Origin: Nitrospira sp.
Lineage (GTDB): Bacteria; Nitrospirota; Nitrospiria; Nitrospirales; Nitrospiraceae
Direction of reading: 5' to 3'
Length of the DNA: 64,000 nucleotides
NCBI GenBank assembly: GCA_030123605.1
Contig: CP126123.1
Location: 744,001 to 808,000 of the forward strand
Position 1 is the stretch's first letter; each line of letters starts with the position of its first letter. This document shows, one piece after another, positions 1-64,000 of this stretch. Made by a program: the position numbers and the translations under genes. The notes beneath the pieces were generated by a model. It saw nothing but the letters and a program-made list of their open reading frames with translations, was not told the origin of the DNA and did no database searches.

Positions 1-333
1 CCCCGTACGCGTGGCCTCCTCGCCCATTTCTCTGACCGCCGTCGCGGGGAAGGGAATGGCGTCTGGTACACCCGTATGGTCTTTGAGCACCTGGATCTCC
101 CCGCCGGCTTTCGATTTCTTGACCTTCGCCACATAGTTCTGCGTGATATAGGCTCGTCCGATCATGATCTGTGTGCTGACGATGTTGCTGCGCCCTGCCA
201 GCATCGTATCCATCTTGGCCTCTTCCTGCTGGTACAACAGAAAAAGACCGAGCATGATCACCAGAATGGACACCGCAGAAATCGACAGGACGAACTTCGG
301 CCCGATGGTCATATTCTTCATCATAGTCCCCAT
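1..333 (-). CDS. Chemoreceptor-like membrane protein, N-terminal part (cut by window edge)
   Basis: Partial gene: only the first 111 codons are inside the window and the 3' end lies beyond base 1. The product begins with a short basic/polar stretch and one strong membrane segment (about residues 13-34, IGPKFVLSISAVSILVIML), followed by a soluble region starting EEAKMDTML. That region resembles the Tll0287/DUF3365-type sensor domain found in methyl-accepting chemotaxis proteins and sensor kinases. ATG at 333 was chosen because an AGGAGG sits at 338-343, although the spacing is short; ATG at 324 is an alternative. It follows cheB on the same strand, which supports a chemoreceptor over a kinase. 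The signalling domain is not visible, so the class is inferred. Confidence 0.7.
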   Translation of the reverse strand, partial: MGTMMKNMTIGPKFVLSISAVSILVIMLGLFLLYQQEEAKMDTMLAGRSNIVSTQIMIGRAYITQNYVAKVKKSKAGGEIQVLKDHTGVPDAIPFPATAVREMGEEATRTG

Positions 334-381
334 AGCGCCTCCTACCCTCTCCTTTGTGAGCGATTGAGATGACGATCCCTG

Positions 382-1479
382 TCACACCATATTCATGATT
401 TCGCCGATCACGTTGGGGAGCGAAACCACCTTTTCCGCACAGCCCGCTTCCACGACGGCTTTCGGCATGCCGTAGACGACGCAGGATGCCTCATCCTGCG
501 CGATCGTCCGCCCGTTCGCCGCCTTGATCGCTTTCATGCCTTCCAACCCGTCATGTCCCATCCCCGTCAAGATCACACCGATACTGCGCTCGCCATACAA
601 CGTCGCCACCGACTTGAGCATGATGTCGACGGAGGGCGCGTGAGGATGGTGCTCCACGTTCGGTGCCAGCGAGACGACCGTGCTGGTGATGGTTTTCTTA
701 GCGACACGTAACTGAACGCCTCCCGGCGCCACGAGCACGCGGCCCGGCCGCACCTCGTCGCCTTCGACCGCTTCGCGGACCTCGAGTGCGCAGAGATTGT
801 TGAGACGATCGGCGAATGTTTTCGTGAACGATTTAGGCATGTGCTGCACGATGACGATTCCTGCCGGGCAATCCGCTGGGATCATCGGCATGATTTCGAA
901 TAGGGCCTGCGGGCCGCCTGTGGAACATCCGATGGCGATCAGTTTGGTGCCGCGGGTCACACTGACCGCGAAGCTGCTCAGCGCTTTGACCGGCGGGGCG
1001 CCGATCTTTGCAAGCCCGGTCATCGGAACTTTTTTCAACTTGCCGCCGATGTGTCTGGCGGTCAGCACTTTGGAGATCAATTGTGCTTGGATGTCGGCGA
1101 TTTTCGAGGCGACGCCGTCCAGTTGTTTGGGAACGAAATCCACTGCTCCCCATTCCAGGGCTTGCAGGGTTTCTTGAGCGCCTTCGGTCGTGATGGAACT
1201 CACCATGACGACTGGCACGGGATGTTTCGCCATGATGTGCTGCAGAGCCTGCAGGCCCGTCATACCGGGCATCTCCACATCCATGGTGACGACGTCGGGC
1301 TTCAATTGCTGCACCTGCTGGATCGCCTCTTCGCCGTTGCGTGCGACTCCCACGACTTGAATCTGTTTGTCCCCTTCCAACATGCCGGTCAGGCTCTTCC
1401 GCATAAAGGCGGAATCGTCCACGACCAAAACACGAACCGAACGGGTTTGAGGTGTCGTCTGTGAGGATGGAGTAGCCAT
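382..1479 (-). CDS. cheB: CheB: chemotaxis response regulator, receptor methylesterase/deamidase
   Basis: Removes methyl groups from glutamates of chemoreceptors and deamidates glutamines, resetting adaptation when phosphorylated by CheA. An N-terminal receiver domain (about 15-130) has the acidic pair D21/D22, phospho-acceptor D67 in VVTMDVEMPGM and K118 in VPKQ. A linker leads to the CheB catalytic domain (about 175-365), with the triad visible as S186 (GCSTGGP), H213 (VQHMP) and D310 (TGMGHDG). At 365 residues it is of normal length. The ATG at 1479 is preceded by AGGAAACC. It lies between cheV and the receptor gene, all in one direction, as part of a compact che operon. Confidence 0.97.
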   Translation of the reverse strand: MATPSSQTTPQTRSVRVLVVDDSAFMRKSLTGMLEGDKQIQVVGVARNGEEAIQQVQQLKPDVVTMDVEMPGMTGLQALQHIMAKHPVPVVMVSSITTEGAQETLQALEWGAVDFVPKQLDGVASKIADIQAQLISKVLTARHIGGKLKKVPMTGLAKIGAPPVKALSSFAVSVTRGTKLIAIGCSTGGPQALFEIMPMIPADCPAGIVIVQHMPKSFTKTFADRLNNLCALEVREAVEGDEVRPGRVLVAPGGVQLRVAKKTITSTVVSLAPNVEHHPHAPSVDIMLKSVATLYGERSIGVILTGMGHDGLEGMKAIKAANGRTIAQDEASCVVYGMPKAVVEAGCAEKVVSLPNVIGEIMNMV

Positions 1480-1557
1480 GGTTTCCTGTCTGTTACATCG
1501 GCCGTCCGCTGAGAAAGCTTGAATGCCCCTCCATGCGATCGACCGTACACCGCAGAT

Positions 1558-2544
1558 TCAGGCTGCTTTACTTGTCGGCGGTTTCTCCTGACTGAGATGA
1601 AACGACAGTTTCTCCCCTAACATCTTGGCGTCGAACTTCGTGATGTAGTCCGAGGCGCCGACCGATTTGCCCTTTTCCATGTTACAGGCGCCCGTCAAGG
1701 AGGAATGGAGCATCACGGGTAAGTGCGCCAGTCTCGGATCCGCGCGAATGTGTTTCGTCAAGGTGAACCCGTCCATTTCCGGCATCTCGATATCGCTCAA
1801 AATGCAGTGGATCTGATCGACGCATGGTTTACCTTCCGCGGTGGCTTGGTCCGCAAGCGCCTGCAGTTTCGTCCAGGCTTCCCCGCCGGTCGTGGCCATG
1901 ATGTACGACATCTCGAGACGCTCCAGTGCTTTACGAATTTGCGTCCGCGCCACCGAGGAATCGTCGGCAAACAACATACATTTCGATTTCAGTGCCGGGG
2001 TCACCACCATTCCCGCGAACACTTCATCGTCCGAGCGGGGACAGATATCATGCAGTACTTTCTCCACGTCGAGAATCAGCACCATCCGGCCATTGTCCAA
2101 CATCGTCACGGCCGTGACCGCGCCTTTGTTGTTTTCCCTGACGATCGCCGGGGGAGTTTTGATCGCGGCCCATGAGAAGCGAATGATGCGATCGACGCCG
2201 GAGACGAGAAATCCCTGCAGGCTTCCGTTGTATTCGGAGACGATCAGGTAGGGATGTGAGACCCGCGGTCCCCCCTCGGTCCCCTCTGCCGTCTCCATTC
2301 CCAATCCCAAGCTGCGTTTGAGACCCACCACGGGTACCATGATCCCGCGGATGTTGGCCATGCCCACGATACGGCTGTCCGCTTCCGGAATCTGGGTGAG
2401 CGCCGGCAGTTTCATGACCTCACGGACCTTGAAGACGTTGATGCCGTAGATTTCATTCGTTCCCAGCTTAAACAACAACAGTTCCATCTGATTGGCACCG
2501 GCCAACCTGGTCCGCGCATCGATTTCATTGATGAGATTCGACAT
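1558..2544 (-). CDS. cheV: CheV: CheW-receiver chemotaxis coupling protein
   Basis: Couples chemoreceptors to CheA and tunes sensitivity through its own phosphorylation. The N-terminal CheW-like domain (about 17-165) shows the family pattern around FKLGTNEIYGINVFKVREV and IRGIMVPVV. The C-terminal receiver domain (about 190-315) carries acidic pair DD in LFADDSSVAR, phospho-acceptor Asp in ILSDIEMPEMDG and a Lys in YITKFDAKML. The full length (328 residues) is typical of CheV. It is the only CheW-domain protein besides CheA in the window; no separate cheW is present, so CheV may serve as the coupling protein for this cluster. Start ATG 2544 has GGAGG-like sequence just upstream. Confidence 0.95.
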   Translation of the reverse strand: MSNLINEIDARTRLAGANQMELLLFKLGTNEIYGINVFKVREVMKLPALTQIPEADSRIVGMANIRGIMVPVVGLKRSLGLGMETAEGTEGGPRVSHPYLIVSEYNGSLQGFLVSGVDRIIRFSWAAIKTPPAIVRENNKGAVTAVTMLDNGRMVLILDVEKVLHDICPRSDDEVFAGMVVTPALKSKCMLFADDSSVARTQIRKALERLEMSYIMATTGGEAWTKLQALADQATAEGKPCVDQIHCILSDIEMPEMDGFTLTKHIRADPRLAHLPVMLHSSLTGACNMEKGKSVGASDYITKFDAKMLGEKLSFHLSQEKPPTSKAA

Positions 2545-2577
2545 GACTCCTCCGATCTCGCGCGTCGTCGTCCTTCC

Positions 2578-2602
2578 CTCGTGCCGCTCAGGAGGGCACG
2601 AG
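2578..2602 (-). other. Stem-loop between cheA and cheV
   Basis: An 8-bp perfect inverted repeat (CTCGTGCC at 2578-2585 pairs with GGCACGAG at 2595-2602, 9-nt loop) lies in the 110-bp gap between the cheA stop and the cheV start. No T-run follows on the minus strand, so it could stabilise or partly terminate the cheA transcript. Function is inferred only from structure. Confidence 0.4.
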
Positions 2603-2654
2603 GCGCATTCCGCCCCACGGCCAGTCCGCAGCGTTTTTACAGCCTTAGTGACGG

Positions 2655-4559
2655 TTACGTGGCCATCCCGGCGGTGTGCCAGGCCTGTGCATTCTGAACC
2701 AATTCCGCGGTGTCGAGAATGAGCACCACCTTGCCTTCACCGGTGATCGTGGCACCCGACACGCCCTTGACGGTTTCCAAATACTCCCAGATGGACTTGA
2801 TGACGACCTCCTCTTGGGAGCGCAATTCGTCGACCACCACGCCCACCCGTCGGTCGCCCAACGCAGCCACGACGACATAAAACCGATCGCGTTCGGCATC
2901 CGTCGGGATCTCGAACTCCTGGGCCAGGCGGATCAGCGGCAGTACCCGATCCCGCAGATGCAGCACTTCGCGCCCGTTGATGGTCTTGATGTCGGAACGG
3001 GAAATCCGGACCGCTTCGATCACGGTGCTCAGCGGTATGGCGAAAATCGACCGTTCCACTTCCACCATCAGGGCTTGAATGATCGCAATCGTCAGCGGCA
3101 GCTTGATGATGATCTGGCTGCCTTTGCCCGGCTCGGATTCCAGATCCACACTGCCGTTGATCTTCCGAATGTTGGTCCGCACGACATCCATGCCGACGCC
3201 GCGGCCGGACACATCGGTGACGTGCTCGGCCGTGCTGAATCCGGGCAGAAAAATGAGGTTCAACACTTCGCGATGTTCCATGGCTGCCAATTCGGCTTCC
3301 CCGATCAATCCCTTGGCCAAGGCCTTGGCTTTGATCTTCTCGACGGGGATTCCGCGCCCGTCGTCGTTGATACGGATGACGATGCTGTTGCCTTCCTGGC
3401 TGGCGGCAATGGTCAACTGTCCTTCGCCGGCCTTGCCTCTGGCCTGCCGTTCCGCCGGCGTTTCGATGCCGTGATCGATGGCGTTGCGTACCAGATGCAC
3501 CAACGGGTCACCGATTTCATCGGCGACGGATTTGTCGAGCTCGGTCTCTTCTCCGCGCATTTCCAGCCGCACCTGCTTGCCGAGCTTTTGTGAGAGATCG
3601 CGCACCATACGCGGCAATTTCGCGAAGACCTTCTTGATCGGCAGCATGCGGGTTTTCATGACCGCCAATTGCAGATCGGTCGTCACCAGGTTGAGTTGGG
3701 CAAGGGTTTCGCTCAAGGCCCGCACCTGGGGGTCTGATTCGTGGTTCTGCTCCAGTTGGGTGCCGATCTTGATCAACCGATTGCGGCCTAGGACCAACTC
3801 GCCGACCAGGTTCATCACACTGTCGAGCCGTTTGGTTTCCACTCGGATGGTCGCGTCTTCTTCCGTCGGCTTCGGCTGTTTCTCCTGTTTTTGCAGCGCC
3901 TGATCCAGTGCGCGCTCGGTAATGGCTTTGGCCTGGAGGAGAATCTCGCCCAAGGGAGTTTTGGGATCGGACTGATGCTGTTGGGCGTTGAGGGCGTCCA
4001 GCACTTGATCTTTCGACGCCAATCCTTCGTTCACCAGGATTTCACCCAAGGTGGGCGGTGTCGAGGCCGGAGGGTCGTGGGGTACCTCTGGAGGTGCGAT
4101 GTCGACAGACGGTGACGGTGATGCGAGTGCCTGGTCCCCACTCGTCTCGGCCGGCGTCGGATGCCCCGTCTTTCCGTTGATGATGTCATCCAATTTGGCG
4201 GCGATGCCTTCCGTCTCGACATGGGTGTCGGTGCCCGACTCTCGAATATCGGTCATCAACGCTTTAATCACGTCGATGGCCTCCAGGATGACACTGATCA
4301 CCGCCGGAACGACCGCCATGTCACCCTGCCGGAGTTTGTTGAGGATGTTTTCTCCGCGATGGGCGACATCCACCAAGTGGTTGAATCCCAAAAAGCCGGC
4401 GGAGCCCTTCATGCTGTGCATCGCGCGAAAAATTTCGTTGAGCAGATCTTTGTTGGTAGGGTCGGACTCCAACGTCACGAACCGCTGATCCAACACCTCC
4501 AGCATCTCGTTGGATTCGGTGAGAAAGTCGTTGAGGATTTCCTGCATTTCATCGCTCAT
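2655..4559 (-). CDS. cheA: CheA: chemotaxis histidine kinase with an unusual inserted segment
   Basis: Autophosphorylating kinase that phosphorylates CheY, CheB and CheV in response to receptor signals. Domains: Hpt (1-110) with H48 in RAMHSMKGSAGFLG; a proline-rich linker; a segment (about 170-225) with two LGEIL motifs (LGEILVNEGL and LGEILLQAKA); dimerisation domain from about 235 (VETKRLDSVMNLVGELV); ATPase domain with N box LVRNAIDHGIE and G boxes GRGIP and GRGVGMDVV; and a C-terminal CheW-like domain (about 505-630). There is no recognisable P2 (CheY-binding) domain; the LGEIL segment occupies its place. The gene stops 8 bp before cheZ begins upstream. Length is 634 residues. Confidence 0.97.
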   Translation of the reverse strand: MSDEMQEILNDFLTESNEMLEVLDQRFVTLESDPTNKDLLNEIFRAMHSMKGSAGFLGFNHLVDVAHRGENILNKLRQGDMAVVPAVISVILEAIDVIKALMTDIRESGTDTHVETEGIAAKLDDIINGKTGHPTPAETSGDQALASPSPSVDIAPPEVPHDPPASTPPTLGEILVNEGLASKDQVLDALNAQQHQSDPKTPLGEILLQAKAITERALDQALQKQEKQPKPTEEDATIRVETKRLDSVMNLVGELVLGRNRLIKIGTQLEQNHESDPQVRALSETLAQLNLVTTDLQLAVMKTRMLPIKKVFAKLPRMVRDLSQKLGKQVRLEMRGEETELDKSVADEIGDPLVHLVRNAIDHGIETPAERQARGKAGEGQLTIAASQEGNSIVIRINDDGRGIPVEKIKAKALAKGLIGEAELAAMEHREVLNLIFLPGFSTAEHVTDVSGRGVGMDVVRTNIRKINGSVDLESEPGKGSQIIIKLPLTIAIIQALMVEVERSIFAIPLSTVIEAVRISRSDIKTINGREVLHLRDRVLPLIRLAQEFEIPTDAERDRFYVVVAALGDRRVGVVVDELRSQEEVVIKSIWEYLETVKGVSGATITGEGKVVLILDTAELVQNAQAWHTAGMAT

Positions 4560-4567
4560 AACCCACC

Positions 4568-5218
4568 TCAGTTAAACCCGAATTGCTTCAGAATCTCGTC
4601 GGCGAGATCCTGGTTCATCGAGGTATTCTTGGTCGCTTCCAACTGCTTCAACATCTCATTGGCCTTGCTCGGATCGTTTTTGGCGACCTGTTTCTGATAG
4701 GGACCGAATACCACGACCAGTTGGAGCAGCTTGTGCTCGACTTCGTCGAGGATCGTCACCAATTTGTTGACGCTTTGGGCCACCAGATCCTGAAAGGAAA
4801 GTGCCGTCATGATGTCGAGCAGTCGTTTGTCGTCCTGTCCGAACTGCTGTCCGATGGCCTGCACCTGTTGTATGAGCGCCGGGGAGACCTTCGCGTGCTG
4901 GAGCGACTGCGTCAGCTCCTTCAGCATCTTGGTGATCTGGGTGTGGTTGTCCTGAATGGCCTCCACTTCCAGCATGACTCGATGCGTTCCCTGTTCGGTC
5001 AGCGTCTTGAGGTTGGTGAGGTGACTCACCGCTTGGGGCAATTGTTCGGTGGAGCTGTTCACCGGCGCGCTGAATTCAGACAAGGTCCGCATCGTCGTAT
5101 CGATAAATCGAGCCAGTTCGCCGAGTTCTTCATAGAGTTTGGTATTGGACTCCCTGCCGTCACGCTCTGATTCGCTCGCTGCCCTGCTCGACTGTGCCGA
5201 TGCATGTGATTGTGCCAT
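4568..5218 (-). CDS. cheZ: CheZ: CheY-phosphate phosphatase
   Basis: Speeds dephosphorylation of CheY-P. The protein is almost entirely helical, and the conserved active-site region is visible as LSFQDLVAQSVNKL, keeping the Asp and catalytic Gln of the family pattern. The extreme C terminus (DEILKQFGFN) is a short amphipathic tail like the CheY-binding peptide of known CheZ proteins. The ATG at 5218 is preferred because GAGGGTGG lies just before it; an upstream in-frame GTG at 5230 would add four residues but lacks a ribosome-binding site. It lies between cheY and cheA, in the usual partnership. Confidence 0.92.
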   Translation of the reverse strand: MAQSHASAQSSRAASESERDGRESNTKLYEELGELARFIDTTMRTLSEFSAPVNSSTEQLPQAVSHLTNLKTLTEQGTHRVMLEVEAIQDNHTQITKMLKELTQSLQHAKVSPALIQQVQAIGQQFGQDDKRLLDIMTALSFQDLVAQSVNKLVTILDEVEHKLLQLVVVFGPYQKQVAKNDPSKANEMLKQLEATKNTSMNQDLADEILKQFGFN

Positions 5219-5244
5219 TGCCACCCTCACCGGTGAGGAACCGG

Positions 5245-5625
5245 TTATTTGAAAATCTTGTTGATCTTGTCCTGCATTGTCTCGGCCGTGAACGGCTTGA
5301 CGACATAATTGCTGACGCCCGCCTGGACGGCTTCCAAAAGGTTCTCCTTCTGGGCTTCGGCCGTGACCATCAAGACCGGAATCTTTTTCAGCTTCTCATC
5401 GGCTCGGATCGCGCGCAGCATGTCGATGCCCATCATGACCGGCATATTCCAGTCGGACACGACGAAGCCGTAGGTATCCGCATGCAACTTGGTGAGTGCG
5501 TCCTGGCCGTTCTCGGCCTCTTCCAAATTGTTGAACCCCAGTTGTTTGAGGATATTCTTGACGATGCGCCGCATGGTGGACATGTCGTCGACGACGAGAA
5601 TTTTCATATTGGGATCAGCTGGCAT
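5245..5625 (-). CDS. cheY: CheY: single-domain chemotaxis response regulator
   Basis: Phosphorylated by CheA; CheY-P binds FliM and FliN at the motor to alter rotation. The 126-residue protein is a stand-alone receiver domain with the expected residues: acidic pair D13/D14, phospho-acceptor D58 ([10 protein letters not shown]), T88 (MVTAEA) and K110 (VVKPFTAE). A strong AGGAGG precedes ATG 5625. It lies immediately downstream of cheR and upstream of cheZ. DWNMP is the typical chemotaxis CheY signature, which separates it from sporulation or other receivers. Confidence 0.97.
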
Positions 5626-5637
5626 GAACGGTCCTCC

Positions 5638-6501
5638 TTACTGTTTCTCGTGAATGACGGAACGGCCCGCATGAATGGTCCGGAACAGTCCGGCTGCGAC
5701 ATGTAACGTTTCCGAAAACCCGATCATCAAATATCCTTTGGGACGCAAGGCATCGCGTAAGTCTGAGACGATCTGGGCTTTGGCCTTGTCGTCGAAGTAG
5801 ATGAGGCAGTTGCGGCAAAAGACGATGTCCATCCCGCGTATCAATTTGAGGCGGGGACGGTCGTACAGGTTCACCGTCATGAATCGCACCATGTCCCTCA
5901 CCTGGGGGACGAGCGTGTGCTGTTCTTTCGTGCCGGTGAAATATTTCGCCAACATGGTCGGAGGAACCTTACGGAGCGAATGCGAACTGTAACTGGCGGT
6001 CCTCGCGACCGACAGAACATTTTCACTGATATCCGTCGCCAAAATATCGATGGTCCATCCGGACAGCGGAGGGTGCTCGCGCAGCAGCAATGCCAAGGTA
6101 TAGGGTTCGTCTCCGGTGGAGCAGGCGGCACTCCAAATACGAATTTGTTTGGTCGCCGCGTTGGTTTTCATGACCTCTGGAATCATGACCTTCATGAACG
6201 TATCGAGCTGTGCCTCATCGCGGAAGAAATAGGTCTCATTGGTGGTAATGACCGTGTACAGTTCGGTGAATTCACGGTCGCGGTACGCGTCGAAGCGCAA
6301 GTAGTTGAGATAACTTTCGAACGTCAGGCAGCGGCAGGCTTTCAATCGAGGTTGTAACCGATTTTCCAGCAGGTAGATCTTGTTTTCCTGGAAGTGGATA
6401 CCGGTCTGTTCATAGATCAGGTCCCGCAGGTGCTTGAAGGTGTCGACCTTCAGCTTGGGCTCCGGCACATCCGTTTTCTTCACCGTATTCGTGTCGGTCA
6501 T
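5638..6501 (-). CDS. cheR: CheR: chemoreceptor glutamate methyltransferase
   Basis: Transfers methyl groups from S-adenosylmethionine to receptor glutamates, opposing CheB. An N-terminal helical CheR_N domain (YEQTGIHFQENKIYLLENRL) precedes the SAM-binding domain with WSAACSTGDEPYTLALLL and the CRNCLIYFD motif near the C terminus. No receptor-binding pentapeptide or TPR extension is seen. ATG 6501 is chosen because GAGAGG lies 8 bases upstream; an open frame continues further upstream, but that part (rich in Arg, Pro and Ser) does not resemble CheR. Stop is 12 bp before cheY. Confidence 0.95.
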   Translation of the reverse strand: MTDTNTVKKTDVPEPKLKVDTFKHLRDLIYEQTGIHFQENKIYLLENRLQPRLKACRCLTFESYLNYLRFDAYRDREFTELYTVITTNETYFFRDEAQLDTFMKVMIPEVMKTNAATKQIRIWSAACSTGDEPYTLALLLREHPPLSGWTIDILATDISENVLSVARTASYSSHSLRKVPPTMLAKYFTGTKEQHTLVPQVRDMVRFMTVNLYDRPRLKLIRGMDIVFCRNCLIYFDDKAKAQIVSDLRDALRPKGYLMIGFSETLHVAAGLFRTIHAGRSVIHEKQ

Positions 6502-6613
6502 CGAATGCCTCTCATGAATCGCCGCAGGTGACGGAGTGGACTTGCCGGAGCCGGAATCTCCGAGCCGTACGTATTCAGGCCGGCGCGACACTCTTCCCTT
6601 TTCAATGGAGAGG

Positions 6614-6868
6614 TCAGGTCTGCTTGGCTCGACTGTGTATCCATTCGTGAATGTCGCGTCGGAGAAAACGCCAATGCTTCCCGATTTTTGAAGCCGGCAA
6701 CTGCCCCAGACGCGCGAGTTTGTATACCGTGGATTTAGGGACGCGCAGAAATCGCGCCACTTCCATCACGGTTAAAATCTCGCTCTCCGAAAGAAGTGCA
6801 CCGTCGACGTTGCCTGTGGTTGTTGCTGCGAATGCATCATTCATGACGGATGAGGTATCGGTGGGCAT
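6614..6868 (-). CDS. Small excisionase/MerR-type helix-turn-helix DNA-binding protein
   Basis: An 84-residue protein whose C-terminal half is a winged helix-turn-helix of the excisionase/HTH_17 family: LTVMEVARFLRVPKSTVY, LGQLPASKIGKHWRFLRR and DIHEWI. Such proteins bind short DNA sites; the target is unknown. The gene diverges from the MinD/ParA-like gene, and the shared upstream region holds an 11-bp inverted repeat that is a possible operator. No ribosome-binding site precedes ATG 6868, and a good sigma-28-like element overlaps the first codons, so translation may really begin at ATG 6844 (MNDAFAATT). Domain assignment is firm; the start is not. Confidence 0.8.
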   Translation of the reverse strand: MPTDTSSVMNDAFAATTTGNVDGALLSESEILTVMEVARFLRVPKSTVYKLARLGQLPASKIGKHWRFLRRDIHEWIHSRAKQT

Positions 6869-6882
6869 GGTCTTAAACTTTA
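6855..6882 (-). promoter_or_regulatory. Candidate sigma-28 promoter for the HTH gene
   Basis: On the minus strand TAAAGTTT (6882-6875, identical to the classical FliA -35) is followed by a 12-nt spacer and ACCGATAC (6862-6855). Spacer and -10 match the other FliA-type sites in this window. It overlaps the first annotated codons, implying an RNA start near 6848 and a near-leaderless message from ATG 6844. Confidence 0.5.
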
Positions 6883-6930
6883 ATTGCCGGTTGTTGGATG
6901 ATCGGGCTCGATAGGCGAGGTCAGCTCGGA

Positions 6931-6967
6931 ACAGAGCGAACGAGGGTCCTCAGGAGGTTCGCTCTGT
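6931..6967. repeat. 11-bp perfect inverted repeat in the HTH/MinD-like divergent region
   Basis: ACAGAGCGAAC (6931-6941) and GTTCGCTCTGT (6957-6967) are perfect inverted copies 15 bp apart, with an inner GAGG/CCTC pairing. It lies 75 bp upstream of the MinD/ParA-like gene. It could be an operator for the divergently encoded HTH protein or an RNA hairpin in the leader. Confidence 0.6.
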
Positions 6968-7042
6968 CGCCGCTAATGTTTTGCCCTTCGAAAGCCGAAA
7001 GAAGGAACGGCAAACAGACACAACGGAGAAAGACTGGTTCGG

Positions 7043-7972
7043 ATGGCTGTCATCGTTTCGATCGGATCGGGAAAGGGCGGCGTGGGAAAGAGCGTCATGG
7101 CCGCCAACTTGGCCATGTTGCTTGCCCGAGAGGGAAAGCAGGTCGTGTTGGCCGATCTCGATGTGGGCGGTGCCGATGCGCACATCCTGTTCGGCATGTT
7201 GCACCCTCCCCTCACCTTGACCGACTTCATCGAGCGCCAGGCCGAGCGTCTCCAAGACGTGCTGCAGCCGGTCTCGGCGCATCCCTTCCTCCAGTTGATT
7301 CCCGGTACGGGAGAGACATTGGCGACCGCCAACCTTCCGTATGCCAAAAAAAAGCGGCTCATCCGCCACTTCAGGCAACTTCAGGCCGATGTGATCATCG
7401 TCGATATCGGCGCCGGGACGAGTTATCACGCGCTGGACTTTTTTCTCATGGCCGACCACTACCTCACGGTGGCCACACCGGATCCGACGTCGGTTCTCGA
7501 TCTCTACCGATTCATCAAACTCGCTGCGATCCGCCGCGTCCTGTCGGCATTTTTATCGCGGGATGCCGTCAGCGAGACACTCTCCGACCGCGACTTCGCC
7601 AGCATCGAGGAAGTCATTCAGACCGTAGGAGACACGAGTCCCGATGCCAGGGAGATTGCGACAAGGACGCTGCAGGGGTTCCAACCGCACCTCATCCTCA
7701 ACCGAGTGTCCGGCAAGTCGCGGATCAACGTGTTGCAGTTAAAGAAACTGTTGAGAGAATATGTCGGCGGGGACCTGACCATGCTGGGCGAGATTCCGGA
7801 TGACTCGGCTATGACGCGTGCCGTCCGCAGCTATCTTCCGGTCGTGGAGTTCGAGCCGACTGCACCGGCGTCACTGGCCTTGGAAAAAACGGCTCAAGCC
7901 TTGCTCAATATTTTGATCCGCCCGATGCCCTCGCCTGCCGAGCATCTTCCGTCACGCGAACAAGCCGCCTGA
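7043..7972 (+). CDS. MinD/ParA-family P-loop ATPase, second FlhG-like copy
   Basis: Deviant Walker A ATPase: SGKGGVGKSV near the N terminus (signature Lys present), switch I DLDVGGADAHILFG, and switch II/Walker B VDIGAGTSYHALDFF. It is longer (309 residues) than the flhG product encoded at 47844 and differs in its middle region, which has an inserted helical stretch near SAFLSRDAVSETL. Proteins of this branch position polar structures such as flagella or chemosensory arrays, but the exact target cannot be read from sequence. It is one of three plus-strand genes in the window and is divergent from the HTH gene. Only a weak ribosome-binding site (GGAG, distant) precedes ATG 7043. It ends 13 bp from the convergent PilZ gene. 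Confidence 0.82.
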   Translation: MAVIVSIGSGKGGVGKSVMAANLAMLLAREGKQVVLADLDVGGADAHILFGMLHPPLTLTDFIERQAERLQDVLQPVSAHPFLQLIPGTGETLATANLPYAKKKRLIRHFRQLQADVIIVDIGAGTSYHALDFFLMADHYLTVATPDPTSVLDLYRFIKLAAIRRVLSAFLSRDAVSETLSDRDFASIEEVIQTVGDTSPDAREIATRTLQGFQPHLILNRVSGKSRINVLQLKKLLREYVGGDLTMLGEIPDDSAMTRAVRSYLPVVEFEPTAPASLALEKTAQALLNILIRPMPSPAEHLPSREQAA

Positions 7973-7985
7973 TACAGAACGGCGT

Positions 7986-8597
7986 TCAATGTGCTGCTTT
8001 TCTCGCCCGCAAGCGTTCTGCTTGAACCTGGAGAATGTGACGAATAATCTGTTCCTGATCGTCACCCGCGAGTCCGACGAACTGAGTGGCGACATGAAAT
8101 TCGGCGCCTCCTTTTTCCGTAGGGCGTATTCGAATGATTCGTGCCGACGCCTCAATCATGGTGAAGGGCGGAAGGATGACCTTCAGAACCAGAACATCAT
8201 CCACTTCAAACCGTCGCGGCGTAGTGAACCCCAACCCGCCGGCGCTGATATTCACATCCGTCAGGCGCGCAATGGCCACGCTTCCCGGATGACTCTTCGC
8301 CAATGATTTGAGAATGGTCTCGAGCATCCAATCGATCTTCGACACCCAGGGCAAGAGGGGCGAGCCGGCGAAGGCCTCGCCGACCCGAGCCAGGAGATCA
8401 AGCGTCGGTTTCGAAACGGCGGTGGCAATGGTGTCCTCCGTCGCCGGCGGAAGGTGAAGATTCATGGCATCTGGCGACTCACCGAACAGCCGGTATTCCA
8501 GCAACAGACGGTCATCGATGCGCAACCATTCACGCCGCTCGTCGTTCTTGGTATCAGGACGGACCGTGTGGAAGGATGAATTGTTTAAGGGAGCCAT
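7986..8597 (-). CDS. PilZ-domain protein (probable cyclic-di-GMP receptor)
   Basis: Carries the two PilZ signatures: an N-terminal RREWLR (RxxxR type, about residue 21) followed by IDDRLLLEYRL, and DVNISAGGLGF further on, equivalent to D/NxSxxG. An about 80-residue helical region separates them, as in PilZ proteins with an inserted coiled segment. Cyclic-di-GMP binding is therefore likely. It lies downstream of the fliS/fliT-like genes and may affect motility or filament assembly. ATG 8597 is preferred over a TTG five codons upstream because GAAGAGG sits at the right distance. Length is 203 residues. Confidence 0.82.
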   Translation of the reverse strand: MAPLNNSSFHTVRPDTKNDERREWLRIDDRLLLEYRLFGESPDAMNLHLPPATEDTIATAVSKPTLDLLARVGEAFAGSPLLPWVSKIDWMLETILKSLAKSHPGSVAIARLTDVNISAGGLGFTTPRRFEVDDVLVLKVILPPFTMIEASARIIRIRPTEKGGAEFHVATQFVGLAGDDQEQIIRHILQVQAERLRARKAAH

Positions 8598-8754
8598 GAA
8601 AAGCCTCTTCAATCGATACCGGTGGTCGATAGGTTGAGGATCTTCGAGCAGTGACGGCCAGAGCGCGCATGACGGAGGGTCCGACGCCGGACTATCAACC
8701 CGAGTGGAGGCGACGAGCGGAGACCTACACGCGGCTCTGATGCGTACAGAAGAT

Positions 8755-9096
8755 TTATGCCTGAAGATACAGGTCGCCGTTTGCAGGAAACCTCGGCCCG
8801 CTGATATCTCTCAACTGCCGTAGTCGTCGTTTCACCTGTGCGGTCTCCACAAGCAACCCGGCGATACCGGCTTTCGCCACGATCAGCGCTGCACGGACCT
8901 GTTCATCCATCGCAATCAACCGTTCGGCGTCGGCTGAATCGACCATGTATGTTTTCAGTAGTATCTCGCGCTCTCGGTAACAGGCTTCAACCCTATCCCA
9001 ATCACCTGCCTGCGACGCTTCAAGGGCTTGCTTGGTCAGAAGGCCGACCGATTCGCCGTCATGCGATTGATTGGCCGAAGGCTTATTTACCGGCAT
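8755..9096 (-). CDS. fliT: FliT-like flagellar export chaperone
   Basis: A small (113-residue) helical protein translated from within the end of fliS (14-nt overlap). FliT proteins are chaperones for the filament cap FliD and are characteristically short, helical, poorly conserved and placed just after fliS. The pattern here fits: an N-terminal helix around LLTKQALEASQAGDWDRVEACYR, with basic residues near the end (QVKRRLRQLRD). Sequence identity to known FliT is weak to my eye, so the name rests mainly on position, size and helicity. Confidence 0.6.
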   Translation of the reverse strand: MPVNKPSANQSHDGESVGLLTKQALEASQAGDWDRVEACYREREILLKTYMVDSADAERLIAMDEQVRAALIVAKAGIAGLLVETAQVKRRLRQLRDISGPRFPANGDLYLQA

Positions 9097-9475
9097 GAGC
9101 CACCGTTTCCTGTCGGGCGACGACCTGCCAGGCCTCCCGCAGGGTGGTCAAGCAACGGATCGGTCCGTCCAGATGTGTTCCCTTGTGTCGAAGATTGGCT
9201 TGGATACACTGTTGGACCATGTAGTCATACAGGCGGTGCAACGACCGGGCGATTTCTCCGCCATGCTCAAAATCCAGGACGCTGTCCAATTCTCCCACGA
9301 TCGCCATGCTGCGATCGAGAAAGCGGGCCTTGTCTTTGTAGTTATTGGTAAGGATGGCCTCCCGCGCCAACTCCAGCGACTGAATGGCGGAATCGTAGAG
9401 CAGCACGATCAATTGCACTTGATTGGCGGTCATCACTTGCGTCTGTTGATAGGCATGGGCTGCATGGGCGAGCAT
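9083..9475 (-). CDS. fliS: FliS: flagellin export chaperone
   Basis: Binds the C-terminal helices of flagellin, prevents premature polymerisation and delivers it to FlhA. Typical FliS features are visible: AAHAYQQTQVMTANQVQLI near the N terminus, LLYDSAIQSLELAREAI, and a helical C-terminal half with YDYMVQQCIQANLR. The 130-residue length is normal. It lies between fliD and the fliT-like gene, and the gap to the fliD stop is 14 bp, consistent with one operon. Confidence 0.93.
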   Translation of the reverse strand: MLAHAAHAYQQTQVMTANQVQLIVLLYDSAIQSLELAREAILTNNYKDKARFLDRSMAIVGELDSVLDFEHGGEIARSLHRLYDYMVQQCIQANLRHKGTHLDGPIRCLTTLREAWQVVARQETVAHAGK

Positions 9476-9489
9476 GATGAACCTATTGG

Positions 9490-10872
9490 TTATCTCAGCG
9501 CCTGGAGCGCGCCGGTTTGTGCTTGCATTTGCTGTAAGAGACTGTCCAGAGCGGCGTATTGAATGCGGAGGCGCTCTTCATATTGGGTGGAAATATCTTC
9601 CATACGTGCGATATCGGCGGTCATTTTGTTGATCTGGTCGGTGATGGAGTTTTTTCGAATGGTAAAGGCTCCCGTATCGACGCTGTCGAGAGTATCGACC
9701 GTCTGCGTGATCTGTTGGGCGATGCCCGTCGAAGTCGGCTGGGTGACGAACAGCGCTTTCGTGGCCGCATAGTTGCTCGTCAGCGCCGAATCCAGTTTGG
9801 CATCGTCGACCGTCACGGTGCCGTCTCGTTCCGTCTTGAACCCGATTTGTCCCAAGGTTTGATACACCGACGCCCCGCTCACCTGGCTCGACAGGGCATT
9901 ACGCAATTGACTGAGCACGCTCTTTGCGGTGGTTTCGTTGAAGAAATCTCCGCCGGTCTTGCTGGTGATGTCATAGGTCGTCCGTTCGTTGACGAACTTG
10001 ACGATATCGTTGTAGGCGGTCGCCAAAGCCTTGATGTTGGTTTTGACGGTTCCGGGATCGGAATTGATATTGACGGTGACAGGAGCCGTCGTGGTCTTGG
10101 ATTTTAACGTCAGCGTTACATCCGGAATGGCATCGGTCACCACATTACTTTCCCGTTGAATGGTAATGGTAGTCTGGCCAGGGTCACCGATCACCAGAAC
10201 GGCATTCTGCCCGGCTTGCAGCGTATCGGAGCCTCCCGTGCCGCTTCCGTTCACGAAATCGAGCGACGTCGTATCTGCCGTAACCGAGATGGTATTGGCC
10301 GAGCCGGACGCGGTTGCCGTCAACGTCAACCGATAGGCTGGGCTCGATTCCGTCCCGGTATTGATCACCGATGCGGTGACGCCTGCTCCAAGGTCATTGA
10401 TTGCGGCACGAAGATCGTCCAATGTGGCGCCATTACCGAGCGTCACACTGTGGACGGAGCCCGTTCCTACCTGGAAACTAAAGGTCCCGGCCCCGCCTGA
10501 TACGATCGCACCGGTCGTGCTCGATACGGCTTTCGCCGCCTTATTCGTAATTTGATTCGCTGTGGCAAGCTGAGTGACTTGAACGGCGTAGCTGCCTGTT
10601 CCGGCTCCCGCCGAGGCTTGAGCGTCCAACACGGTGGCATCGCTGACCGTGCTTTTGGACTGATCGAAGCTGCTGGGCAATCGCAGTTGAGCTGCAGCAC
10701 TCTGGAGAGCGAGAAGTTTGGTGCCGAGCTGCCCGTAATCCGTGAGTTTGGTCTGCAGGGCTTGCTTGTCGGCCGTCAGTTTATCGATCGGCTGACGCTG
10801 GACCTTGACCAACGCGGAGACGACCTGGCCAAAGTCCACGCCGTTGCCCAATCCCCCGAAACTAATCGCCAT
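9490..10872 (-). CDS. fliD: FliD: filament cap (hook-associated protein 2)
   Basis: Forms the distal cap that inserts flagellin subunits. The N terminus (FGGLGNGVDFGQVVSALV) is typical FliD_N, the central part is Ser/Thr/Gly-rich beta structure, and the C-terminal coiled-coil (KMTADIARMEDISTQYEERL to MQAQTGALQ) is typical FliD_C. The 460 residues are a normal length. AGGA precedes ATG 10872. The gene follows flaG at 26 bp and precedes fliS, the usual order. Confidence 0.95.
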   Translation of the reverse strand: MAISFGGLGNGVDFGQVVSALVKVQRQPIDKLTADKQALQTKLTDYGQLGTKLLALQSAAAQLRLPSSFDQSKSTVSDATVLDAQASAGAGTGSYAVQVTQLATANQITNKAAKAVSSTTGAIVSGGAGTFSFQVGTGSVHSVTLGNGATLDDLRAAINDLGAGVTASVINTGTESSPAYRLTLTATASGSANTISVTADTTSLDFVNGSGTGGSDTLQAGQNAVLVIGDPGQTTITIQRESNVVTDAIPDVTLTLKSKTTTAPVTVNINSDPGTVKTNIKALATAYNDIVKFVNERTTYDITSKTGGDFFNETTAKSVLSQLRNALSSQVSGASVYQTLGQIGFKTERDGTVTVDDAKLDSALTSNYAATKALFVTQPTSTGIAQQITQTVDTLDSVDTGAFTIRKNSITDQINKMTADIARMEDISTQYEERLRIQYAALDSLLQQMQAQTGALQALR

Positions 10873-10898
10873 GACATTCCTTTCATGCCGTGAACGAA

Positions 10899-11255
10899 CT
10901 ACACCTTATGGTGGAGCAACAGACCGGTGGGAGCCTCCAGACTTTTTGCAAGTTCGATGACTTCCCTCTGTGGAATCTGGCGAATTACTTCGCCGGACTC
11001 CGCATTCATGACTTTGACGACGACTCGGTCGAGATCCGGATCGATCGTAAACTCCAACCGAGGATCTGCTTGCTGGAACACCTCTCGCACTCGCGAGAGC
11101 GCTTGGTCCAGGTCTTTATCCTTGACCTCAGGAGTCGATGGTTGCGGTTCAGCAATCGCATGTTCATCGTCTCGCTCCGGAGGGTGTTGTAGGGCATTCT
11201 GGTTCGTAGCCGCCGTAGTGAGGAGGTTCGTCCGACTCGATACCTCTTGGAGCAT
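10899..11255 (-). CDS. flaG: FlaG family protein
   Basis: A 118-residue protein of the FlaG family, which influences filament length in polar flagellates; the mechanism is not settled. The conserved C-terminal half is seen as LEFTIDPDLDRVVVKVMNAE followed by SGEVIRQIPQREVIELAKSL, preceded by a variable polar N-terminal region. AAGGAGG lies just upstream of ATG 11255. It sits between flagellin and fliD, its usual position, behind a stem-loop that may limit read-through from flagellin. Confidence 0.93.
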   Translation of the reverse strand: MLQEVSSRTNLLTTAATNQNALQHPPERDDEHAIAEPQPSTPEVKDKDLDQALSRVREVFQQADPRLEFTIDPDLDRVVVKVMNAESGEVIRQIPQREVIELAKSLEAPTGLLLHHKV

Positions 11256-11280
11256 GGTAGCCTCCTTCGGATCGGTCTGC

Positions 11281-11310
11281 GGGTAGCCCTCTCAGAGGAG
11301 AGGACTACCC
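11281..11310 (-). terminator. Strong stem-loop after the flagellin gene
   Basis: A 13-bp stem (one G-U pair) with a 4-nt loop: GGGTAGTCCTCTC pairs with GAGAGGGCTACCC on the minus strand, starting 14 bp after the flagellin stop codon. No T-run follows, so it is more likely a partial terminator or an RNA-stabilising 3' end than a full intrinsic terminator. It would let flagellin mRNA be more abundant than flaG-fliD-fliS mRNA. Confidence 0.65.
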
Positions 11311-11323
11311 GACAGACGATGCC

Positions 11324-12151
11324 TTATCCTCGCAGCAGCGCCAACGCTTGCTGTGGCAGTGCATTGGCCTGAGCCAAGATCGCAATGCCGGATTGCGTGA
11401 GGATCTGGTTCTTCGTGAACACAGATGTCTCCTGGGCGATGTCCGCATCGCGGATGCGGGAATCTGCCGCAGTGAAATTCTCCGCCGTGACCGTCAGGTT
11501 CTGAATGGCCACATCAAAGCGGCTCTGAATCGCTCCATAATTCGCACGCGCCGTCGCCACCGAGCTGATGGCGCCGTCGATCGCGGCGAGAACCGACTGT
11601 GCGGCATTCGCGGTTGAAACATTCGCGCCTGCCAATCCCATCGTGGTCGTATCGAGATCGTTCAGCGCGACCGTCAACGAACTATTCGCGCCGCTCTTGA
11701 AGCCGATGAACACCTGGAAGGTATTGCTGGTTCCGCTCAACAACGCCTGACCGTTGAATTCGGTCGAAGCCGAAATCCGATCGATTTCCGAGCGCAACGC
11801 AACGAACTCCTGATCCAGATACGACCGTTCGGTCGTCCCGAGGGTGCCGCTTCCGGATTGTGTCGCCAACTCGCGCATACGAGCCAGCAAACTGCCGATC
11901 GAGGCGGCGGCGCCGTCGGCGACTTGCGTCAGGCTGATGCCGTCTCCGGCGTTGCGGTTGGCTTGGTTGATGCTGCGGATCTGCGCCCGCAGGGTCTCGG
12001 ATACGCCCAATCCGGCTGCGTCATCCGATGCGCGGGTGATGCGCAATCCTGACGACAACCGCTCGACGGACTGAGCCAGTTGGTTTTGGTTGATCGAAAG
12101 GTTCCTCTGAGCGGAGAGTGATGCAAGGTTGGTATTGACGACTAATGCCAT
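11324..12151 (-). CDS. fliC: Flagellin (filament subunit)
   Basis: Main filament protein. The N-terminal D0/D1 helices (VNTNLASLSAQRNLS, ERLSSGLRITRASDDAAG) and C-terminal D1/D0 helices (AIQSRFDVAIQNL, to ILAQANALPQQALALLRG) are well conserved. The central variable region is short, giving 275 residues, near the compact end of the family. Many Ser/Thr residues in the centre (GTSNTFQVF, ANSSLTVALND) could be O-glycosylated, and a large sugar block starts upstream. AGGAGG lies at 12161-12166. A sigma-28 promoter and GGA motifs in the leader suggest FliA and CsrA/FliW control. It is the only flagellin gene in the window. Confidence 0.96.
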   Translation of the reverse strand: MALVVNTNLASLSAQRNLSINQNQLAQSVERLSSGLRITRASDDAAGLGVSETLRAQIRSINQANRNAGDGISLTQVADGAAASIGSLLARMRELATQSGSGTLGTTERSYLDQEFVALRSEIDRISASTEFNGQALLSGTSNTFQVFIGFKSGANSSLTVALNDLDTTTMGLAGANVSTANAAQSVLAAIDGAISSVATARANYGAIQSRFDVAIQNLTVTAENFTAADSRIRDADIAQETSVFTKNQILTQSGIAILAQANALPQQALALLRG

Positions 12152-12236
12152 GACGCACTTCCTCCTGAAGGTTCTGCACCGCTATCGGAGATTCGCCAGC
12201 GTCCGTGCCGACGAGGTGGTCACCAGGTCCGAAGAA

Positions 12237-12252
12237 GATGTGCGCACATCCT
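12237..12252 (-). promoter_or_regulatory. Possible CsrA-binding hairpin in the flagellin mRNA leader
   Basis: A perfect 14-bp palindrome (GATGTGCGCACATC, 12237-12250) overlaps an AGGATGT (12252-12246, minus strand) that resembles the CsrA consensus core. A second GGA is in the flagellin ribosome-binding site (AGGAGG, 12161-12166). Two spaced GGA sites in a leader are the usual arrangement for CsrA repression of flagellin. Binding is inferred. Confidence 0.45.
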
Positions 12253-12282
12253 CCCTGCTCCCGGTACCGTATCGCTGTGCCC

Positions 12283-12310
12283 TTATCGGTACCCCCCCAA
12301 GAAGACTTAA
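12283..12310 (-). promoter_or_regulatory. Sigma-28 (FliA) promoter of flagellin
   Basis: On the minus strand TTAAGTCT (12310-12303), a 12-nt spacer and ACCGATAA (12290-12283) match the FliA consensus TAAAGTTT/GCCGATAA at 6 of 8 and 7 of 8 positions. The predicted RNA start near 12276 gives a leader of about 125 nt. Confidence 0.8.
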
Positions 12311-12387
12311 GTGTTCCACGCCGCACATGAAATGCCTGCAATGAAAGAGATCATCGACCTGTGCGCCCTATCGGATAACAACGGACA

Positions 12388-12930
12388 TCACGCCGTCGCA
12401 ACCGCATCCGACAGGCGCGGCAACAATTCGTATTCCAGCAGATCGGCGACACGAACGGGGTCTGCGCAGGACCGCGCATCGAGCAATTCCTGTATCCACG
12501 GAAACAATCCGGATGACGACATACCGACGACTCCTTGAGTCTGGCCCGCCTGCAACATCTCCATATAATCCGCGAGCCGCCCGAGCCACGCGTCGATTGA
12601 TCCGACCGGTCCCGTTCCCGAGCGTAATGGCGGGAGAAGGGATTGTCCGTCGGTCCGCAACTGGATGGCGAACCGGTTGATAGCCTCCTTTGCATCCACG
12701 ATGATCGAACGGAGAGACTGTGACACAGCCTGTATCGGCCCGAGATTCCCTCCCGGCTGCCGCAGGAACGCCGGCGTGAGATCGCGATCGCTGATCGCCT
12801 TCCCACCGATGGTCAAGGACGTCACGATACGATGGTTGGCATGTGCCTTGTCGCTGATGCAGGCCAGAATATCCATCAAGGAAGTATCATCGGACACCTG
12901 CCATTGTTCTTCATCAAGGGTAATGTGCAT
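12388..12930 (-). CDS. Unrecognised protein encoded between flagellin and the GT9 gene
   Basis: A 180-residue soluble protein that I do not recognise. It has no signal peptide or membrane segment. The N-terminal part (MHITLDEEQWQV, then a region around RIVTSLTIGG) looks like a small beta-rich domain; the rest appears helical (SLRSIIVDAKEAINRFAIQL, DAWLGRLADYMEMLQ, and a C-terminal helix near VADLLEYELLPRLSDA). GAAGGAG precedes ATG 12930, whose first base is the last base of the GT9 stop codon, so the two are translationally coupled. Position suggests a role linked to flagellin modification or secretion, for example as an adaptor, but no function can be assigned. Confidence 0.75.
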   Translation of the reverse strand: MHITLDEEQWQVSDDTSLMDILACISDKAHANHRIVTSLTIGGKAISDRDLTPAFLRQPGGNLGPIQAVSQSLRSIIVDAKEAINRFAIQLRTDGQSLLPPLRSGTGPVGSIDAWLGRLADYMEMLQAGQTQGVVGMSSSGLFPWIQELLDARSCADPVRVADLLEYELLPRLSDAVATA

Positions 12931-14654
12931 CACGATTCTCCTTCGCAAAACGACCCGTGTCCGGTCACGATCGCCGGTGAGGTGGAACGTGCCATGGAGA
13001 TGGGCCGTGACTTCCGATGACTGATGCGGATACCAAGCTTTTGGTACGAACGAAAATATGCTGCAACCGTATGAAGCCGGCTTTGCCACCGTCGATAGGT
13101 CGCGAGCCGTGATCGCGACATGGCCAGGATCCCATCGCCGTCGTCGCTGTGTATGTCCCGCAAGAGCGCCACGGCCAAGGAGGCGGCCGCCGGGCTCTGC
13201 ACGCTGAGGGAGACGGCCAGTTGACGGTCCGTTCGTTCGCAGAGTTGTACCTGCTGCAACGCCGCAACGGGCAAGGGGTGTTGTTGGCTCAGACGGACGA
13301 GGTCCTCTGCTCGTGACACGAGCGTTGCGGCAAGCGGCATGAGGCGATCCAATAGTTCAGCCGCATCGTCCACATCCGGAGGGAGGTATTCGCTCTTCGG
13401 CACCTGACTGGGAAGGGAGGTGAATTGTTCGAACCAAAACCGTCGCCAGAATCGGCCGTACCAGGCGACCAGGTGGTCTTCTCGTCCGGCGCAGAGATGA
13501 TAACTTCCCAAGTCGTCTTCATCCACGCGGGATCGATATATTCTGATGCCGGTCGTCGATCGCGGAAAGTCGGCTCCCACAAGGAGATGCAGACAGAGTT
13601 CTGCGATCTGACCTGGCACAAGACGATCGTTGCAGGCATGGTGAAAACAAACCTGATCGAATCCGCAAGGGGCACAGGTCATGTCCGGCTGCACGATCCA
13701 ATGTCCCGGTCCATAGGGGCCGGTTTCTCGGAAATCCACATGTCCGACGGAAAGGTCAACGACCGGCGTGCCCACTCCGACCGCCAGGTGCATGGGGCCG
13801 GTGTCGTTGGTCAGGAGGAGCCGGCATCGTTTCAGCAAAGCGGCCAGTTGAGGCAATGTCGTACGTCCGATCGCATCGCAGAGGGGGGCGGTGCCGCCGG
13901 CTTGACGATAGGTGCGCTGAGCGATCGCGATCGCGTTTCGTTCTTCCTCCGTGCCGATGAAGACATAGCCGACGGTTGTTTGTCGACTGCAGGCGGCTAA
14001 GGTTTGACCGAACAATTCCGGACGCCAGGCTTTGATCGGATCGCTGGCGCCGACCTGTACCGCGACCCAGGGAATCCGGTCTCCACCATGGGAGGCAAGA
14101 AACTCGCCTGCCCACTGCTCGGCGCTGAGCGGAACCTTGACCGACAAGGGCGCAAACGGTCCGGGACCGCTCCCGCCCAAGGCATAGATATCCACGAGGT
14201 TGAAGTGATTGAACCGACGCTGGTTGTGCACGTCGGTCAAATAGGCCATCCATGGATTGTGAATCACCACATCCCCGTCCTTCGGGGCGGCGATGCCGCG
14301 AACATCCTTGGCGCCGACGTACGAAGTCAAGAATCCGCTCCGCCGGTTGAAGGTGAGATTGACGACACGGTCGTAACGCGCGTCGACCAATTGGGCAGCC
14401 CACCCGGTCATCTCGCGGTAGAGGGTCACGACATCCTTGGTTTGCGCCCGGCTCTCATCCACCAACCCGTGAAAGTCATAGGTCACGATCTGTCGAAGAT
14501 CCGGCAAGAGGTTCGCGACGGTGGCGAATCGTCGATCGACGACCAAATCGACCGCCGCTCCAGGCCACTCTTGCTGCAGGCGTTGCAGCAACGTACCCAT
14601 TTGCACCAGGTCGCCCATTCTGGTGATGTTGATGAGGAGGACTTGCCGGTTCAT
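12930..14654 (-). CDS. GT9-family glycosyltransferase with C-terminal extension
   Basis: Resembles ADP-heptose:LPS heptosyltransferases. The N-terminal Rossmann fold starts QVLLINITRMGDLVQMGTLL and the C-terminal fold contains LLTNDTGPMHLAVGVGTPVV, the nucleotide-sugar site of this family. A Cys-rich segment (DMTCAPCGFDQVCFHHAC) is typical of a heptosyltransferase-like subgroup. About 220 residues follow the GT fold (total 574, against about 350 usually); this extension is mostly helical and of unknown role. The gene couples to its neighbours by ATGA-type overlaps. Because heptose-activating genes lie in the same block, transfer of a heptose-type sugar, perhaps to flagellin, is a reasonable inference. 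Confidence 0.83.
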   Translation of the reverse strand: MNRQVLLINITRMGDLVQMGTLLQRLQQEWPGAAVDLVVDRRFATVANLLPDLRQIVTYDFHGLVDESRAQTKDVVTLYREMTGWAAQLVDARYDRVVNLTFNRRSGFLTSYVGAKDVRGIAAPKDGDVVIHNPWMAYLTDVHNQRRFNHFNLVDIYALGGSGPGPFAPLSVKVPLSAEQWAGEFLASHGGDRIPWVAVQVGASDPIKAWRPELFGQTLAACSRQTTVGYVFIGTEEERNAIAIAQRTYRQAGGTAPLCDAIGRTTLPQLAALLKRCRLLLTNDTGPMHLAVGVGTPVVDLSVGHVDFRETGPYGPGHWIVQPDMTCAPCGFDQVCFHHACNDRLVPGQIAELCLHLLVGADFPRSTTGIRIYRSRVDEDDLGSYHLCAGREDHLVAWYGRFWRRFWFEQFTSLPSQVPKSEYLPPDVDDAAELLDRLMPLAATLVSRAEDLVRLSQQHPLPVAALQQVQLCERTDRQLAVSLSVQSPAAASLAVALLRDIHSDDGDGILAMSRSRLATYRRWQSRLHTVAAYFRSYQKLGIRISHRKSRPISMARSTSPAIVTGHGSFCEGES

Positions 14655-16468
14655 AACAAATCGCGTGTCTCGCCGCGATACTCATCCAACATCAGCACCA
14701 TCAACTCTTCGCGCTTGAGGGAAGCCGACGGACCCTTCGCGCGAATCTGCGCCGCGACATCTTTCAACTCGACGCGCTGTCCCGCCTGGCAGCGTGTGAT
14801 GAGGGATTCCAGCGGAAGGTCGTCGGCACAACGGCTGAGCAGGGTTTCCTGCTGCCGGTCTCCTCTCAAGACGGCCCCCACGCGATCGGGATGAGACAAC
14901 CCGATCGCAGCCAGCAGATCCTTCATCCGATGTTCATAGGTATGGGCGCTCAACAGCCGCGCCCGCGCCGCAGCGGCCGTCGCCTGCCTGGCGGCAGGAT
15001 CTTCCAGCCATGTTCGAACCAGCCCAGGAACGTCATCGAACGAGCGGAACGATACGATCTCCTGCTCTGTAAAAAGTTCCGGAAGCAATGAACGGTGATC
15101 CGTCAACTGAAAGGCTCCGCAAGCCGCCAATTCAAAGGTACGAGGATTGACGAAATCGGCCTGCGGGTCCAAGCTTGGTCCGGTACTGGAATGCAGATTC
15201 AGATTGACGGGCGTCGCGTTGAAGACCTTCATGCAGGTGGCGGTATCGATCCGTGCGCCGTCCAATTGCAATACGGAACGGAGATCATCGGCGCCTTCCC
15301 ACTCGTTGCCCCAGAGTTTAAACGACCAGGGTCGGTTGAGTAACGTCGGAAAGAGCCGACGACGATTCGCGTAGCCTGCGCCGACGAATGAGACGTCCGC
15401 ACCGTAGAGGCACCGATCTTCCTCGGACAAGGTCATGGGGCGATGAAGAGCCGGGTCCGCCGCCATCGGCAAATAGCTGACCTGCCGAGCCCCCGCCTGC
15501 TTGAAGGCGTTCAGGCATTCCCCCTGTTGAAACACAAACCAGAACTCGTAGCCCGCCGCCATCTGTTGCCAGTAAGTCAGGTGGCGATAGTTCTCGACGA
15601 ACCACATGGCCGTCAGAAATTTCTTTTTCCGCAGGAGGTCGAGGACCGGCAACGTCAGCGGAGCCTGGGCCACCGACAAGACAAGATCGGGAGGAGACTC
15701 GGCGAGCGTCGCCAAGGTCCATTGGCTCAACACCTCGGCGAGACGGCCTTGCATCAGTTGGCGATTGCGTGCATCGCTCAGTCGCCCCATGACCTCATAA
15801 CTCTGAGCATGGAGACTGTGGTCGATCCACTGTACCTGATGGCCGAGTGACTCGAGCGCCCGTTTGACGTAGCCGGCGATCGGAAGCGAACCGCCGTAAA
15901 TCGGGCCCACCAGCGCGATGGTCAGCCGACCTCCCGCCGCACAGGCGATCCCACGGCGCAGCGCCTGCTCGAACGTGTTGTGGAAGGCCCCATTCCATTG
16001 GGTAGCCGGGACATAGGAAAGACAACGCAGAGGCCGCCCGGTGCTTGTCAGGGTCTGGGCGATGGCTTCGGGAGACCCAACCAACCAGCTGACCTGTTCG
16101 CTCCAGGCTCCCAGCGGCCGCGCTGACAGCGCATCGTGGAATTCGCCTAGGTCGGAAACCAGTACGGCGATACCGATGTCCGGCGCCAGTTTCTTTCTGA
16201 GCGCTTCTACATGGTACAGCAGCCCGACTCCTGCGACGACGATCGTCTCCCCAGCATGACAGGACGGGACATGGGTCTCAGCCCAGGTTTCGGCTTCACG
16301 AATTGGATCATAGGAGCTATGAATCCACCGCCCTGATCGTCGAGCCGAAGGTATGCCGCAGCGCGCAGGCTCGATGGAGAGCACTCCTCCGACGGATGCC
16401 TTGAGGGAGGTCGCCAGATCCGGAGCACGTGATGCCAACCTGGCGACGTTTTCGTTCAAGCAGGTCAT
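14651..16468 (-). CDS. CgeB-like glycosyltransferase
   Basis: About 605 residues. The C-terminal half is a GT-B type domain of the CgeB/Glyco_trans_1_2 family: FVGAGYANRRRLFPTLL, then FELAACGAFQLTDHRS and a run ending YEHRMKDLLAAIG. The N-terminal part (to about 200) has a Rossmann-like segment containing ETIVVAGVGLLYHVEAL and may be an acceptor or structural domain. ATG 16468 gives an ATGA overlap with the preceding GT9 gene; an upstream open frame overlapping that gene looks non-coding. It is likely to add a sugar in the same glycan; donor and acceptor are not deducible. Confidence 0.8.
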   Translation of the reverse strand: MTCLNENVARLASRAPDLATSLKASVGGVLSIEPARCGIPSARRSGRWIHSSYDPIREAETWAETHVPSCHAGETIVVAGVGLLYHVEALRKKLAPDIGIAVLVSDLGEFHDALSARPLGAWSEQVSWLVGSPEAIAQTLTSTGRPLRCLSYVPATQWNGAFHNTFEQALRRGIACAAGGRLTIALVGPIYGGSLPIAGYVKRALESLGHQVQWIDHSLHAQSYEVMGRLSDARNRQLMQGRLAEVLSQWTLATLAESPPDLVLSVAQAPLTLPVLDLLRKKKFLTAMWFVENYRHLTYWQQMAAGYEFWFVFQQGECLNAFKQAGARQVSYLPMAADPALHRPMTLSEEDRCLYGADVSFVGAGYANRRRLFPTLLNRPWSFKLWGNEWEGADDLRSVLQLDGARIDTATCMKVFNATPVNLNLHSSTGPSLDPQADFVNPRTFELAACGAFQLTDHRSLLPELFTEQEIVSFRSFDDVPGLVRTWLEDPAARQATAAAARARLLSAHTYEHRMKDLLAAIGLSHPDRVGAVLRGDRQQETLLSRCADDLPLESLITRCQAGQRVELKDVAAQIRAKGPSASLKREELMVLMLDEYRGETRDLL

Positions 16469-17655
16469 ACAGCCACCGATTCGCACAGATTGGGAGAAAG
16501 TGTCCGCCACACAGCCGCTCGTTGGAGATCGGCGTGCTCGCCTGCACCGTCTTCGAAGTACACTCCCCATTGATCCATGTGGCTGTTCCATAGGGTCCAG
16601 CCCGCCGCCGGACGACGGCGCCCGCTGACGATCACATCGACACTCTCCGTGATCGGCCAGCTGTCCGGATGAGTCTGCGCGGAATATTGATAGACCCAAT
16701 GGCCCTCTCCATAGGGCCCTGTTTCATGCACCCGCGCGCGGGAGAAGTAGAACCCCAAGACGCGGCTTCCCATAGCCGTAGCCATATGCAACGGGCCCGT
16801 GTCGCTTCCGACCACCCAGCGGCAAGTTCGAAGCAGCCTCATCAGCTGCGCGACGGTGGTACGGCCGGTGGCATCCCACACCCGTCCCTGCAACAGGGTG
16901 GGAACGGCTTCCAAGATGGCCTGTCCGGCTTCACGCTCGTGACCGCTCCCGATCAAGACGACCTGTCCGTCATCTACTTGCGTGAGAAACCGTTGTATCC
17001 ACTGAGCCCATACGGCGGGCGACAGGCAGCGTGTCTTGTCCCCTGCCCCGGCCGCCAGTGCGGTCCAGAGTCCGGGGCGCTTGCCGATCGCGGCAAGATC
17101 CTCCGGCAACGCGACGTCGGTTTCTTGCAAAACTGGCGCGCAACCCAGCGGCCTCACATCGCACATCCCACACCAGGCATCGGCCAGGTGCACACGGTTT
17201 TGACCACGGTCTTTGGCCACCTGTTTGAGATACTGCGCCCAAGGACCAAGTCCTGCGTCAAAGAGACTGCCCTGATCGATCTCCATGACACGGTTACTGA
17301 AAAGGTGCGCCACCAAGAAGCTCCGAGCATGTTGATTCAAGCTGTAGACGTGATCGTATTCGCGCTCGCCGATTGCGGTGAGATAGGTTCTGACCGCGCG
17401 CAGGGTCTCGGTCGGATTCCCCATCCATTGATCGGCCCACGTGCGCCACAGGGCACCGTCCCAAGGTATGACTCGACGAACGGTGCGATACCCTGCGAGT
17501 ACCGGTGCCAAGGGAGCTGAACAGAGGACATCCAACTGCCTCTCCGGATATCGCTTCTTCAGGGCCTCGATGGCAGGAAGCGACTGCACGAGGTCGCCCA
17601 ACCTCGCCAGCTGAATCAATAGTGCGCCGTTTTGAGAGGCTGGCTCAGGCGGCAT
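16465..17655 (-). CDS. GT9-family glycosyltransferase (heptosyltransferase-like)
   Basis: A 396-residue GT9 enzyme of more normal size than the one at 12930. N-terminal ALLIQLARLGDLVQSLPAIE and C-terminal WVVGSDTGPLHMATAMGSRV are the family hallmarks, and the ETGPYGEGHWVY block is shared with the other GT9 here, suggesting the two are paralogues with related acceptors or donors. The start codon lies 11 nt inside the end of the 1765-codon gene and the stop overlaps the CgeB-like gene by 4 nt, so it is translationally coupled on both sides. Confidence 0.85.
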   Translation of the reverse strand: MPPEPASQNGALLIQLARLGDLVQSLPAIEALKKRYPERQLDVLCSAPLAPVLAGYRTVRRVIPWDGALWRTWADQWMGNPTETLRAVRTYLTAIGEREYDHVYSLNQHARSFLVAHLFSNRVMEIDQGSLFDAGLGPWAQYLKQVAKDRGQNRVHLADAWCGMCDVRPLGCAPVLQETDVALPEDLAAIGKRPGLWTALAAGAGDKTRCLSPAVWAQWIQRFLTQVDDGQVVLIGSGHEREAGQAILEAVPTLLQGRVWDATGRTTVAQLMRLLRTCRWVVGSDTGPLHMATAMGSRVLGFYFSRARVHETGPYGEGHWVYQYSAQTHPDSWPITESVDVIVSGRRRPAAGWTLWNSHMDQWGVYFEDGAGEHADLQRAAVWRTLSPNLCESVAV

Positions 17656-20600
17656 GGTGCTGAATCAATCGACCATCCGGCTCGGCCAGTTTCGTTGTCA
17701 GTTCGTCCAAGCCGTCAAACGTTGGGTCCAATGCGCGCAACGTCTCACATTCGCGCTGCGCGTCGGTTCGTCGGCCGGACCGGAACAATACGCTGGCCAG
17801 CGCGAACCGCACGGCAAGGTTGCCGGGATTCCGTGCGACGAAGGTGGAGAGACGAGCAGCCACCGCATCCCATCGTTCAAGCGCGGTTCCGCAACGCAAG
17901 AACCAATGGATGCACTCCTCATCATCCGGCCCATTCGCACAGAGCGGCTGCAACAGGGCCCAGGCCGACTCGACCCGGCCGTCTCCCATCGCGGCCATGA
18001 CCATGCCCAAGGAAGACTTTCGCCGATCGGCGCCGGACTCCCGTGCTCGATCGAACGCCGCTTCCGCCACCCTATAGTCCTGCCGTTGCATGGCCACGAT
18101 CCCACGCAGCAGCCAGGCTTCTCCATGCGACTGATCCTGCGCCAACAACGCAGCCAGATGCGCGTCGGCCTGATCGAAAGCCCCCTGCTCGATCGCATGT
18201 TTCGCGAGACCGATGCGGGCGTAGGGATCTTCCTCCAAGGTCAGCATTCGTTGCCAAAACGGAACCGCCAGAGGTATTTGTTCCACGCCGCGGCAAAGCA
18301 AAGCAGCCCAACGAAGAATCCATACGTCGGCCGGCCATTCCTCCGTTCGTTTCAGGAGGGCGATGACCATGCCCCGATCCCGTTCTTGCGCCGCATGTTG
18401 GACGTCCGCCAGAAGTGCCCGTTGCGCCTTGGTCGTCGGATCGGCGATCACGGAGAGGCGATACCCGAGGGTTCCGTTCGTGATATGTGTGTCGATGGCA
18501 TAGCCGTCTTCGAAGTGAAGGAGGTCCTCGTCGGTGAGCCACCAGGAGGCTCCCCATCGGTCACGGAGGCGACGGCCGTTGTGGTCTTCATGGACCTTGC
18601 GCCCCGGCGTGCGGCTCTCCAAGTGATAGAGCACGCTCTGCGGCTGATACACAATGGTTCGCTTCTGTTCGCGAATCTTGAGGCAGAGATCCACATCCTC
18701 GAACCCGTTTCGATAGCCTTCGTCGAATCCTCCGGCCTGCTGAAACGCATCTCGTCGCACCAACATGCATGCCGCCGTCACACATTGAAACTCTCGCCGC
18801 CGGGACACGCATGGAGCCTGGGCACTCATTCCTCGATAGATGTGATAGGGCATGAACCATTCGCGGGAGAACGCCACACCGGCATGTTGGATCGTGCCGT
18901 CCTCATACAGCAGCTTGCTTCCCACGACGGCCACATCCGGATGCATCCGGACTTCTTCGACCAGCGCCGATAGCCAGCCCTTGAGAGGAACCGTGTCGTT
19001 GTTCAGAAACACCAGAAACTCTCCTCGCGCGGCCCGCGCGCCCTGATTGCAGGCCTTGGCGAATCCGAGATTTTCTTGATTGCGGATCATCTGCACGTCG
19101 CCGCCGAGCGTGCGGAGAACATCCTGCACGCCGTCGGTCGAACCGTTGTCGACGACCACGACTTCATATGTCACGCCGTCGGTGTTTTCCGCCAAGGCGC
19201 TCAGGCATTGCTTCGTCAGATCGATGTTGTTCCAGACCGGGATGATGACGGAGCAGGTGTACGTCGGTTTTTTTACGGCCTGGGCCTGCAAGCCGTTCAG
19301 CGTATTCCGTTGCGCGTCACGTATCTTCGGATGAGCCTCCGCGTAGGAGAAATATTTCCGGTAGATGATATCCGCCGTCCGATGGAACGCATCCTGGTCG
19401 CGGCTGGTCATCGACGAACCGTCGATTCGCCAGGTAAACTCCGCCGTCGTCCGTGCAAGGTGTGCGAACGGATAACGAATCGCGAGTCTGATCCACAGGT
19501 CCCAATCTTCGTGCACGAACAGACTTTCATCGAACCGGCCCGCCTCATCAAGACAGCTCTTGCGATGCATCAGGCAGAGCACCGGAATGTAGTTCGACAC
19601 CAAGAGGCGAGAGGCATCGAACTCGAACCGGTAGGGCTGGTCCCGCCCGATCTTCGTCATCGTTCCTTCCACTTCTCGCTCGGTGATGCGCCAGGCGTCG
19701 GTATAGGCCACCTGGTGGGTGCCGCGCTCAAGAAACGTCACAAGCGTGGCAAGATGGTCGGGCAAGAATCGGTCATCATCATCGAGATAGGCGATGTAGG
19801 TTCCTCTTGCCAGTCGCAGACCGGTGTTGCGCGATGCGGCCAGGCCTCGGTTGCGGTCGTGATTGACGAGGGTGAGACGCCCGGCAAGATTCGCTTCGGC
19901 GATGATCGCCTCGACCGGCGTCACCCCGTCGTTCACCACGATCACTTCAAAATCCTGATACTCTTGCCCAGCCAGACTCTGAAGGGCGACCCGCAACCGT
20001 TCCGGTCGGTTGTGGGTCGGAACAATGACCGACACCATCGGTTTAGATGCAGCGGTCGTCGATTGCGCGGCGGTAACGCGCCGGCAGGCCCACACTTGAT
20101 AGATCGACAGAAGATTGGCGGTGCGAAGATCAGCCGGTGTGGCGGCAGGAAAATATCGCAGTGAAGGGACTTCGATGTGGATCCGATCCACGCCCAGGTG
20201 CCGGAACCCGCTGTTGTTCAAGAGCCGGCCTAACTGCTCTTCGGTCACCCAATCTTCAACGGGTTGATTCGGCGGGGCGATCCGTTTCCATTCTTCCCAC
20301 ACGTCTCCTCTGGGGGTGGTCAGAATGAGATAGCCGTCGGAGGTGAGGAGTTGGGCGAGGTGAGCTAGGAACGCCGGCTTCTGCGGATGCGGTACATGCT
20401 CGATGACTTCCGAGCAGAGCACGAGATCGAACGGTTGAAAATCATGTCTGGCCAAGACCGACTCGGGAGTCCCCGCTTCGAAACGAATGTGAGGAAACAG
20501 GCGTCGTGCGTGTTCGACCACGCCGGCGACCGGCTCAATCCCTTCGCAGGTCCCATAGGCCGTCGCAAGATTCGTCAGCCAGCCGCGCCCGCAACCCACG

Positions 20601-22942
20601 TCGAGAATCCGCAAGGTACGATTGGGATGTTCTCGCCTGGTTTCTCTCAGGATCTGTTCAAGAAAGGATGCGATCTTACACCACCGCGCGCCCTCATCGG
20701 GGTTCGGTTCCGGTGTGGACCAGGCCGGTTGGTTGACGAAGAGATCCACATAAAATTCATCCTGATTTTTGACCGTCGCGTCGGATCCTGTTGTGCTTGC
20801 CGTCGGTTGTACACCTCCGTCCGACAGGCCATAATCCGGTGTCGTGCCGGTTCGAATCCAGTCAAGCGTGCTCCGTAGGCGTTGTTCGGCCGTGTGGTAC
20901 CGTTTAACCCGCTCTTGTGCCCGTCGAGCCAGTGAGTCGGCAAACGGACGGTCGCGCAGGACACGATCGACCTGCTGAGCGAGAGCCGCCGGGTCGTCCT
21001 GCCGGAACAGCAGCATATCCTTCTCCGGTTCGAAGAGCTTCCGATTGCCAGGATGTCCGGGGATGTCCCAGGAAATGACCGGCCGCCTTGCGGCCATCGC
21101 CTCGATGACACGACCGCCGTAAAATTTCGCCAGGCTCGGCAAGTTGACGATGGCCGGCCATTGAGGAAGCTGTGCCATCCATTCTGTGAATTCTGCCAGG
21201 CGAATCTGCCGAAGCGCCCGGACATATTCCAACATGGCCGCCTCGGTCACGACCGGACTTTCGCGCAGGTATTGCGCAGCCGTCTGTTGCAGCTGATCGA
21301 ACAACTGTTGGTTTCTCGTGTGAGGCTGTGCTGCTATTGTGCAGTGGAGCAAGTTTTTGAGCGACGGATGGTCCACCCAATGCTGACGTCGTCCATAGGG
21401 CGTTCCGTGGAAGACGGCTTGTGAGCGCGCTGGACCGGCGGAAGGATGGACGATGAACCGTTCCGGGACCATCGGCGGCCACCAGAGCGCATGGGCCAGC
21501 CCGCGCCCGTTCAAATCGGCGGCATCGTGTTCATCCGGAGCCAGGACATGGGTCAGATAGGGAAGTTGCGCTTCCAGTTGCGCCTGTCGTTGCCTCAACT
21601 GCGGAGCCCAGGCATAGTCCTCTTCATCGTACCGGAGCGACTCCATGAGGACCCCGACCCGGACCGGAGCCAGTTCGGCCACCCATTCCAACGTGGTCGG
21701 ATCGAGGGGAGTATGGATCAACCAGAGCCAGACCTGATCGAACCGTTGCCCCGCCAGGGCCTTTCTGGCATGGTAGACCCAGGAGGTCGGGTTGGAACAA
21801 GGGTTCTCGGCAATGGCCGGAATGGTCACGCATTCGATGCCGTTTGCGGTGAGACCTTCCTGCACACCGAAGGCCGCGCTGTATGTCCAGGGACGGGCGG
21901 CGGCCCAGGTTTGAAAATCCAGTTGGATCAACAATGCGCGCTGGTTGGTGCGCGGTGCATGGGAGACGCGACTGGTTGAGGCGCTCGGCGTCGGTCCGCT
22001 CACCTCCGACATTTTCGTCGTAATAAGAGTTACCCGCCGACGACGCTGATCACGCCACCGCTGAAAATCGTGATCTGCGGCCGGGTCCCGTCTGGTGAGA
22101 TGAGGGGGAATTCGATCCGCCGAACACGAGACCTTCGACATATCAAGCCGTTCCCATCCTGTTCCGCGTTTCCGAACGCCCCAGCATCCCACGACATGGG
22201 AAACCTCGCCGAACAACTCCCCCACCGCCAACGTCACGCCTGGATGGTATTCGTGCCCTGACCGTGGATCCCGGATATAGTCCGCGTCGATTTGTGTTCT
22301 TGCATAGTCCTGGTCAATTTCGGAACATTGCCGTTCCAAATCATCGCCGCACAAGATGCCGCCGTCCTTGATGAGCCCTGCGGCCGCGGTGATGTCAGCC
22401 GACACCGCTGCGTAGGAATGGTCACCGTCGACGAAGATGAGGTCGAAATAGTTCCGTGGAAGGGCCGGTAGCATGACCGTGCTGGGCCCCCTGAGGGGCA
22501 GGATAATATGCGCATGCCCGGCAGCCGTGATGTTGTGGAGAAACAGGTCGTAAATCGTATCGTTGGCGAGAGCCTGTGACATCTCGCGGTACACGGCTTC
22601 GTCCGGCCTTGTCGCGACATCAAAGTAGGGCTTCCACGGATCGACACAAACCACACTGCCGTTGGCCCGACAATACCGGGTCAGTGCATCGGCCCAGGTG
22701 ATCGCCGATCCTCCCGCCCATGATCCCACCTCCAGAATACGCAAGGGGGTTATCCCCTGTCGGGCCGCTTCCAACCGCACCAGTTCCTGCATCACAACAT
22801 GGCGGAGCGGGAGCCCCTGCGAGGCCCACATCATACGGCCGAAATAGGGACGCCTCTGTTCGCGGCAAAATTGGTAGTACTCGGTATCCGGATTCTGGAC
22901 CTGTTCGATGGTTCCGTTCGACTGCGCATCAGCGTGTGACAC
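17645..22942 (-). CDS. Giant multi-module methyltransferase/glycosyltransferase (1765 residues)
   Basis: One uninterrupted frame with at least six modules. (1) About 40-260: class I methyltransferase of the CmcI/TylF type (LRILEVGSWAGGSAITWA; FVDGDHSYAAV). (2) About 335-705: CgeB-like GT-B domain (VIEAMAARRPVISWDIPG). (3) About 730-955: second SAM methyltransferase (ILDVGCGRGWLTNLA). (4) About 975-1215: GT2 with MVSVIVPTHNRPER and DXD-type AYLDDDDRF. (5) About 1225-1480: second GT2 (CSVIIPVWNNIDL; VFLNNDTVPLKGW). (6) About 1515-1765: TPR-like helical repeats. It probably assembles and O-methylates several residues of one glycan; the TPR tail may hold protein substrate. The start lies 9 bp after the TPP-enzyme stop. 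Order and motifs are seen; reaction details are inferred. Confidence 0.88.
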   Translation of the reverse strand: MSHADAQSNGTIEQVQNPDTEYYQFCREQRRPYFGRMMWASQGLPLRHVVMQELVRLEAARQGITPLRILEVGSWAGGSAITWADALTRYCRANGSVVCVDPWKPYFDVATRPDEAVYREMSQALANDTIYDLFLHNITAAGHAHIILPLRGPSTVMLPALPRNYFDLIFVDGDHSYAAVSADITAAAGLIKDGGILCGDDLERQCSEIDQDYARTQIDADYIRDPRSGHEYHPGVTLAVGELFGEVSHVVGCWGVRKRGTGWERLDMSKVSCSADRIPPHLTRRDPAADHDFQRWRDQRRRRVTLITTKMSEVSGPTPSASTSRVSHAPRTNQRALLIQLDFQTWAAARPWTYSAAFGVQEGLTANGIECVTIPAIAENPCSNPTSWVYHARKALAGQRFDQVWLWLIHTPLDPTTLEWVAELAPVRVGVLMESLRYDEEDYAWAPQLRQRQAQLEAQLPYLTHVLAPDEHDAADLNGRGLAHALWWPPMVPERFIVHPSAGPARSQAVFHGTPYGRRQHWVDHPSLKNLLHCTIAAQPHTRNQQLFDQLQQTAAQYLRESPVVTEAAMLEYVRALRQIRLAEFTEWMAQLPQWPAIVNLPSLAKFYGGRVIEAMAARRPVISWDIPGHPGNRKLFEPEKDMLLFRQDDPAALAQQVDRVLRDRPFADSLARRAQERVKRYHTAEQRLRSTLDWIRTGTTPDYGLSDGGVQPTASTTGSDATVKNQDEFYVDLFVNQPAWSTPEPNPDEGARWCKIASFLEQILRETRREHPNRTLRILDVGCGRGWLTNLATAYGTCEGIEPVAGVVEHARRLFPHIRFEAGTPESVLARHDFQPFDLVLCSEVIEHVPHPQKPAFLAHLAQLLTSDGYLILTTPRGDVWEEWKRIAPPNQPVEDWVTEEQLGRLLNNSGFRHLGVDRIHIEVPSLRYFPAATPADLRTANLLSIYQVWACRRVTAAQSTTAASKPMVSVIVPTHNRPERLRVALQSLAGQEYQDFEVIVVNDGVTPVEAIIAEANLAGRLTLVNHDRNRGLAASRNTGLRLARGTYIAYLDDDDRFLPDHLATLVTFLERGTHQVAYTDAWRITEREVEGTMTKIGRDQPYRFEFDASRLLVSNYIPVLCLMHRKSCLDEAGRFDESLFVHEDWDLWIRLAIRYPFAHLARTTAEFTWRIDGSSMTSRDQDAFHRTADIIYRKYFSYAEAHPKIRDAQRNTLNGLQAQAVKKPTYTCSVIIPVWNNIDLTKQCLSALAENTDGVTYEVVVVDNGSTDGVQDVLRTLGGDVQMIRNQENLGFAKACNQGARAARGEFLVFLNNDTVPLKGWLSALVEEVRMHPDVAVVGSKLLYEDGTIQHAGVAFSREWFMPYHIYRGMSAQAPCVSRRREFQCVTAACMLVRRDAFQQAGGFDEGYRNGFEDVDLCLKIREQKRTIVYQPQSVLYHLESRTPGRKVHEDHNGRRLRDRWGASWWLTDEDLLHFEDGYAIDTHITNGTLGYRLSVIADPTTKAQRALLADVQHAAQERDRGMVIALLKRTEEWPADVWILRWAALLCRGVEQIPLAVPFWQRMLTLEEDPYARIGLAKHAIEQGAFDQADAHLAALLAQDQSHGEAWLLRGIVAMQRQDYRVAEAAFDRARESGADRRKSSLGMVMAAMGDGRVESAWALLQPLCANGPDDEECIHWFLRCGTALERWDAVAARLSTFVARNPGNLAVRFALASVLFRSGRRTDAQRECETLRALDPTFDGLDELTTKLAEPDGRLIQHHAA

Positions 22943-22951
22943 ATCGTCTCC

Positions 22952-24790
22952 TTACGGCTGTGATTGGGCATCGCGACGAACGACATCCGGATACTCGGGA
23001 CTCATCCATCCGTCGGCCGGCTCGATCACCATGTTGGCCCGGAATTCTTCACGCGGCAGATAGGGATACATGTCTTCGATGGGCGTCTTCCATCCGAAGA
23101 TCCTCGGTTCGTAGGTGTGGAACTCGTGCATGTCCACATCACAGACCACCGGACCATCGAATCGCAGCACCTCGTCGATCTTGGCATCCATCTCGGCATG
23201 GTTGCGGATGGCCACGGTGTTGATTCCGTAGGCCTCGACGATTTTCAGAAAGTCGGGGGGGCGGTATCCCTTCGGCCCGCAGGCTTCTGCGCGACCTTGG
23301 AAATTGGTCTCTTGATAGGCCTTGGTGATGCCGTAGATGTGGTTGTTCAAGATGAACGTTTTGACCTTCACGCCGTAATTCAGAAAGGTCTGCAACTCCT
23401 GAGGGTTCATGTTGAATCCGCCGTCGCCGATCGTGCAGACGACTCGGCGGGAAGGATCGCCGAACCAGGCGCCCATTGCCCCGGCGAACGAGAAACCCAT
23501 CGGAGAGTTGCCGTTGTTAGTCAGGTTGCGTTGTCCGTATTTGGTTTCGAAGGCATGGTTGCTCACGACGATGTTGCCGCCGCAGTCGCCGACCAAGATG
23601 TCCGTCGCCCCCATCTTTTCCGACAGACGCCGCATGAAAGCGTAGGGATGCACCCGTTCTCGTTGCGCGAAGAACTCCGGCCGGACCGGATCGTACCGTT
23701 GTTTCCATTCCATCACCCGTTCCGTCCAGCCCGAGTAATCCGGCAACGGCTTGCTTCGGCGGTCGAGCGCGGCCAGCAGACGGCGGGTGAACACCTTGGC
23801 ATCGCAGAGGATGTTGACATCGAAGGGCACCTGTTGAAACTTCCGCTGCACCATGGCGGGATCGATTTCGACCAGATATTTCTTTGCCTGTCGCGCGAAG
23901 CTTTGCACATTTCCGCCGGTAATCCGGCCGGAAATGCGGCTGCCGATGGACAGGAGCAGATCACAGTTCTGGATGCCGAAGTTCCTGCCGGCTCCGCCGT
24001 AGGTTCCGACCCGACCGCCGTAGTGTTCATAGTCGGATGTGATGACGTCCAACGCGTTCCAGGTTGGAAAACAGGGCACGTTCAACCGCCGGCCCAATTC
24101 ACGCACATCGTCCTGCGCACCGGCCGAACGTACGCCGCCGCCGACGAGTATGACCGGCCGTTCCGATGTCTGCAGTGCTGCGACCAGGCGGGTGATCTGT
24201 TCATCCAGCACGGCGAGGTTGAAACTCATGGCGGCAGGCGGTTCGAAGCCGGTCAGCTGTTTCGCATCCACCTTGGCCTTCTGCAGATCGAGGGGAAGGT
24301 CCAACAGGACCGGCCCCGGCCTTCCCTCTTGACACAGCCACAACGCCTTCTCCAATTCGTACCGGATGTCTTCCGGTTTCAGCACCATCTTGGCGTATTT
24401 GGTGACCGGCGCCGCCATCGCCACGATGTCGGTCTCCTGGAACCCGATCTGGCGGATCGAGGGGTCCGGCCGCAGGAAGCGGGAATTGATCTGGCCGGTC
24501 AGAAACACACAGGGCACGGAGTCGTAAAAACAATTTCCCATCGCCGTGAGGAGATTCATGCCGCCCGGCCCGCTGGTGGCGATGGCCACGCCGGGTACGC
24601 CTTTCACCTTGGCATAGGCTTCAGCGGCAAAGCCGCCTGCCTGTTCGTGCATGACCGCGACATACTCCGTGGCGGCAGTGCGGGTGAAGGCGTCGATCAA
24701 ATCGCCGTTGGCGGCACCATACACTACGAACATCTTGTCGATGCCCCGTTCCGCCAGCGTGTTGATGATGTAGTCCGCGACCTTGACCAT
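22952..24790 (-). CDS. Thiamine-diphosphate-dependent enzyme, acetolactate-synthase-like
   Basis: A 612-residue ThDP enzyme: the N-terminal catalytic Glu lies in VMHEQAGGFAAEAYA, the central domain follows, and the C-terminal ThDP motif starts GDGGFNMNPQEL and ends with FILNN. No ilvN-type small subunit gene is nearby, and the neighbours are sugar genes, so branched-chain amino acid synthesis is unlikely. Related enzymes such as YerE of yersiniose synthesis attach a two-carbon unit from pyruvate to a keto-sugar nucleotide. That role is attractive here because a C-3 dehydratase-type DegT protein and an epimerase are in the same operon. AAAGGAG precedes ATG 24790. Family call firm, substrate inferred. 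Confidence 0.85.
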   Translation of the reverse strand: MVKVADYIINTLAERGIDKMFVVYGAANGDLIDAFTRTAATEYVAVMHEQAGGFAAEAYAKVKGVPGVAIATSGPGGMNLLTAMGNCFYDSVPCVFLTGQINSRFLRPDPSIRQIGFQETDIVAMAAPVTKYAKMVLKPEDIRYELEKALWLCQEGRPGPVLLDLPLDLQKAKVDAKQLTGFEPPAAMSFNLAVLDEQITRLVAALQTSERPVILVGGGVRSAGAQDDVRELGRRLNVPCFPTWNALDVITSDYEHYGGRVGTYGGAGRNFGIQNCDLLLSIGSRISGRITGGNVQSFARQAKKYLVEIDPAMVQRKFQQVPFDVNILCDAKVFTRRLLAALDRRSKPLPDYSGWTERVMEWKQRYDPVRPEFFAQRERVHPYAFMRRLSEKMGATDILVGDCGGNIVVSNHAFETKYGQRNLTNNGNSPMGFSFAGAMGAWFGDPSRRVVCTIGDGGFNMNPQELQTFLNYGVKVKTFILNNHIYGITKAYQETNFQGRAEACGPKGYRPPDFLKIVEAYGINTVAIRNHAEMDAKIDEVLRFDGPVVCDVDMHEFHTYEPRIFGWKTPIEDMYPYLPREEFRANMVIEPADGWMSPEYPDVVRRDAQSQP

Positions 24791-24812
24791 GGAGGCTCCT
24801 TTCACGTCGATG

Positions 24813-26321
24813 CTAGGCCGCCGGCTTGGCCGCCTGGTCATGGTGGCGTCGGCGTACCTGATGCGAACACATGTCCTTCACATGCCGGACGACGCGTTCT
24901 CCGAATGTTTCCCGGAGCATGGTCTGATAACGGTGGCTTTCGAAATATTCCAGGAAGGCACGATCTCGGAAATCCAACACCTGCGTAGCGGTGAGGCAAT
25001 CGGTCGGCAAGGGGCAGGTGTCGTAGGCATGTTGTGAATATCCAATCCAGCCTGGCCCTCCCCTATCGTCCGGCAAGGCCCACTGTTTCTTTTTCGCAAG
25101 GCCGTACAACGATGAGCCCGGATACGCCATGGCACAGTAGAAATTCGCCCACTCCGTGTTGAGCGCAAGGGCGAGGTCCAACGTCGCGCGCATGCTCTCC
25201 AGGTTGTCGTCCGGCAACCCGAAAATATAGTTGGCCGCCACATGGATGCCATACGAGCGGATCTTCTCGACCGTCGCCACGATATCCCGTTCACCAAACC
25301 GGCCCTTTTCGACCCCGTCCCGCACATGTTGGCTGCCGGATTCGATGCCGAGACCCAACCAGGTAAATCCGGCGCGGGCCAGTTTCGCCAACACCTCGTC
25401 TTGTACCGTATCGACTCTGGCATAGGCCCATATATTGAGGCGGTATCCCCGTTCGATGATGCGGTCGCAAATCCCGGCCACATGCCGCCGGTTCAGCACG
25501 AACATCTCGTCGGGGATCTTGATGTTGGTGACGCCGTATTCCCTGACCAAACGGTCAATCTGACCTATGACGTTGTCCGGACTCCAAGTCCGCAGCATGG
25601 GCGTGGTAAAGGGAGCATTGATGCAACAGAACGAACAGGTGAAGGGACAACCCAGACTGGTCTGCAATGAGGCATAGGGGCTACGCCCATCCAAGTTCGC
25701 GAAGCAGTGCCAGTTATGGGCGCGATACCTGGTCATGTCGAGAAGGTCCCAGGCCTGCCAGGGCAATTCACGATCCAGATTCGTCAACAGCGGCGCGGGG
25801 GCATTGCCCACCGACGTTCCGTCCATCCTGTGCCACAGTCCCGGAACATCGCGAAGGGGATGTTGTGGAGCCCGTAGCGCGATCACCAAGGCGAGAATGG
25901 TCGCCGGGCCTTCGCCCTGACAGACGTAGGTGTAGGGTTCCTCACGCAACGTACGCAGCGGAAGAGCCGAGGCATGGGTTCCCATCACCAACGTGGGAAT
26001 GTCGACGAGGCTGTTGAGGATCTCGCACACTTTCCTCCCTGCCGGCATGCATTGCGTGGACGCGGAGGGTTGTTGGCCGTAAATGACGAACACCGCGAGC
26101 CTGGGACCGATCGCCGCGATCTGTTCCGCGGTCTGTTCGTGACTCAATCCCTGTGCTTCCGCATCGAGGATGGCGACGGAGCAATCGTGCCTGCGTAGAA
26201 AGGTGGCGATCAGTCCGGCCCACACGGGCGGTTCGATGGCGGCAAAGTCTCGGCTGAGATCCTGATACACTTGCACCCGGCTGGGCGGTGTCACGAGCAA
26301 CACGTCAAGCGGCTTGGACAC
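24813..26321 (-). CDS. B12-binding-domain radical SAM enzyme
   Basis: About 502 residues. The N-terminal region (1-150) resembles a cobalamin-binding Rossmann domain (PPVWAGLIATFLRRHDCSV; DIPTLVMGTHAS). The radical SAM domain follows, with the 4Fe-4S cysteines C225, C229 and C232 in GCPFTCSFCC, and the glycine-rich WLGLGIESGS block. Such enzymes carry out C-methylation or other difficult carbon chemistry. In this sugar block it could methylate or rearrange a sugar carbon, but the substrate is unknown. The start is taken as GTG 26321, with GGAGG six bases upstream, overlapping the aminotransferase stop by 17 nt; a longer upstream frame would overlap that gene further and looks non-coding. Confidence 0.82.
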   Translation of the reverse strand: MSKPLDVLLVTPPSRVQVYQDLSRDFAAIEPPVWAGLIATFLRRHDCSVAILDAEAQGLSHEQTAEQIAAIGPRLAVFVIYGQQPSASTQCMPAGRKVCEILNSLVDIPTLVMGTHASALPLRTLREEPYTYVCQGEGPATILALVIALRAPQHPLRDVPGLWHRMDGTSVGNAPAPLLTNLDRELPWQAWDLLDMTRYRAHNWHCFANLDGRSPYASLQTSLGCPFTCSFCCINAPFTTPMLRTWSPDNVIGQIDRLVREYGVTNIKIPDEMFVLNRRHVAGICDRIIERGYRLNIWAYARVDTVQDEVLAKLARAGFTWLGLGIESGSQHVRDGVEKGRFGERDIVATVEKIRSYGIHVAANYIFGLPDDNLESMRATLDLALALNTEWANFYCAMAYPGSSLYGLAKKKQWALPDDRGGPGWIGYSQHAYDTCPLPTDCLTATQVLDFRDRAFLEYFESHRYQTMLRETFGERVVRHVKDMCSHQVRRRHHDQAAKPAA

Positions 26322-27525
26322 GACAACCTCCGAGATCCTGCGCGAAGGCGATGGTCCGCGAGACGCCTTCCAGCACATCTTCTTCCCGGCCGCAGGTGGC
26401 CAGACGTATGAACGACGAATAGGCCTCGCCGAAACTGCGGCCGGGTGTGACGGCGGTCTGACACTCATCCAACAGCCGCCGGCAAAAAGTCACGTCATCG
26501 AGACCGGTTTCAGTGATGTCTACGAACAGATAAAAACCCGATTCCGGCCTGTTACAGCGCAAGACGCCGGACCGATCGATGCGGTCGTAGCACGATCCGA
26601 TCAACCGGATACAGCGTGCTCGGATGTCGCTCACATAGTCATCGAGCACCGCCAATCCCGCGAGACAACCCAGTTGGGTAAAGGCCGGGAGGCAGGAATA
26701 GAGGGTCGAATTGGAAAGCGCCAGTTTCGCGGCCACGGCTTCGTGGGCAACGGCGTAGCCGGTTCGAAAACCTGGAATTGAGAACACTTTGGAAAATGAC
26801 GAGATGGCCACGACCTGTCCCGCCCGTGATGAGGCGAGGGTGACGAACGACTGGTCGAACGTCAGATCCGCATAGGTCTCATCGCTCAACAACCAGATTC
26901 CCGCCTGCTCGCAGCGGTCGACAAGATCCCGCAGAATGGCCGGTGAATACAGCGCGCCCGTGGGATTATTGGCGTTGTTGATGATGATCGCCTGAGGTTC
27001 GGTGGCCAGAGCGGCATCCACAGCCTTTCGCGTCAGGTGAAATCCGTCTCCCTGGGCCAGCGGCTGGGCGATCACCTGAAGACCGAGATGGGAGGCGGCG
27101 GCCCAGTAGGATGGAAAGGCTGGGGTAAACACCAGCACCCGGTCGCCCGGATCGCAGGTGATGTCGAGAAATTGATGAATCAAGAGATTTGTCGGACTGA
27201 TGACGACATGGGAATCGGTCAGGGCCTGTCCCGTCAACGACGCATATCGGGCCGCCAACGCCTCGCGCAATTCCTTCACCCCCGCCATCGGCGCATACCC
27301 GAACTGCTTCGCGCGAAGCGCGTCCATCGTCGCCTCGATAATCTGTGAAGGAGGCGCCATGCGTGGGTTGCCGAGTTCCAAGTGATAGACACGATGGCCT
27401 TGCCGTTCCAGCACCTGAGCGCGATCCATCACCTTGAACATTTCTTGCCCGACCAAACGGTCACCCCGCGATGAAAACGCCGGTCTGTGCGGAACTGATG
27501 AACCCGGCGGCCTACGACCTGTCAT
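26305..27525 (-). CDS. Class I/II PLP-dependent aminotransferase
   Basis: A 406-residue fold-type I aminotransferase: substrate region HLELGNPRMAPPS, YAPMAGVKELREALA, PLP-contacting NNANNPTGALY, DETYADLTF, and the Schiff-base lysine in ISSFSKVFSIPGFRTGYA. It resembles aspartate/aromatic aminotransferases rather than sugar aminotransferases of the DegT type. In the glycan block it may supply an amino or keto acid, for example as a substituent on a sugar, but this is inference. It overlaps the upstream nucleotidyltransferase by an ATGA junction, so expression is coupled. Confidence 0.87.
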   Translation of the reverse strand: MTGRRPPGSSVPHRPAFSSRGDRLVGQEMFKVMDRAQVLERQGHRVYHLELGNPRMAPPSQIIEATMDALRAKQFGYAPMAGVKELREALAARYASLTGQALTDSHVVISPTNLLIHQFLDITCDPGDRVLVFTPAFPSYWAAASHLGLQVIAQPLAQGDGFHLTRKAVDAALATEPQAIIINNANNPTGALYSPAILRDLVDRCEQAGIWLLSDETYADLTFDQSFVTLASSRAGQVVAISSFSKVFSIPGFRTGYAVAHEAVAAKLALSNSTLYSCLPAFTQLGCLAGLAVLDDYVSDIRARCIRLIGSCYDRIDRSGVLRCNRPESGFYLFVDITETGLDDVTFCRRLLDECQTAVTPGRSFGEAYSSFIRLATCGREEDVLEGVSRTIAFAQDLGGCRVQAA

Positions 27526-28286
27526 GACGAGATCGATTTCTGTTCATGATGGATGGGGGCCACAGGGAGATAGGCCGACGCTTCTTTCCAGATGTTCCGG
27601 AAGTGCGCCAGACGTTCGGGAGTGCCGATGTCGTACAGGGTGCTGGCGGTCACGAACCCGTAGAAACCTTGCGCCACCAGCCGAGGCAACAGATCCCGCT
27701 CCAATGACCAGGGATTGTTCTGAGGAAACAACGACTCGACGGCACGATCGAACACGTAGATTCCGGCGTTGCAGTATCCGGTCGTCCCCGAGCCCGACTT
27801 TTCGAGTACGGACAGGATACGATCGTCCTCGGCAAGTTCGACCGAGCCTGTGTCCTCACGTTCATCCGGATGAGTCACCGCAATCGTCGCGCGCGCCCGT
27901 TTGAGCGTGTGGAAACGCAGAAGCCGTATCGGGTCGATCCCGCAGAACGAGTCACCGTTCAGCACCAGGACCGGATTGCGCCTTGTCAACGCCATGGCCT
28001 GCGCCAGGGCCCCGCCGGTTCCGAGAGGGAACGGGTCGCGGACAAATACCGAATCGTAGCCACCCCTGTGCCGTCCGAACCACTCTTCGATCATCTCTCC
28101 CCGGTGACCGGTGCAGAAAATGAATCGCCGTGCTCCGTGACGGACGAAATGCTCGACGAGCAGGGACACGAAGGGACGGCCGTCGATCGAAGCCATCGGT
28201 TTGGGCCGATCGTTCAAGACGGTCCGCAACCTGGTACCGAGGCCTCCGCAGAGAATGATGACGTCGCAGTCGCCGACGGAGCCCAC
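27522..28286 (-). CDS. hddC: Sugar-1-phosphate nucleotidyltransferase (HddC-like)
   Basis: Transfers a nucleotide to a sugar 1-phosphate. The nucleotide-binding signature CGGLGTRLRTVLNDRPKPM, followed by the Mg-binding region VLNGDSFCGID, is clear. Placed directly after a heptose 7-phosphate kinase gene, the best match is D-glycero-alpha-D-manno-heptose 1-phosphate guanylyltransferase (HddC), giving GDP-heptose. The start is uncertain: GTG 28286 is chosen just after the kinase stop; TTG 28292 overlaps it. About 254 residues, normal for this family. No GmhA or GmhB homologue lies in the window, so sedoheptulose isomerisation and the phosphatase step must be encoded elsewhere. Confidence 0.82.
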   Translation of the reverse strand: MGSVGDCDVIILCGGLGTRLRTVLNDRPKPMASIDGRPFVSLLVEHFVRHGARRFIFCTGHRGEMIEEWFGRHRGGYDSVFVRDPFPLGTGGALAQAMALTRRNPVLVLNGDSFCGIDPIRLLRFHTLKRARATIAVTHPDEREDTGSVELAEDDRILSVLEKSGSGTTGYCNAGIYVFDRAVESLFPQNNPWSLERDLLPRLVAQGFYGFVTASTLYDIGTPERLAHFRNIWKEASAYLPVAPIHHEQKSISS

Positions 28287-28288
28287 GC

Positions 28289-29359
28289 TCAAGCCGCCTT
28301 TCCGATGATGGTGGCCTTCAACGTCGTGGCCGCCTGTATCGACCGCTGCGTCCACACGTCATCCAACATGAGATGGTCTTCCTGGTAGAACACGATTTGC
28401 GTACCGAGCCCCTCAAACCTGAAGGGAACCTGCAACAGACCCGGCAAAGCCAGACGGATGCGTTCGTGATCCTCGGGCTTGGCGAAGAACAGCATGAACC
28501 CCCCGCCCCCCGCGCCGAGCAACTTTCCGCCGAGCGCTCCGGCTTCCCTGGCGGCGGCATAAATATCGTCGATCGCCGGCGTGGTAATGCGTGACGTCAG
28601 GCGACGCTTCACCATCCAGGCTTCATGGAGCAACGCGCCGAACTCAGTCAGCTCGCGCTCACCGGTGAGGATCGCGATGCCCTCCTGGACCATCTCCAAC
28701 ATGGTGAAGAGTTCTGCCTTGCGCTGTTTCGTGCGGTCGATCTGTTCGCGGGCCACTTCGGATGCGATTCTCGAAAACCCCGTGAAGTACAGTTGCAGAT
28801 GACTCTGGAACGAGGCGAGCCGTTCCGGTTTCATTACGATCGGGGTATGACCGATCTCTCCGTTCTGAAAAAAAGTGACCTGACGAAGCCCGCCATGCGC
28901 CGCCAGGGCTTGGTCCTGACATCCGACTGCTTCCCGGAGAATGTCCTGTTCGACATGGATCGCAGCCTGCGTGAGTTGGGCCTTGCTGGGCATGATGTGT
29001 TGCAAGGCGTACAGCGTATGGAGCAGGCCCACGGTAAACGACGAACTGGACCCCAGTCCCGTGCGGGCAGGCAAGTCCCCGTCGTGATGGATTTCCAAAC
29101 CGTCGCTGATATTGAGATACGTGAGCACCCCTCGGACGGCGGGATGTTCGATCTCATCATGGTGGCTCACATGCTCGATTCGTGAATAGGCGATGCGGGT
29201 CTTGTGTTCGAAAAACGGCGGCAGGCGGCGGCAGGTGATGTAGCAATACTTGTCGATCGTCGTGGCCAGGACGGCCCCCCCATGTTCACGAAACCATACC
29301 GGATAGTCGGTGCCACCGCCGAAGAACGAGATGCGAAAAGGGGTTCGGCTGATAATCAT
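28289..29359 (-). CDS. hddA: GHMP-family heptose 7-phosphate kinase (HddA-like)
   Basis: Phosphorylates D-glycero-D-manno-heptose 7-phosphate at C-1. The GHMP pattern is complete: N-terminal RTPFRISFFGGGTDYP, the ATP-binding loop ARTGLGSSSSFTVGLL, and C-terminal GGKLLGAGGGGFMLFF. The 356-residue length fits HddA. Homologues act on related sugars (fucose kinase-like, 6-deoxyheptose), so the precise heptose is not certain. It is followed almost without gap by the nucleotidyltransferase gene, forming the kinase/guanylyltransferase pair that defines GDP-heptose routes. Confidence 0.87.
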   Translation of the reverse strand: MIISRTPFRISFFGGGTDYPVWFREHGGAVLATTIDKYCYITCRRLPPFFEHKTRIAYSRIEHVSHHDEIEHPAVRGVLTYLNISDGLEIHHDGDLPARTGLGSSSSFTVGLLHTLYALQHIMPSKAQLTQAAIHVEQDILREAVGCQDQALAAHGGLRQVTFFQNGEIGHTPIVMKPERLASFQSHLQLYFTGFSRIASEVAREQIDRTKQRKAELFTMLEMVQEGIAILTGERELTEFGALLHEAWMVKRRLTSRITTPAIDDIYAAAREAGALGGKLLGAGGGGFMLFFAKPEDHERIRLALPGLLQVPFRFEGLGTQIVFYQEDHLMLDDVWTQRSIQAATTLKATIIGKAA

Positions 29360-29389
29360 TGCACCTGTCCTCGACCGCGTCGCACAGCC

Positions 29390-30337
29390 TCACACATTGG
29401 CATACTGGCCCGCTCTGAGGATCGTGTAGCACTTGATCAACTCGCGGATCCCTCGCTCCAGCGACCACTCCGGCTTGAAGCCGCTTTCCAGCAATCGTTG
29501 ATTCGACACGATGTAATCGCGTTTGTCCGGATCCTCGCCGATGGGCGCTTCGAATGAGACAAAGTGAGGCATCAATCGCCGGATTTCCCCGCACAATTCG
29601 AGCTTCGAGAGGTTCGCGTCGTCCAGTCCCACGTTGTAGGGGCGTTGTTTCATCTCTTCGAAGTGATCGATCGCATGGAGAAAGGTGCGCGCGACATCCT
29701 GGACGTGGATGTAGTTGCGCTTGCAATGCCCCTCGAACACGACGATCGCGCGATCGTTCACGGCATGCCAGACAAAATCGTTGACCAGCAGGTCCATCCG
29801 CATTCTCGGTGATACGCCGAACACGGTGGCCAACCGCAAGGTGATGCTATTACCCCGGTCCAAGACCACCCGTTCTGCCTTTACCTTGGTCTCGCCGTAC
29901 AGACTGATGGGGCGGAGCGGAGAGTCTTCCGTGCAGGGCACGCCCGGTCGGCCGATGCCATACCCGCTGTTGGTGACCGGAAAAATGATCCGTTGATGCG
30001 GAGAGGACAGTTTGCAGAGCATCTGCACGGCTTCGAAGTTGACCGTGTAGGCCCCGATTCGATCTCGGTCGCAGAGGGGCGCCCCGACCAGGGCGGCCAA
30101 CGGGATGATGATATCGGCCTGTCGCAATAGATCCGTCAGGATCCGTTCATCCCGGCAGTCGCCGCGGACGACCTGAAAGCCTTCTTCGCCGCAACAATCC
30201 ATCAGGCTGTTCTGGCGATAGAGAAAGTTGTCTAGGACCGTCACACGATAGTTCCGTTCGAGGAGCCGTTTGCTGAGTACGGAGCCGATGTAGCCGGCTC
30301 CTCCGGTCACGAGCACGTGGGCTGAAGGTATCGTCAT
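29390..30337 (-). CDS. NAD-dependent sugar-nucleotide epimerase/dehydratase (extended SDR)
   Basis: A 315-residue extended short-chain dehydrogenase/reductase. The NAD-binding GGAGYIGSVLSKRLLERNY is at the N terminus and the catalytic Tyr/Lys pair is in SLYGETKVKAE, with a Ser/Thr upstream in VTNSGYG. It probably acts on the nucleotide-activated sugar made by the HddA/HddC pair as an epimerase, 4,6-dehydratase or reductase; sequence alone does not tell which. Neighbouring genes suggest a keto-sugar intermediate is made. A stop and a 30-bp gap separate it from hddA. Confidence 0.85.
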   Translation of the reverse strand: MTIPSAHVLVTGGAGYIGSVLSKRLLERNYRVTVLDNFLYRQNSLMDCCGEEGFQVVRGDCRDERILTDLLRQADIIIPLAALVGAPLCDRDRIGAYTVNFEAVQMLCKLSSPHQRIIFPVTNSGYGIGRPGVPCTEDSPLRPISLYGETKVKAERVVLDRGNSITLRLATVFGVSPRMRMDLLVNDFVWHAVNDRAIVVFEGHCKRNYIHVQDVARTFLHAIDHFEEMKQRPYNVGLDDANLSKLELCGEIRRLMPHFVSFEAPIGEDPDKRDYIVSNQRLLESGFKPEWSLERGIRELIKCYTILRAGQYANV

Positions 30338-30407
30338 GATCGAACAGGCTCCCTACACATCAAATGCCGACGTTGTCATGGTCGTGGACAGGCACAGCGC
30401 GCACCGA

Positions 30408-31601
30408 TCATGCGGCCTCCAGAACGACGCGGGCGATGTGATCCACATCCTGCTCGTTCATGGAGGCGTGATTGGGCAAGAAGAACCCGCAATGATGTAT
30501 CCGGTCGGCCACAGGAAAACCGGCTTTCCCATAGCGGTTCACCCAGAAGGGGTGACGCCCCAGATTGCCGGCGGAGAACATGCGCGTCTCGATGCCCGCT
30601 GTCACGAGCGCGTGAACGATGCGTCGCCGCTGCTCCATCGAATCTGCAAGCAGGCCGAAGGAGATGCTGGCCACCTTGCTGCCCTGCGGCGGGCGTTGAG
30701 TATAAAACCGTGTTCCGAGATGCCGCAGATACCGTTCATGATTCGCCTGCCGCCGGCCCGTCATCCAGTCAAGCTTGCGGAGTTGTTCGATACCGATGAA
30801 CGCATTGAGATCCGTCGAGCGCAGGTTGAACCCCGGTTCGTAAAACACGAAGGGGGAATGAAAATCGTCGATTTGATAATGAGAGACCAGTTCGCGGTGC
30901 GTCGTCGGATCGAGGTCTTTGCTCCACCCATGGCTTCTCAACATGAGGAGGAGATCCGCAAACCGTTTGTCGCCGGTCGAGACCATGCCGCCTTCGATGG
31001 TGGACATCTGATGGCCGAAATAAAAGGAAAAGCTTGCCATGTCACCGAAGGCCCCCGCCTTCTTCCCCCGATATTCTGCTCCGATGGCCGCGCAGGCATC
31101 CTCGAGCAGATAGAACCCATAACGATCCTTGAGCGCCTGCAATTCATCCATGCGATGCGGAACGCCGAGCACCTGCACCAAGAGAACGGTATGGGCCTCA
31201 TGACGTTTCAACAGATCTTCGAGGTGGTTGAGGTCGAGTCCGAAGGTGTCCGGATCCGCCTCGCACATGATAGGGGTCATGCCGAATTGGATCGCCGGGG
31301 CGATGGAGGTGACCCACCCGACGCTGGGTACGATGACGTTCGTGTTGCGTAACCGGCCTGATCGAAGCAAGGCATAATACATCAGCAGATTGCCCGACGA
31401 GCCGGAATTGCAGTTCACCGAATAGGGCCGCCCCAGCCATGTCGACCATTCCCGCTCGAAATCGAGGGTCATCGCCCCTTTCGTGAGGCGTGGGTAGGTC
31501 CGCAGCCACTCGATGAGGTGATCGATATCCTGTCGATCGATGGTGTCCTGTGCAAGACACCATCGAGGATTCAATCCGGTAGTCTGGATGTGAGCTGTCA
31601 T
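30408..31601 (-). CDS. DegT/DnrJ-family PLP enzyme with His replacing the catalytic Lys (sugar 3-dehydratase-like)
   Basis: A 397-residue fold-type I PLP enzyme of the DegT/DnrJ/EryC1 family. The PLP-binding Asp is D168 (LLEDACAAIG). At the position where aminotransferases have the Schiff-base Lys before the T(x)EGG motif, this protein has H197 (SFYFGHQMSTIEGG). In this family His at this position marks dehydratases of the ColD/RfbH type that remove the 3-hydroxyl of 4-keto-6-deoxy sugars, rather than transaminases. It heads the sugar block. ATG 31601 chosen; TTG 31622 is a weaker alternative. Dehydratase activity is inferred from the substitution. Confidence 0.85.
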   Translation of the reverse strand: MTAHIQTTGLNPRWCLAQDTIDRQDIDHLIEWLRTYPRLTKGAMTLDFEREWSTWLGRPYSVNCNSGSSGNLLMYYALLRSGRLRNTNVIVPSVGWVTSIAPAIQFGMTPIMCEADPDTFGLDLNHLEDLLKRHEAHTVLLVQVLGVPHRMDELQALKDRYGFYLLEDACAAIGAEYRGKKAGAFGDMASFSFYFGHQMSTIEGGMVSTGDKRFADLLLMLRSHGWSKDLDPTTHRELVSHYQIDDFHSPFVFYEPGFNLRSTDLNAFIGIEQLRKLDWMTGRRQANHERYLRHLGTRFYTQRPPQGSKVASISFGLLADSMEQRRRIVHALVTAGIETRMFSAGNLGRHPFWVNRYGKAGFPVADRIHHCGFFLPNHASMNEQDVDHIARVVLEAA

Positions 31602-31629
31602 GGCGTCATCTCCCTCGCTCAAAGTCAGA

Positions 31630-31652
31630 CTTCTCGTTCATCGGACGAGAAG
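31630..31652 (-). other. Stem-loop in the DegT-gene leader
   Basis: An 8-bp perfect inverted repeat (CTTCTCGT at 31630-31637, ACGAGAAG at 31645-31652, 7-nt loop) begins 28 bp upstream of the ATG. It could influence RNA stability or translation of the glycan operon; no function is proven. Confidence 0.35.
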
Positions 31653-31672
31653 AGGTCGCGCCCTAGCGACAA

Positions 31673-31687
31673 TCAAGATATGTGCCA
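31673..31687 (-). promoter_or_regulatory. Weak sigma-54-like element upstream of the glycan block
   Basis: TGGCACA-TATC-TTGA on the minus strand has a perfect -24 box at the right distance from a degraded -12 box (GA instead of GC). It lies 71 bp before the DegT-type gene, the first gene of the glycosylation block. The -12 mismatch makes it a low-confidence call. Confidence 0.35.
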
Positions 31688-31754
31688 CCCACGGTTCTGA
31701 AACAGTCGGTGGAATGTGTGGTTTTGGGAGTGTTGTGAGGGAAGGATCGTAAGA

Positions 31755-31777
31755 GACCGGGCAAAAATTTCCCGGTC
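31755..31777 (-). terminator. Stem-loop downstream of ycgR
   Basis: GACCGGG (31755-31761) and CCCGGTC (31771-31777) form a 7-bp stem with an A/T-rich 9-nt loop, starting 18 bp after the ycgR stop. The trailing sequence lacks a clear T-run, so termination is possible but partial. Confidence 0.45.
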
Positions 31778-31795
31778 GTCGGCAACGGTTGCAGC

Positions 31796-32509
31796 CTAGC
31801 CGGACTCGAATGAGTGTTTCTGAAGGACGAAGCATTCGAGCGCTTTCTGCACCGATCCTCCCCACCCGCGGTATTCGATCGCTTCTTTGCCGTCGAACCG
31901 GAATTCCAGACCGAGGTGCGTCCCACCGGTTTCCATCGAGATGTTTCTGACCACCGCCGTCAGATTGCTGACATGTCCGACCCCGACGATTTCGAATTCG
32001 AGCCGCAACACCATGCCGATGGAATAGTCTTGCATCGGGCGTCGCAGGACGACGGCACAGCCGGATGGGCTCAAGTCCATCAACAACCCGCCGATGCGTG
32101 GGGCGGCTGCGGATTGAGTCCCGAGCAAGCCGACAATCACGTGACAGAGCACAATGGGTTCGATCGCCTGTATACGAGAATGTTTACGGAGGGATACCTC
32201 ATTCAGAGAAACGGGAAACGTCAGTAGGAGGAACGGAAATGGCTGCAAGTGGGTGCTCAGTACCTCGCTGCGATACCCGATCAGTTTTCCTTCATAGAGA
32301 TACCGCAGCAGACAGACCATTCCGGGACTGCAGGGGACCGGCTGTCCCAAGTGGAACGGCCATTCACAGATGAGCCATCCCTTTTCTTTCCAGCCCAGGA
32401 GTGAGGAACCATATTGCGCCCTTGTCTCATCGGAGGACAAGCTGAGTTGCAACGAGAGTCCGACCGCGAGAAACGACGACGGAGGACGGTAACCGGATTC
32501 TTCACTCAT
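31796..32509 (-). CDS. ycgR: YcgR-like flagellar brake protein (PilZ domain)
   Basis: Cyclic-di-GMP-dependent regulator of motor output. The N-terminal part (1-110) is a YcgR-type split-barrel, and the C-terminal PilZ domain starts at LRKHSRIQ (RxxxR) followed by MDLSPSGCAVVL, the D/NxSxxG motif. About 237 residues, normal for YcgR. ATG 32509 is chosen because GGAG lies 8 bases upstream. A candidate sigma-28 promoter drives it (32560-32587), divergent from an HD-GYP gene with its own such promoter, so brake and cyclic-di-GMP phosphodiesterase would be expressed together with the filament. Confidence 0.85.
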   Translation of the reverse strand: MSEESGYRPPSSFLAVGLSLQLSLSSDETRAQYGSSLLGWKEKGWLICEWPFHLGQPVPCSPGMVCLLRYLYEGKLIGYRSEVLSTHLQPFPFLLLTFPVSLNEVSLRKHSRIQAIEPIVLCHVIVGLLGTQSAAAPRIGGLLMDLSPSGCAVVLRRPMQDYSIGMVLRLEFEIVGVGHVSNLTAVVRNISMETGGTHLGLEFRFDGKEAIEYRGWGGSVQKALECFVLQKHSFESG

Positions 32510-32559
32510 GGGTCTGCTCCAGCCGAGCAAGAATCTGCACGAACGTACTCTGACGGGCT

Positions 32560-32587
32560 GTATCGGCAACGTGGAACAAAACCTAAA
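32560..32587 (-). promoter_or_regulatory. Candidate sigma-28 promoter of ycgR
   Basis: TTTAGGTT (32587-32580), 12-nt spacer, GCCGATAC (32567-32560) on the minus strand. The -10 matches 7 of 8 bases and the -35 5 of 8. The predicted RNA start near 32553 gives a leader of about 44 nt. Confidence 0.6.
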
Positions 32588-32618
32588 GCCGGCGGCGAAT
32601 CCGTGCGGATGCCGCCGG

Positions 32619-32646
32619 TTAAGGACTGCTCGACAATAACCGATAT
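32619..32646 (+). promoter_or_regulatory. Sigma-28 promoter of the HD-GYP/hybrid kinase operon
   Basis: On the plus strand TTAAGGAC (32619-32626), 12-nt spacer, ACCGATAT (32639-32646). It lies 76 bp upstream of the chosen HD-GYP start and 31 bp from the oppositely oriented ycgR element, forming a divergent pair. Confidence 0.65.
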
Positions 32647-32722
32647 GATGCCTACGGAACGGACAAGCCGCAGGTTTTCCATCGCATCAACGAGCCGCAC
32701 GCACGACGAGGTTATCGCGAGT

Positions 32723-33985
32723 ATGGTCACTGGCAAACGTATCCCTGTCGAACGACTGAAACCCGGCATGTTTATCGTGGGTATGGATCAACCTTGGTAT
32801 CGCACGCCGTTTCTCTTCCATAAGCGGTTGATTGCCAGCCTTGACGATGTCGCCCAGCTCACCCGTCATGGTATCCGTGAAGTCACCATCGATCCGGAAC
32901 GCGGGCTCGATGTCGAAGGTGAAATCGCCCCCGTGGCGGCCCAGGAGGACCTCGCGCCTCAACCTTCCGCCGCCGATCCGCCTCCTGGTACAGAGGAACC
33001 TGAAGCCGCACAGCAGACCCTCCGGCGCCGGCATGCGGCGGCGGCCAAGGCTGCCTACCACGAAGCCACAGCGGCCATGGAACGGGTATTCAGAGAACTG
33101 GAAGCCGGACGACCGCCGAAGGTCGTGACCCTCAAGAGCATCGTTTCCGGGCTCTTGAACCGGATTCTGACGCATCCGGAGTCCATGATGACCCAGTTCT
33201 GCCTGGAGAAGATGAGGCGGTTCGATCGCACCCTGGCGTCTCACGGCATGGACGTCTGCGTGTTGGCGCTCATCGTCGCAGTCGAACACGGCTGCGATGA
33301 AGCTGACCGTGAAACCCTCGGGATGGGCGCACTGCTCCACGACATCGGGTATGTGCGTCTTCCGCGCAACCTGTACAGGAAATCAACTCCTCTAACCGAC
33401 CACGAGAAGGCGCTGATGCAGCAACACCCACAGTTGGCTGCGACCGTACTGTCGCAGGGCGATTCGCTGCCGGAAGCGGTCGGCCGTATCATTGCACAAC
33501 ATCACGAATGCCCGGACGGCAGCGGGTTTCCCAATAAGTTGAAAAACGGAACCGTCTCTCAACTTGCGCAGCTCGTGGGGTTGGCGGACACCTATGACGG
33601 AATGGTCGGGACGCGCAATGGCCGCCCTCCCCTGTTACCCCACGATGCGATTCGGCAACTCTTCGTCCTGGGAGAGAAGGGTCGCTACGAGAAGGCGCTG
33701 GTCGAAGTCGCCATCAAGGCCTTGGGTGTCTATCCCATCGGGAGTCTCATCAAGCTCAACACGAGCGAATGTGCCGTGGTCATGGGCATCAATCATGAGG
33801 ATCGCTTGAAACCAAAAATCCGGATCATCAGCCGTCCCGAAGGAGACATACTGAAAGATCCGATCGATATCGATCTCACGATCGCGAATCCCGCCGAGCC
33901 GTCCCGCACGATTCTCCGCGCCTTGGACCCGCAACAGGAACATGTGGACCTCCCGGCGTATTTTGAAACGGTGTCGAAGTCGTAA
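32723..33985 (+). CDS. HD-GYP-domain protein (probable cyclic-di-GMP phosphodiesterase)
   Basis: About 420 residues: an N-terminal DUF3391-type segment (IPVERLKPGMFIVGMD), a linker, then an HD-GYP domain with metal ligands in LLHDIGYVRLP, HPQLAATVL and AQHHECPDGSGFPNKL. The usual HDIGK is HDIGY here, but the His/Asp metal ligands and the HHE...DGSG motif are intact, so phosphodiesterase activity is likely. ATG 32723 was chosen because the sigma-28 element ends at 32646 and upstream in-frame ATGs overlap it. It is divergent from ycgR and precedes the hybrid kinase by 6 bp. Confidence 0.85.
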   Translation: MVTGKRIPVERLKPGMFIVGMDQPWYRTPFLFHKRLIASLDDVAQLTRHGIREVTIDPERGLDVEGEIAPVAAQEDLAPQPSAADPPPGTEEPEAAQQTLRRRHAAAAKAAYHEATAAMERVFRELEAGRPPKVVTLKSIVSGLLNRILTHPESMMTQFCLEKMRRFDRTLASHGMDVCVLALIVAVEHGCDEADRETLGMGALLHDIGYVRLPRNLYRKSTPLTDHEKALMQQHPQLAATVLSQGDSLPEAVGRIIAQHHECPDGSGFPNKLKNGTVSQLAQLVGLADTYDGMVGTRNGRPPLLPHDAIRQLFVLGEKGRYEKALVEVAIKALGVYPIGSLIKLNTSECAVVMGINHEDRLKPKIRIISRPEGDILKDPIDIDLTIANPAEPSRTILRALDPQQEHVDLPAYFETVSKS

Positions 33986-33991
33986 GCAGCG

Positions 33992-36814
<2,823 letters not shown>

Positions 36815-36895
36815 CCTTCCTCATCGGTCGTCCCCGGTACATGCGCGGAACGCATCAATCCCCTGCCGAGGCTTCGCATGCGGGTTCTGAACCGA

Positions 36896-37372
36896 TCAAC
36901 AGGCTGTCGCGTGGAGCGGAAGGTCGGTCGAAGGCGTTCGCGCGGTAGAATCGGCAAAAAGGGGATAGCGGGTCGGGAGTTCTTCGGAAAGGACCAACTG
37001 CTTGCAGAGCCTGGTCCGATGATTCATGACCAGCGGCCCGCGTAGATTCGCCGTCACGGCGCCGGGATCGTGTGACGGAATGGTCAGAATCGTGGCGACG
37101 GAGAGTTCGTCGTTCTCCTGTTTTTGAATTTCTCTCAAGGCGTCCGCGGGAATCTGGATCTGATAGTCGGTTTTGAAGAAGGCCGGGTCCAGTACGACGA
37201 ACGCCAGCTGAGCCTCATCCACACACTGCAGCCATTTGAAGGGGGCGTCCGTATCATGGTCGAGCAGTACGTACCTGGTCCATTCCGGAAAACCGAGGAT
37301 GCCGGAAGGAAACACCAACAAGGTCTCATCCTTCACTTCGAACGTCCCGAACCTGGTTGTTCGACATTTCAT
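36896..37372 (-). CDS. fliW: FliW: flagellar assembly factor, CsrA antagonist
   Basis: Binds either flagellin or CsrA; when flagellin is exported, FliW is free to sequester CsrA and relieve repression of flagellin mRNA. The FliW family pattern is clear: FPSGILGFPEWTRYVLL and LCKQLVLSEELPTRYPL near the C terminus. 158 residues, slightly longer than usual because of a short tail. ATG 37372 is preceded by GAGGTGACGGC. It forms an operon with csrA (9-bp gap), as in many polar flagellates, and a sigma-28-type promoter precedes csrA. Confidence 0.94.
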   Translation of the reverse strand: MKCRTTRFGTFEVKDETLLVFPSGILGFPEWTRYVLLDHDTDAPFKWLQCVDEAQLAFVVLDPAFFKTDYQIQIPADALREIQKQENDELSVATILTIPSHDPGAVTANLRGPLVMNHRTRLCKQLVLSEELPTRYPLFADSTARTPSTDLPLHATAC

Positions 37373-37381
37373 GCCGTCACC

Positions 37382-37627
37382 TCAGGTTCCACGCCGACCG
37401 GTCTTGTTCGACAATTGCCGGAAAGCTTCCAGAGGAATGACACCCGGTCCCGCCGCCATTCGATTCTCTTCTTGAATCCTCGCATGGACTTCATCCCGAT
37501 GCACCTCCACCTGGGGCGGCGCTTCGATTCCCAGCCTCACCTGCCCGCCTTTGATGCCGAGCACCACGATGCGGACATCGGGACCGATGGTGACGCCTTC
37601 TCCCCGGCGTCGCGTTAACACCAACAT
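37382..37627 (-). CDS. csrA: CsrA: post-transcriptional regulator
   Basis: A small RNA-binding dimer that represses translation at GGA-containing leaders, notably flagellin mRNA. The 81-residue protein begins with MLVLTRRRGEGVTIG, typical CsrA, followed by VRLGIEAPPQVEVHRDEVH; the C terminus (about residues 50-81) is longer than in E. coli, as is common in FliW-regulated CsrA. ATG 37627 has AAGGAAGG just upstream. It is immediately followed by fliW. A flagellin leader with GGA sites is present in the window. Confidence 0.95.
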   Translation of the reverse strand: MLVLTRRRGEGVTIGPDVRIVVLGIKGGQVRLGIEAPPQVEVHRDEVHARIQEENRMAAGPGVIPLEAFRQLSNKTGRRGT

Positions 37628-37665
37628 GCCAGCCTTCCTTGGCCTGCGGATAAAGGTCCGTGGCT

Positions 37666-37693
37666 TTATCGGTTCGAACGGAGTCGGACTTAA
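37666..37693 (-). promoter_or_regulatory. Sigma-28 promoter of csrA-fliW
   Basis: TTAAGTCC (37693-37686), 12-nt spacer, ACCGATAA (37673-37666) on the minus strand. It is nearly identical to the flagellin promoter (7 of 8 in the -35; 8 of 8 in the -10). It lies between the flgL stop and the csrA start, giving a leader of about 30 nt. Confidence 0.75.
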
Positions 37694-37700
37694 GGCTGGA

Positions 37701-38591
37701 TCAACGGAGATAGTTGAGCAATGACGTATCGAAAATCCTGGCAAACGCCTGACTGGCGGCCTGAACCGAGACTTGTTGCAGACTGAGCTGGGCGATGGCC
37801 TTCGCCAAGTCCGCATCCTGGTTGTCCGAAATGGCCTTTGAAATGGTCAATGTGGCCGTATCCAACGCGTCATGCGTGACTTGGAGCCGATTGGCCAAAG
37901 CTCCGACGGTGCCCTGCGCGTCGCTGATCTGGGTCGTGGCCAGATCGAGATTCCCGAGGCCCGTTTGGATGCCGTTGCGGTCATTACCCTCCAGGGCCGT
38001 CAGGAGGTCCCGAAGAGAATTGAAAATATTGGTGCTCGACCCGGTAAAGATACTGCTTCCCGGCACGAGGATCTGGACCGTCTGATTGTCGCCGACCGCG
38101 ATCGATTGCGTTTCATTGTTGCCCTGATAGGCGACGGTATCCCCTGAAGTGATCGTGAATGGGGTGACGTCCGTTTTGGTTCCGGCAAAGATCGACTGCC
38201 CCGCTACTTCGGTATTCCCCAGCTGAACAAGCTGGCGTTGGAGCTGCCGCACTTCCTTCGCGATCGTGCTACGACCTTCGGCGGATGTCGTGTCGCTACT
38301 CGCCTGAACGGTCAATTCACGCACCCTCGTAATCAGGTTTTGTACCTGGCTCAGGGCCTGGTCTGCCGCATCGACCCTAGCCGTACCGAAATCCACATTC
38401 CTGATCCATTGGGCAGTCTGAGACAAGGCCGACTTATCGAGCACGATCTGTCCGAAGGCGCTCGGATCGTCCGAAGGGGTGGAGACTTTCCGTTGGCTGG
38501 AAATCTGGTCTTGCGCGGTCAGTATTCGTGACCTGGAACGTTGAAGATTCCCGAGCAAGGTTCCATAGATTTGCTGATCGGCCACTCTCAT
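37701..38591 (-). CDS. flgL: FlgL: hook-filament junction protein (HAP3)
   Basis: Joins hook-associated protein FlgK to the filament. N- and C-terminal flagellin-like helical regions frame a short centre: MRVADQQIYGTLLGNLQRSR and AKAIAQLSLQQVSVQAASQ, ending FDTSLLNYLR. The middle contains EVAGQSIFAGTKTDVTPF, the conserved FlgL block. 296 residues, normal. It follows flgK with a 29-bp gap. The adjacent csrA carries its own promoter, so flgL is probably the last gene of the flgM-flgN-flgK-flgL unit. Confidence 0.94.
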   Translation of the reverse strand: MRVADQQIYGTLLGNLQRSRSRILTAQDQISSQRKVSTPSDDPSAFGQIVLDKSALSQTAQWIRNVDFGTARVDAADQALSQVQNLITRVRELTVQASSDTTSAEGRSTIAKEVRQLQRQLVQLGNTEVAGQSIFAGTKTDVTPFTITSGDTVAYQGNNETQSIAVGDNQTVQILVPGSSIFTGSSTNIFNSLRDLLTALEGNDRNGIQTGLGNLDLATTQISDAQGTVGALANRLQVTHDALDTATLTISKAISDNQDADLAKAIAQLSLQQVSVQAASQAFARIFDTSLLNYLR

Positions 38592-38620
38592 CGAATCTGC
38601 CCCCTGTCAGTCACACGCGG

Positions 38621-40015
38621 CTATTGTTTGAGGGAAAGGATCGTCTGCAACATTTCATCGCTGGTCGTAATCAATTTCGAGGCCGCTTCAAAAGCGCGTT
38701 GATACTTCAACAGATTGATCAGCTCTTCATCCATCGATACGCCGGACACCTGCGCCCGATGGGCCTGCAATTGATCGTGAAGGATTTCCTGCGCGTCCAG
38801 ATCACGCCGGGCACCCTGAAGCGTGGCACCGAAACTGCCGGCCATGGCGCTGTAATAGCCTTGAAAGGTCGTATTGCCGAGCCCGGACAGCGTGCTCGTC
38901 TGTAAGCCGGCCAACGCCAAGGCATTGCCGTTGTTTCCCGGCACGCCTGCGGCGGTGGACGAGGCGGCAATCTGCCGTCGATCCGTCAAGGCAACGCCGA
39001 TCGTGGCGGCCGTGGTTCCGCTCGCCGTAAAGAAGTCCTGCGCCGTGGATCCATCCAGGCCATATCCCGAGCGATGCAGACTGTTCACTTGCGTCACGAG
39101 TTGGGACGCGAGGGTATTGAGAGAGTTCTGCAAAGAAGGGGCGGTCGCGTCGCGCGCGTCGATCAACCCTTTCAGTCTGCCGCTGCTGATGACCGACGTG
39201 AGGTTCGTATTCGGCCCGCTCCCATTATCATACCGCACGTCCGACAGACCGCCGTTGCCGGTGTTGGGCACGCCCGCCAGTCGGAAGGCCGTCTGCTGCG
39301 CCACCAGCATCTGCCCGTTTCCGACGAATACCGTGACCTGCCCGCTGGAATCCTCGAAGGTGGAAATATCGATCAACCCGGCAAGATCATTCAGAAACCG
39401 CCCTCGTTGGTCACGTAGATCATTGGCCTGCTGACCACTGACTTCCGCGAGCTTGATCTTGTTGTTGAGGTCGGCAATCTGGGTCGTGAGGGTATTGATG
39501 TCGGTGATGCCGCGTAGAATTTGACCGTCCAGCGAGGTGCGCTGCGACGACAACTGGGTGGCGGCCTGATTGAGTTGTTTCGCCACCACATCGGCTTTGG
39601 AAAGCAAGACCGTGCGAGTCGTCAGGTCTGCGGGGTTGGTGGCGACATCCTGCCAGGCCTTGAAGAACTCGTTGAGTCCGGCGGCGATGCCCTGATCGTT
39701 CGAATCTCCGAACAAGGTTTGAATCTGCGAGAGGGCGTTTTGGGAGGCTCCGAATTGGCCCAGCCGCTCATTGGAGGTCAACAATTGCTGTTCAACGAAG
39801 GTATCCACGGAACGCCGGATCTCCGTCGCTTCGACACCGGTTCCGACCTGGCCCGGCCGTCCGTTTTCCGGCTCGCTTTCGCTGAGGATGATTTGCTGCC
39901 GGGAATACCCCTCGGTATTGACGTTGGCGATGTTCTGGCCGGTCACGGTCAAGGCGCGCTGAAAGGTCGCCAGGGCATTGGAACCGATTCCGAACAGGCC
40001 GTTGAGTCCCGACAT
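38621..40015 (-). CDS. flgK: FlgK: hook-associated protein 1
   Basis: Forms the first junction zone after the hook. The N terminus (LFGIGSNALATFQRALTVTG, NIANVNTEGYSRQQI) has the rod/hook family motif; the C terminus ends with the helical SMDEELINLLKYQRAFEAA and SDEMLQTILSLKQ, typical FlgK. 464 residues, normal. The gap from flgN is 11 bp. The gene is in the usual position between flgN and flgL. Confidence 0.95.
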   Translation of the reverse strand: MSGLNGLFGIGSNALATFQRALTVTGQNIANVNTEGYSRQQIILSESEPENGRPGQVGTGVEATEIRRSVDTFVEQQLLTSNERLGQFGASQNALSQIQTLFGDSNDQGIAAGLNEFFKAWQDVATNPADLTTRTVLLSKADVVAKQLNQAATQLSSQRTSLDGQILRGITDINTLTTQIADLNNKIKLAEVSGQQANDLRDQRGRFLNDLAGLIDISTFEDSSGQVTVFVGNGQMLVAQQTAFRLAGVPNTGNGGLSDVRYDNGSGPNTNLTSVISSGRLKGLIDARDATAPSLQNSLNTLASQLVTQVNSLHRSGYGLDGSTAQDFFTASGTTAATIGVALTDRRQIAASSTAAGVPGNNGNALALAGLQTSTLSGLGNTTFQGYYSAMAGSFGATLQGARRDLDAQEILHDQLQAHRAQVSGVSMDEELINLLKYQRAFEAASKLITTSDEMLQTILSLKQ

Positions 40016-40026
40016 AGGTCTACCAG

Positions 40027-40479
40027 TTACCCCTTGGCCTTCACCATGCCGGTCGTGTCGGACATGACGGCGCCGCTGGACGAGTAGAGCGTCGTCGCTT
40101 CAGGCGAACGTTGCCAGAGCCGCAAAGTGCCTTGCAAGAATACGAGCGACTGTCCGATGAGCGCCGCATTGAACCGATTCAGCCGATCGGTGTCGCCTAT
40201 GGCCGCAGCGAGTTCCGCCTCCTGCTGTCGGAACCAGACCGATGATTCCTGATGCCCTGTCGCAGCCGACAGGAGGCGGCGGCTTTGCTCCAGTTCTCGA
40301 ATCTCATCCAACAGTCGAGTTTTACGCATCGCGACCGTCGTGAATTGCCCAAAGGACAGGGTTCGAATCGCTTGCTGCTCTTCAATGAGCAAGGCTTGGA
40401 AGGCAAGGATCTTGTCGTGCATGCGGCGAAGAAGCTTCTGAGATTCTGTGGGTACTGGTTGTTGCACGATCGAAACCAT
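40027..40479 (-). CDS. flgN: FlgN: export chaperone for FlgK/FlgL
   Basis: A 150-residue helical protein of the FlgN family: about residues 15-40 form an amphipathic helix (LRRMHDKILAFQALLIEEQ) and the region TVAMRKTRLLDEIRELEQS resembles the conserved core. It prevents early aggregation of hook-junction proteins. The ATG at 40479 has AAGGAG very close (2-nt gap), so a TTG at 40500 is an alternative. Its position between flgM and flgK fits the name. Identification rests on size, helicity and context as much as motif. Confidence 0.8.
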   Translation of the reverse strand: MVSIVQQPVPTESQKLLRRMHDKILAFQALLIEEQQAIRTLSFGQFTTVAMRKTRLLDEIRELEQSRRLLSAATGHQESSVWFRQQEAELAAAIGDTDRLNRFNAALIGQSLVFLQGTLRLWQRSPEATTLYSSSGAVMSDTTGMVKAKG

Positions 40480-40550
40480 GGCTCCTTGTCGGCAGGGCAA
40501 TACGTAATATGGGCGGATACAGGAACGAAAAGCCGGTGTGCCGGGCAGAT

Positions 40551-40856
40551 CTACAACACCGCGTCGGTCAAGACGTGACGAATGATGGCGTCCGCAACTT
40601 TCTCACCGTCCACCCTGTAGGTTCCCCCTTCGACCGACCGGCGAATCTGTTCGATCCTGGCATCCCGTTCCGCATTCGGTTGTTCGGCCGCGATCCGCAG
40701 GCGCTGCAGCTCTTTGGCCCGCTCGGAAATCTGCACCCGATCTTGGGTCCCGGTTTCTTGAGGGACCGTCTTTTTCGCTGATGTCCGATCGGTTTCCTGG
40801 ACTCCCAGCAGGATTTTCCCGAGATCCGCCGAGTGGCCGTTCCGTGAGATCTCCAT
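40551..40856 (-). CDS. flgM: FlgM: anti-sigma-28 factor
   Basis: Holds FliA inactive until it is secreted through the completed hook-basal body. The 101-residue protein has the expected features: a flexible N-terminal half, then VQISERAKELQRLR and a C-terminal region (RRSVEGGTYRVDGEKVADAI) characteristic of FlgM and involved in sigma-28 binding. GAGGAG precedes ATG 40856. A strong sigma-28-like promoter lies upstream, a common feedback loop. FliA is encoded 6 kb away. Confidence 0.92.
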   Translation of the reverse strand: MEISRNGHSADLGKILLGVQETDRTSAKKTVPQETGTQDRVQISERAKELQRLRIAAEQPNAERDARIEQIRRSVEGGTYRVDGEKVADAIIRHVLTDAVL

Positions 40857-40918
40857 GGTTACTGCTCCTCTCAGGTTGCCAAGGGGTCCACAAGGGACCT
40901 TTTCCCCGGTCGAATCCT

Positions 40919-40946
40919 CTATCGGCGCGATCGGCTTGGAACTTTA
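40919..40946 (-). promoter_or_regulatory. Sigma-28 promoter of flgM
   Basis: TAAAGTTC (40946-40939), 12-nt spacer, GCCGATAG (40926-40919) on the minus strand; 7 of 8 at both boxes. It lies about 63 bp upstream of flgM, after the flgJ stop. Confidence 0.75.
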
Positions 40947-40960
40947 GGAGATCGTAAGGT

Positions 40961-41284
40961 TTATCGGAATTTTTCCGTATAGGCATCGACATAAGCCGTG
41001 ATCCCGATTCCACCTGCCTGGGCCGCCAGGCGAGAGATTTCCTGATCGTAAAAGGAATACCAGACCTGCTCCCCCTTTCTGTCCAGGAGGCCCTTCGGAA
41101 CGGTTTCCCTCATATTCTTGAGGAGATAGGAAATAAAGTAGGACTCGAACTCTTGGGCGGCCCTGTGCAATTCCGCGCGAGTTTCCTTCCCTCCCTGTCT
41201 TGCCTGGTTATACAGGCCGGAGGGCTGGGACACAGCCATCTGTGCCAGGTCAAGTTGACCGGTAAACGAATTCGTGATGTCCAT
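40961..41284 (-). CDS. flgJ: FlgJ-type rod-binding protein (N-terminal domain only)
   Basis: A 107-residue protein matching only the rod-cap domain of FlgJ: AAQEFESYFISYLLKNMRET and EQVWYSFYDQEISRLAAQAG. The C-terminal muramidase domain found in enterics is absent, as in many other bacteria, so another enzyme must open the peptidoglycan. Starts at ATG 41284. It lies downstream of flgI, closing the flgF-flgG-flgA-flgH-flgI-flgJ unit, and is followed by the flgM promoter. Confidence 0.9.
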   Translation of the reverse strand: MDITNSFTGQLDLAQMAVSQPSGLYNQARQGGKETRAELHRAAQEFESYFISYLLKNMRETVPKGLLDRKGEQVWYSFYDQEISRLAAQAGGIGITAYVDAYTEKFR

Positions 41285-41304
41285 GAACCGATCCCGTCCC
41301 CTTC

Positions 41305-42615
41305 CTATACGATCTCAAGGTTCGCTTGAAGTGCGCCTGCCGCCCGCAACGCCGACAAAATAGCCACCAGATCTCGGGGAGTCACTCCCACCGCATTCAG
41401 GGCCCGCACGACATCTCCGAGGGTCACCGTTTGATCCACGACCACCAGGCGCGACTCCTGTTCCTTCACTTCGGTCTGTACATCGGGAGTGACGGTGGTT
41501 TGTCCTTGAGTCGACCCGATGACCGGCGCGGGAGGTTGCGACACATTGAGGGTGTTCTTGATCGAAATCGTAAGATTGCCGTGCGAAATGGCACAGGTGG
41601 AAAGACGGACATGTTCACCCAACACGACGGTGCCGGTCCGTTCGTTGACCACGACCTTGGCCGCGACATCGACCGTGACGTCCAGCCCTTCCATGGTTGC
41701 GATGTATTCCACGACCCGTCCCTGGAAGGTCGTAGGGAGCGTCGTTTTGACGAGTCCCGCATTCACCGGTACGGCAGTCCCCTTCCCGAACGTGCCGTCG
41801 ATCGCTTCTGCGGTCCGGATGGCGGTGGTAAAGTCGGGATGCCGCAGTAGGACGGAGACGGTATCCCAGGAGTCGATATCGACGACCACTTCTTTTTCCA
41901 CGATCGCACCGGCCGGCACCACACCGGCGGCCTGGTGGTTTTTCGTCACCGTCGCGCCGCCGGGACCGCCGGTTCCTCCCAAGAACCCACCGATGGAGAC
42001 CGGCCCCTGCGCCACGGCAAAGACCTGCTGGTTGGGGGCCTTCAAGGGCGTCAACAGCAAGGTGCCGCCTTGGAGGCTCTTCGCATTCGCCATCGAGGAG
42101 ACGACGGCGTCGAGCGTCATACCGGGCTTCACGAAAGGCGGAAGTTTCGCGGTCACCATCACCGACGCAATGTTGCGCGTGAGCAGCTGAATGGGACTGA
42201 TGACCAGGTTGATGCCCATCTTGTTCAACATGGACATCATGGCTTGAATGGTGAATTGTCCGCCGATGACCTGATCGCCGGTGCGATCGAGGCCGACGAC
42301 CAGACCGTATCCGATCAATTGGTTCTCTCGAACCCCTTCGATGGTGGCGACATCCTTGACGCGAACTGCCTGGGCCAGGGACACGCTCAACAGCGACATC
42401 GTCAGAAACGCCGCCGTTCCGACCACGGCTCGGCGAAACCACGGAAGCCCCTGAGGGCCGGCCGCAGGCTCGGGTACTGGTTTTGGCGCAGGGAGCGCCC
42501 ATGGACGTGGCAAGAGCTCCGGATCCACATCGGCCGTACGCACCACCCCGCTCGACAGCATGAGGCGAAAACATTGCATGATCATCGTTCGTTGTTGTTT
42601 TCGTGGCCTCGTCAT
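41305..42615 (-). CDS. flgI: FlgI: periplasmic P-ring protein
   Basis: Forms the P ring around the rod. The mature protein begins after LLSVSLAQA with VRVKDVATIEGVRENQLIGY, and the typical blocks (LVVGLDRTGDQVIGG; NKMGINLVISP; the C-terminal LGDVVRALNAVGVTPRDL) are present. The N-terminal region before the hydrophobic core is unusually long (about 60 residues, Pro-rich), so the true start is uncertain: ATG 42615 is taken because GGAG lies five bases upstream, but ATG 42645 is open too. It follows the flgH stop by about 30 bp. Confidence 0.92.
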   Translation of the reverse strand: MTRPRKQQRTMIMQCFRLMLSSGVVRTADVDPELLPRPWALPAPKPVPEPAAGPQGLPWFRRAVVGTAAFLTMSLLSVSLAQAVRVKDVATIEGVRENQLIGYGLVVGLDRTGDQVIGGQFTIQAMMSMLNKMGINLVISPIQLLTRNIASVMVTAKLPPFVKPGMTLDAVVSSMANAKSLQGGTLLLTPLKAPNQQVFAVAQGPVSIGGFLGGTGGPGGATVTKNHQAAGVVPAGAIVEKEVVVDIDSWDTVSVLLRHPDFTTAIRTAEAIDGTFGKGTAVPVNAGLVKTTLPTTFQGRVVEYIATMEGLDVTVDVAAKVVVNERTGTVVLGEHVRLSTCAISHGNLTISIKNTLNVSQPPAPVIGSTQGQTTVTPDVQTEVKEQESRLVVVDQTVTLGDVVRALNAVGVTPRDLVAILSALRAAGALQANLEIV

Positions 42616-42647
42616 GACGACTCCGATTCTCTTCGATTGGTTCATGA

Positions 42648-43364
42648 TCAGAACGGATAGACCCAATCCAGGATACGGACGAACCAGCCGGGACGTTGCA
42701 CGTCGTCCACCACGCCCAGTCCGGAATACTCGATTTTGGCGTCGGCAATCGCGCTCGATTGCACGGTGTTCTTGGTATCGACATCGACACGTCGGACAAT
42801 GCCGCCGATGGTCATGATTTGCCGCTCCGAATTGACGGTCACTTCCCGCCGTCCCTCGATCCGCAGGTCGCCGTTCGGCAGCACCTCCGTCACGATGGCC
42901 GAGATGGTTCCGGTCAACGTGTCTTCGCGATTGGTAGCGCCCTTGCCGCCGAACTTATTCGATGCGCTGGCGTCGATACCGAATCCTCGCCTGGCTTCAC
43001 CGCTCAAGCGAACCCCCGGAATGCCGAGATATCCGACTCCGCTTCCACTCAAGCTGTTCGACACGGTGGAGTCCTTTTCGGCACTGGTATCGGCGCTCTT
43101 CGACCCCTTGTGTTTTTCTTCGATCCTGATCGTGATGATGTCCCCGGTCCGCATCGCGCGAAGGTCTTCATAAAGGTAGGCTCGGCCGTTCTCTTCTTGC
43201 CAGAGCGACCCTGCGGTCTTCGGCGGGGGCATTTGAGGTACGTCCACCTTCTGTTGCTTCGTGCTGGGGGAGGCAGAGCAGGCGGCCAGAACAGCGAGCA
43301 ACAGACAACACCCTCCGATTCCGATAAGTCGATGGGAGGAGACAGATCGCTTAAAAGTTGACAC
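42648..43364 (-). CDS. flgH: FlgH: outer-membrane L-ring lipoprotein
   Basis: Forms the L ring in the outer membrane. A signal peptide with lipobox LAAC (about residues 26-29, after the core IGIGGCCLLLAVLAAC) predicts a lipoprotein. Family blocks are GSLWQEENGRAYLYEDLRA, GDIITIRIEEKHKGSKSAD, and the C-terminal IGGIVRRVDVDTKNTVQS. 238 residues, normal. Start is GTG 43364 and overlaps flgA by 14 nt. Its presence implies a Gram-negative envelope with an outer membrane. Confidence 0.94.
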   Translation of the reverse strand: MSTFKRSVSSHRLIGIGGCCLLLAVLAACSASPSTKQQKVDVPQMPPPKTAGSLWQEENGRAYLYEDLRAMRTGDIITIRIEEKHKGSKSADTSAEKDSTVSNSLSGSGVGYLGIPGVRLSGEARRGFGIDASASNKFGGKGATNREDTLTGTISAIVTEVLPNGDLRIEGRREVTVNSERQIMTIGGIVRRVDVDTKNTVQSSAIADAKIEYSGLGVVDDVQRPGWFVRILDWVYPF

Positions 43365-44160
43365 GTACCACCCCCGGCCCCACGATGGTCGCCCGCAACT
43401 CCTTGCCGGAATCTACATTGGAGACGGTGATGGTCTGCCCCAGTTCACCGTGAGACTTGGTGACACCGACCGTTTGAATGGACAGTCCCCCCTGCCGGGC
43501 TTCGATCGTCACACGATCGCCTTTGCGCACGACGAAGGGACGCCGAACCGCGGTAAGCCGGATGGGGCTCTGGGGCGGAAGCGGCCTGCTGGCCGCCTTG
43601 CCGATCACGTCGGCAGGGTTGGTGGCAAACGGTTGTTTCAAATCGAACAGGACGACCCGGTCCGTGCCGACGTCATCGCTCTCGATCTGTTCATCGACCT
43701 TGATAGGCCTGACCGGGACGACTACTTCGAGGACGGCGGCGATATCGGCCGTCGCGTCGAATGTCTTGATGAAACGCCCGTTCACTACCAGGTGCACATG
43801 AAAGACCCGGCGGCCGAGCGGTTCATCCGATTGAGAGGCGCTGACTTGCAAATCGACCGTCCCGGCCGGTACCGCGATGGGCTGTTGAGGATCACCCAGC
43901 GCGACCTGGCAGTCGGTCACCCGCCCGGCAAGGTCCCGCAGGACGTACTCGTGAATAGCGGAACGCACCTGCTCAGGGTAGATGAACCGTTTCGCGCGCG
44001 CGGATGATTGGTCGTGACCGCTCTGTTGCGTGCCATCGTACGGCTTGGCGGAGGTCGCGCGGTTGGGCCGTCCATCCGCTGCGACTGCGGGAAGCACCAG
44101 GCCCTGGACCAGGCTGATTGCGGTGATGAGAATGAGGCCGGTTCGAATCACTGATTGCAT
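43351..44160 (-). CDS. flgA: FlgA: periplasmic P-ring assembly chaperone
   Basis: Helps FlgI form the P ring. A signal peptide (MQSVIRTGLILITAISL to AVAADG) is followed by a variable region and the conserved C-terminal SAF-like domain (RRPFVVRKGDRVTIEARQ; GELGQTITVSNVDSGKELRA, ending VRVNF). 269 residues, typical. It lies after flgG in the same operon. The stop codon overlaps the flgH start by 14 nt. Confidence 0.92.
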   Translation of the reverse strand: MQSVIRTGLILITAISLVQGLVLPAVAADGRPNRATSAKPYDGTQQSGHDQSSARAKRFIYPEQVRSAIHEYVLRDLAGRVTDCQVALGDPQQPIAVPAGTVDLQVSASQSDEPLGRRVFHVHLVVNGRFIKTFDATADIAAVLEVVVPVRPIKVDEQIESDDVGTDRVVLFDLKQPFATNPADVIGKAASRPLPPQSPIRLTAVRRPFVVRKGDRVTIEARQGGLSIQTVGVTKSHGELGQTITVSNVDSGKELRATIVGPGVVRVNF

Positions 44161-44184
44161 CCTTGGTTGAAGGCACGGTTCGGA

Positions 44185-44976
44185 TTATCGGCGCAAGTTG
44201 TTGGCGATCTGCATCATTTCATCCGAAGCTTGAATCGTTTTGGAGTTAATTTCATAACTTCGTTGGGCGATGATCATGTTGACCATCTCCTCTGCCAAAT
44301 TGACGTTGGAACTTTCGAGGAACCCCTGCTGCAACGTTCCGAACCCGGTGGTAAACCCGCCGGTTCCCTGAAGTGCCGGTCCCGACGCAAAGCTATCGAG
44401 GAACAGATTGTTGCCCATGGAGACAAGGCCGGACGGATTGTCGAACCGCACCAGCTGAATCTGTCCCACCTGGGACGCTTGAGTCACGCCGGGAAGCAGG
44501 ACCGAGACCGTCCCGTCCTGGCCGATATCGATTTTCAACGCGCCGGAAGGAACCGTGATGACCGGCGTCAGCTGGTCGCCGTCGCCCGTGACCAGATTGC
44601 CCACGTTGTCACGCTTGAACGATCCGTTGCGCGTGTACATGATCGTGCCGTCCGGCCTGGAGACTTGGAAGAATCCTGGCCCGTCGATGGCCAGATCGAG
44701 CTCGTTGTTCGTCTGCCGCATGTTGCCCTGCAGCCATTCCTTGGCGACCGTGACGGGGCGCACACCGGCTCCGATCTGAACTCCCGTGGGGAAGACTCCG
44801 ATGTTGGACGCATTCGTACCGGGCAACCGCTGGATCTGATAGAGCAGGTCCGAGAATTCTGCGCGACTGCGTTTGAAGGCGTTGGTGTTCACGTTCGCCA
44901 GGTTATGAGCGATCGTGTCTACGTTCAGTTGTTGGGCGGTCATGCCCGTCGCCGCCGTCCACATCGCACGAATCAT
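44185..44976 (-). CDS. flgG: FlgG: distal rod protein
   Basis: Major distal rod subunit. Begins IRAMWTAATGMTAQQLNV and NLANVNTNAFKRSRAEF, the rod-protein motif; central beta domain; ends VNLAEEMVNMIIAQRSYEIN and ASDEMMQIANNLRR, typical FlgG. 263 residues. AGGAGGACGTCT precedes ATG 44976. It immediately follows flgF. Confidence 0.95.
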   Translation of the reverse strand: MIRAMWTAATGMTAQQLNVDTIAHNLANVNTNAFKRSRAEFSDLLYQIQRLPGTNASNIGVFPTGVQIGAGVRPVTVAKEWLQGNMRQTNNELDLAIDGPGFFQVSRPDGTIMYTRNGSFKRDNVGNLVTGDGDQLTPVITVPSGALKIDIGQDGTVSVLLPGVTQASQVGQIQLVRFDNPSGLVSMGNNLFLDSFASGPALQGTGGFTTGFGTLQQGFLESSNVNLAEEMVNMIIAQRSYEINSKTIQASDEMMQIANNLRR

Positions 44977-44986
44977 AGACGTCCTC

Positions 44987-45757
44987 CTACTGCACGCGGC
45001 CCAGATCCTGGATCGCCGTCTGAGTCATGTTGTCCAGCGTCTGGATCAGTTTTTGCGCCGACTCATAGCTGCGCATGCCCTGGATCATCTTCACCATCTC
45101 GCCCAACGAATTCACGTTCGACTCCTCGATATGCCCCGACTGCAACTGAGGATCCGCTGTAACCTTCGGGCTCCCTCCCGTGAACAATCCCTCCGTAAAC
45201 TTTTGCGGCATCTGGGCGTCCGGGAACTCCACGACCTTGATGGTACCGATCTGCTTACCGTCCACTTCGATCGTTCCCTGCGCATTGATCTGCACCGTCC
45301 CGGGCGGGACCTTCAGTTCCCCCTTGGTTCCCATCACGATATGCCCGACATTCGTCACCAGCCGTCGCTGGTTATCCAGCGAGAACATGCCGTTCCTGGT
45401 GTAGCGAATTCCTTCGGAAGTCTTCACTTCGAAAAAACCCTTTCCCTGTAGGGCAAGATCCAGGGGATTTCCCGTAATGCGGATGCGTCCGGGCTCGAAT
45501 GCCGTCCGGACTCCATGCGGTTCGACGAATACCCGCTCCGTCGGACCGGTCGGACGCGAGGCGATCGTGGACGGGATTCCGCTCATGGGCGAGGAGATCA
45601 CAGCGGGTGAGCCGGCTCGTGCAAGGAGCCCGCGAAACCCCTGCTGGTCTTGCTTGAACCCGGCCGTATTGACGTTGGCCAGGTTGTTGGCAAACACCTG
45701 CAGTTGTTTTTCCTGGGCCACGGCGCCGGACAGGATGGGATAGATGGCTCGATTCAT
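44987..45757 (-). CDS. flgF: FlgF: proximal/distal rod protein
   Basis: Rod subunit of the FlgE/FlgF/FlgG family. Starts MNRAIYPILSGAVAQEKQLQ and NLANVNTAGFKQDQQGF and ends NVNSLGEMVKMIQGMRSYE and ALIQTLDNMT-like helices. 256 residues, normal. It heads the unit flgF-flgG-flgA-flgH-flgI-flgJ and is preceded by an excellent sigma-54 promoter 43 bp upstream. The ribosome-binding site is weak (AAAGTTTCC). Distinguished from FlgG by position and by the YPILSGAV start. Confidence 0.93.
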   Translation of the reverse strand: MNRAIYPILSGAVAQEKQLQVFANNLANVNTAGFKQDQQGFRGLLARAGSPAVISSPMSGIPSTIASRPTGPTERVFVEPHGVRTAFEPGRIRITGNPLDLALQGKGFFEVKTSEGIRYTRNGMFSLDNQRRLVTNVGHIVMGTKGELKVPPGTVQINAQGTIEVDGKQIGTIKVVEFPDAQMPQKFTEGLFTGGSPKVTADPQLQSGHIEESNVNSLGEMVKMIQGMRSYESAQKLIQTLDNMTQTAIQDLGRVQ

Positions 45758-45800
45758 CGTGGAAACTTTCTAGGAGGCCCTCGTTTGCTACCGGGAAATA

Positions 45801-45815
45801 GCAATGGACATGCCA
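45801..45815 (-). promoter_or_regulatory. Sigma-54 promoter of the rod/ring operon
   Basis: TGGCATG-TCCA-TTGC on the minus strand keeps the invariant GG and GC at the exact spacing of the -24/-12 consensus. It lies 43 bp before the flgF start. Inference: an NtrC-type activator not encoded in this window turns it on. Confidence 0.8.
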
Positions 45816-45817
45816 TT

Positions 45818-45846
45818 GCCGTCGGTCCGATCCTCCGAGCGACGGC
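45818..45846. repeat. Inverted repeat adjoining the flgF sigma-54 promoter
   Basis: GCCGTCG (45818-45824) and CGACGGC (45840-45846) form a 7-bp perfect inverted repeat with an inner TCGG/CCGA match, directly upstream of the -24 box. It may be an activator-binding site. Short, so moderate confidence. The rest of the 276-bp gap between flgF and the GGDEF-like gene shows no gene or further structure that I can support. Confidence 0.4.
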
Positions 45847-46033
45847 TGCTGAAGTCGAAACCCAAACCCCTCATGATTGCCTGTAGATGACGGCGGCGCC
45901 CATCCTCATCGACTTACAGTCGGCAAAATGAGCGTCGCGAAACAACATGGCTCTCTGTGGTGAAGCGGAAGTCTTTGCCTGAGGAGTGGAAAGTCCTGCC
46001 TACCGGGAAGGGCGCCTGGTCGAGATGAGAATG

Positions 46034-46945
46034 TCAGGCAGCGATCGTGGCGGTGGAATCGACTTGCGGCGTCACAACGGCTCCATGGAGACCGTACATG
46101 GCGTACCCTTCGGCGCGGGCGGTGGCGACGGCCTGAGTCGCTGCTTCGATGAGTCGGACCCCCTCTCCCCCATCCTGGGTCGCGAGGCTGATCCCGATAC
46201 GACTGGTCAAAAACACCTCATGTCCATCCAAGGTGAAGGGCAGCGAGACCGTCGCCTGCATTTTCTTGGCGACCGCGATCACGTCATCCTGCGCCATGAC
46301 TTGATCCAGCAACACGACGAAGGTACGTTCGGCAAACCTCGCAACGCAGTCGGTCGTGCGCAGGGCGCTCTTCATCCTGGCCGCTTGAACACGATAGATC
46401 ATGTTGCGGTTCACATGCCCTTGCAATTCGCTCGTCAAGGTGAAGTGGTCCAATTCGACCATGAGGACCGCGACCAAACGGCCGTTCTTGTGGGCTCGCG
46501 GCAGCGCTTGATTCAGGAGGGAGGTGAACAGCCGGTTCGTCGGCAATCCGGTCACCGAATCGTAGGTGCTCAGGATACGGACATTGGATGATTCCGAAAG
46601 CACCCGTCTGTTGGAGTCGGAGCTCGAACTCCACGCAATCCACAGGATCGCACCGACGACGGACATGGACAGGACGGTCGCGCCGATCCACATCACCTTG
46701 GGGTAAGCCGTCAAGGCCGAAACGGTCAGGAGGCCGACCGACGCAGTCCAATACAATCCGCCCGCCACCAGCATGATGCCTACCACCATGCCGAGCTTGG
46801 TCGGATACAAACCGCCAGTGGCTTCACCGTCGCCGGATGAACCGTGTCGGTCCGTCGCCGCAGGCCCTCTGCCGCCTATGGATCCTGTAGATTTTGAAGG
46901 TGATGAGAACATGGAATCAGAAAAGGAGGCCTGTCTCGGCCCCAT
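46034..46945 (-). CDS. Membrane protein with a degenerate GGDEF domain
   Basis: Two predicted membrane segments (KLGMVVGIMLVAGGLYW and the region around MWIGATVLSMSVVGAILW) are followed by a GGDEF-like domain. DSVTGLPTNRLF corresponds to the D-LTGLPNR motif, but the GGDEF signature is replaced by RFAERTFVVLL, so cyclase activity is improbable; it may bind nucleotide or act as a scaffold. A sigma-28-like element (46957-46984) implies late expression. Start is uncertain: ATG 46945 and ATG 46912 lie inside the polar N-terminal region and neither has a ribosome-binding site. Confidence 0.75.
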   Translation of the reverse strand: MGPRQASFSDSMFSSPSKSTGSIGGRGPAATDRHGSSGDGEATGGLYPTKLGMVVGIMLVAGGLYWTASVGLLTVSALTAYPKVMWIGATVLSMSVVGAILWIAWSSSSDSNRRVLSESSNVRILSTYDSVTGLPTNRLFTSLLNQALPRAHKNGRLVAVLMVELDHFTLTSELQGHVNRNMIYRVQAARMKSALRTTDCVARFAERTFVVLLDQVMAQDDVIAVAKKMQATVSLPFTLDGHEVFLTSRIGISLATQDGGEGVRLIEAATQAVATARAEGYAMYGLHGAVVTPQVDSTATIAA

Positions 46946-46956
46946 GGTCTGATGGA

Positions 46957-46984
46957 GTATCGGAAGGGAAAGGGAGAAACTGAA
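46957..46984 (-). promoter_or_regulatory. Candidate sigma-28 promoter of the GGDEF-like gene
   Basis: TTCAGTTT (46984-46977), 12-nt spacer, TCCGATAC (46964-46957) on the minus strand; 6 of 8 matches in each box. The predicted RNA start near 46950 is only a few bases before ATG 46945. Confidence 0.5.
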
Positions 46985-47065
46985 GAAGCGCTGGCGCCGG
47001 AACGGCGCGTCGTCACTAACGAGCAACAACGACGTGTAGGCCGTTCAGATGTGCGGTGAAGCCGC

Positions 47066-47821
47066 TCAGGCCTCGACCGGTTGCAGTCGGGCCTTGAGGT
47101 GGAGAATGGCTTTCGAATGGATCTGGCAGACCCGTGACTCCGTAACCTTGAGCGCTTGCCCGATCTCTTTCATGGTGAGTTCCTCGAAATAGTAGAGGGA
47201 GAGCACGGTGCGCTCTTTCTCCGGCAGCTCTTGGATGGCGGATTCCAACACATGCCGCGCCCTCTCACTGACCAAGACGGACAAGGGATCAGGCTGGTTG
47301 GGATCGGTCAACATGCTGATGATCTTATGGCCGTCCGCATCCTGCACACCGAGATCATCGAGACTGACGACCACCGCCCCTTGCGAGCGGGTCAAGAATT
47401 CATCCAGTTCTTCTGCCGACATGTTCAGTTCCTTACCCACTTCCTGGTCCGTCGGCGGGCGGCCCAATCGATTCAACAATTCAGAATAGGTTTTCTGAAG
47501 GAGCGTGATGCGCTCATGGACCGAGCGTGGAATCCAGTCCATCGAACGGATTTCATCGAGCATGGCGCCGCGAATGCGGAACTCCGCATAGGTCTTGAAC
47601 TTGGCTTCACGGGTCGGATCGTACTTATCCATGGCGTCCATGAGGCCGATGATGCCGACGGACATCAGGTCTTCGGCATCCATATACGCCGGCAACCGAA
47701 AGGCCAACCGGTGGGCCATGGCCTTCACGACGTGGGTGAACTCTTGGATGACCCGCTCCCGATCCGCTTCTGCAATCACCTTCCGGGCATTCCCCGCCAC
47801 CGTCGCTTTGCGAACATCCAT
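47066..47821 (-). CDS. fliA: FliA: flagellar sigma factor (sigma-28)
   Basis: Directs RNA polymerase to late flagellar promoters. 251 residues with region 2 (YMDAEDLMSVGIIGLMDAMD and FKTYAEFRIRGAMLDEIRS), region 3 (GRPPTDQEVGKELNM) and region 4 (LPEKERTVLSLYYFEELT, VTESRVCQIHSKAI). The RIRGAMLDE segment is characteristic of FliA. The start at ATG 47821 follows an AAAGGA a little far away. It is the last core gene of the fliL-to-fliA unit, downstream of flhG. FlgM, its antagonist, is also in the window, and seven sites in the window match its promoter type. Confidence 0.96.
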   Translation of the reverse strand: MDVRKATVAGNARKVIAEADRERVIQEFTHVVKAMAHRLAFRLPAYMDAEDLMSVGIIGLMDAMDKYDPTREAKFKTYAEFRIRGAMLDEIRSMDWIPRSVHERITLLQKTYSELLNRLGRPPTDQEVGKELNMSAEELDEFLTRSQGAVVVSLDDLGVQDADGHKIISMLTDPNQPDPLSVLVSERARHVLESAIQELPEKERTVLSLYYFEELTMKEIGQALKVTESRVCQIHSKAILHLKARLQPVEA

Positions 47822-47843
47822 ATTGCCTGTGCGTTCCTTTCAG

Positions 47844-48710
47844 TCAGTGCGTCCGCACCAGTTGTTGCCAGAGGAACTGCACTGTGCCTTTGGGAAGGGT
47901 CGGCGGAGTCAACCGTGCCACCGCCTCGGTGAGCTCTCGAAACGCGCGGCTGGCCGGCGCATGAGGAAATTGATCGATCACGGCGCGCTGCTGGATGACG
48001 GCCATGGGGACGTAGTCGTCCAGTGGAATCGCCCCCAGGTAGTCCAGCGAGATATGGAGAAACCGGCTCACGGCCGCCTCCAGCTTTCTAAACACCCGGG
48101 CCGCGTCTTTCGGCGACTTCACCATATTGACGAGCACATGGAACCGCCGTTCCCGATACTGCCGCAACAGGACCTTCATCAAGGCATAGGCATCGGTCAA
48201 CGACGTCGGTTCCGGGGACACCACGACCACGATCGATTGTGCCGCCGCCGCGAAATAGGTGACGGTCGAGGAAATGCCCGCTCCCGTGTCGATCAACAGG
48301 ACATCCATGGTGGAGGCCAGCCGCTCCAGTTCCTCCTGTAGGATCAGCTGTTGCGTTTCCGTCAAGGTCGTCAGATGTGAAATGCCGGTACTGGCCGGGA
48401 GCACGACGATCCCGCCCGGTCCGGCCAGTGCGATATCTTCAAGACGGCAGGCCTTGCTGAGCACATGTTCCAAGGTGTATTTCGGCGTCAGGCCCAACAA
48501 AATATCGATATTGCCCAACCCGAGATCCGCATCGAGCACGAGCACCCGTTTCCCGGTTTGCGCCAGCGCAATGGCCGTGTTCGCCACCACATTGGTTTTT
48601 CCGACCCCGCCCTTGCCGCTCGTTACGGTGATGACCTGGGTACGGGGGGGAACGACACAGGCGTCGAGTTCTTTCGTCTGACCGTCCAGAATTCCTGGTT
48701 GCATCGTCAT
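47844..48710 (-). CDS. flhG: FlhG (FleN/YlxH): MinD-type ATPase controlling flagellar number
   Basis: Partner of FlhF; sets the number and place of flagella by binding FlhF and, in some species, FliM/FliN. Deviant Walker A TSGKGGVGKTNVVANTA, switch I LDADLGLGNIDILLGL and switch II LIDTGAGISSTVTYF are present. About 288 residues, normal. The start is ATG 48710, with GGGAG five bases upstream; ATG 48704 is equally possible. It sits directly between flhF and fliA, its usual place, unlike the second ATPase at 7043. Confidence 0.94.
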   Translation of the reverse strand: MTMQPGILDGQTKELDACVVPPRTQVITVTSGKGGVGKTNVVANTAIALAQTGKRVLVLDADLGLGNIDILLGLTPKYTLEHVLSKACRLEDIALAGPGGIVVLPASTGISHLTTLTETQQLILQEELERLASTMDVLLIDTGAGISSTVTYFAAAAQSIVVVVSPEPTSLTDAYALMKVLLRQYRERRFHVLVNMVKSPKDAARVFRKLEAAVSRFLHISLDYLGAIPLDDYVPMAVIQQRAVIDQFPHAPASRAFRELTEAVARLTPPTLPKGTVQFLWQQLVRTH

Positions 48711-48740
48711 CCTCACTCCCCTCTTGTTCGACTGCCTCTT

Positions 48741-50021
48741 TCACCAATGTGTCTTGTTTCCAGGCAAGGTCGCCTGTTCCACCTGCCCATGCCACGGGCG
48801 ATTCGAAGATCGCACCGGCGGCCTCATCTGTCCCCCGAGGAGCAGGTCGCCCAAACGGTCGACTTGCGCCAACATCAAGTCATCAGGCACCCGTTGACCG
48901 GATCCCCAGTAGGACAAGGGCACTCCGGTTCGATGGGCGGCTTCGAAGATGCCGCCGTACCCGGTCGTCTCATCGAGTTTGGTAAACAACAAACGCAGGG
49001 AAGGCACATCGACGCATTGACCCGTACTCACCACGAGATCCGGCACTCTGGTTCCCGCCGCAAGCACCAGATGCACCTCGACGGGAGCGGTGCCGTTCAA
49101 CAACCCTCTCCATCGTTGGGCGGCGATGGGCTCGTAAGGGTTGAACCCCGGCGTATCGATCAGAATGAGTTCGGCCTCGCGAGCCTGTTCGATCGCTCCA
49201 TGAACTTCTTCACAGGAACCGGCGACGGAAAGATCGATGCCCAGCACGTCCGCATACAAACGAAGTTGTTCTACCGCCGCCGGTCGATAGGTGTCCATCG
49301 TGATCAGTGCGAGGCTCCGCTGCTCGACGATCCCGTATTGCGTGGCCAATTTGGCGATGGTCGAAGTCTTGCCGACCCCGCTGGGACCGATGAACAGCGC
49401 GATCTTCTGCTGCCCGCCAGCACCCAGCAGAGGACCGGCGGTCTTGATCTTGGCCAATAGGACCGTCCGCAGCAAATGCAAGGAGGAGTGGCTGCGCGAC
49501 GCACTCGGATCGATCAGCGTCGACTGCAATTCCCGCAGACAACTTTCCGCCGTGGCATGTTCCACACCCTGCCCGAGCAAATCTTCATAGACACGTTGAA
49601 AGGAATGGATCGCGGGACCGTGACGATCCCCCTTCTTCTGCACCGACTCCTGCATCGCCCTTGTTTTTGTTGTGAGGACCTGCGCTTGAAGGGGTAACGG
49701 TCGCGGCCTCTCGACGGACCTGTCCATCGCACCCTGCAAGGTTTGTTGAAACCGCGATTCTTCCGCCGGGAGCGCAGGCACGGACGAGACGGCTGGACGA
49801 GGTCGGTCCTCGTGATCCAACAACGGCGCCGGATCCGGTACTGCGGCGTCATCCTCGATGGCGGCCATGACCTCCAACACGGAACCGCCCAACAGGCCGA
49901 AACCGTTGTCCCAAGATCGCACTCGTTTCGTGGAGAGGATCACCGCATCCGGGCCGAGGGTATCCTTGATCGAGCGAATGGCCTCGTGCATCGATTTCAC
50001 GTGAAAGGTTCGTACCTTCAT
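48741..50021 (-). CDS. flhF: FlhF: SRP-type GTPase for polar flagellar placement
   Basis: Marks the cell pole for new flagella. An N-terminal basic domain (MKVRTFHVKSMHEAIRSIK; DAVILSTKRV) and a variable linker (about 90-180) precede the NG domain with G1 IALFIGPSGVGKTSTIAKLA, DTYRPAAVEQLR and G3 LIDTPGFNPYEP. 426 residues, within the family range. The flhA stop overlaps the flhF start by ATGA, so the two are coupled. Presence of FlhF and FlhG suggests polar flagella. Confidence 0.95.
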   Translation of the reverse strand: MKVRTFHVKSMHEAIRSIKDTLGPDAVILSTKRVRSWDNGFGLLGGSVLEVMAAIEDDAAVPDPAPLLDHEDRPRPAVSSVPALPAEESRFQQTLQGAMDRSVERPRPLPLQAQVLTTKTRAMQESVQKKGDRHGPAIHSFQRVYEDLLGQGVEHATAESCLRELQSTLIDPSASRSHSSLHLLRTVLLAKIKTAGPLLGAGGQQKIALFIGPSGVGKTSTIAKLATQYGIVEQRSLALITMDTYRPAAVEQLRLYADVLGIDLSVAGSCEEVHGAIEQAREAELILIDTPGFNPYEPIAAQRWRGLLNGTAPVEVHLVLAAGTRVPDLVVSTGQCVDVPSLRLLFTKLDETTGYGGIFEAAHRTGVPLSYWGSGQRVPDDLMLAQVDRLGDLLLGGQMRPPVRSSNRPWHGQVEQATLPGNKTHW

Positions 50022-52126
50022 ACCAGGCTCCTCGTCTCACCGACTTCCAGGTCGAGGCGCACCGTTTCGATCGCCTGCAACCGCACGACCGTATCCACCT
50101 CGTTCAGCCCCAATATCGGAACGGAGTGCAGGATGCGGTCCGTGAGCTTTCTCAGATGCCGTCGCAAGGAGGGCGAACAGAGGATCACCGGTTGATGCCC
50201 TCGTCGGACCATTCGCTCCGCAGCCTGTTTCAATGCTGTCAGCAGTTTCTGTGCCACTTGCGGATCGGGAATCCACTGGTTGCCCTGCGGGGTCGAATTG
50301 GCCTGGTCCGCCAGGGTACGGTCCAACCGCGGATCCAGTCCGATGATCGGCAACGAACCGTCCGATGCGAGGTATTGCCTGGTAATGGTCCGTCCAAGGG
50401 CCTGCCGGGCTACTTCCGTCAGGATATCCGGATCCTTCGTGGTCGGCGCATGGTCGGCAATGGTTTCCAGGATACTGCGCAAGTCGCGGATCGGGACCCC
50501 TTCGCGCAGAAGATGCGACAGGACCCGGACCAGCGTCCCCAAGGGAATCAGATTGGGGATGACCTCCTCGACCAGTTTGGGATGGTTCTTGCCCAGTTGA
50601 TCGAGCAACCCCTGCACTTCTTGCCGCCCCAGGAGTTCGTGGGCGTGCCGTTTGATGATCTCCGACAGATGGGTGGCGATGGCGGAGCCTGGGTCGACGA
50701 CCGTATAGCCCGCCATCTGCGCCCGTTCGTGATCTTGTTCCGGCACCCACATGGCCGGCAATCCGAAGGCCGGCTCTTTGGTCGGGAGCCCGTGGATGAT
50801 TCCGCGTTGGGCCGTTCCGGGATCGATCGCCAGCACATGGGCCGGCATGACTTCCGATTTGGCCAACTCGACACCCTTGAGGAGCGTCGCATATTCGTTC
50901 GGTCTGAGCTGCAGATTGTCCCGGATGTGAATCGGCGGAAGGACGAATCCCATCTGTTCCGCAAACTGACGGCGTAATCCCTTGATACGATCGAGCAATC
51001 CGCCTCCCCGCCCTCCATCGACCAGGTTGATGAGGCCATAACCCACTTGCATTTCCATGAGATCCAACGGCACCACCTGGGTGCTGGATTCCTCGGCCTT
51101 GACCTGCGGAGCGGTTTGAGACGGAATCGCTTCGGCCGCCTTCTGCTGTTCGTTGATTTGATAGGCCATCCACGCGGTCATTCCGCCGAGCGCCAGGAAG
51201 GCCAGATGGGGGAGTCCTGGAACCAGGCCCAACGCGAGTAAGATCCCTGCTGCGGTGCCGACCGCCTTCGGAGAAATGAGGACCTGCCTGGTGATTTCAA
51301 AGCCCAGATTGACCTCGGATGCGGCCCTGGTAATGACGATACCGGCCGCGGTCGAGACGATCAGGGCCGGGAGCTGCGCCACCAACCCTTCGCCGACCGT
51401 CAGCAAGGTGTAGGTCTGCGCGGCTGCGGCCAAGGTCATGCCCTGTTGCAACACCCCGATGGTCAAGCCGCCTAAAATATTCACGAGCGTGATGACGACC
51501 GCCGCAATGGCGTCGCCGCGCACGAATTTGCTGGCGCCGTCCATCGCGCCGTAAAAATCGGCTTCTTGCGCGATTTCTTTCCGCCGTTGACGCGCCTCCT
51601 TATCGTTGATCAAACCGGCGTTCAAATCCGCATCGATGCTCATTTGTTTGCCGGGCATCGCATCCAACGTGAACCGCGCCGCCACTTCCGCGACTCGGCC
51701 GGCACCCTTGGTGATGACCACGAAGTTGATGATGACCAGGATCGTGAACACCACCAGTCCGACCGTATAGTTCCCGCCGACGACAAAATTGCCGAAGGCC
51801 CTGATGACCTCGCCCGCGGCCGCCACCCCTTCGTTGCCGTGCAGGAGAATGAGTCTGGTGGAGGCGATGTTGAGAGCCAGCCGCAGCAGGGTCACCATCA
51901 GCAGAATCGAGGGAAAAACGGAAAATTCGAGCGGGCGACGGACCTGCATGCCCACCAGCAGGATGATGATGGACAGGGTGATGTTGAAGCTCAGCAGCAG
52001 GTCCAGAAAGAAGCGCGGCAAGGGAATCAACATCACCATGAGAATGGCCACGACTCCCACGGACATCAGAATGTCGGGGTGTTTCACCAGGGAGGTCGTG
52101 GGAACCGATGCCGTCTCGTTGGTCAT
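50018..52126 (-). CDS. flhA: FlhA: flagellar export gate protein
   Basis: Largest export-gate subunit. The N-terminal half has about eight membrane segments (for example VGVVAILMVMLIPLPRFFL and FNITLSIIILLVGMQV), with the FHIPEP-type loop RFTLDAMPGKQMSIDADL. The cytosolic C-terminal domain (from about 350) contains the binding site for late chaperones, including PIHIRDNLQLRPNEYA. 702 residues, normal. ATG 52126 has a GAGCGACC upstream. It lies between flhB and flhF. Confidence 0.97.
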   Translation of the reverse strand: MTNETASVPTTSLVKHPDILMSVGVVAILMVMLIPLPRFFLDLLLSFNITLSIIILLVGMQVRRPLEFSVFPSILLMVTLLRLALNIASTRLILLHGNEGVAAAGEVIRAFGNFVVGGNYTVGLVVFTILVIINFVVITKGAGRVAEVAARFTLDAMPGKQMSIDADLNAGLINDKEARQRRKEIAQEADFYGAMDGASKFVRGDAIAAVVITLVNILGGLTIGVLQQGMTLAAAAQTYTLLTVGEGLVAQLPALIVSTAAGIVITRAASEVNLGFEITRQVLISPKAVGTAAGILLALGLVPGLPHLAFLALGGMTAWMAYQINEQQKAAEAIPSQTAPQVKAEESSTQVVPLDLMEMQVGYGLINLVDGGRGGGLLDRIKGLRRQFAEQMGFVLPPIHIRDNLQLRPNEYATLLKGVELAKSEVMPAHVLAIDPGTAQRGIIHGLPTKEPAFGLPAMWVPEQDHERAQMAGYTVVDPGSAIATHLSEIIKRHAHELLGRQEVQGLLDQLGKNHPKLVEEVIPNLIPLGTLVRVLSHLLREGVPIRDLRSILETIADHAPTTKDPDILTEVARQALGRTITRQYLASDGSLPIIGLDPRLDRTLADQANSTPQGNQWIPDPQVAQKLLTALKQAAERMVRRGHQPVILCSPSLRRHLRKLTDRILHSVPILGLNEVDTVVRLQAIETVRLDLEVGETRSLV

Positions 52127-52161
52127 GGTCGCTCCATGAATTCACGCATCGAAGACTCCTC

Positions 52162-53244
52162 TCACGCCGGCGGCAACTTGCCCCGCACACGATACACAAA
52201 CGCCAGGATCTCGGCGACGGCGCGATAGAGATCTTCGGGAACTTCTCGACCTACTTCGACCAACTTGTACAGAGTGCGCGCCACCAGTTTGTTTTCGACG
52301 ATCATAATGCCGTGATGCCGGCCGATTTCCCGGATCTTCTCGGCGACGAACCCAGCCCCCTTCGCCACGACGATGGGCGCGCCCATGGCCTTCGAATCGT
52401 ATCGCAGCGCGACCGCCAAGTGAGTCGGGTTCGTCACGATCACATCCGCTTTGGGCACAGCCGCCATCATGCGCTTCCGCGCCATGTCCTTCTGCGTGCT
52501 GCGGATCTTCGACTTGAGCCCCGGATCACCCTCGGCGGCGCGATGTTCTTCTTTGATCTCGTCACGCGACATCCGTAGCCCGCGCTCCCATTCGTAACGC
52601 TGATATCCATAGTCGATGGCGCCGAGGACTGCGGCCGCACCGCCCATCATGAGCACGGCCTTAAACGTGGCCCATCCCACGGTCGGCAACAATGCCTCCG
52701 TGCCGAACTGGGTCAACGATGAGAACCGGACCATGTCATCGCGAATCGTGAGATACCCGGTCCATCCGATCGCCACAATCTTGAGCCACGATTTCACCAA
52801 CTCGCTGAACGAACGGAGGGAAAACAGCCGTGAGAATCCGCCGATCGGACTGATCCGAGAAACATCCCATTGCAACCCGTCCTGCCGCCAGAGAAAGCCG
52901 GTTTGCATGAGGTTGGCCCCCACGCCGATCACGGCGATCCCTCCGACCACCGGCCCGAGCGTCAGAAACACCTCCAGTGCGATTTCTCCGAGCAGGAGGT
53001 GCAAATGGTCGAGACTGAGGGTCCGATGCGTCGTTTCGTCCATGGCGCTCGTCAGCCACATCCGGAGAGTCTCGCGCAGACGCTCCATGATGACCGGCGC
53101 CATCCAATAGAGGGTTCCCGTACTTCCCAAGAGGCCGATCGCCAAGACTGCGTCGCGGCTGAGCGCGATCTGACCCTTGCTGCGCGCATCCGCCTTGCGT
53201 TTCGGCGTCGCCTGTTCGGTCCGATTCTGTGCGCCTTCAGCCAT
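52162..53244 (-). CDS. flhB: FlhB: export specificity switch protein
   Basis: Export gate component that changes substrate class from rod/hook to filament after self-cleavage. Four membrane segments in the N-terminal region and the cleavage motif NPTH in VIVTNPTHLAVALRYD (about residues 255-270) are visible. 360 residues, normal. The N terminus has a Gln/Lys-rich segment (RTEQATPKRKADARSKGQ), typical of FlhB. The start overlaps the fliR stop by 8 nt. Confidence 0.96.
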   Translation of the reverse strand: MAEGAQNRTEQATPKRKADARSKGQIALSRDAVLAIGLLGSTGTLYWMAPVIMERLRETLRMWLTSAMDETTHRTLSLDHLHLLLGEIALEVFLTLGPVVGGIAVIGVGANLMQTGFLWRQDGLQWDVSRISPIGGFSRLFSLRSFSELVKSWLKIVAIGWTGYLTIRDDMVRFSSLTQFGTEALLPTVGWATFKAVLMMGGAAAVLGAIDYGYQRYEWERGLRMSRDEIKEEHRAAEGDPGLKSKIRSTQKDMARKRMMAAVPKADVIVTNPTHLAVALRYDSKAMGAPIVVAKGAGFVAEKIREIGRHHGIMIVENKLVARTLYKLVEVGREVPEDLYRAVAEILAFVYRVRGKLPPA

Positions 53245-54025
53245 GGCCCAACACCTTCAACAGCGCGAGCATGTGCTCCACCAATGCCAAGAATTCCTGT
53301 TCGAACAGGGAGAGGGTCAAGGGCAATGCCAGGCCCATGGCGAGGAACCCCGCCGCAATCGTAATCGGAAAACTGAGCACGAAGACGTTCATCTGGGTCA
53401 CGGCCCGCCCGAGAATCGACAGGATGGCATTGACGATCAACAGCGTGGCGAATACCGGCGCCGCAAGCTTGAGCGCGACCACCAACATGTTCTGAGCCAG
53501 CCGGATGATGTCGTCGGCGAGGTTGTCGGACAGAGTGGCGGCGAACGGCGGCACGAACTCATAACTCATCCCGATGGCATGGACCACAAGCAGGTGGGCG
53601 TTGAGGGATAGGAAGACCAGGGATCCGAGCGTCAATTGAAATTGTGCGATGAGCGGCGCGTTCTGATGGGTGGTCGGATCGAACAATTGAACGGCGCTGA
53701 AGCCCATCTGGGTACCGATCAGTTCACCGGCCATTTGAAATCCCGAGAACAGAAGCCGGACGGCCAGGCCGATCGTCAAGCCGATCAACAACTCATTGCC
53801 CATGCCTGCGGCCACCATAGCCGAGTCCGTCGGCAAGCTGGGCAATCGAATGACGGGGGTGAGCACCAGACCCAGCATCGTCACCAAGCCGGCCTTGAGT
53901 GGTGTCGGGATCGTACGGGTATTGAGGATCGGAAACACGCTGATGATCCCGGCGATCCGCACCAACACAATCGAAAAGGATTGAAAGTGCGGCAACGCAA
54001 GATGCAGGGTCTGGGCGGCGTTCAT
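53237..54025 (-). CDS. fliR: FliR: flagellar export apparatus membrane protein
   Basis: Export gate subunit with six predicted membrane segments, including SIVLVRIAGIISVFPILN, LLIGLTIGLAVRLLFSGFQM and VLSFPITIAAGFLAMGLALP. 262 residues, normal. It overlaps flhB by 8 nt and follows fliQ at 15 bp, the conserved fliP-fliQ-fliR-flhB order. Confidence 0.95.
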   Translation of the reverse strand: MNAAQTLHLALPHFQSFSIVLVRIAGIISVFPILNTRTIPTPLKAGLVTMLGLVLTPVIRLPSLPTDSAMVAAGMGNELLIGLTIGLAVRLLFSGFQMAGELIGTQMGFSAVQLFDPTTHQNAPLIAQFQLTLGSLVFLSLNAHLLVVHAIGMSYEFVPPFAATLSDNLADDIIRLAQNMLVVALKLAAPVFATLLIVNAILSILGRAVTQMNVFVLSFPITIAAGFLAMGLALPLTLSLFEQEFLALVEHMLALLKVLGHG

Positions 54026-54040
54026 CGTCGGCTCGACTCG

Positions 54041-54313
54041 CTACGAATGGATGAGGTTCGGAATGTTCGTGATGATCTGAGTCATGAAGGCGATCAAGAC
54101 CCCCATCATCCAAGGCAGAAACAGGAGGGTCGCCGCAAACACCGCCAGCACCTTCGGCACGAACGTCAAGGTGGCTTCGTTGATCTGCGTCATCGCCTGG
54201 AAGGTGCTGACCAACAGGCCGACGATCAGGCTCAACCCCAGCACCGGTGCGGAGACCAACATCGCGGTCTCGATGGCTTGGCGACCGATTTCCGTCACGG
54301 CTTCAGGCGTCAT
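54041..54313 (-). CDS. fliQ: FliQ: small flagellar export membrane protein
   Basis: A 90-residue export gate subunit with two membrane helices (around MLVSAPVLGLSLIVGLLVST and LLFLPWMMGVLIAFMTQI). It has the FliQ pattern QAMTQINEATLTFVPK in the loop. ATG 54313 has TAGGAG upstream. It is separated from fliP by a 211-bp gap that holds a REP/MITE-like element. Confidence 0.94.
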   Translation of the reverse strand: MTPEAVTEIGRQAIETAMLVSAPVLGLSLIVGLLVSTFQAMTQINEATLTFVPKVLAVFAATLLFLPWMMGVLIAFMTQIITNIPNLIHS

Positions 54314-54401
54314 GGGCGCTGCTCCTATCAGATTCTTGAAAAACTATTTCGCACTGCAAACACGCTTTCGGTGCAAACCTCGAAACGACATCGAAAGGCC
54401 G

Positions 54402-54524
54402 CAGGATGGTCAAACAGGCCGTCAGCGCGGCCGCAGCGAGCAAAGAGGCGAAGCGTACTGTGAGCCGTACGGTGAGCCTCTGCGCGATGCGAGAACAAAG
54501 CTGACGGACTGTTTCAACATCCTG
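54402..54524. repeat. MITE/REP-like inverted-repeat element between fliP and fliQ
   Basis: A 123-bp segment bounded by 25-bp inverted ends (54402-54426 and 54500-54524) that match at 22 of 25 positions; the ends begin CAGGATG and end CCGTCAGC. Inside are further inverted matches, including GAGGC/GCCTC around 54446-54480 and GCGTAC/CCGTAC-type arms. Its right end abuts the fliP stop codon (54525). No ORF is inside. The structure fits a non-autonomous mobile element or REP sequence. I recall similar intergenic repeats in Nitrospira genomes but cannot check that here. Effect on fliP-fliQ mRNA is unknown. Confidence 0.8.
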
Positions 54525-55325
54525 CTATTGAAAACTCTTGACCATCGATCCGACGACCAGATACCAGCCGTCGGCGAGGACGAACAGAATCAGTTTGAAC
54601 GGGAGCGAAATCATGACGGGCGGCAGCAGCATCATCCCCATGGACATCAACACGCTGGCCACCACCATATCGACGATGAGGAACGGGATGTAGAGCAGGA
54701 AGCCGATCTGAAACGAGATCCGCAGTTCGCTCAGGACGAAGGCGGGAATGATCACATGCGTCGGAACCTGCTCCACCTGGGCGGGTTTGGGCGCATGCGC
54801 CAATTCCAAAAAGAGTTCGAGATCCTTGTCGCGCATCTGTTTCAACATGAAGGTGCGAATCGGTTGGATGCCGCGATTCCAGGCTTCGTCATAGCCGATT
54901 TGCTCCGCCAGGAGCGGCTGCAGGGAATCTTTGTAAACCGCCTGTCCGACCGGCGCCATGACGAACATGGTGAGGAACAGCGCCAGACTGATGAGGACTT
55001 GGTTGGGCGGCACCTGTTGCGTGCCGAGAGCCTGCCGGAGGAACGACAGCACGATGACCATTCTGGTGAAGGAGGTCACCATGATGAACAGGGCGGGTGC
55101 CAATGAAAGCACCGTCAGAAGCGCGAGGATTTGCAGGACCACCGCCGTCTGTTTGGGCCCGCCTTGACCGAGGTCGAGCGTCAGCGAGGGCCCGTCGGCC
55201 TGGGCCGATGAGACATGGCAGAGGCAACAGACGAGGAACAGGCTGAGGCTGAGCAGGCGGCAGAGTCTCTGCGACAAGGCCGCCGTAGGATTTGCCACAA
55301 GCGGCGTCGGATCAGCTGGACGCAC
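54525..55325 (-). CDS. fliP: FliP: flagellar export gate protein
   Basis: Core export gate subunit. A signal peptide (about residues 18-43, core LLSLSLFLVCCLCHVSSAQA) precedes four membrane segments (for example VLQILALLTVLSLAPALFI, LISLALFLTMFVMAPV). Family motifs include MVIVLSFLRQALGTQQVPPN and ELRISFQIGFLLYIPFLIVD. 266 residues, normal. The start is GTG 55325 with AGGAGG six bases upstream, overlapping the fliO end by 14 nt. Confidence 0.95.
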   Translation of the reverse strand: MRPADPTPLVANPTAALSQRLCRLLSLSLFLVCCLCHVSSAQADGPSLTLDLGQGGPKQTAVVLQILALLTVLSLAPALFIMVTSFTRMVIVLSFLRQALGTQQVPPNQVLISLALFLTMFVMAPVGQAVYKDSLQPLLAEQIGYDEAWNRGIQPIRTFMLKQMRDKDLELFLELAHAPKPAQVEQVPTHVIIPAFVLSELRISFQIGFLLYIPFLIVDMVVASVLMSMGMMLLPPVMISLPFKLILFVLADGWYLVVGSMVKSFQ

Positions 55326-55680
55326 GAGGAGCCTCCTGTCTGCTGCCTGGCCTGTTGATACCGGAAGACGACGAGTGGAGAACCGGAGGGGAACCCGCCA
55401 AGAGGGTTTTCAACCTTTCCGGATCGGTGATTTTTCCGAGCGGCACCAGGTCGGTGGCGGTCGTGCCGATGATCAGCACTTCACCGGCGACCGCCACCAG
55501 CATGATTTGTTTCCGTGAACCCAGATGGCCGCTTCCCAGCACTGTGACCAGCGACGTGCCGCCTACGGGGAGAAACCGCCGACCGACGGCAGAGCGCGCC
55601 ACCGCCAGAAGGGCCAGGATCAACGCCAGCACGATTCCGAGCGCCGACGCCATGCGAACCATGCTTTCCCAAAAATCCAT
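55312..55680 (-). CDS. fliO: FliO: accessory export apparatus protein
   Basis: Assists FliP assembly. About 122 residues with one N-terminal membrane segment (MASALGIVLALILALLAVA) followed by a small cytosolic domain (LVTVLGSGHLGSRKQIMLVA, GEVLIIGTTATDLVPLG), the FliO pattern, and a polar tail. ATG 55680 is preferred; an upstream frame start would add a charged segment without a ribosome-binding site. It sits between fliN and fliP. Confidence 0.88.
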   Translation of the reverse strand: MDFWESMVRMASALGIVLALILALLAVARSAVGRRFLPVGGTSLVTVLGSGHLGSRKQIMLVAVAGEVLIIGTTATDLVPLGKITDPERLKTLLAGSPPVLHSSSSGINRPGSRQEAPRASS

Positions 55681-55739
55681 CGGGAACCGTTCATCCTCTC
55701 GCCGGCACGTCAATAGTCTCTGAACGCCGGCGGCCTTGG

Positions 55740-56114
55740 TTACCCCAGTTGTTGAATCCGCTGGTTCGGGCTCACGACGTCCGTGAGACGAATGCCGAAT
55801 TTTTCGTTCACCACCACGACTTCGCCGCGGGCGACCAATTTGTTGTTGACCAGCACCTCCATCGGCTCACCGGCCAGCTTGTTGAGTTCGATGACGGATC
55901 CCTGCCCCAATTGGAGCAGCTCTCGTATCAACATGCGGGTGGAGCCGATCTGCACCGTGACCTGCAGCGGAATATCGAGTACGAATTCGATATTTTTATT
56001 GCCCGGCACCGCTCCCTGGTCGTCGACCTGGGGAAACGAGGCAGCCTGGGGATTCATCTCGCCGGCGGCGGCATTGGAATGGTCCGACGGGGTCGTGATG
56101 TCGGCGTTGCCCAT
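55740..56114 (-). CDS. fliN: FliN: C-ring switch protein
   Basis: Component of the motor switch. 124 residues: a polar N-terminal segment, then the SpoA domain with FVLDIPLQVTVQIGSTRMLI, LLQLGQGSVIELNKLAGEPM, and the C-terminal VVVNEKFGIRLTDVVSPNQR. Normal length. It follows fliM by 30 bp. In the C-ring it pairs with FliM and binds CheY-P and the FliH export partner. Confidence 0.95.
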   Translation of the reverse strand: MGNADITTPSDHSNAAAGEMNPQAASFPQVDDQGAVPGNKNIEFVLDIPLQVTVQIGSTRMLIRELLQLGQGSVIELNKLAGEPMEVLVNNKLVARGEVVVVNEKFGIRLTDVVSPNQRIQQLG

Positions 56115-56144
56115 GCGCGGATCTCCTTTTATCGTGATTCAGAA

Positions 56145-57116
56145 CTAGTTCAACACTTTGGTGACGCGACAGGCATGATTGCCCTTGAACACGCCAGGCT
56201 GGCCATGAAATTTCGGATCACCTTCGACGAGGCAGACCAGCGGGTCGCCTGGATGCTGGTCGAGCATCAACACGTCGCCCAGTGTGAAGTTCAGCAAGTC
56301 CTGCACGCTGATGCGGGCCGTTCCCAACTGCACCGTCATCGCCACATCGCATTCCTGCAGCGAGTCTCTGAAGCGGCTGCCCCAACTACTGTCCTGCTCG
56401 ACATTGTCGGCGAAGAGTCCTGAATAGAGTTTTTCCTTGATCGGCTCCAACATGGAGTAGGGATAGGCGATGAACATGTCGCGGGAGATTTCGCCCAGGT
56501 GAACTTGCAGGGTGACCACCACGACGATCTCCGACGTGGTCACCACCATGGCGAATTGCGGGTTACTCTCGGATCGACAATAGCCGATTTTCACCTGCAT
56601 GACCGCCTGCCAGGCCTTCTCCAGATCGGCGAGCGCTTGCTGCACGACCTTCTTGATCAGCCTGACCTGAATCGGGGTGAACTCTCTCCCTTCGGGCTTG
56701 ACGTGGGTTTGCGCCTTCCCGCCGAAGAAATAGTCCACGATGAGATAGACCAGCATCGCATCCATGATGTAGAGGCCGTTGCCGCGCAACGGTTCCACCA
56801 TGAACAGGTTGAAGGAGGACGGGACCGGGACTTTTTGGATGAAGTCTCCGAACTTGATGATCTGCGTGCCGACGACGCTGAATTCGATTTTCTCCCGCAG
56901 GAGGCTGCTCCAGGAGAGGGATTGCTGGCGCGTAAAACGGTCGTTGATCATTTCCATCGTGGGCATACGCCCACGGATGATGCGCTCCTGCTGGGTCAGG
57001 TTGTAGGTCTTGATGCCGCTCGGATCTTCCTCCTCCTTCGGGGCCGTATCGACCTCGCCGGACATCACCCCGCCCATCAACGCGTCGATTTCTTCCTGCG
57101 AGAGTATCTTGTCCAT
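56145..57116 (-). CDS. fliM: FliM: C-ring switch protein
   Basis: Receives CheY-P and sets rotation direction. N-terminal LSQEEIDALMGG is the classic CheY-binding peptide. The middle domain (for example RGRMPTMEMINDRFTRQQSL, LMVEPLRGNGLYIMDAM) binds FliG, and the C-terminal SpoA domain contains VQLGTARISVQDLLNFTLG. 323 residues, normal. ATG 57116; it follows fliL at 26 bp. Confidence 0.96.
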   Translation of the reverse strand: MDKILSQEEIDALMGGVMSGEVDTAPKEEEDPSGIKTYNLTQQERIIRGRMPTMEMINDRFTRQQSLSWSSLLREKIEFSVVGTQIIKFGDFIQKVPVPSSFNLFMVEPLRGNGLYIMDAMLVYLIVDYFFGGKAQTHVKPEGREFTPIQVRLIKKVVQQALADLEKAWQAVMQVKIGYCRSESNPQFAMVVTTSEIVVVVTLQVHLGEISRDMFIAYPYSMLEPIKEKLYSGLFADNVEQDSSWGSRFRDSLQECDVAMTVQLGTARISVQDLLNFTLGDVLMLDQHPGDPLVCLVEGDPKFHGQPGVFKGNHACRVTKVLN

Positions 57117-57142
57117 GATGTCCTTGAAGACCGGGCGATCCC

Positions 57143-57682
57143 CTATTGAATGACGAATTCCGTAAAGTACGCCGACTTGACCGATTTCTTGGGCAACAGG
57201 CCGTTGACGCGCTGGGTCACGTCTTCGCGCAACTTGTGTTTTCCTTGCGGTGAACGGGCGGTGACGGAATCCAAGCCGGTCAACAACACCAGGATCGTAT
57301 CGCGGATCTGCGGTGTCCGCGCCTTGACATCTTCGACCGCGCCGAAACTGTCCATCTCCAGCTTCATCGTGACCTTGAGATACCGCACTTCCGGGGAATC
57401 GGCGAGGTTGACGATGAAGGGGTCCAGATCGGCGATCGCTCCGGCTGCGCCCGCGGCACCGTGCCCCCCTTCTTTTGGTTCGGGTGCCCCGTGCCCCGCC
57501 GACTTTTCCGCAGCGTCTTCGGCAACCGCAGGTTTTTCACCGGAGGATCCGGACATCATCTTGAACATCGCAAAGGCTCCGCCCAATCCGAGGACCAGGG
57601 TCCCGGCGACGAGGATGAGGACCGTCTTCATGGGAATCCCGGTGGGCGCCACGGGCACTTTTTCTTCAGCTGCTTCTGCCAT
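57143..57682 (-). CDS. fliL: FliL: stator-associated basal-body protein
   Basis: Single-pass inner-membrane protein that stabilises stator units. About 179 residues: a membrane segment (VLILVAGTLVLGLGGAFAMF), an Ala/Gly/Lys-rich linker and a periplasmic domain (DLDPFIVNLADSPEVRYLKV, LVLLTGLDSVTARSPQGKHK). ATG 57682 has AGGAGG just upstream. It heads the fliL-to-fliA unit and has an excellent sigma-54 promoter 43 bp upstream. The 325-bp gap to flgE holds that promoter and the flgE terminator; otherwise nothing supported. Confidence 0.93.
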   Translation of the reverse strand: MAEAAEEKVPVAPTGIPMKTVLILVAGTLVLGLGGAFAMFKMMSGSSGEKPAVAEDAAEKSAGHGAPEPKEGGHGAAGAAGAIADLDPFIVNLADSPEVRYLKVTMKLEMDSFGAVEDVKARTPQIRDTILVLLTGLDSVTARSPQGKHKLREDVTQRVNGLLPKKSVKSAYFTEFVIQ

Positions 57683-57725
57683 ACGACCCTCCTGCGGACA
57701 GTGTTTGTCGCGGATCGGCAGTGGT

Positions 57726-57740
57726 GCAATGCATATGCCA
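57726..57740 (-). promoter_or_regulatory. Sigma-54 promoter of the fliL operon
   Basis: TGGCATA-TGCA-TTGC on the minus strand has the invariant GG and GC at the correct distance. It lies 43 bp before the fliL start, the same spacing as the flgF promoter. It would drive C-ring, export, flhF/flhG and fliA genes. Confidence 0.8.
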
Positions 57741-57967
57741 CGAGACGATCGATCGTGATCCAACGACATATCAGGCGGTCACGGCGGATCATGAGCAATC
57801 ACAAGGATTTCACTCCATCCGCAGGAGAAGCGGAACGGAACCAACCCATCGCGGACATCGCTTGTCAGGACGATGACGGGCTCCGATCGTTGGCCGACAG
57901 AATGTTGACGAGAAGAGGGAACGAGGTGGAAGGTCAAAAAAGAGCGAGTAGGTAAAAATTACCGATC

Positions 57968-58002
57968 AAAGCCCGGCGCGCTCATGGAGGGCGCCGGGCT
58001 TT
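57968..58002 (-). terminator. Intrinsic terminator of the fliK-flgD-flgE unit
   Basis: AAAGCCCGGCGC and GCGCCGGGCTTT form a 12-bp perfect stem with an 11-nt loop, starting 6 bp after the flgE stop. A T-rich stretch (TTTTT about 10 bp further on) follows on the minus strand. Confidence 0.85.
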
Positions 58003-58007
58003 GTCGA

Positions 58008-59231
58008 TTAGCGCTTGAGGTTCACGAGTTCCTGCAACATCTCGTCGCTGGTCGTGATGGCCCGTGAATTGGCCTGGAACGCGCGTTGGGTAATGATCAT
58101 GTCCACGAATTCCTTACCGAGATCGACGTTGGACTGCTCGACGGTCCCGGAGAGGATTCTGCCCAACCCGTTCACCGTCGGTGTGCCGGACACCGGCGCA
58201 CCGGACTCGACGGTTTCAACGAAATGATTTTCTCCGTTGTTGACCAAACCATCGGGATTCGTAAAACGGTTCAAGACGATTTGCGCCAGGGCCCTGGTCT
58301 GGCCGTTGGTGAATTGCGCCACGACCTTACCCTGTTTATCGACACTGATTTTGTCGAGGGTGCCGGACGAATAGCCGTTTTGCGTTTGACTGATCACTCC
58401 CGAGGGCGAGCCGAATTGCGTCAACGCGGAAAGATTCACCGTGACCGTCTGAGGCGTGGTTGCGCCGTTCGTCAACGCCGCCGTGACGGTTTGTGTCCCG
58501 CCGGCCGTCACCGCGCCGGCCGCACTGAAGGTCATATTGGTTTGAGCGGTCGCAGCCCCACCGTCCACCTGCGAGTAGACACCCCAGGCATTCGCTGCGG
58601 TCTTTCGAAAATACAGTTGCAGTTGATGGGAGTTTCCCAAGGAATCATAGAACGTCACACCGGTCGAAAAGTTGTAGGACGTGGCGTCGGTCGTGGCGAA
58701 CGCCGTGGTCGGTGCGGTCGCATTGGCGTTGAGGTTGCCGAGGATGCTGGCGGTGCTGCTCGCCTGTGGGGCGACCGCGCTGGACGACAGCGTGATGCCG
58801 CCGATCGTATTGGTAATGTTGCCGTTGGTGTCCGCTTGGTAGCCTTGGAGCAAGGCGCCGCTGGCATCCACGACCTGTCCCAGATTGTCCACCTTGAATT
58901 GACTGGCGCGGGAATAGAGGTTCGCGCCGGTACTGTTACGTAGGAGGTAGAAACCATTGCCGTCGATGGCCAGATCGAACGTGTTCCCCGTGGTGGTCAT
59001 GGGACCTTGCGAAAAATTAGCTTGAATATCGTTGAGGTATACTCCGAGACCGATTTGATCGCTGCCGGATCCGCCGGCAAGGCTGGTCGCGACCAACTCT
59101 GCAAACGTCGCCCGGCTGGATTTGAATCCGGCCGTGCCGACGTTGGCGATGTTGTTGCCGATGACCCCCATGGCGTTGCCGTAGGAACTCAGACCGGTGA
59201 CTGCGGTGAACATCGAGGTCAAAATACCCAT
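58008..59231 (-). CDS. flgE: FlgE: flagellar hook protein
   Basis: Builds the hook. N-terminal ILTSMFTAVTGLSSYGNAMG and NIANVGTAGFKSSRATF and the C-terminal NVDLGKEFVDMIITQRAFQA, ending SDEMLQELVNLKR, are the standard hook/rod family ends. The central region (about 100-330) is rich in Ala, Thr and Asn. 407 residues, normal. It follows flgD at 70 bp and ends just before a strong terminator. Confidence 0.96.
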   Translation of the reverse strand: MGILTSMFTAVTGLSSYGNAMGVIGNNIANVGTAGFKSSRATFAELVATSLAGGSGSDQIGLGVYLNDIQANFSQGPMTTTGNTFDLAIDGNGFYLLRNSTGANLYSRASQFKVDNLGQVVDASGALLQGYQADTNGNITNTIGGITLSSSAVAPQASSTASILGNLNANATAPTTAFATTDATSYNFSTGVTFYDSLGNSHQLQLYFRKTAANAWGVYSQVDGGAATAQTNMTFSAAGAVTAGGTQTVTAALTNGATTPQTVTVNLSALTQFGSPSGVISQTQNGYSSGTLDKISVDKQGKVVAQFTNGQTRALAQIVLNRFTNPDGLVNNGENHFVETVESGAPVSGTPTVNGLGRILSGTVEQSNVDLGKEFVDMIITQRAFQANSRAITTSDEMLQELVNLKR

Positions 59232-59301
59232 TGCGCTCTCCTCCTTGTTGCCGATACTGCTGTCGTTCGACGCTCCACCGTACCGACAGCTTGCTCCTGA
59301 T

Positions 59302-59592
59302 CTAGGACACGGCCGATGCGGTTGTCGCGGCGGTCGTATTCTGCGCCGCTTCCTGAAGCGCCACGCTCTTTTCCATCAAGGACACCAGCTTCGTCATCTG
59401 ATCCAACTGGGAGAATTGCGCCGTCTGTGCGATGAATTCCTGATTGTCAACCGGCTTCAGCGGATCTTGATTCTGAAGCTGGGTCACCAGCAATTTCAGG
59501 AAATCGCTCTGTCCCAGTGTTTTCGGACCATCGGTGGTCGGTGTGGAAGAATCGGTCGGTGTCGTCTGTGTGATCACATTGCTGAAATCCAT
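59302..59592 (-). CDS. flgD: FlgD: hook cap protein, short form
   Basis: Scaffold that directs hook assembly and is removed later. The conserved N-terminal domain is present ([38 protein letters not shown]), but the protein is only 96 residues. Most FlgD proteins have a further C-terminal FlgD-Ig/Tudor region of over 100 residues. A frame extends upstream to 59739 but overlaps fliK and is not coding. GGAGG precedes ATG 59592. It lies between fliK and flgE as expected. Confidence 0.9.
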
Positions 59593-59603
59593 AGGTCCTC
59601 CGA

Positions 59604-61157
59604 TCAGGCAAAAATACTCACGCCCCCGCTGTTGTAGTGAGGACTGTCTCCCGTCCGCGCAATGCGCTCCTCTTCCCCCGGCGTCGCCGGTTGACCGGAT
59701 GCCGGAACTGATCGCCCCTGTTGCTGCTGGAACATCCACGCGTTATCGCCCCGCCCCTGTTGTTGATCCACCGTCACCCGCAACATGCCCATTTCCAGGC
59801 CGGTCGTCTTCAACGACGATTCCAACGACTGGCCCTGTTGCAACAGCCCCTGTCCCAGTTCGCCATGTTCGGTTCTGATATGGGCGTGGACGGTTTGATC
59901 CGACATCATGACGCGGATTCGCAACGGTCCCATGTCCAGAGGGTCCAAATCCACCGTGACCGTCTGAGCGAACGGTGAAGCTCCTCGCAGTTCGGTCATC
60001 CGTTCGGATTCGGATGCGCGGTGGATCGTCACGGTTCCCGCATCGCTTCGGCCGAATGCGTCGTCGTTGGACGGAGACACGGATTGACCCATGCCGCCCG
60101 CTCGATCAAGAACCATCGGCCGAAAGGTCCCGTCGTCGAGTAACTGAGCGTGGGTCTTCGATGACGCGTCCTCACCGAAGGCATCCGAAAATCGTTGGTG
60201 GTCCCCCTTCGAAAACTGTTCGGAACTCCACGCGCCCCGGCTCTCGGAAAACGGATCGTGGCGCATGGTCACATCTGGAACCGATGCGAGGTCGATCTGA
60301 TCGCCGACGCCAGCAGGCGAGATTTTAGGTTCTCCCGCTCGGAGCAACGCCTCGACGGCCATGGTTCCATCAGGCCCCTTCCCGGACTCACCCGCCGACA
60401 GCTTCGACAGACTCATCACCGTGTCATCGGTGACACCTTGTCCTTGCAAGCGAAAAGGAACCGACGCGTCGACCGTACCGGCAGCTGTCCCATGGATATC
60501 CGTTATCTTGGTCGGAGTGGCCTGCGTCTGGACAGAATCACCCTTGATGTCCTCGTCGGTCGCTTTCTTCTGTGCCACCGGTGCAGGTGATGCTGGTGCG
60601 GTCGGGGCAACCGCCTCACCGGTTAGCGCAGAAGCGGAAAGAACCGGAGCTGTTTCGGACAGAGCCGCCTGGTCGGAAGCAGCAGTTGCCTGAACGACGA
60701 TCGGCTCACTCGACACGATCGGAAGAACGACGGCGGTAAGGAGTTGATCCGGTCGCACGGTGTTTCCCTCGTCCGGCTTGCTCTGAGGTACTGTGACGTC
60801 GTCTTTCTCTCGATCATGGTCGGAAGTCCTGACGGCTTCCTTTCCGCTTGCAGGGTGGTCCTCAACTCGCGACCGTTCATGCCTGTTCTCGACGGAGACG
60901 CTTCGCTTGTCCCTCTCGGCGGCGGTAACCGCGTGGGCACCGCCTCTCCACTGCCTATGTGACGCAGGAGCCGTGCGACTATCTGACGATTCCCGTCCAC
61001 CGCCGGACCAGCGCACTTCTGCCTGATCAAGCATGGAATCGAACCGCTCGGCAGACGATGCGCGCTGAGTTCCATCGTAACGGTCACGCAGGTCCGAGAC
61101 GGAGTTGGCCCCCTGATTCGGAAGTTCGTTGCGAAGGGGTTGCAGATCGATCGTCAT
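59604..61157 (-). CDS. fliK: FliK: hook-length control protein
   Basis: Measures hook length and triggers the export switch at FlhB. 517 residues: a long, poorly conserved Ser/Ala/Pro-rich N-terminal region (about 1-400) and a conserved C-terminal domain ([49 protein letters not shown]). AGGA lies just before ATG 61157. It is first in the fliK-flgD-flgE unit, with a sigma-54-like element 39 bp upstream. Confidence 0.92.
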
Positions 61158-61196
61158 AGGTATTCCTGATCCGGTGAGTAGCCAGAGTGGTCCTTT

Positions 61197-61211
61197 ACAA
61201 AGGCCGTGCCG
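61197..61211 (-). promoter_or_regulatory. Candidate sigma-54 promoter of fliK-flgD-flgE
   Basis: CGGCACG-GCCT-TTGT on the minus strand; perfect -24 core (GG present), but the -12 GC is GT. Distance to fliK (39 bp) resembles the two strong sites. The other 130 bp of this gap show nothing I can support. Confidence 0.4.
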
Positions 61212-61345
61212 TTGATGAGCGATTCCAAAACCTCCGATGACACGCGATTTTCGTGGAGTTTGTCCGAACGAAAGGCGAGGAAGAGGAAGTTTCTGCAGGA
61301 GCGCAGGGCAAAACCTGCCGAATCAGGAACGGATGGAGGGTATGA

Positions 61346-61996
61346 CTACGGCGTCGTCAGGAGTTGTTCGGTCAAGCGGGCCGCACGTTCCGGTTTGACT
61401 TCAGCGAGAATGGCGCCGGCGGATTTACCCTTGAGCAGCCGCAACACTTCCATGGCTTTCCGGTCAGGCATCCGCTCCAAACGCGCGGCGGCCTCTTCCG
61501 GCGGCATCGTCTCATACATTTTTGCCAACTGAGCCTGGTTGACGTTGCGTGGAACAGCCGTGTCCTTCAGATCCTTGGATTTTCCGCCTTCGCTCGTCGT
61601 CTTGGCTTTGGCCGCCGCTTGGTTGCGCTTTTTTTCCGCTTCGACAAGCTGTTCATGACGGGTGACGATCTGTTCCAATTCCGCCTTCAGTTCCAGAAGA
61701 TGGGTTTCTCCTTCACGCAAGGCTGCCTCCCGTTTATCCAGGAGACGCTTGCGTTGTTCCAACATCTCGAAGATTTCACGCGGGGCACCGATTGCCGGTC
61801 CTTGGGCCGTGCCTGATTGGTGCTCTTTGTGCGTCTCGTTCGTCTGACCTGCTGCATCCTGGACCGGTTCATTTGCGGACAGATCGGTCGCCGTACAGAC
61901 GACGAGGGCCAAGACCAACCGGGCCATCAGCTGCATCCTCGAGCTGAGGTTCCCCTTTCGATTCCTCGCCATGGCGGACGAACCGATCATAGTCAT
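61346..61996 (-). CDS. MotE-like periplasmic coiled-coil protein
   Basis: A 216-residue protein with a basic N terminus, a hydrophobic segment (RMQLMARLVLALVVCTATDL) that is a signal peptide or membrane anchor, a coiled coil (MLEQRKRLLDKREAALREGE, ELKAELEQIVTRHEQLVEAE) and a C-terminal domain with a MgtE_N-like helical repeat (QLAKMYETMPPEEAAARLER, DRKAMEVLRLLKGKSAGAIL). This layout is that of MotE-type proteins encoded after fliJ, which help stator or basal-body protein MotC/FliL in some species. The ATG (61996) overlaps the fliJ stop by ATGA. Confidence 0.78.
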   Translation of the reverse strand: MTMIGSSAMARNRKGNLSSRMQLMARLVLALVVCTATDLSANEPVQDAAGQTNETHKEHQSGTAQGPAIGAPREIFEMLEQRKRLLDKREAALREGETHLLELKAELEQIVTRHEQLVEAEKKRNQAAAKAKTTSEGGKSKDLKDTAVPRNVNQAQLAKMYETMPPEEAAARLERMPDRKAMEVLRLLKGKSAGAILAEVKPERAARLTEQLLTTP

Positions 61997-62433
61997 GAAC
62001 CCTCTCTCGTCGTCAACGGACTCCGACGCCAGGCCCGCTCGTCGAGCAACTGCTGATCCTGTCGGTCTCGCCGTCGACGTTGTTCCTGGGCGGCACGCGT
62101 TGCGAGAAGGTCCAGCTTCTTTCGATACCGTATCGCTTCGAGCAATTCATCCCGTTTGGCTTCCCATTGTTGCCGCAGTATGGCCTGCACCTGTTCCAGT
62201 TCCTTACGGGCGACGATGGCTCGGTCCATCGCATCGAGGTGCGCCGAGGCCTGATCAACGGTGGTTCCTTGCCACACCTGAGACAAATAACGATCGGCAT
62301 CCGCTCCGACCTGCGAATCCAGCATCGCCATCCGCCCGACGATGTCCTGCAAGGCCTTGGCGCACGCTGCCGTCTCCAATCCGGCGACCTCTTCGATCTG
62401 CAGGGCATAGGCGCGAAGGGCCGCAATCTTCAT
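61993..62433 (-). CDS. fliJ: FliJ: export chaperone-escort coiled coil
   Basis: A 146-residue coiled-coil protein that links the FliI ATPase ring to FlhA. Long helices are visible (KIAALRAYALQIEEVAGLET; AHLDAMDRAIVARKELEQVQ; LRQQWEAKRDELLEAIRYR). The start overlaps the fliI stop by ATGA and it is followed by the MotE-like gene, the conserved fliH-fliI-fliJ order. Sequence is weakly conserved, as usual for FliJ. Confidence 0.88.
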   Translation of the reverse strand: MKIAALRAYALQIEEVAGLETAACAKALQDIVGRMAMLDSQVGADADRYLSQVWQGTTVDQASAHLDAMDRAIVARKELEQVQAILRQQWEAKRDELLEAIRYRKKLDLLATRAAQEQRRRRDRQDQQLLDERAWRRSPLTTREGS

Positions 62434-63737
62434 TGAACTTTCCCTGCCAGCGCCAGCAGTTCATCAATCGAACGGGAGAAGCCGACCGGCTCACGGATCT
62501 CCTGCCGTAAAAATCCCGTAATGTCGGGTTGAGCCGCCACGGCCTTGTCCAACTCTTTACTCATGCCGGGCTTGTAGGCTCCCAGCGTGATCAAATCTTC
62601 CGAACGGCGATAGAGCGCCGTGCGTTCGAGCAGCAAACGAGCCGCCGCATAATGGGCCGGGGTGACGATGTCGCGCATGACTCGGCTGGTGCTGTGCAGA
62701 ATATCGATCGCGGGGAAATGATTCTGCGCAGCGAGTTCGCGGGAGAGCACGATGTGCCCGTCCAGAATGGACCGTACCGCGTCGGCGACCGGATCGTTGA
62801 GGTCGTCTCCGTCGACCAACACCGTGTAGAGGCCGGTGATACTGCCGCCGCTTTGAGCCGTTCCGACCCGCTCCAGCAACTTGGGCAACAGAGCGAAGAC
62901 CGACGGCGTATAGCCCTTGGTCGTCGGCGGTTCGCCGACTGCCAACCCGACTTCCCGTTGGCTATAGGCCAGCCGCGAGAGGGAATCCATCATCAACAAC
63001 ACATGTTTGCCGCGGTCGCGGAAATATTCCGCGATGGCGGTGGCCACCAGCGCGCCGCGAATCCTTACCAGGGGCGGCTGATCCGAGGTCGCCACGATCA
63101 CGACGGAGCGGGCCCTGGCCTCCGGTGTGAGGTCGCGTTCCAGGAATTCCTTCACCTCGCGCCCCCGCTCGCCGACGAGGGCGATGACCCTGACATCCGC
63201 CTGGGTGTATCGACTGATCATGCCCAACAAGACGCTTTTCCCCACGCCGGACCCTGCGAAGACGCCGATCTTCTGACCCTGTCCGCAGGTCAACAGGGCG
63301 TTGATCGCCCGGATGCCCAGATCGACCGGCTGTGTAATCCTGGCGCGGTGCAACGGATTGAGCGGTGCGGCATGGAGCGGAACACGGACCTCGGCGCGCA
63401 AGGCCGGCAGACCGTCCAGCGGATGGCCGAGGCCGTCGAAAATTCGTCCCAACATCTGCGGCCCGACCGGGACGGACGCGACATGTCCCTTCATGACCAC
63501 GCGACTGCCCGGCCCGATGCCCTGCATTTCCCCGAGCGGCATCAACAACACACGGTCTTCGCGGAACCCGACGACCTCCGCCATGACGGCACCGTGACCG
63601 CCCTCGCGAGTGATCTCGCACACCTCGCCGACGGAGGTGAAGGGGCCGGATGCTTCGATGACGATGCCGACCGCCTGCGCCACCCGTCCCGTGATGGAGA
63701 GCGGCTCGACCTGTTCGAGGCGTTCGCTAAGCTTCAC
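62430..63737 (-). CDS. fliI: FliI: flagellar export ATPase
   Basis: Unfolds and delivers export substrates. Walker A is KIGVFAGSGVGKSVLLGMI and Walker B is VLLMMDSLSRLAYSQREV; GPQMLGRIFDGLGHPLDG and PAIDILHSTSRVM are also typical. About 435 residues, normal. The start is taken as GTG 63737, with GAGAGG just upstream, overlapping the fliH stop by 11 nt; an upstream open frame overlaps fliH and looks non-coding. The C-terminal third is similar to ATP synthase beta. Confidence 0.95.
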   Translation of the reverse strand: MKLSERLEQVEPLSITGRVAQAVGIVIEASGPFTSVGEVCEITREGGHGAVMAEVVGFREDRVLLMPLGEMQGIGPGSRVVMKGHVASVPVGPQMLGRIFDGLGHPLDGLPALRAEVRVPLHAAPLNPLHRARITQPVDLGIRAINALLTCGQGQKIGVFAGSGVGKSVLLGMISRYTQADVRVIALVGERGREVKEFLERDLTPEARARSVVIVATSDQPPLVRIRGALVATAIAEYFRDRGKHVLLMMDSLSRLAYSQREVGLAVGEPPTTKGYTPSVFALLPKLLERVGTAQSGGSITGLYTVLVDGDDLNDPVADAVRSILDGHIVLSRELAAQNHFPAIDILHSTSRVMRDIVTPAHYAAARLLLERTALYRRSEDLITLGAYKPGMSKELDKAVAAQPDITGFLRQEIREPVGFSRSIDELLALAGKVQ

Positions 63738-64000
63738 CGCCCTCTCGCTTTCGTAAGGCTTCGCCCAAACGAAGCAATTGTGAATCCAACGTCGCATCGA
63801 TCGACAAGTTCGCTGCTTGCACCAGGCAGCCTCCCGGACTGATGTCAGGGTCCGTCTCAAACTTCAGGCTCAGCAGGCCGTGCGGCGTCTGACTCAAGGC
63901 GGCGCGTGATGTCTCCAGGAACGGCAGGTCCGACGGATGGACATGAATCCGTACGAGCCCGCTCTCATGCAAATGCGCGAGCGCCGACCGCGTCTGGGCC
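63727..64000 (-). CDS. fliH: FliH: regulator of the FliI ATPase, C-terminal part (cut by window edge)
   Basis: Only the last 91 codons are inside the window; the 5' end lies beyond base 64000. The visible part matches the FliH C-terminal domain: SGLVRIHVHPSDLPFLET, PDISPGGCLVQAANLSIDA, and DSQLLRLGEALRKREGGEA. FliH dimers bind FliI and the C-ring. The stop overlaps the fliI start by 11 nt. Upstream, fliF/fliG are expected but not visible. Confidence 0.9.
   Translation of the reverse strand, partial: AQTRSALAHLHESGLVRIHVHPSDLPFLETSRAALSQTPHGLLSLKFETDPDISPGGCLVQAANLSIDATLDSQLLRLGEALRKREGGEA

Follow-up and report, generated by a model that had tools for sequence, protein, structure and literature searches.

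The ERIC elements (ERIC/IRU) of Enterobacteria, palindromic intergenic units of about 127 bp, are among the described systems closest to the element analyzed here. They have been reported at the 3' ends of genes (PMC10969869), and the Correia elements of Neisseria, with an original size of 204 bp (PMC10969869), are short multi-copy MITEs with a stable RNA fold, which carry promoters and can sit inside transcripts. REP/BIME palindromes, associated with RAYT (Y1 tyrosine) transposases, lie close to stop codons, and insertion of E. coli IS5 results in a 4-bp target duplication, for example of CTAA or CTAG (PMC11677980).

Against this background, we analyzed the fliP-fliQ junction in a 64,000-nucleotide stretch (the window) of a Nitrospira genome (contig CP126123.1). 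The element found there is very probably a non-autonomous MITE of the IS5 family, moved by the transposase of an IS5-type insertion sequence with the same ends and duplicating a YTAR-like target. By description, its hairpin half resembles ERIC/IRU in size, palindromy and intergenic position, the differences being that the complete unit measures ~200 bp, duplicates 4 bp of YTAR and has an insertion sequence as its candidate partner. The resemblance to Correia elements extends to copy number, RNA fold and a possible location inside transcripts, whereas the genus and the ends are different and no promoter match was found in the fliP-fliQ region. Like REP/BIME units, the element is palindromic and close to stop codons, but it has terminal inverted repeats (TIRs), a target-site duplication (TSD) and a DDE, not a tyrosine, transposase as the candidate source of mobility. 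With the IS5 family (NF033581, IS5_4) it shares the 4-bp YTAR duplication and the TIRs of the Nitrospira members; at ~200 bp, however, the MITE is too short for a transposase, and its interior has no similarity to the insertion sequence that would be evident on inspection. No published description of this MITE family was found among the open-licence literature; as far as our searches reach, the family is new, and it is ordinary in kind.

The 196-bp element between fliP and fliQ

The preliminary description had recognized a palindromic 123-bp block with inverted arms and an internal palindrome, located between the fliP stop and fliQ. Both the palindromy (26-nt arms at 54401-54426 and 54500-54525, 88% complementary; inner palindrome of the hairpin at 54444-54458 and 54467-54481) and the position (according to open reading frame coordinates, both genes on the minus strand) were borne out. 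Its boundaries need revision: the hairpin stands, whereas the supposed terminal ends are the right TIR and an internal inverted near-copy of this TIR, and the block represents only the hairpin half of an element that reaches 72 bp further toward fliQ (Table 1). This extent is given by empty sites. The fliP stop and the fliQ start are 9-11 bp apart, free of the element, in 27 congeneric genomes, vs. 211 bp in the window's genome; compared with its closest relative, whose element-free junction reads ..CAATAGGAGTCGCGCCCATG.. with CTAT occurring once, the window has 200 bp extra, i.e., the 196-bp element and a second CTAT. Thus, with all 27 congeners empty and a single CTAT in the closest relative, the insertion is lineage-specific, and the suggested insertion hot spot at this junction finds no support. 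For nine further MITE copies, the closest relative likewise has an element-free junction, with a base-clean alignment for at least two of them (CTAA and CTAG). The ends of the window copy are decayed yet recognizable (six mismatches at the left end), its duplication is one base off YTAR, and its short length leaves no coding capacity for a transposase.

Table 1. Features of the fliP-fliQ locus (window coordinates) and longer, module-bearing MITE copies (G000 coordinates)
Feature	Coordinates	Strand	Remarks
TSD, fliQ-proximal	54325-54328	.	CTAT on +, ATAG on transcribed strand; within fliQ ribosome-binding sequence ATAGGAG; 27-congener empty-site comparison
Complete MITE, 196 bp	54329-54524	+	Left end CAGATTCTTGAAAAAC, right end CATCCTG
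Left TIR, decayed	54329-54346	+	CAGATTCTTGAAAAACTA vs. consensus CAGGCTGCGGAAAAACTC, 6 mismatches
Left arm, differs among subfamilies	54347-54400	+	
Long hairpin (block of the preliminary description)	54401-54525	+	Folding, pairing across 121 copies
Right TIR	54507-54524	-	CAGGATGTTGAAACAGTC on minus strand
TSD, fliP-proximal	54525-54528	.	CTAT; reverse complement ATAG contains fliP stop TAG
fliP, 266 aa, intact	54525-55325	-	
fliQ, 90 aa, intact	54041-54313	-	Ribosome-binding TAGGAG upstream
Module-bearing longer copy, L317	G000:C1:11438-11675		
Module-bearing longer copy, L316	G000:C1:832277-832515		
Module-bearing longer copy, L313	G000:C1:898854-899094		
Module-bearing longer copy, L321	G000:C1:1407036-1407338		
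Module-bearing longer copy, L027	G000:C1:2931386-2931625		
Module-bearing longer copy, L315	G000:C1:3092917-3093152		
Module-bearing longer copy, L026	G000:C1:3283704-3283941		

The MITE family and its candidate mobilizer

The window's genome contains ~40 copies of the MITE (46 matching stretches, some of which are two parts of one copy). A search for the right-end motif gave ~43 occurrences, compared with zero in the reversed control. Related copies were detected in 38 of the 41 genomes searched (the window's genome included), all from one order and reaching its other families; a scan of named genomes gave, among the matches listed, only Nitrospira/Nitrospirota records. The expectation of a repeat with further copies in the genome was therefore confirmed, and the notion of a one-off palindrome, arisen by chance or by local duplication, for which we found nothing in favour, is to all intents ruled out by the genomic copies together with the empty orthologous sites. 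When flanks were aligned, half of the 129 copies studied proved to have a left end, CAGGCTGCGGAAAAACTC, whose distance from the hairpin is mostly 77-80 bp; it lies at this near-constant distance with at most 6 of 21 mismatches in 65 copies. Both ends could be recognized (at most 7 of 18 mismatches) in 80 copies, the length between duplications being mostly 198-201 bp. Identical 4-bp flanks were found in 36 of these 80 copies, vs. 16.7 expected on re-pairing (maximum 29 in 10,000), the commonest duplications being CTAG, TTAG and CTAA (YTAR).

A transposase gene flanked by the same ends, which the preliminary description had proposed to look for, was found in an IS5-type element of the closest relative and of other congeners. 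In the closest relative, this insertion sequence (PF01609) has the ends TAGCAGGCTGCGGAAAAACCC and TAGCAGGCTGCGGAAAAACTC, which match the MITE left end at 20 of 21 and 21 of 21 positions, and is flanked by CTAG on both sides; a second, near-identical copy and its relatives in other congeners have the same ends. The transposase, encoded at G001:C1:1204610-1205698 (363 aa, domains DUF772 and DDE_Tnp_1), scores 285 bits with the NCBIfam model NF033581 (IS5_4; cut-off 140), and 203 with the IS1182 model, under the cut-off of 270. Quite likely, then, the MITE transposes in trans: the DDE transposase of the IS5-type insertion sequence would recognize the MITE TIRs, move the ~200-bp unit and insert it, through a cut with a 4-bp stagger, into a YTAR-like target, which is thereby duplicated. 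At E<=1e-10, the window's genome yielded no homologue of this transposase, though it does contain other IS5-type transposases; the MITE copies there may be stranded. A sister group of IS5-type elements (L256, L258, L266-L269, L278, L280; ~43% protein identity) has the ends TAGCAGTGTGTTGACAAAC / TAGCAGGCTGTTGACAAAC and is a possible partner of the MITE subfamily with TGTTGAAAAAC ends. Another complete genome of the genus (G004) is almost without the MITE (one weak match), the module described below and the IS5_4 transposase.

The alternative assignment to REP/BIME-type palindromes spread by a RAYT has some appeal in that the element is palindromic, extragenic and close to stop codons, and the genome has two RAYT-type Y1_Tnp (PF01797) genes. 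We consider it very improbable: the units measure ~200 bp, their TIRs are long and they are flanked by a 4-bp duplication, no convincing MITE ends were found within the 3.3-kb loci of these two genes (the sole TIR-like match has 5 mismatches and is unpaired), and the matching ends belong to a DDE insertion sequence. Since this insertion sequence in the closest relative combines matching ends with a CTAG duplication, we favour an IS5-family MITE over REP/RAYT. Of the initial label "MITE/REP-like", only the first half is thus retained; TIRs and TSD speak for it, as do the copy number, the empty sites and the candidate for an autonomous partner. An IS630/Tc1 origin (TA duplication), prompted by TA at the ends, was rejected: the PF13358 loci have no flanking TIR pairs, and the duplication is 4 bp.

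Tolerance of insertions and the hairpin RNA

The target at fliP-fliQ was CTAT, which reads ATAG on the coding strand and lies at the overlap of the fliP stop with the fliQ ribosome-binding TAGGAG. Its duplication rebuilt both the stop and the ribosome-binding sequence, one for each gene, so that fliP and fliQ survived and the insertion was tolerated; we infer tolerance rather than benefit. Family-wide site statistics, obtained at three gene-call thresholds and approximate given that genes came from a simple codon model, show a strong avoidance of coding sites (odds ratio ~0.05). Of the 51 copies whose duplications are intact, 17-20 coincide precisely with a stop codon, ~4x expectation (odds ratio 3.8 to 5.6 vs. 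other non-coding YTAR sites of the same loci). Targeting of stop codons was nevertheless rejected, as sites just downstream of stops are about equally enriched (odds ratio ~1.4, not significant); with this equality, tolerance of insertions at 3' ends suffices without targeting, and the simplest reading of the site bias is a survival bias.

Strong folding of the element as RNA, proposed at the outset, agrees with the prediction for the hairpin (-65.8 kcal/mol vs. -41.0 in shuffles, z -6.96; as DNA, z -7.06). Across 121 copies, 95.6% of cells retain pairing, vs. 89.6% in shuffled sets (maximum 90.2), and compensated changes are present. In the family, the hairpin stem is followed by T5 tracts on either strand, a terminator-like layout, which raises the alternative of a mobile bidirectional terminator kept for insulating gene 3' ends. 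The presence of at least T5 on the strand that is read, seen in 51 of 64 co-directional copies, the enrichment at gene 3' ends and the ratio of convergent to divergent sites (27:11, p=0.014) would fit this proposal. Tolerance alone, however, would also give the position bias, and T-tract integrity shows no dependence on context, being the same at co-directional and convergent sites (p=0.29), on which ground we set the terminator hypothesis aside as rather unlikely. The window copy itself does not qualify as an intrinsic terminator, for which an uninterrupted T-tract would have to follow a GC hairpin: the tracts read TGTTT on each strand, and no terminator match was found in the fliP-fliQ region by a scan that takes loops of 3-8 only. 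Because both T-tracts are interrupted, termination is unlikely here, and transcription likely reads through into fliQ, yielding a transcript with a stable RNA hairpin.

Such a hairpin may affect how stable the fliP-fliQ transcript is or how it is processed. The stronger proposal, that the insertion is adaptive and tunes the FliP:FliQ ratio by stabilizing or cleaving the polycistronic mRNA, draws on the very stable fold, on the cutting of Correia elements in mRNA by RNase III (PMC10969869) and on the matching substitutions in the two arms of the window copy (AAACAG / CTGTTT). Matching changes would, however, also arise from inverted-repeat arms correcting one another, and the insertion is confined to the window's lineage (0 of 27 congeners), so that we regard adaptive tuning as improbable and retain the tolerated MITE insertion.

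A folded module in longer copies

Longer variants of the MITE carry a ~65-nt module at fixed places in the hairpin, in either the left or the right arm or in both (Table 1). The module is strongly conserved and comprises three helices with compensated stems and a conserved GAGNNGGTGA loop, and occurs in most searched genomes of the genus, with up to ~70 per genome and none in the reversed control. In 41 module sequences, gathered with a pattern in which some loop positions and one strand of helices are fixed, 97.4% of cells are paired and slid structures collapse; two-sided changes amount to 89 cells, a number reached by 0 of 500 shuffles, and RNAalifold on its own predicts nearly the same fold. 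Much of this covariation signal could, however, stem from the kinship of the copies and from inverted arms correcting each other. That the long hairpin and, in longer copies, the module are selected structured nucleic acids, acting as functional RNA or DNA (e.g., in transposition or host-gene regulation) and not as passive filler, is a tentative suggestion from predicted folds that we hold to be possible but doubtful.

The Rfam search of the window region gave no match at E<=5, and for the loci with longer variants the single match was an adjacent cobalamin riboswitch at one locus (L316:1269-1472, minus strand), with ~100 bp between it and a long copy of the MITE. At five loci (L340, L341, L351, L333 and L346), the module occurs without recognizable MITE ends nearby, and some of these modules adjoin a different GGCGTAC...GTACGTTGAGG core. 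These occurrences without MITE ends suggest a wider superfamily around the module.

Overall, this analysis has identified a family of short elements abundant across Nitrospira (nitrifiers), together with the likely source of its mobility. At fliP-fliQ it illustrates how a 4-bp duplication lets a transposon enter the overlapping stop and ribosome-binding sequence of a tight operon with neither gene broken. The covarying structural module is undescribed and is the part of the finding most deserving of specialist attention.
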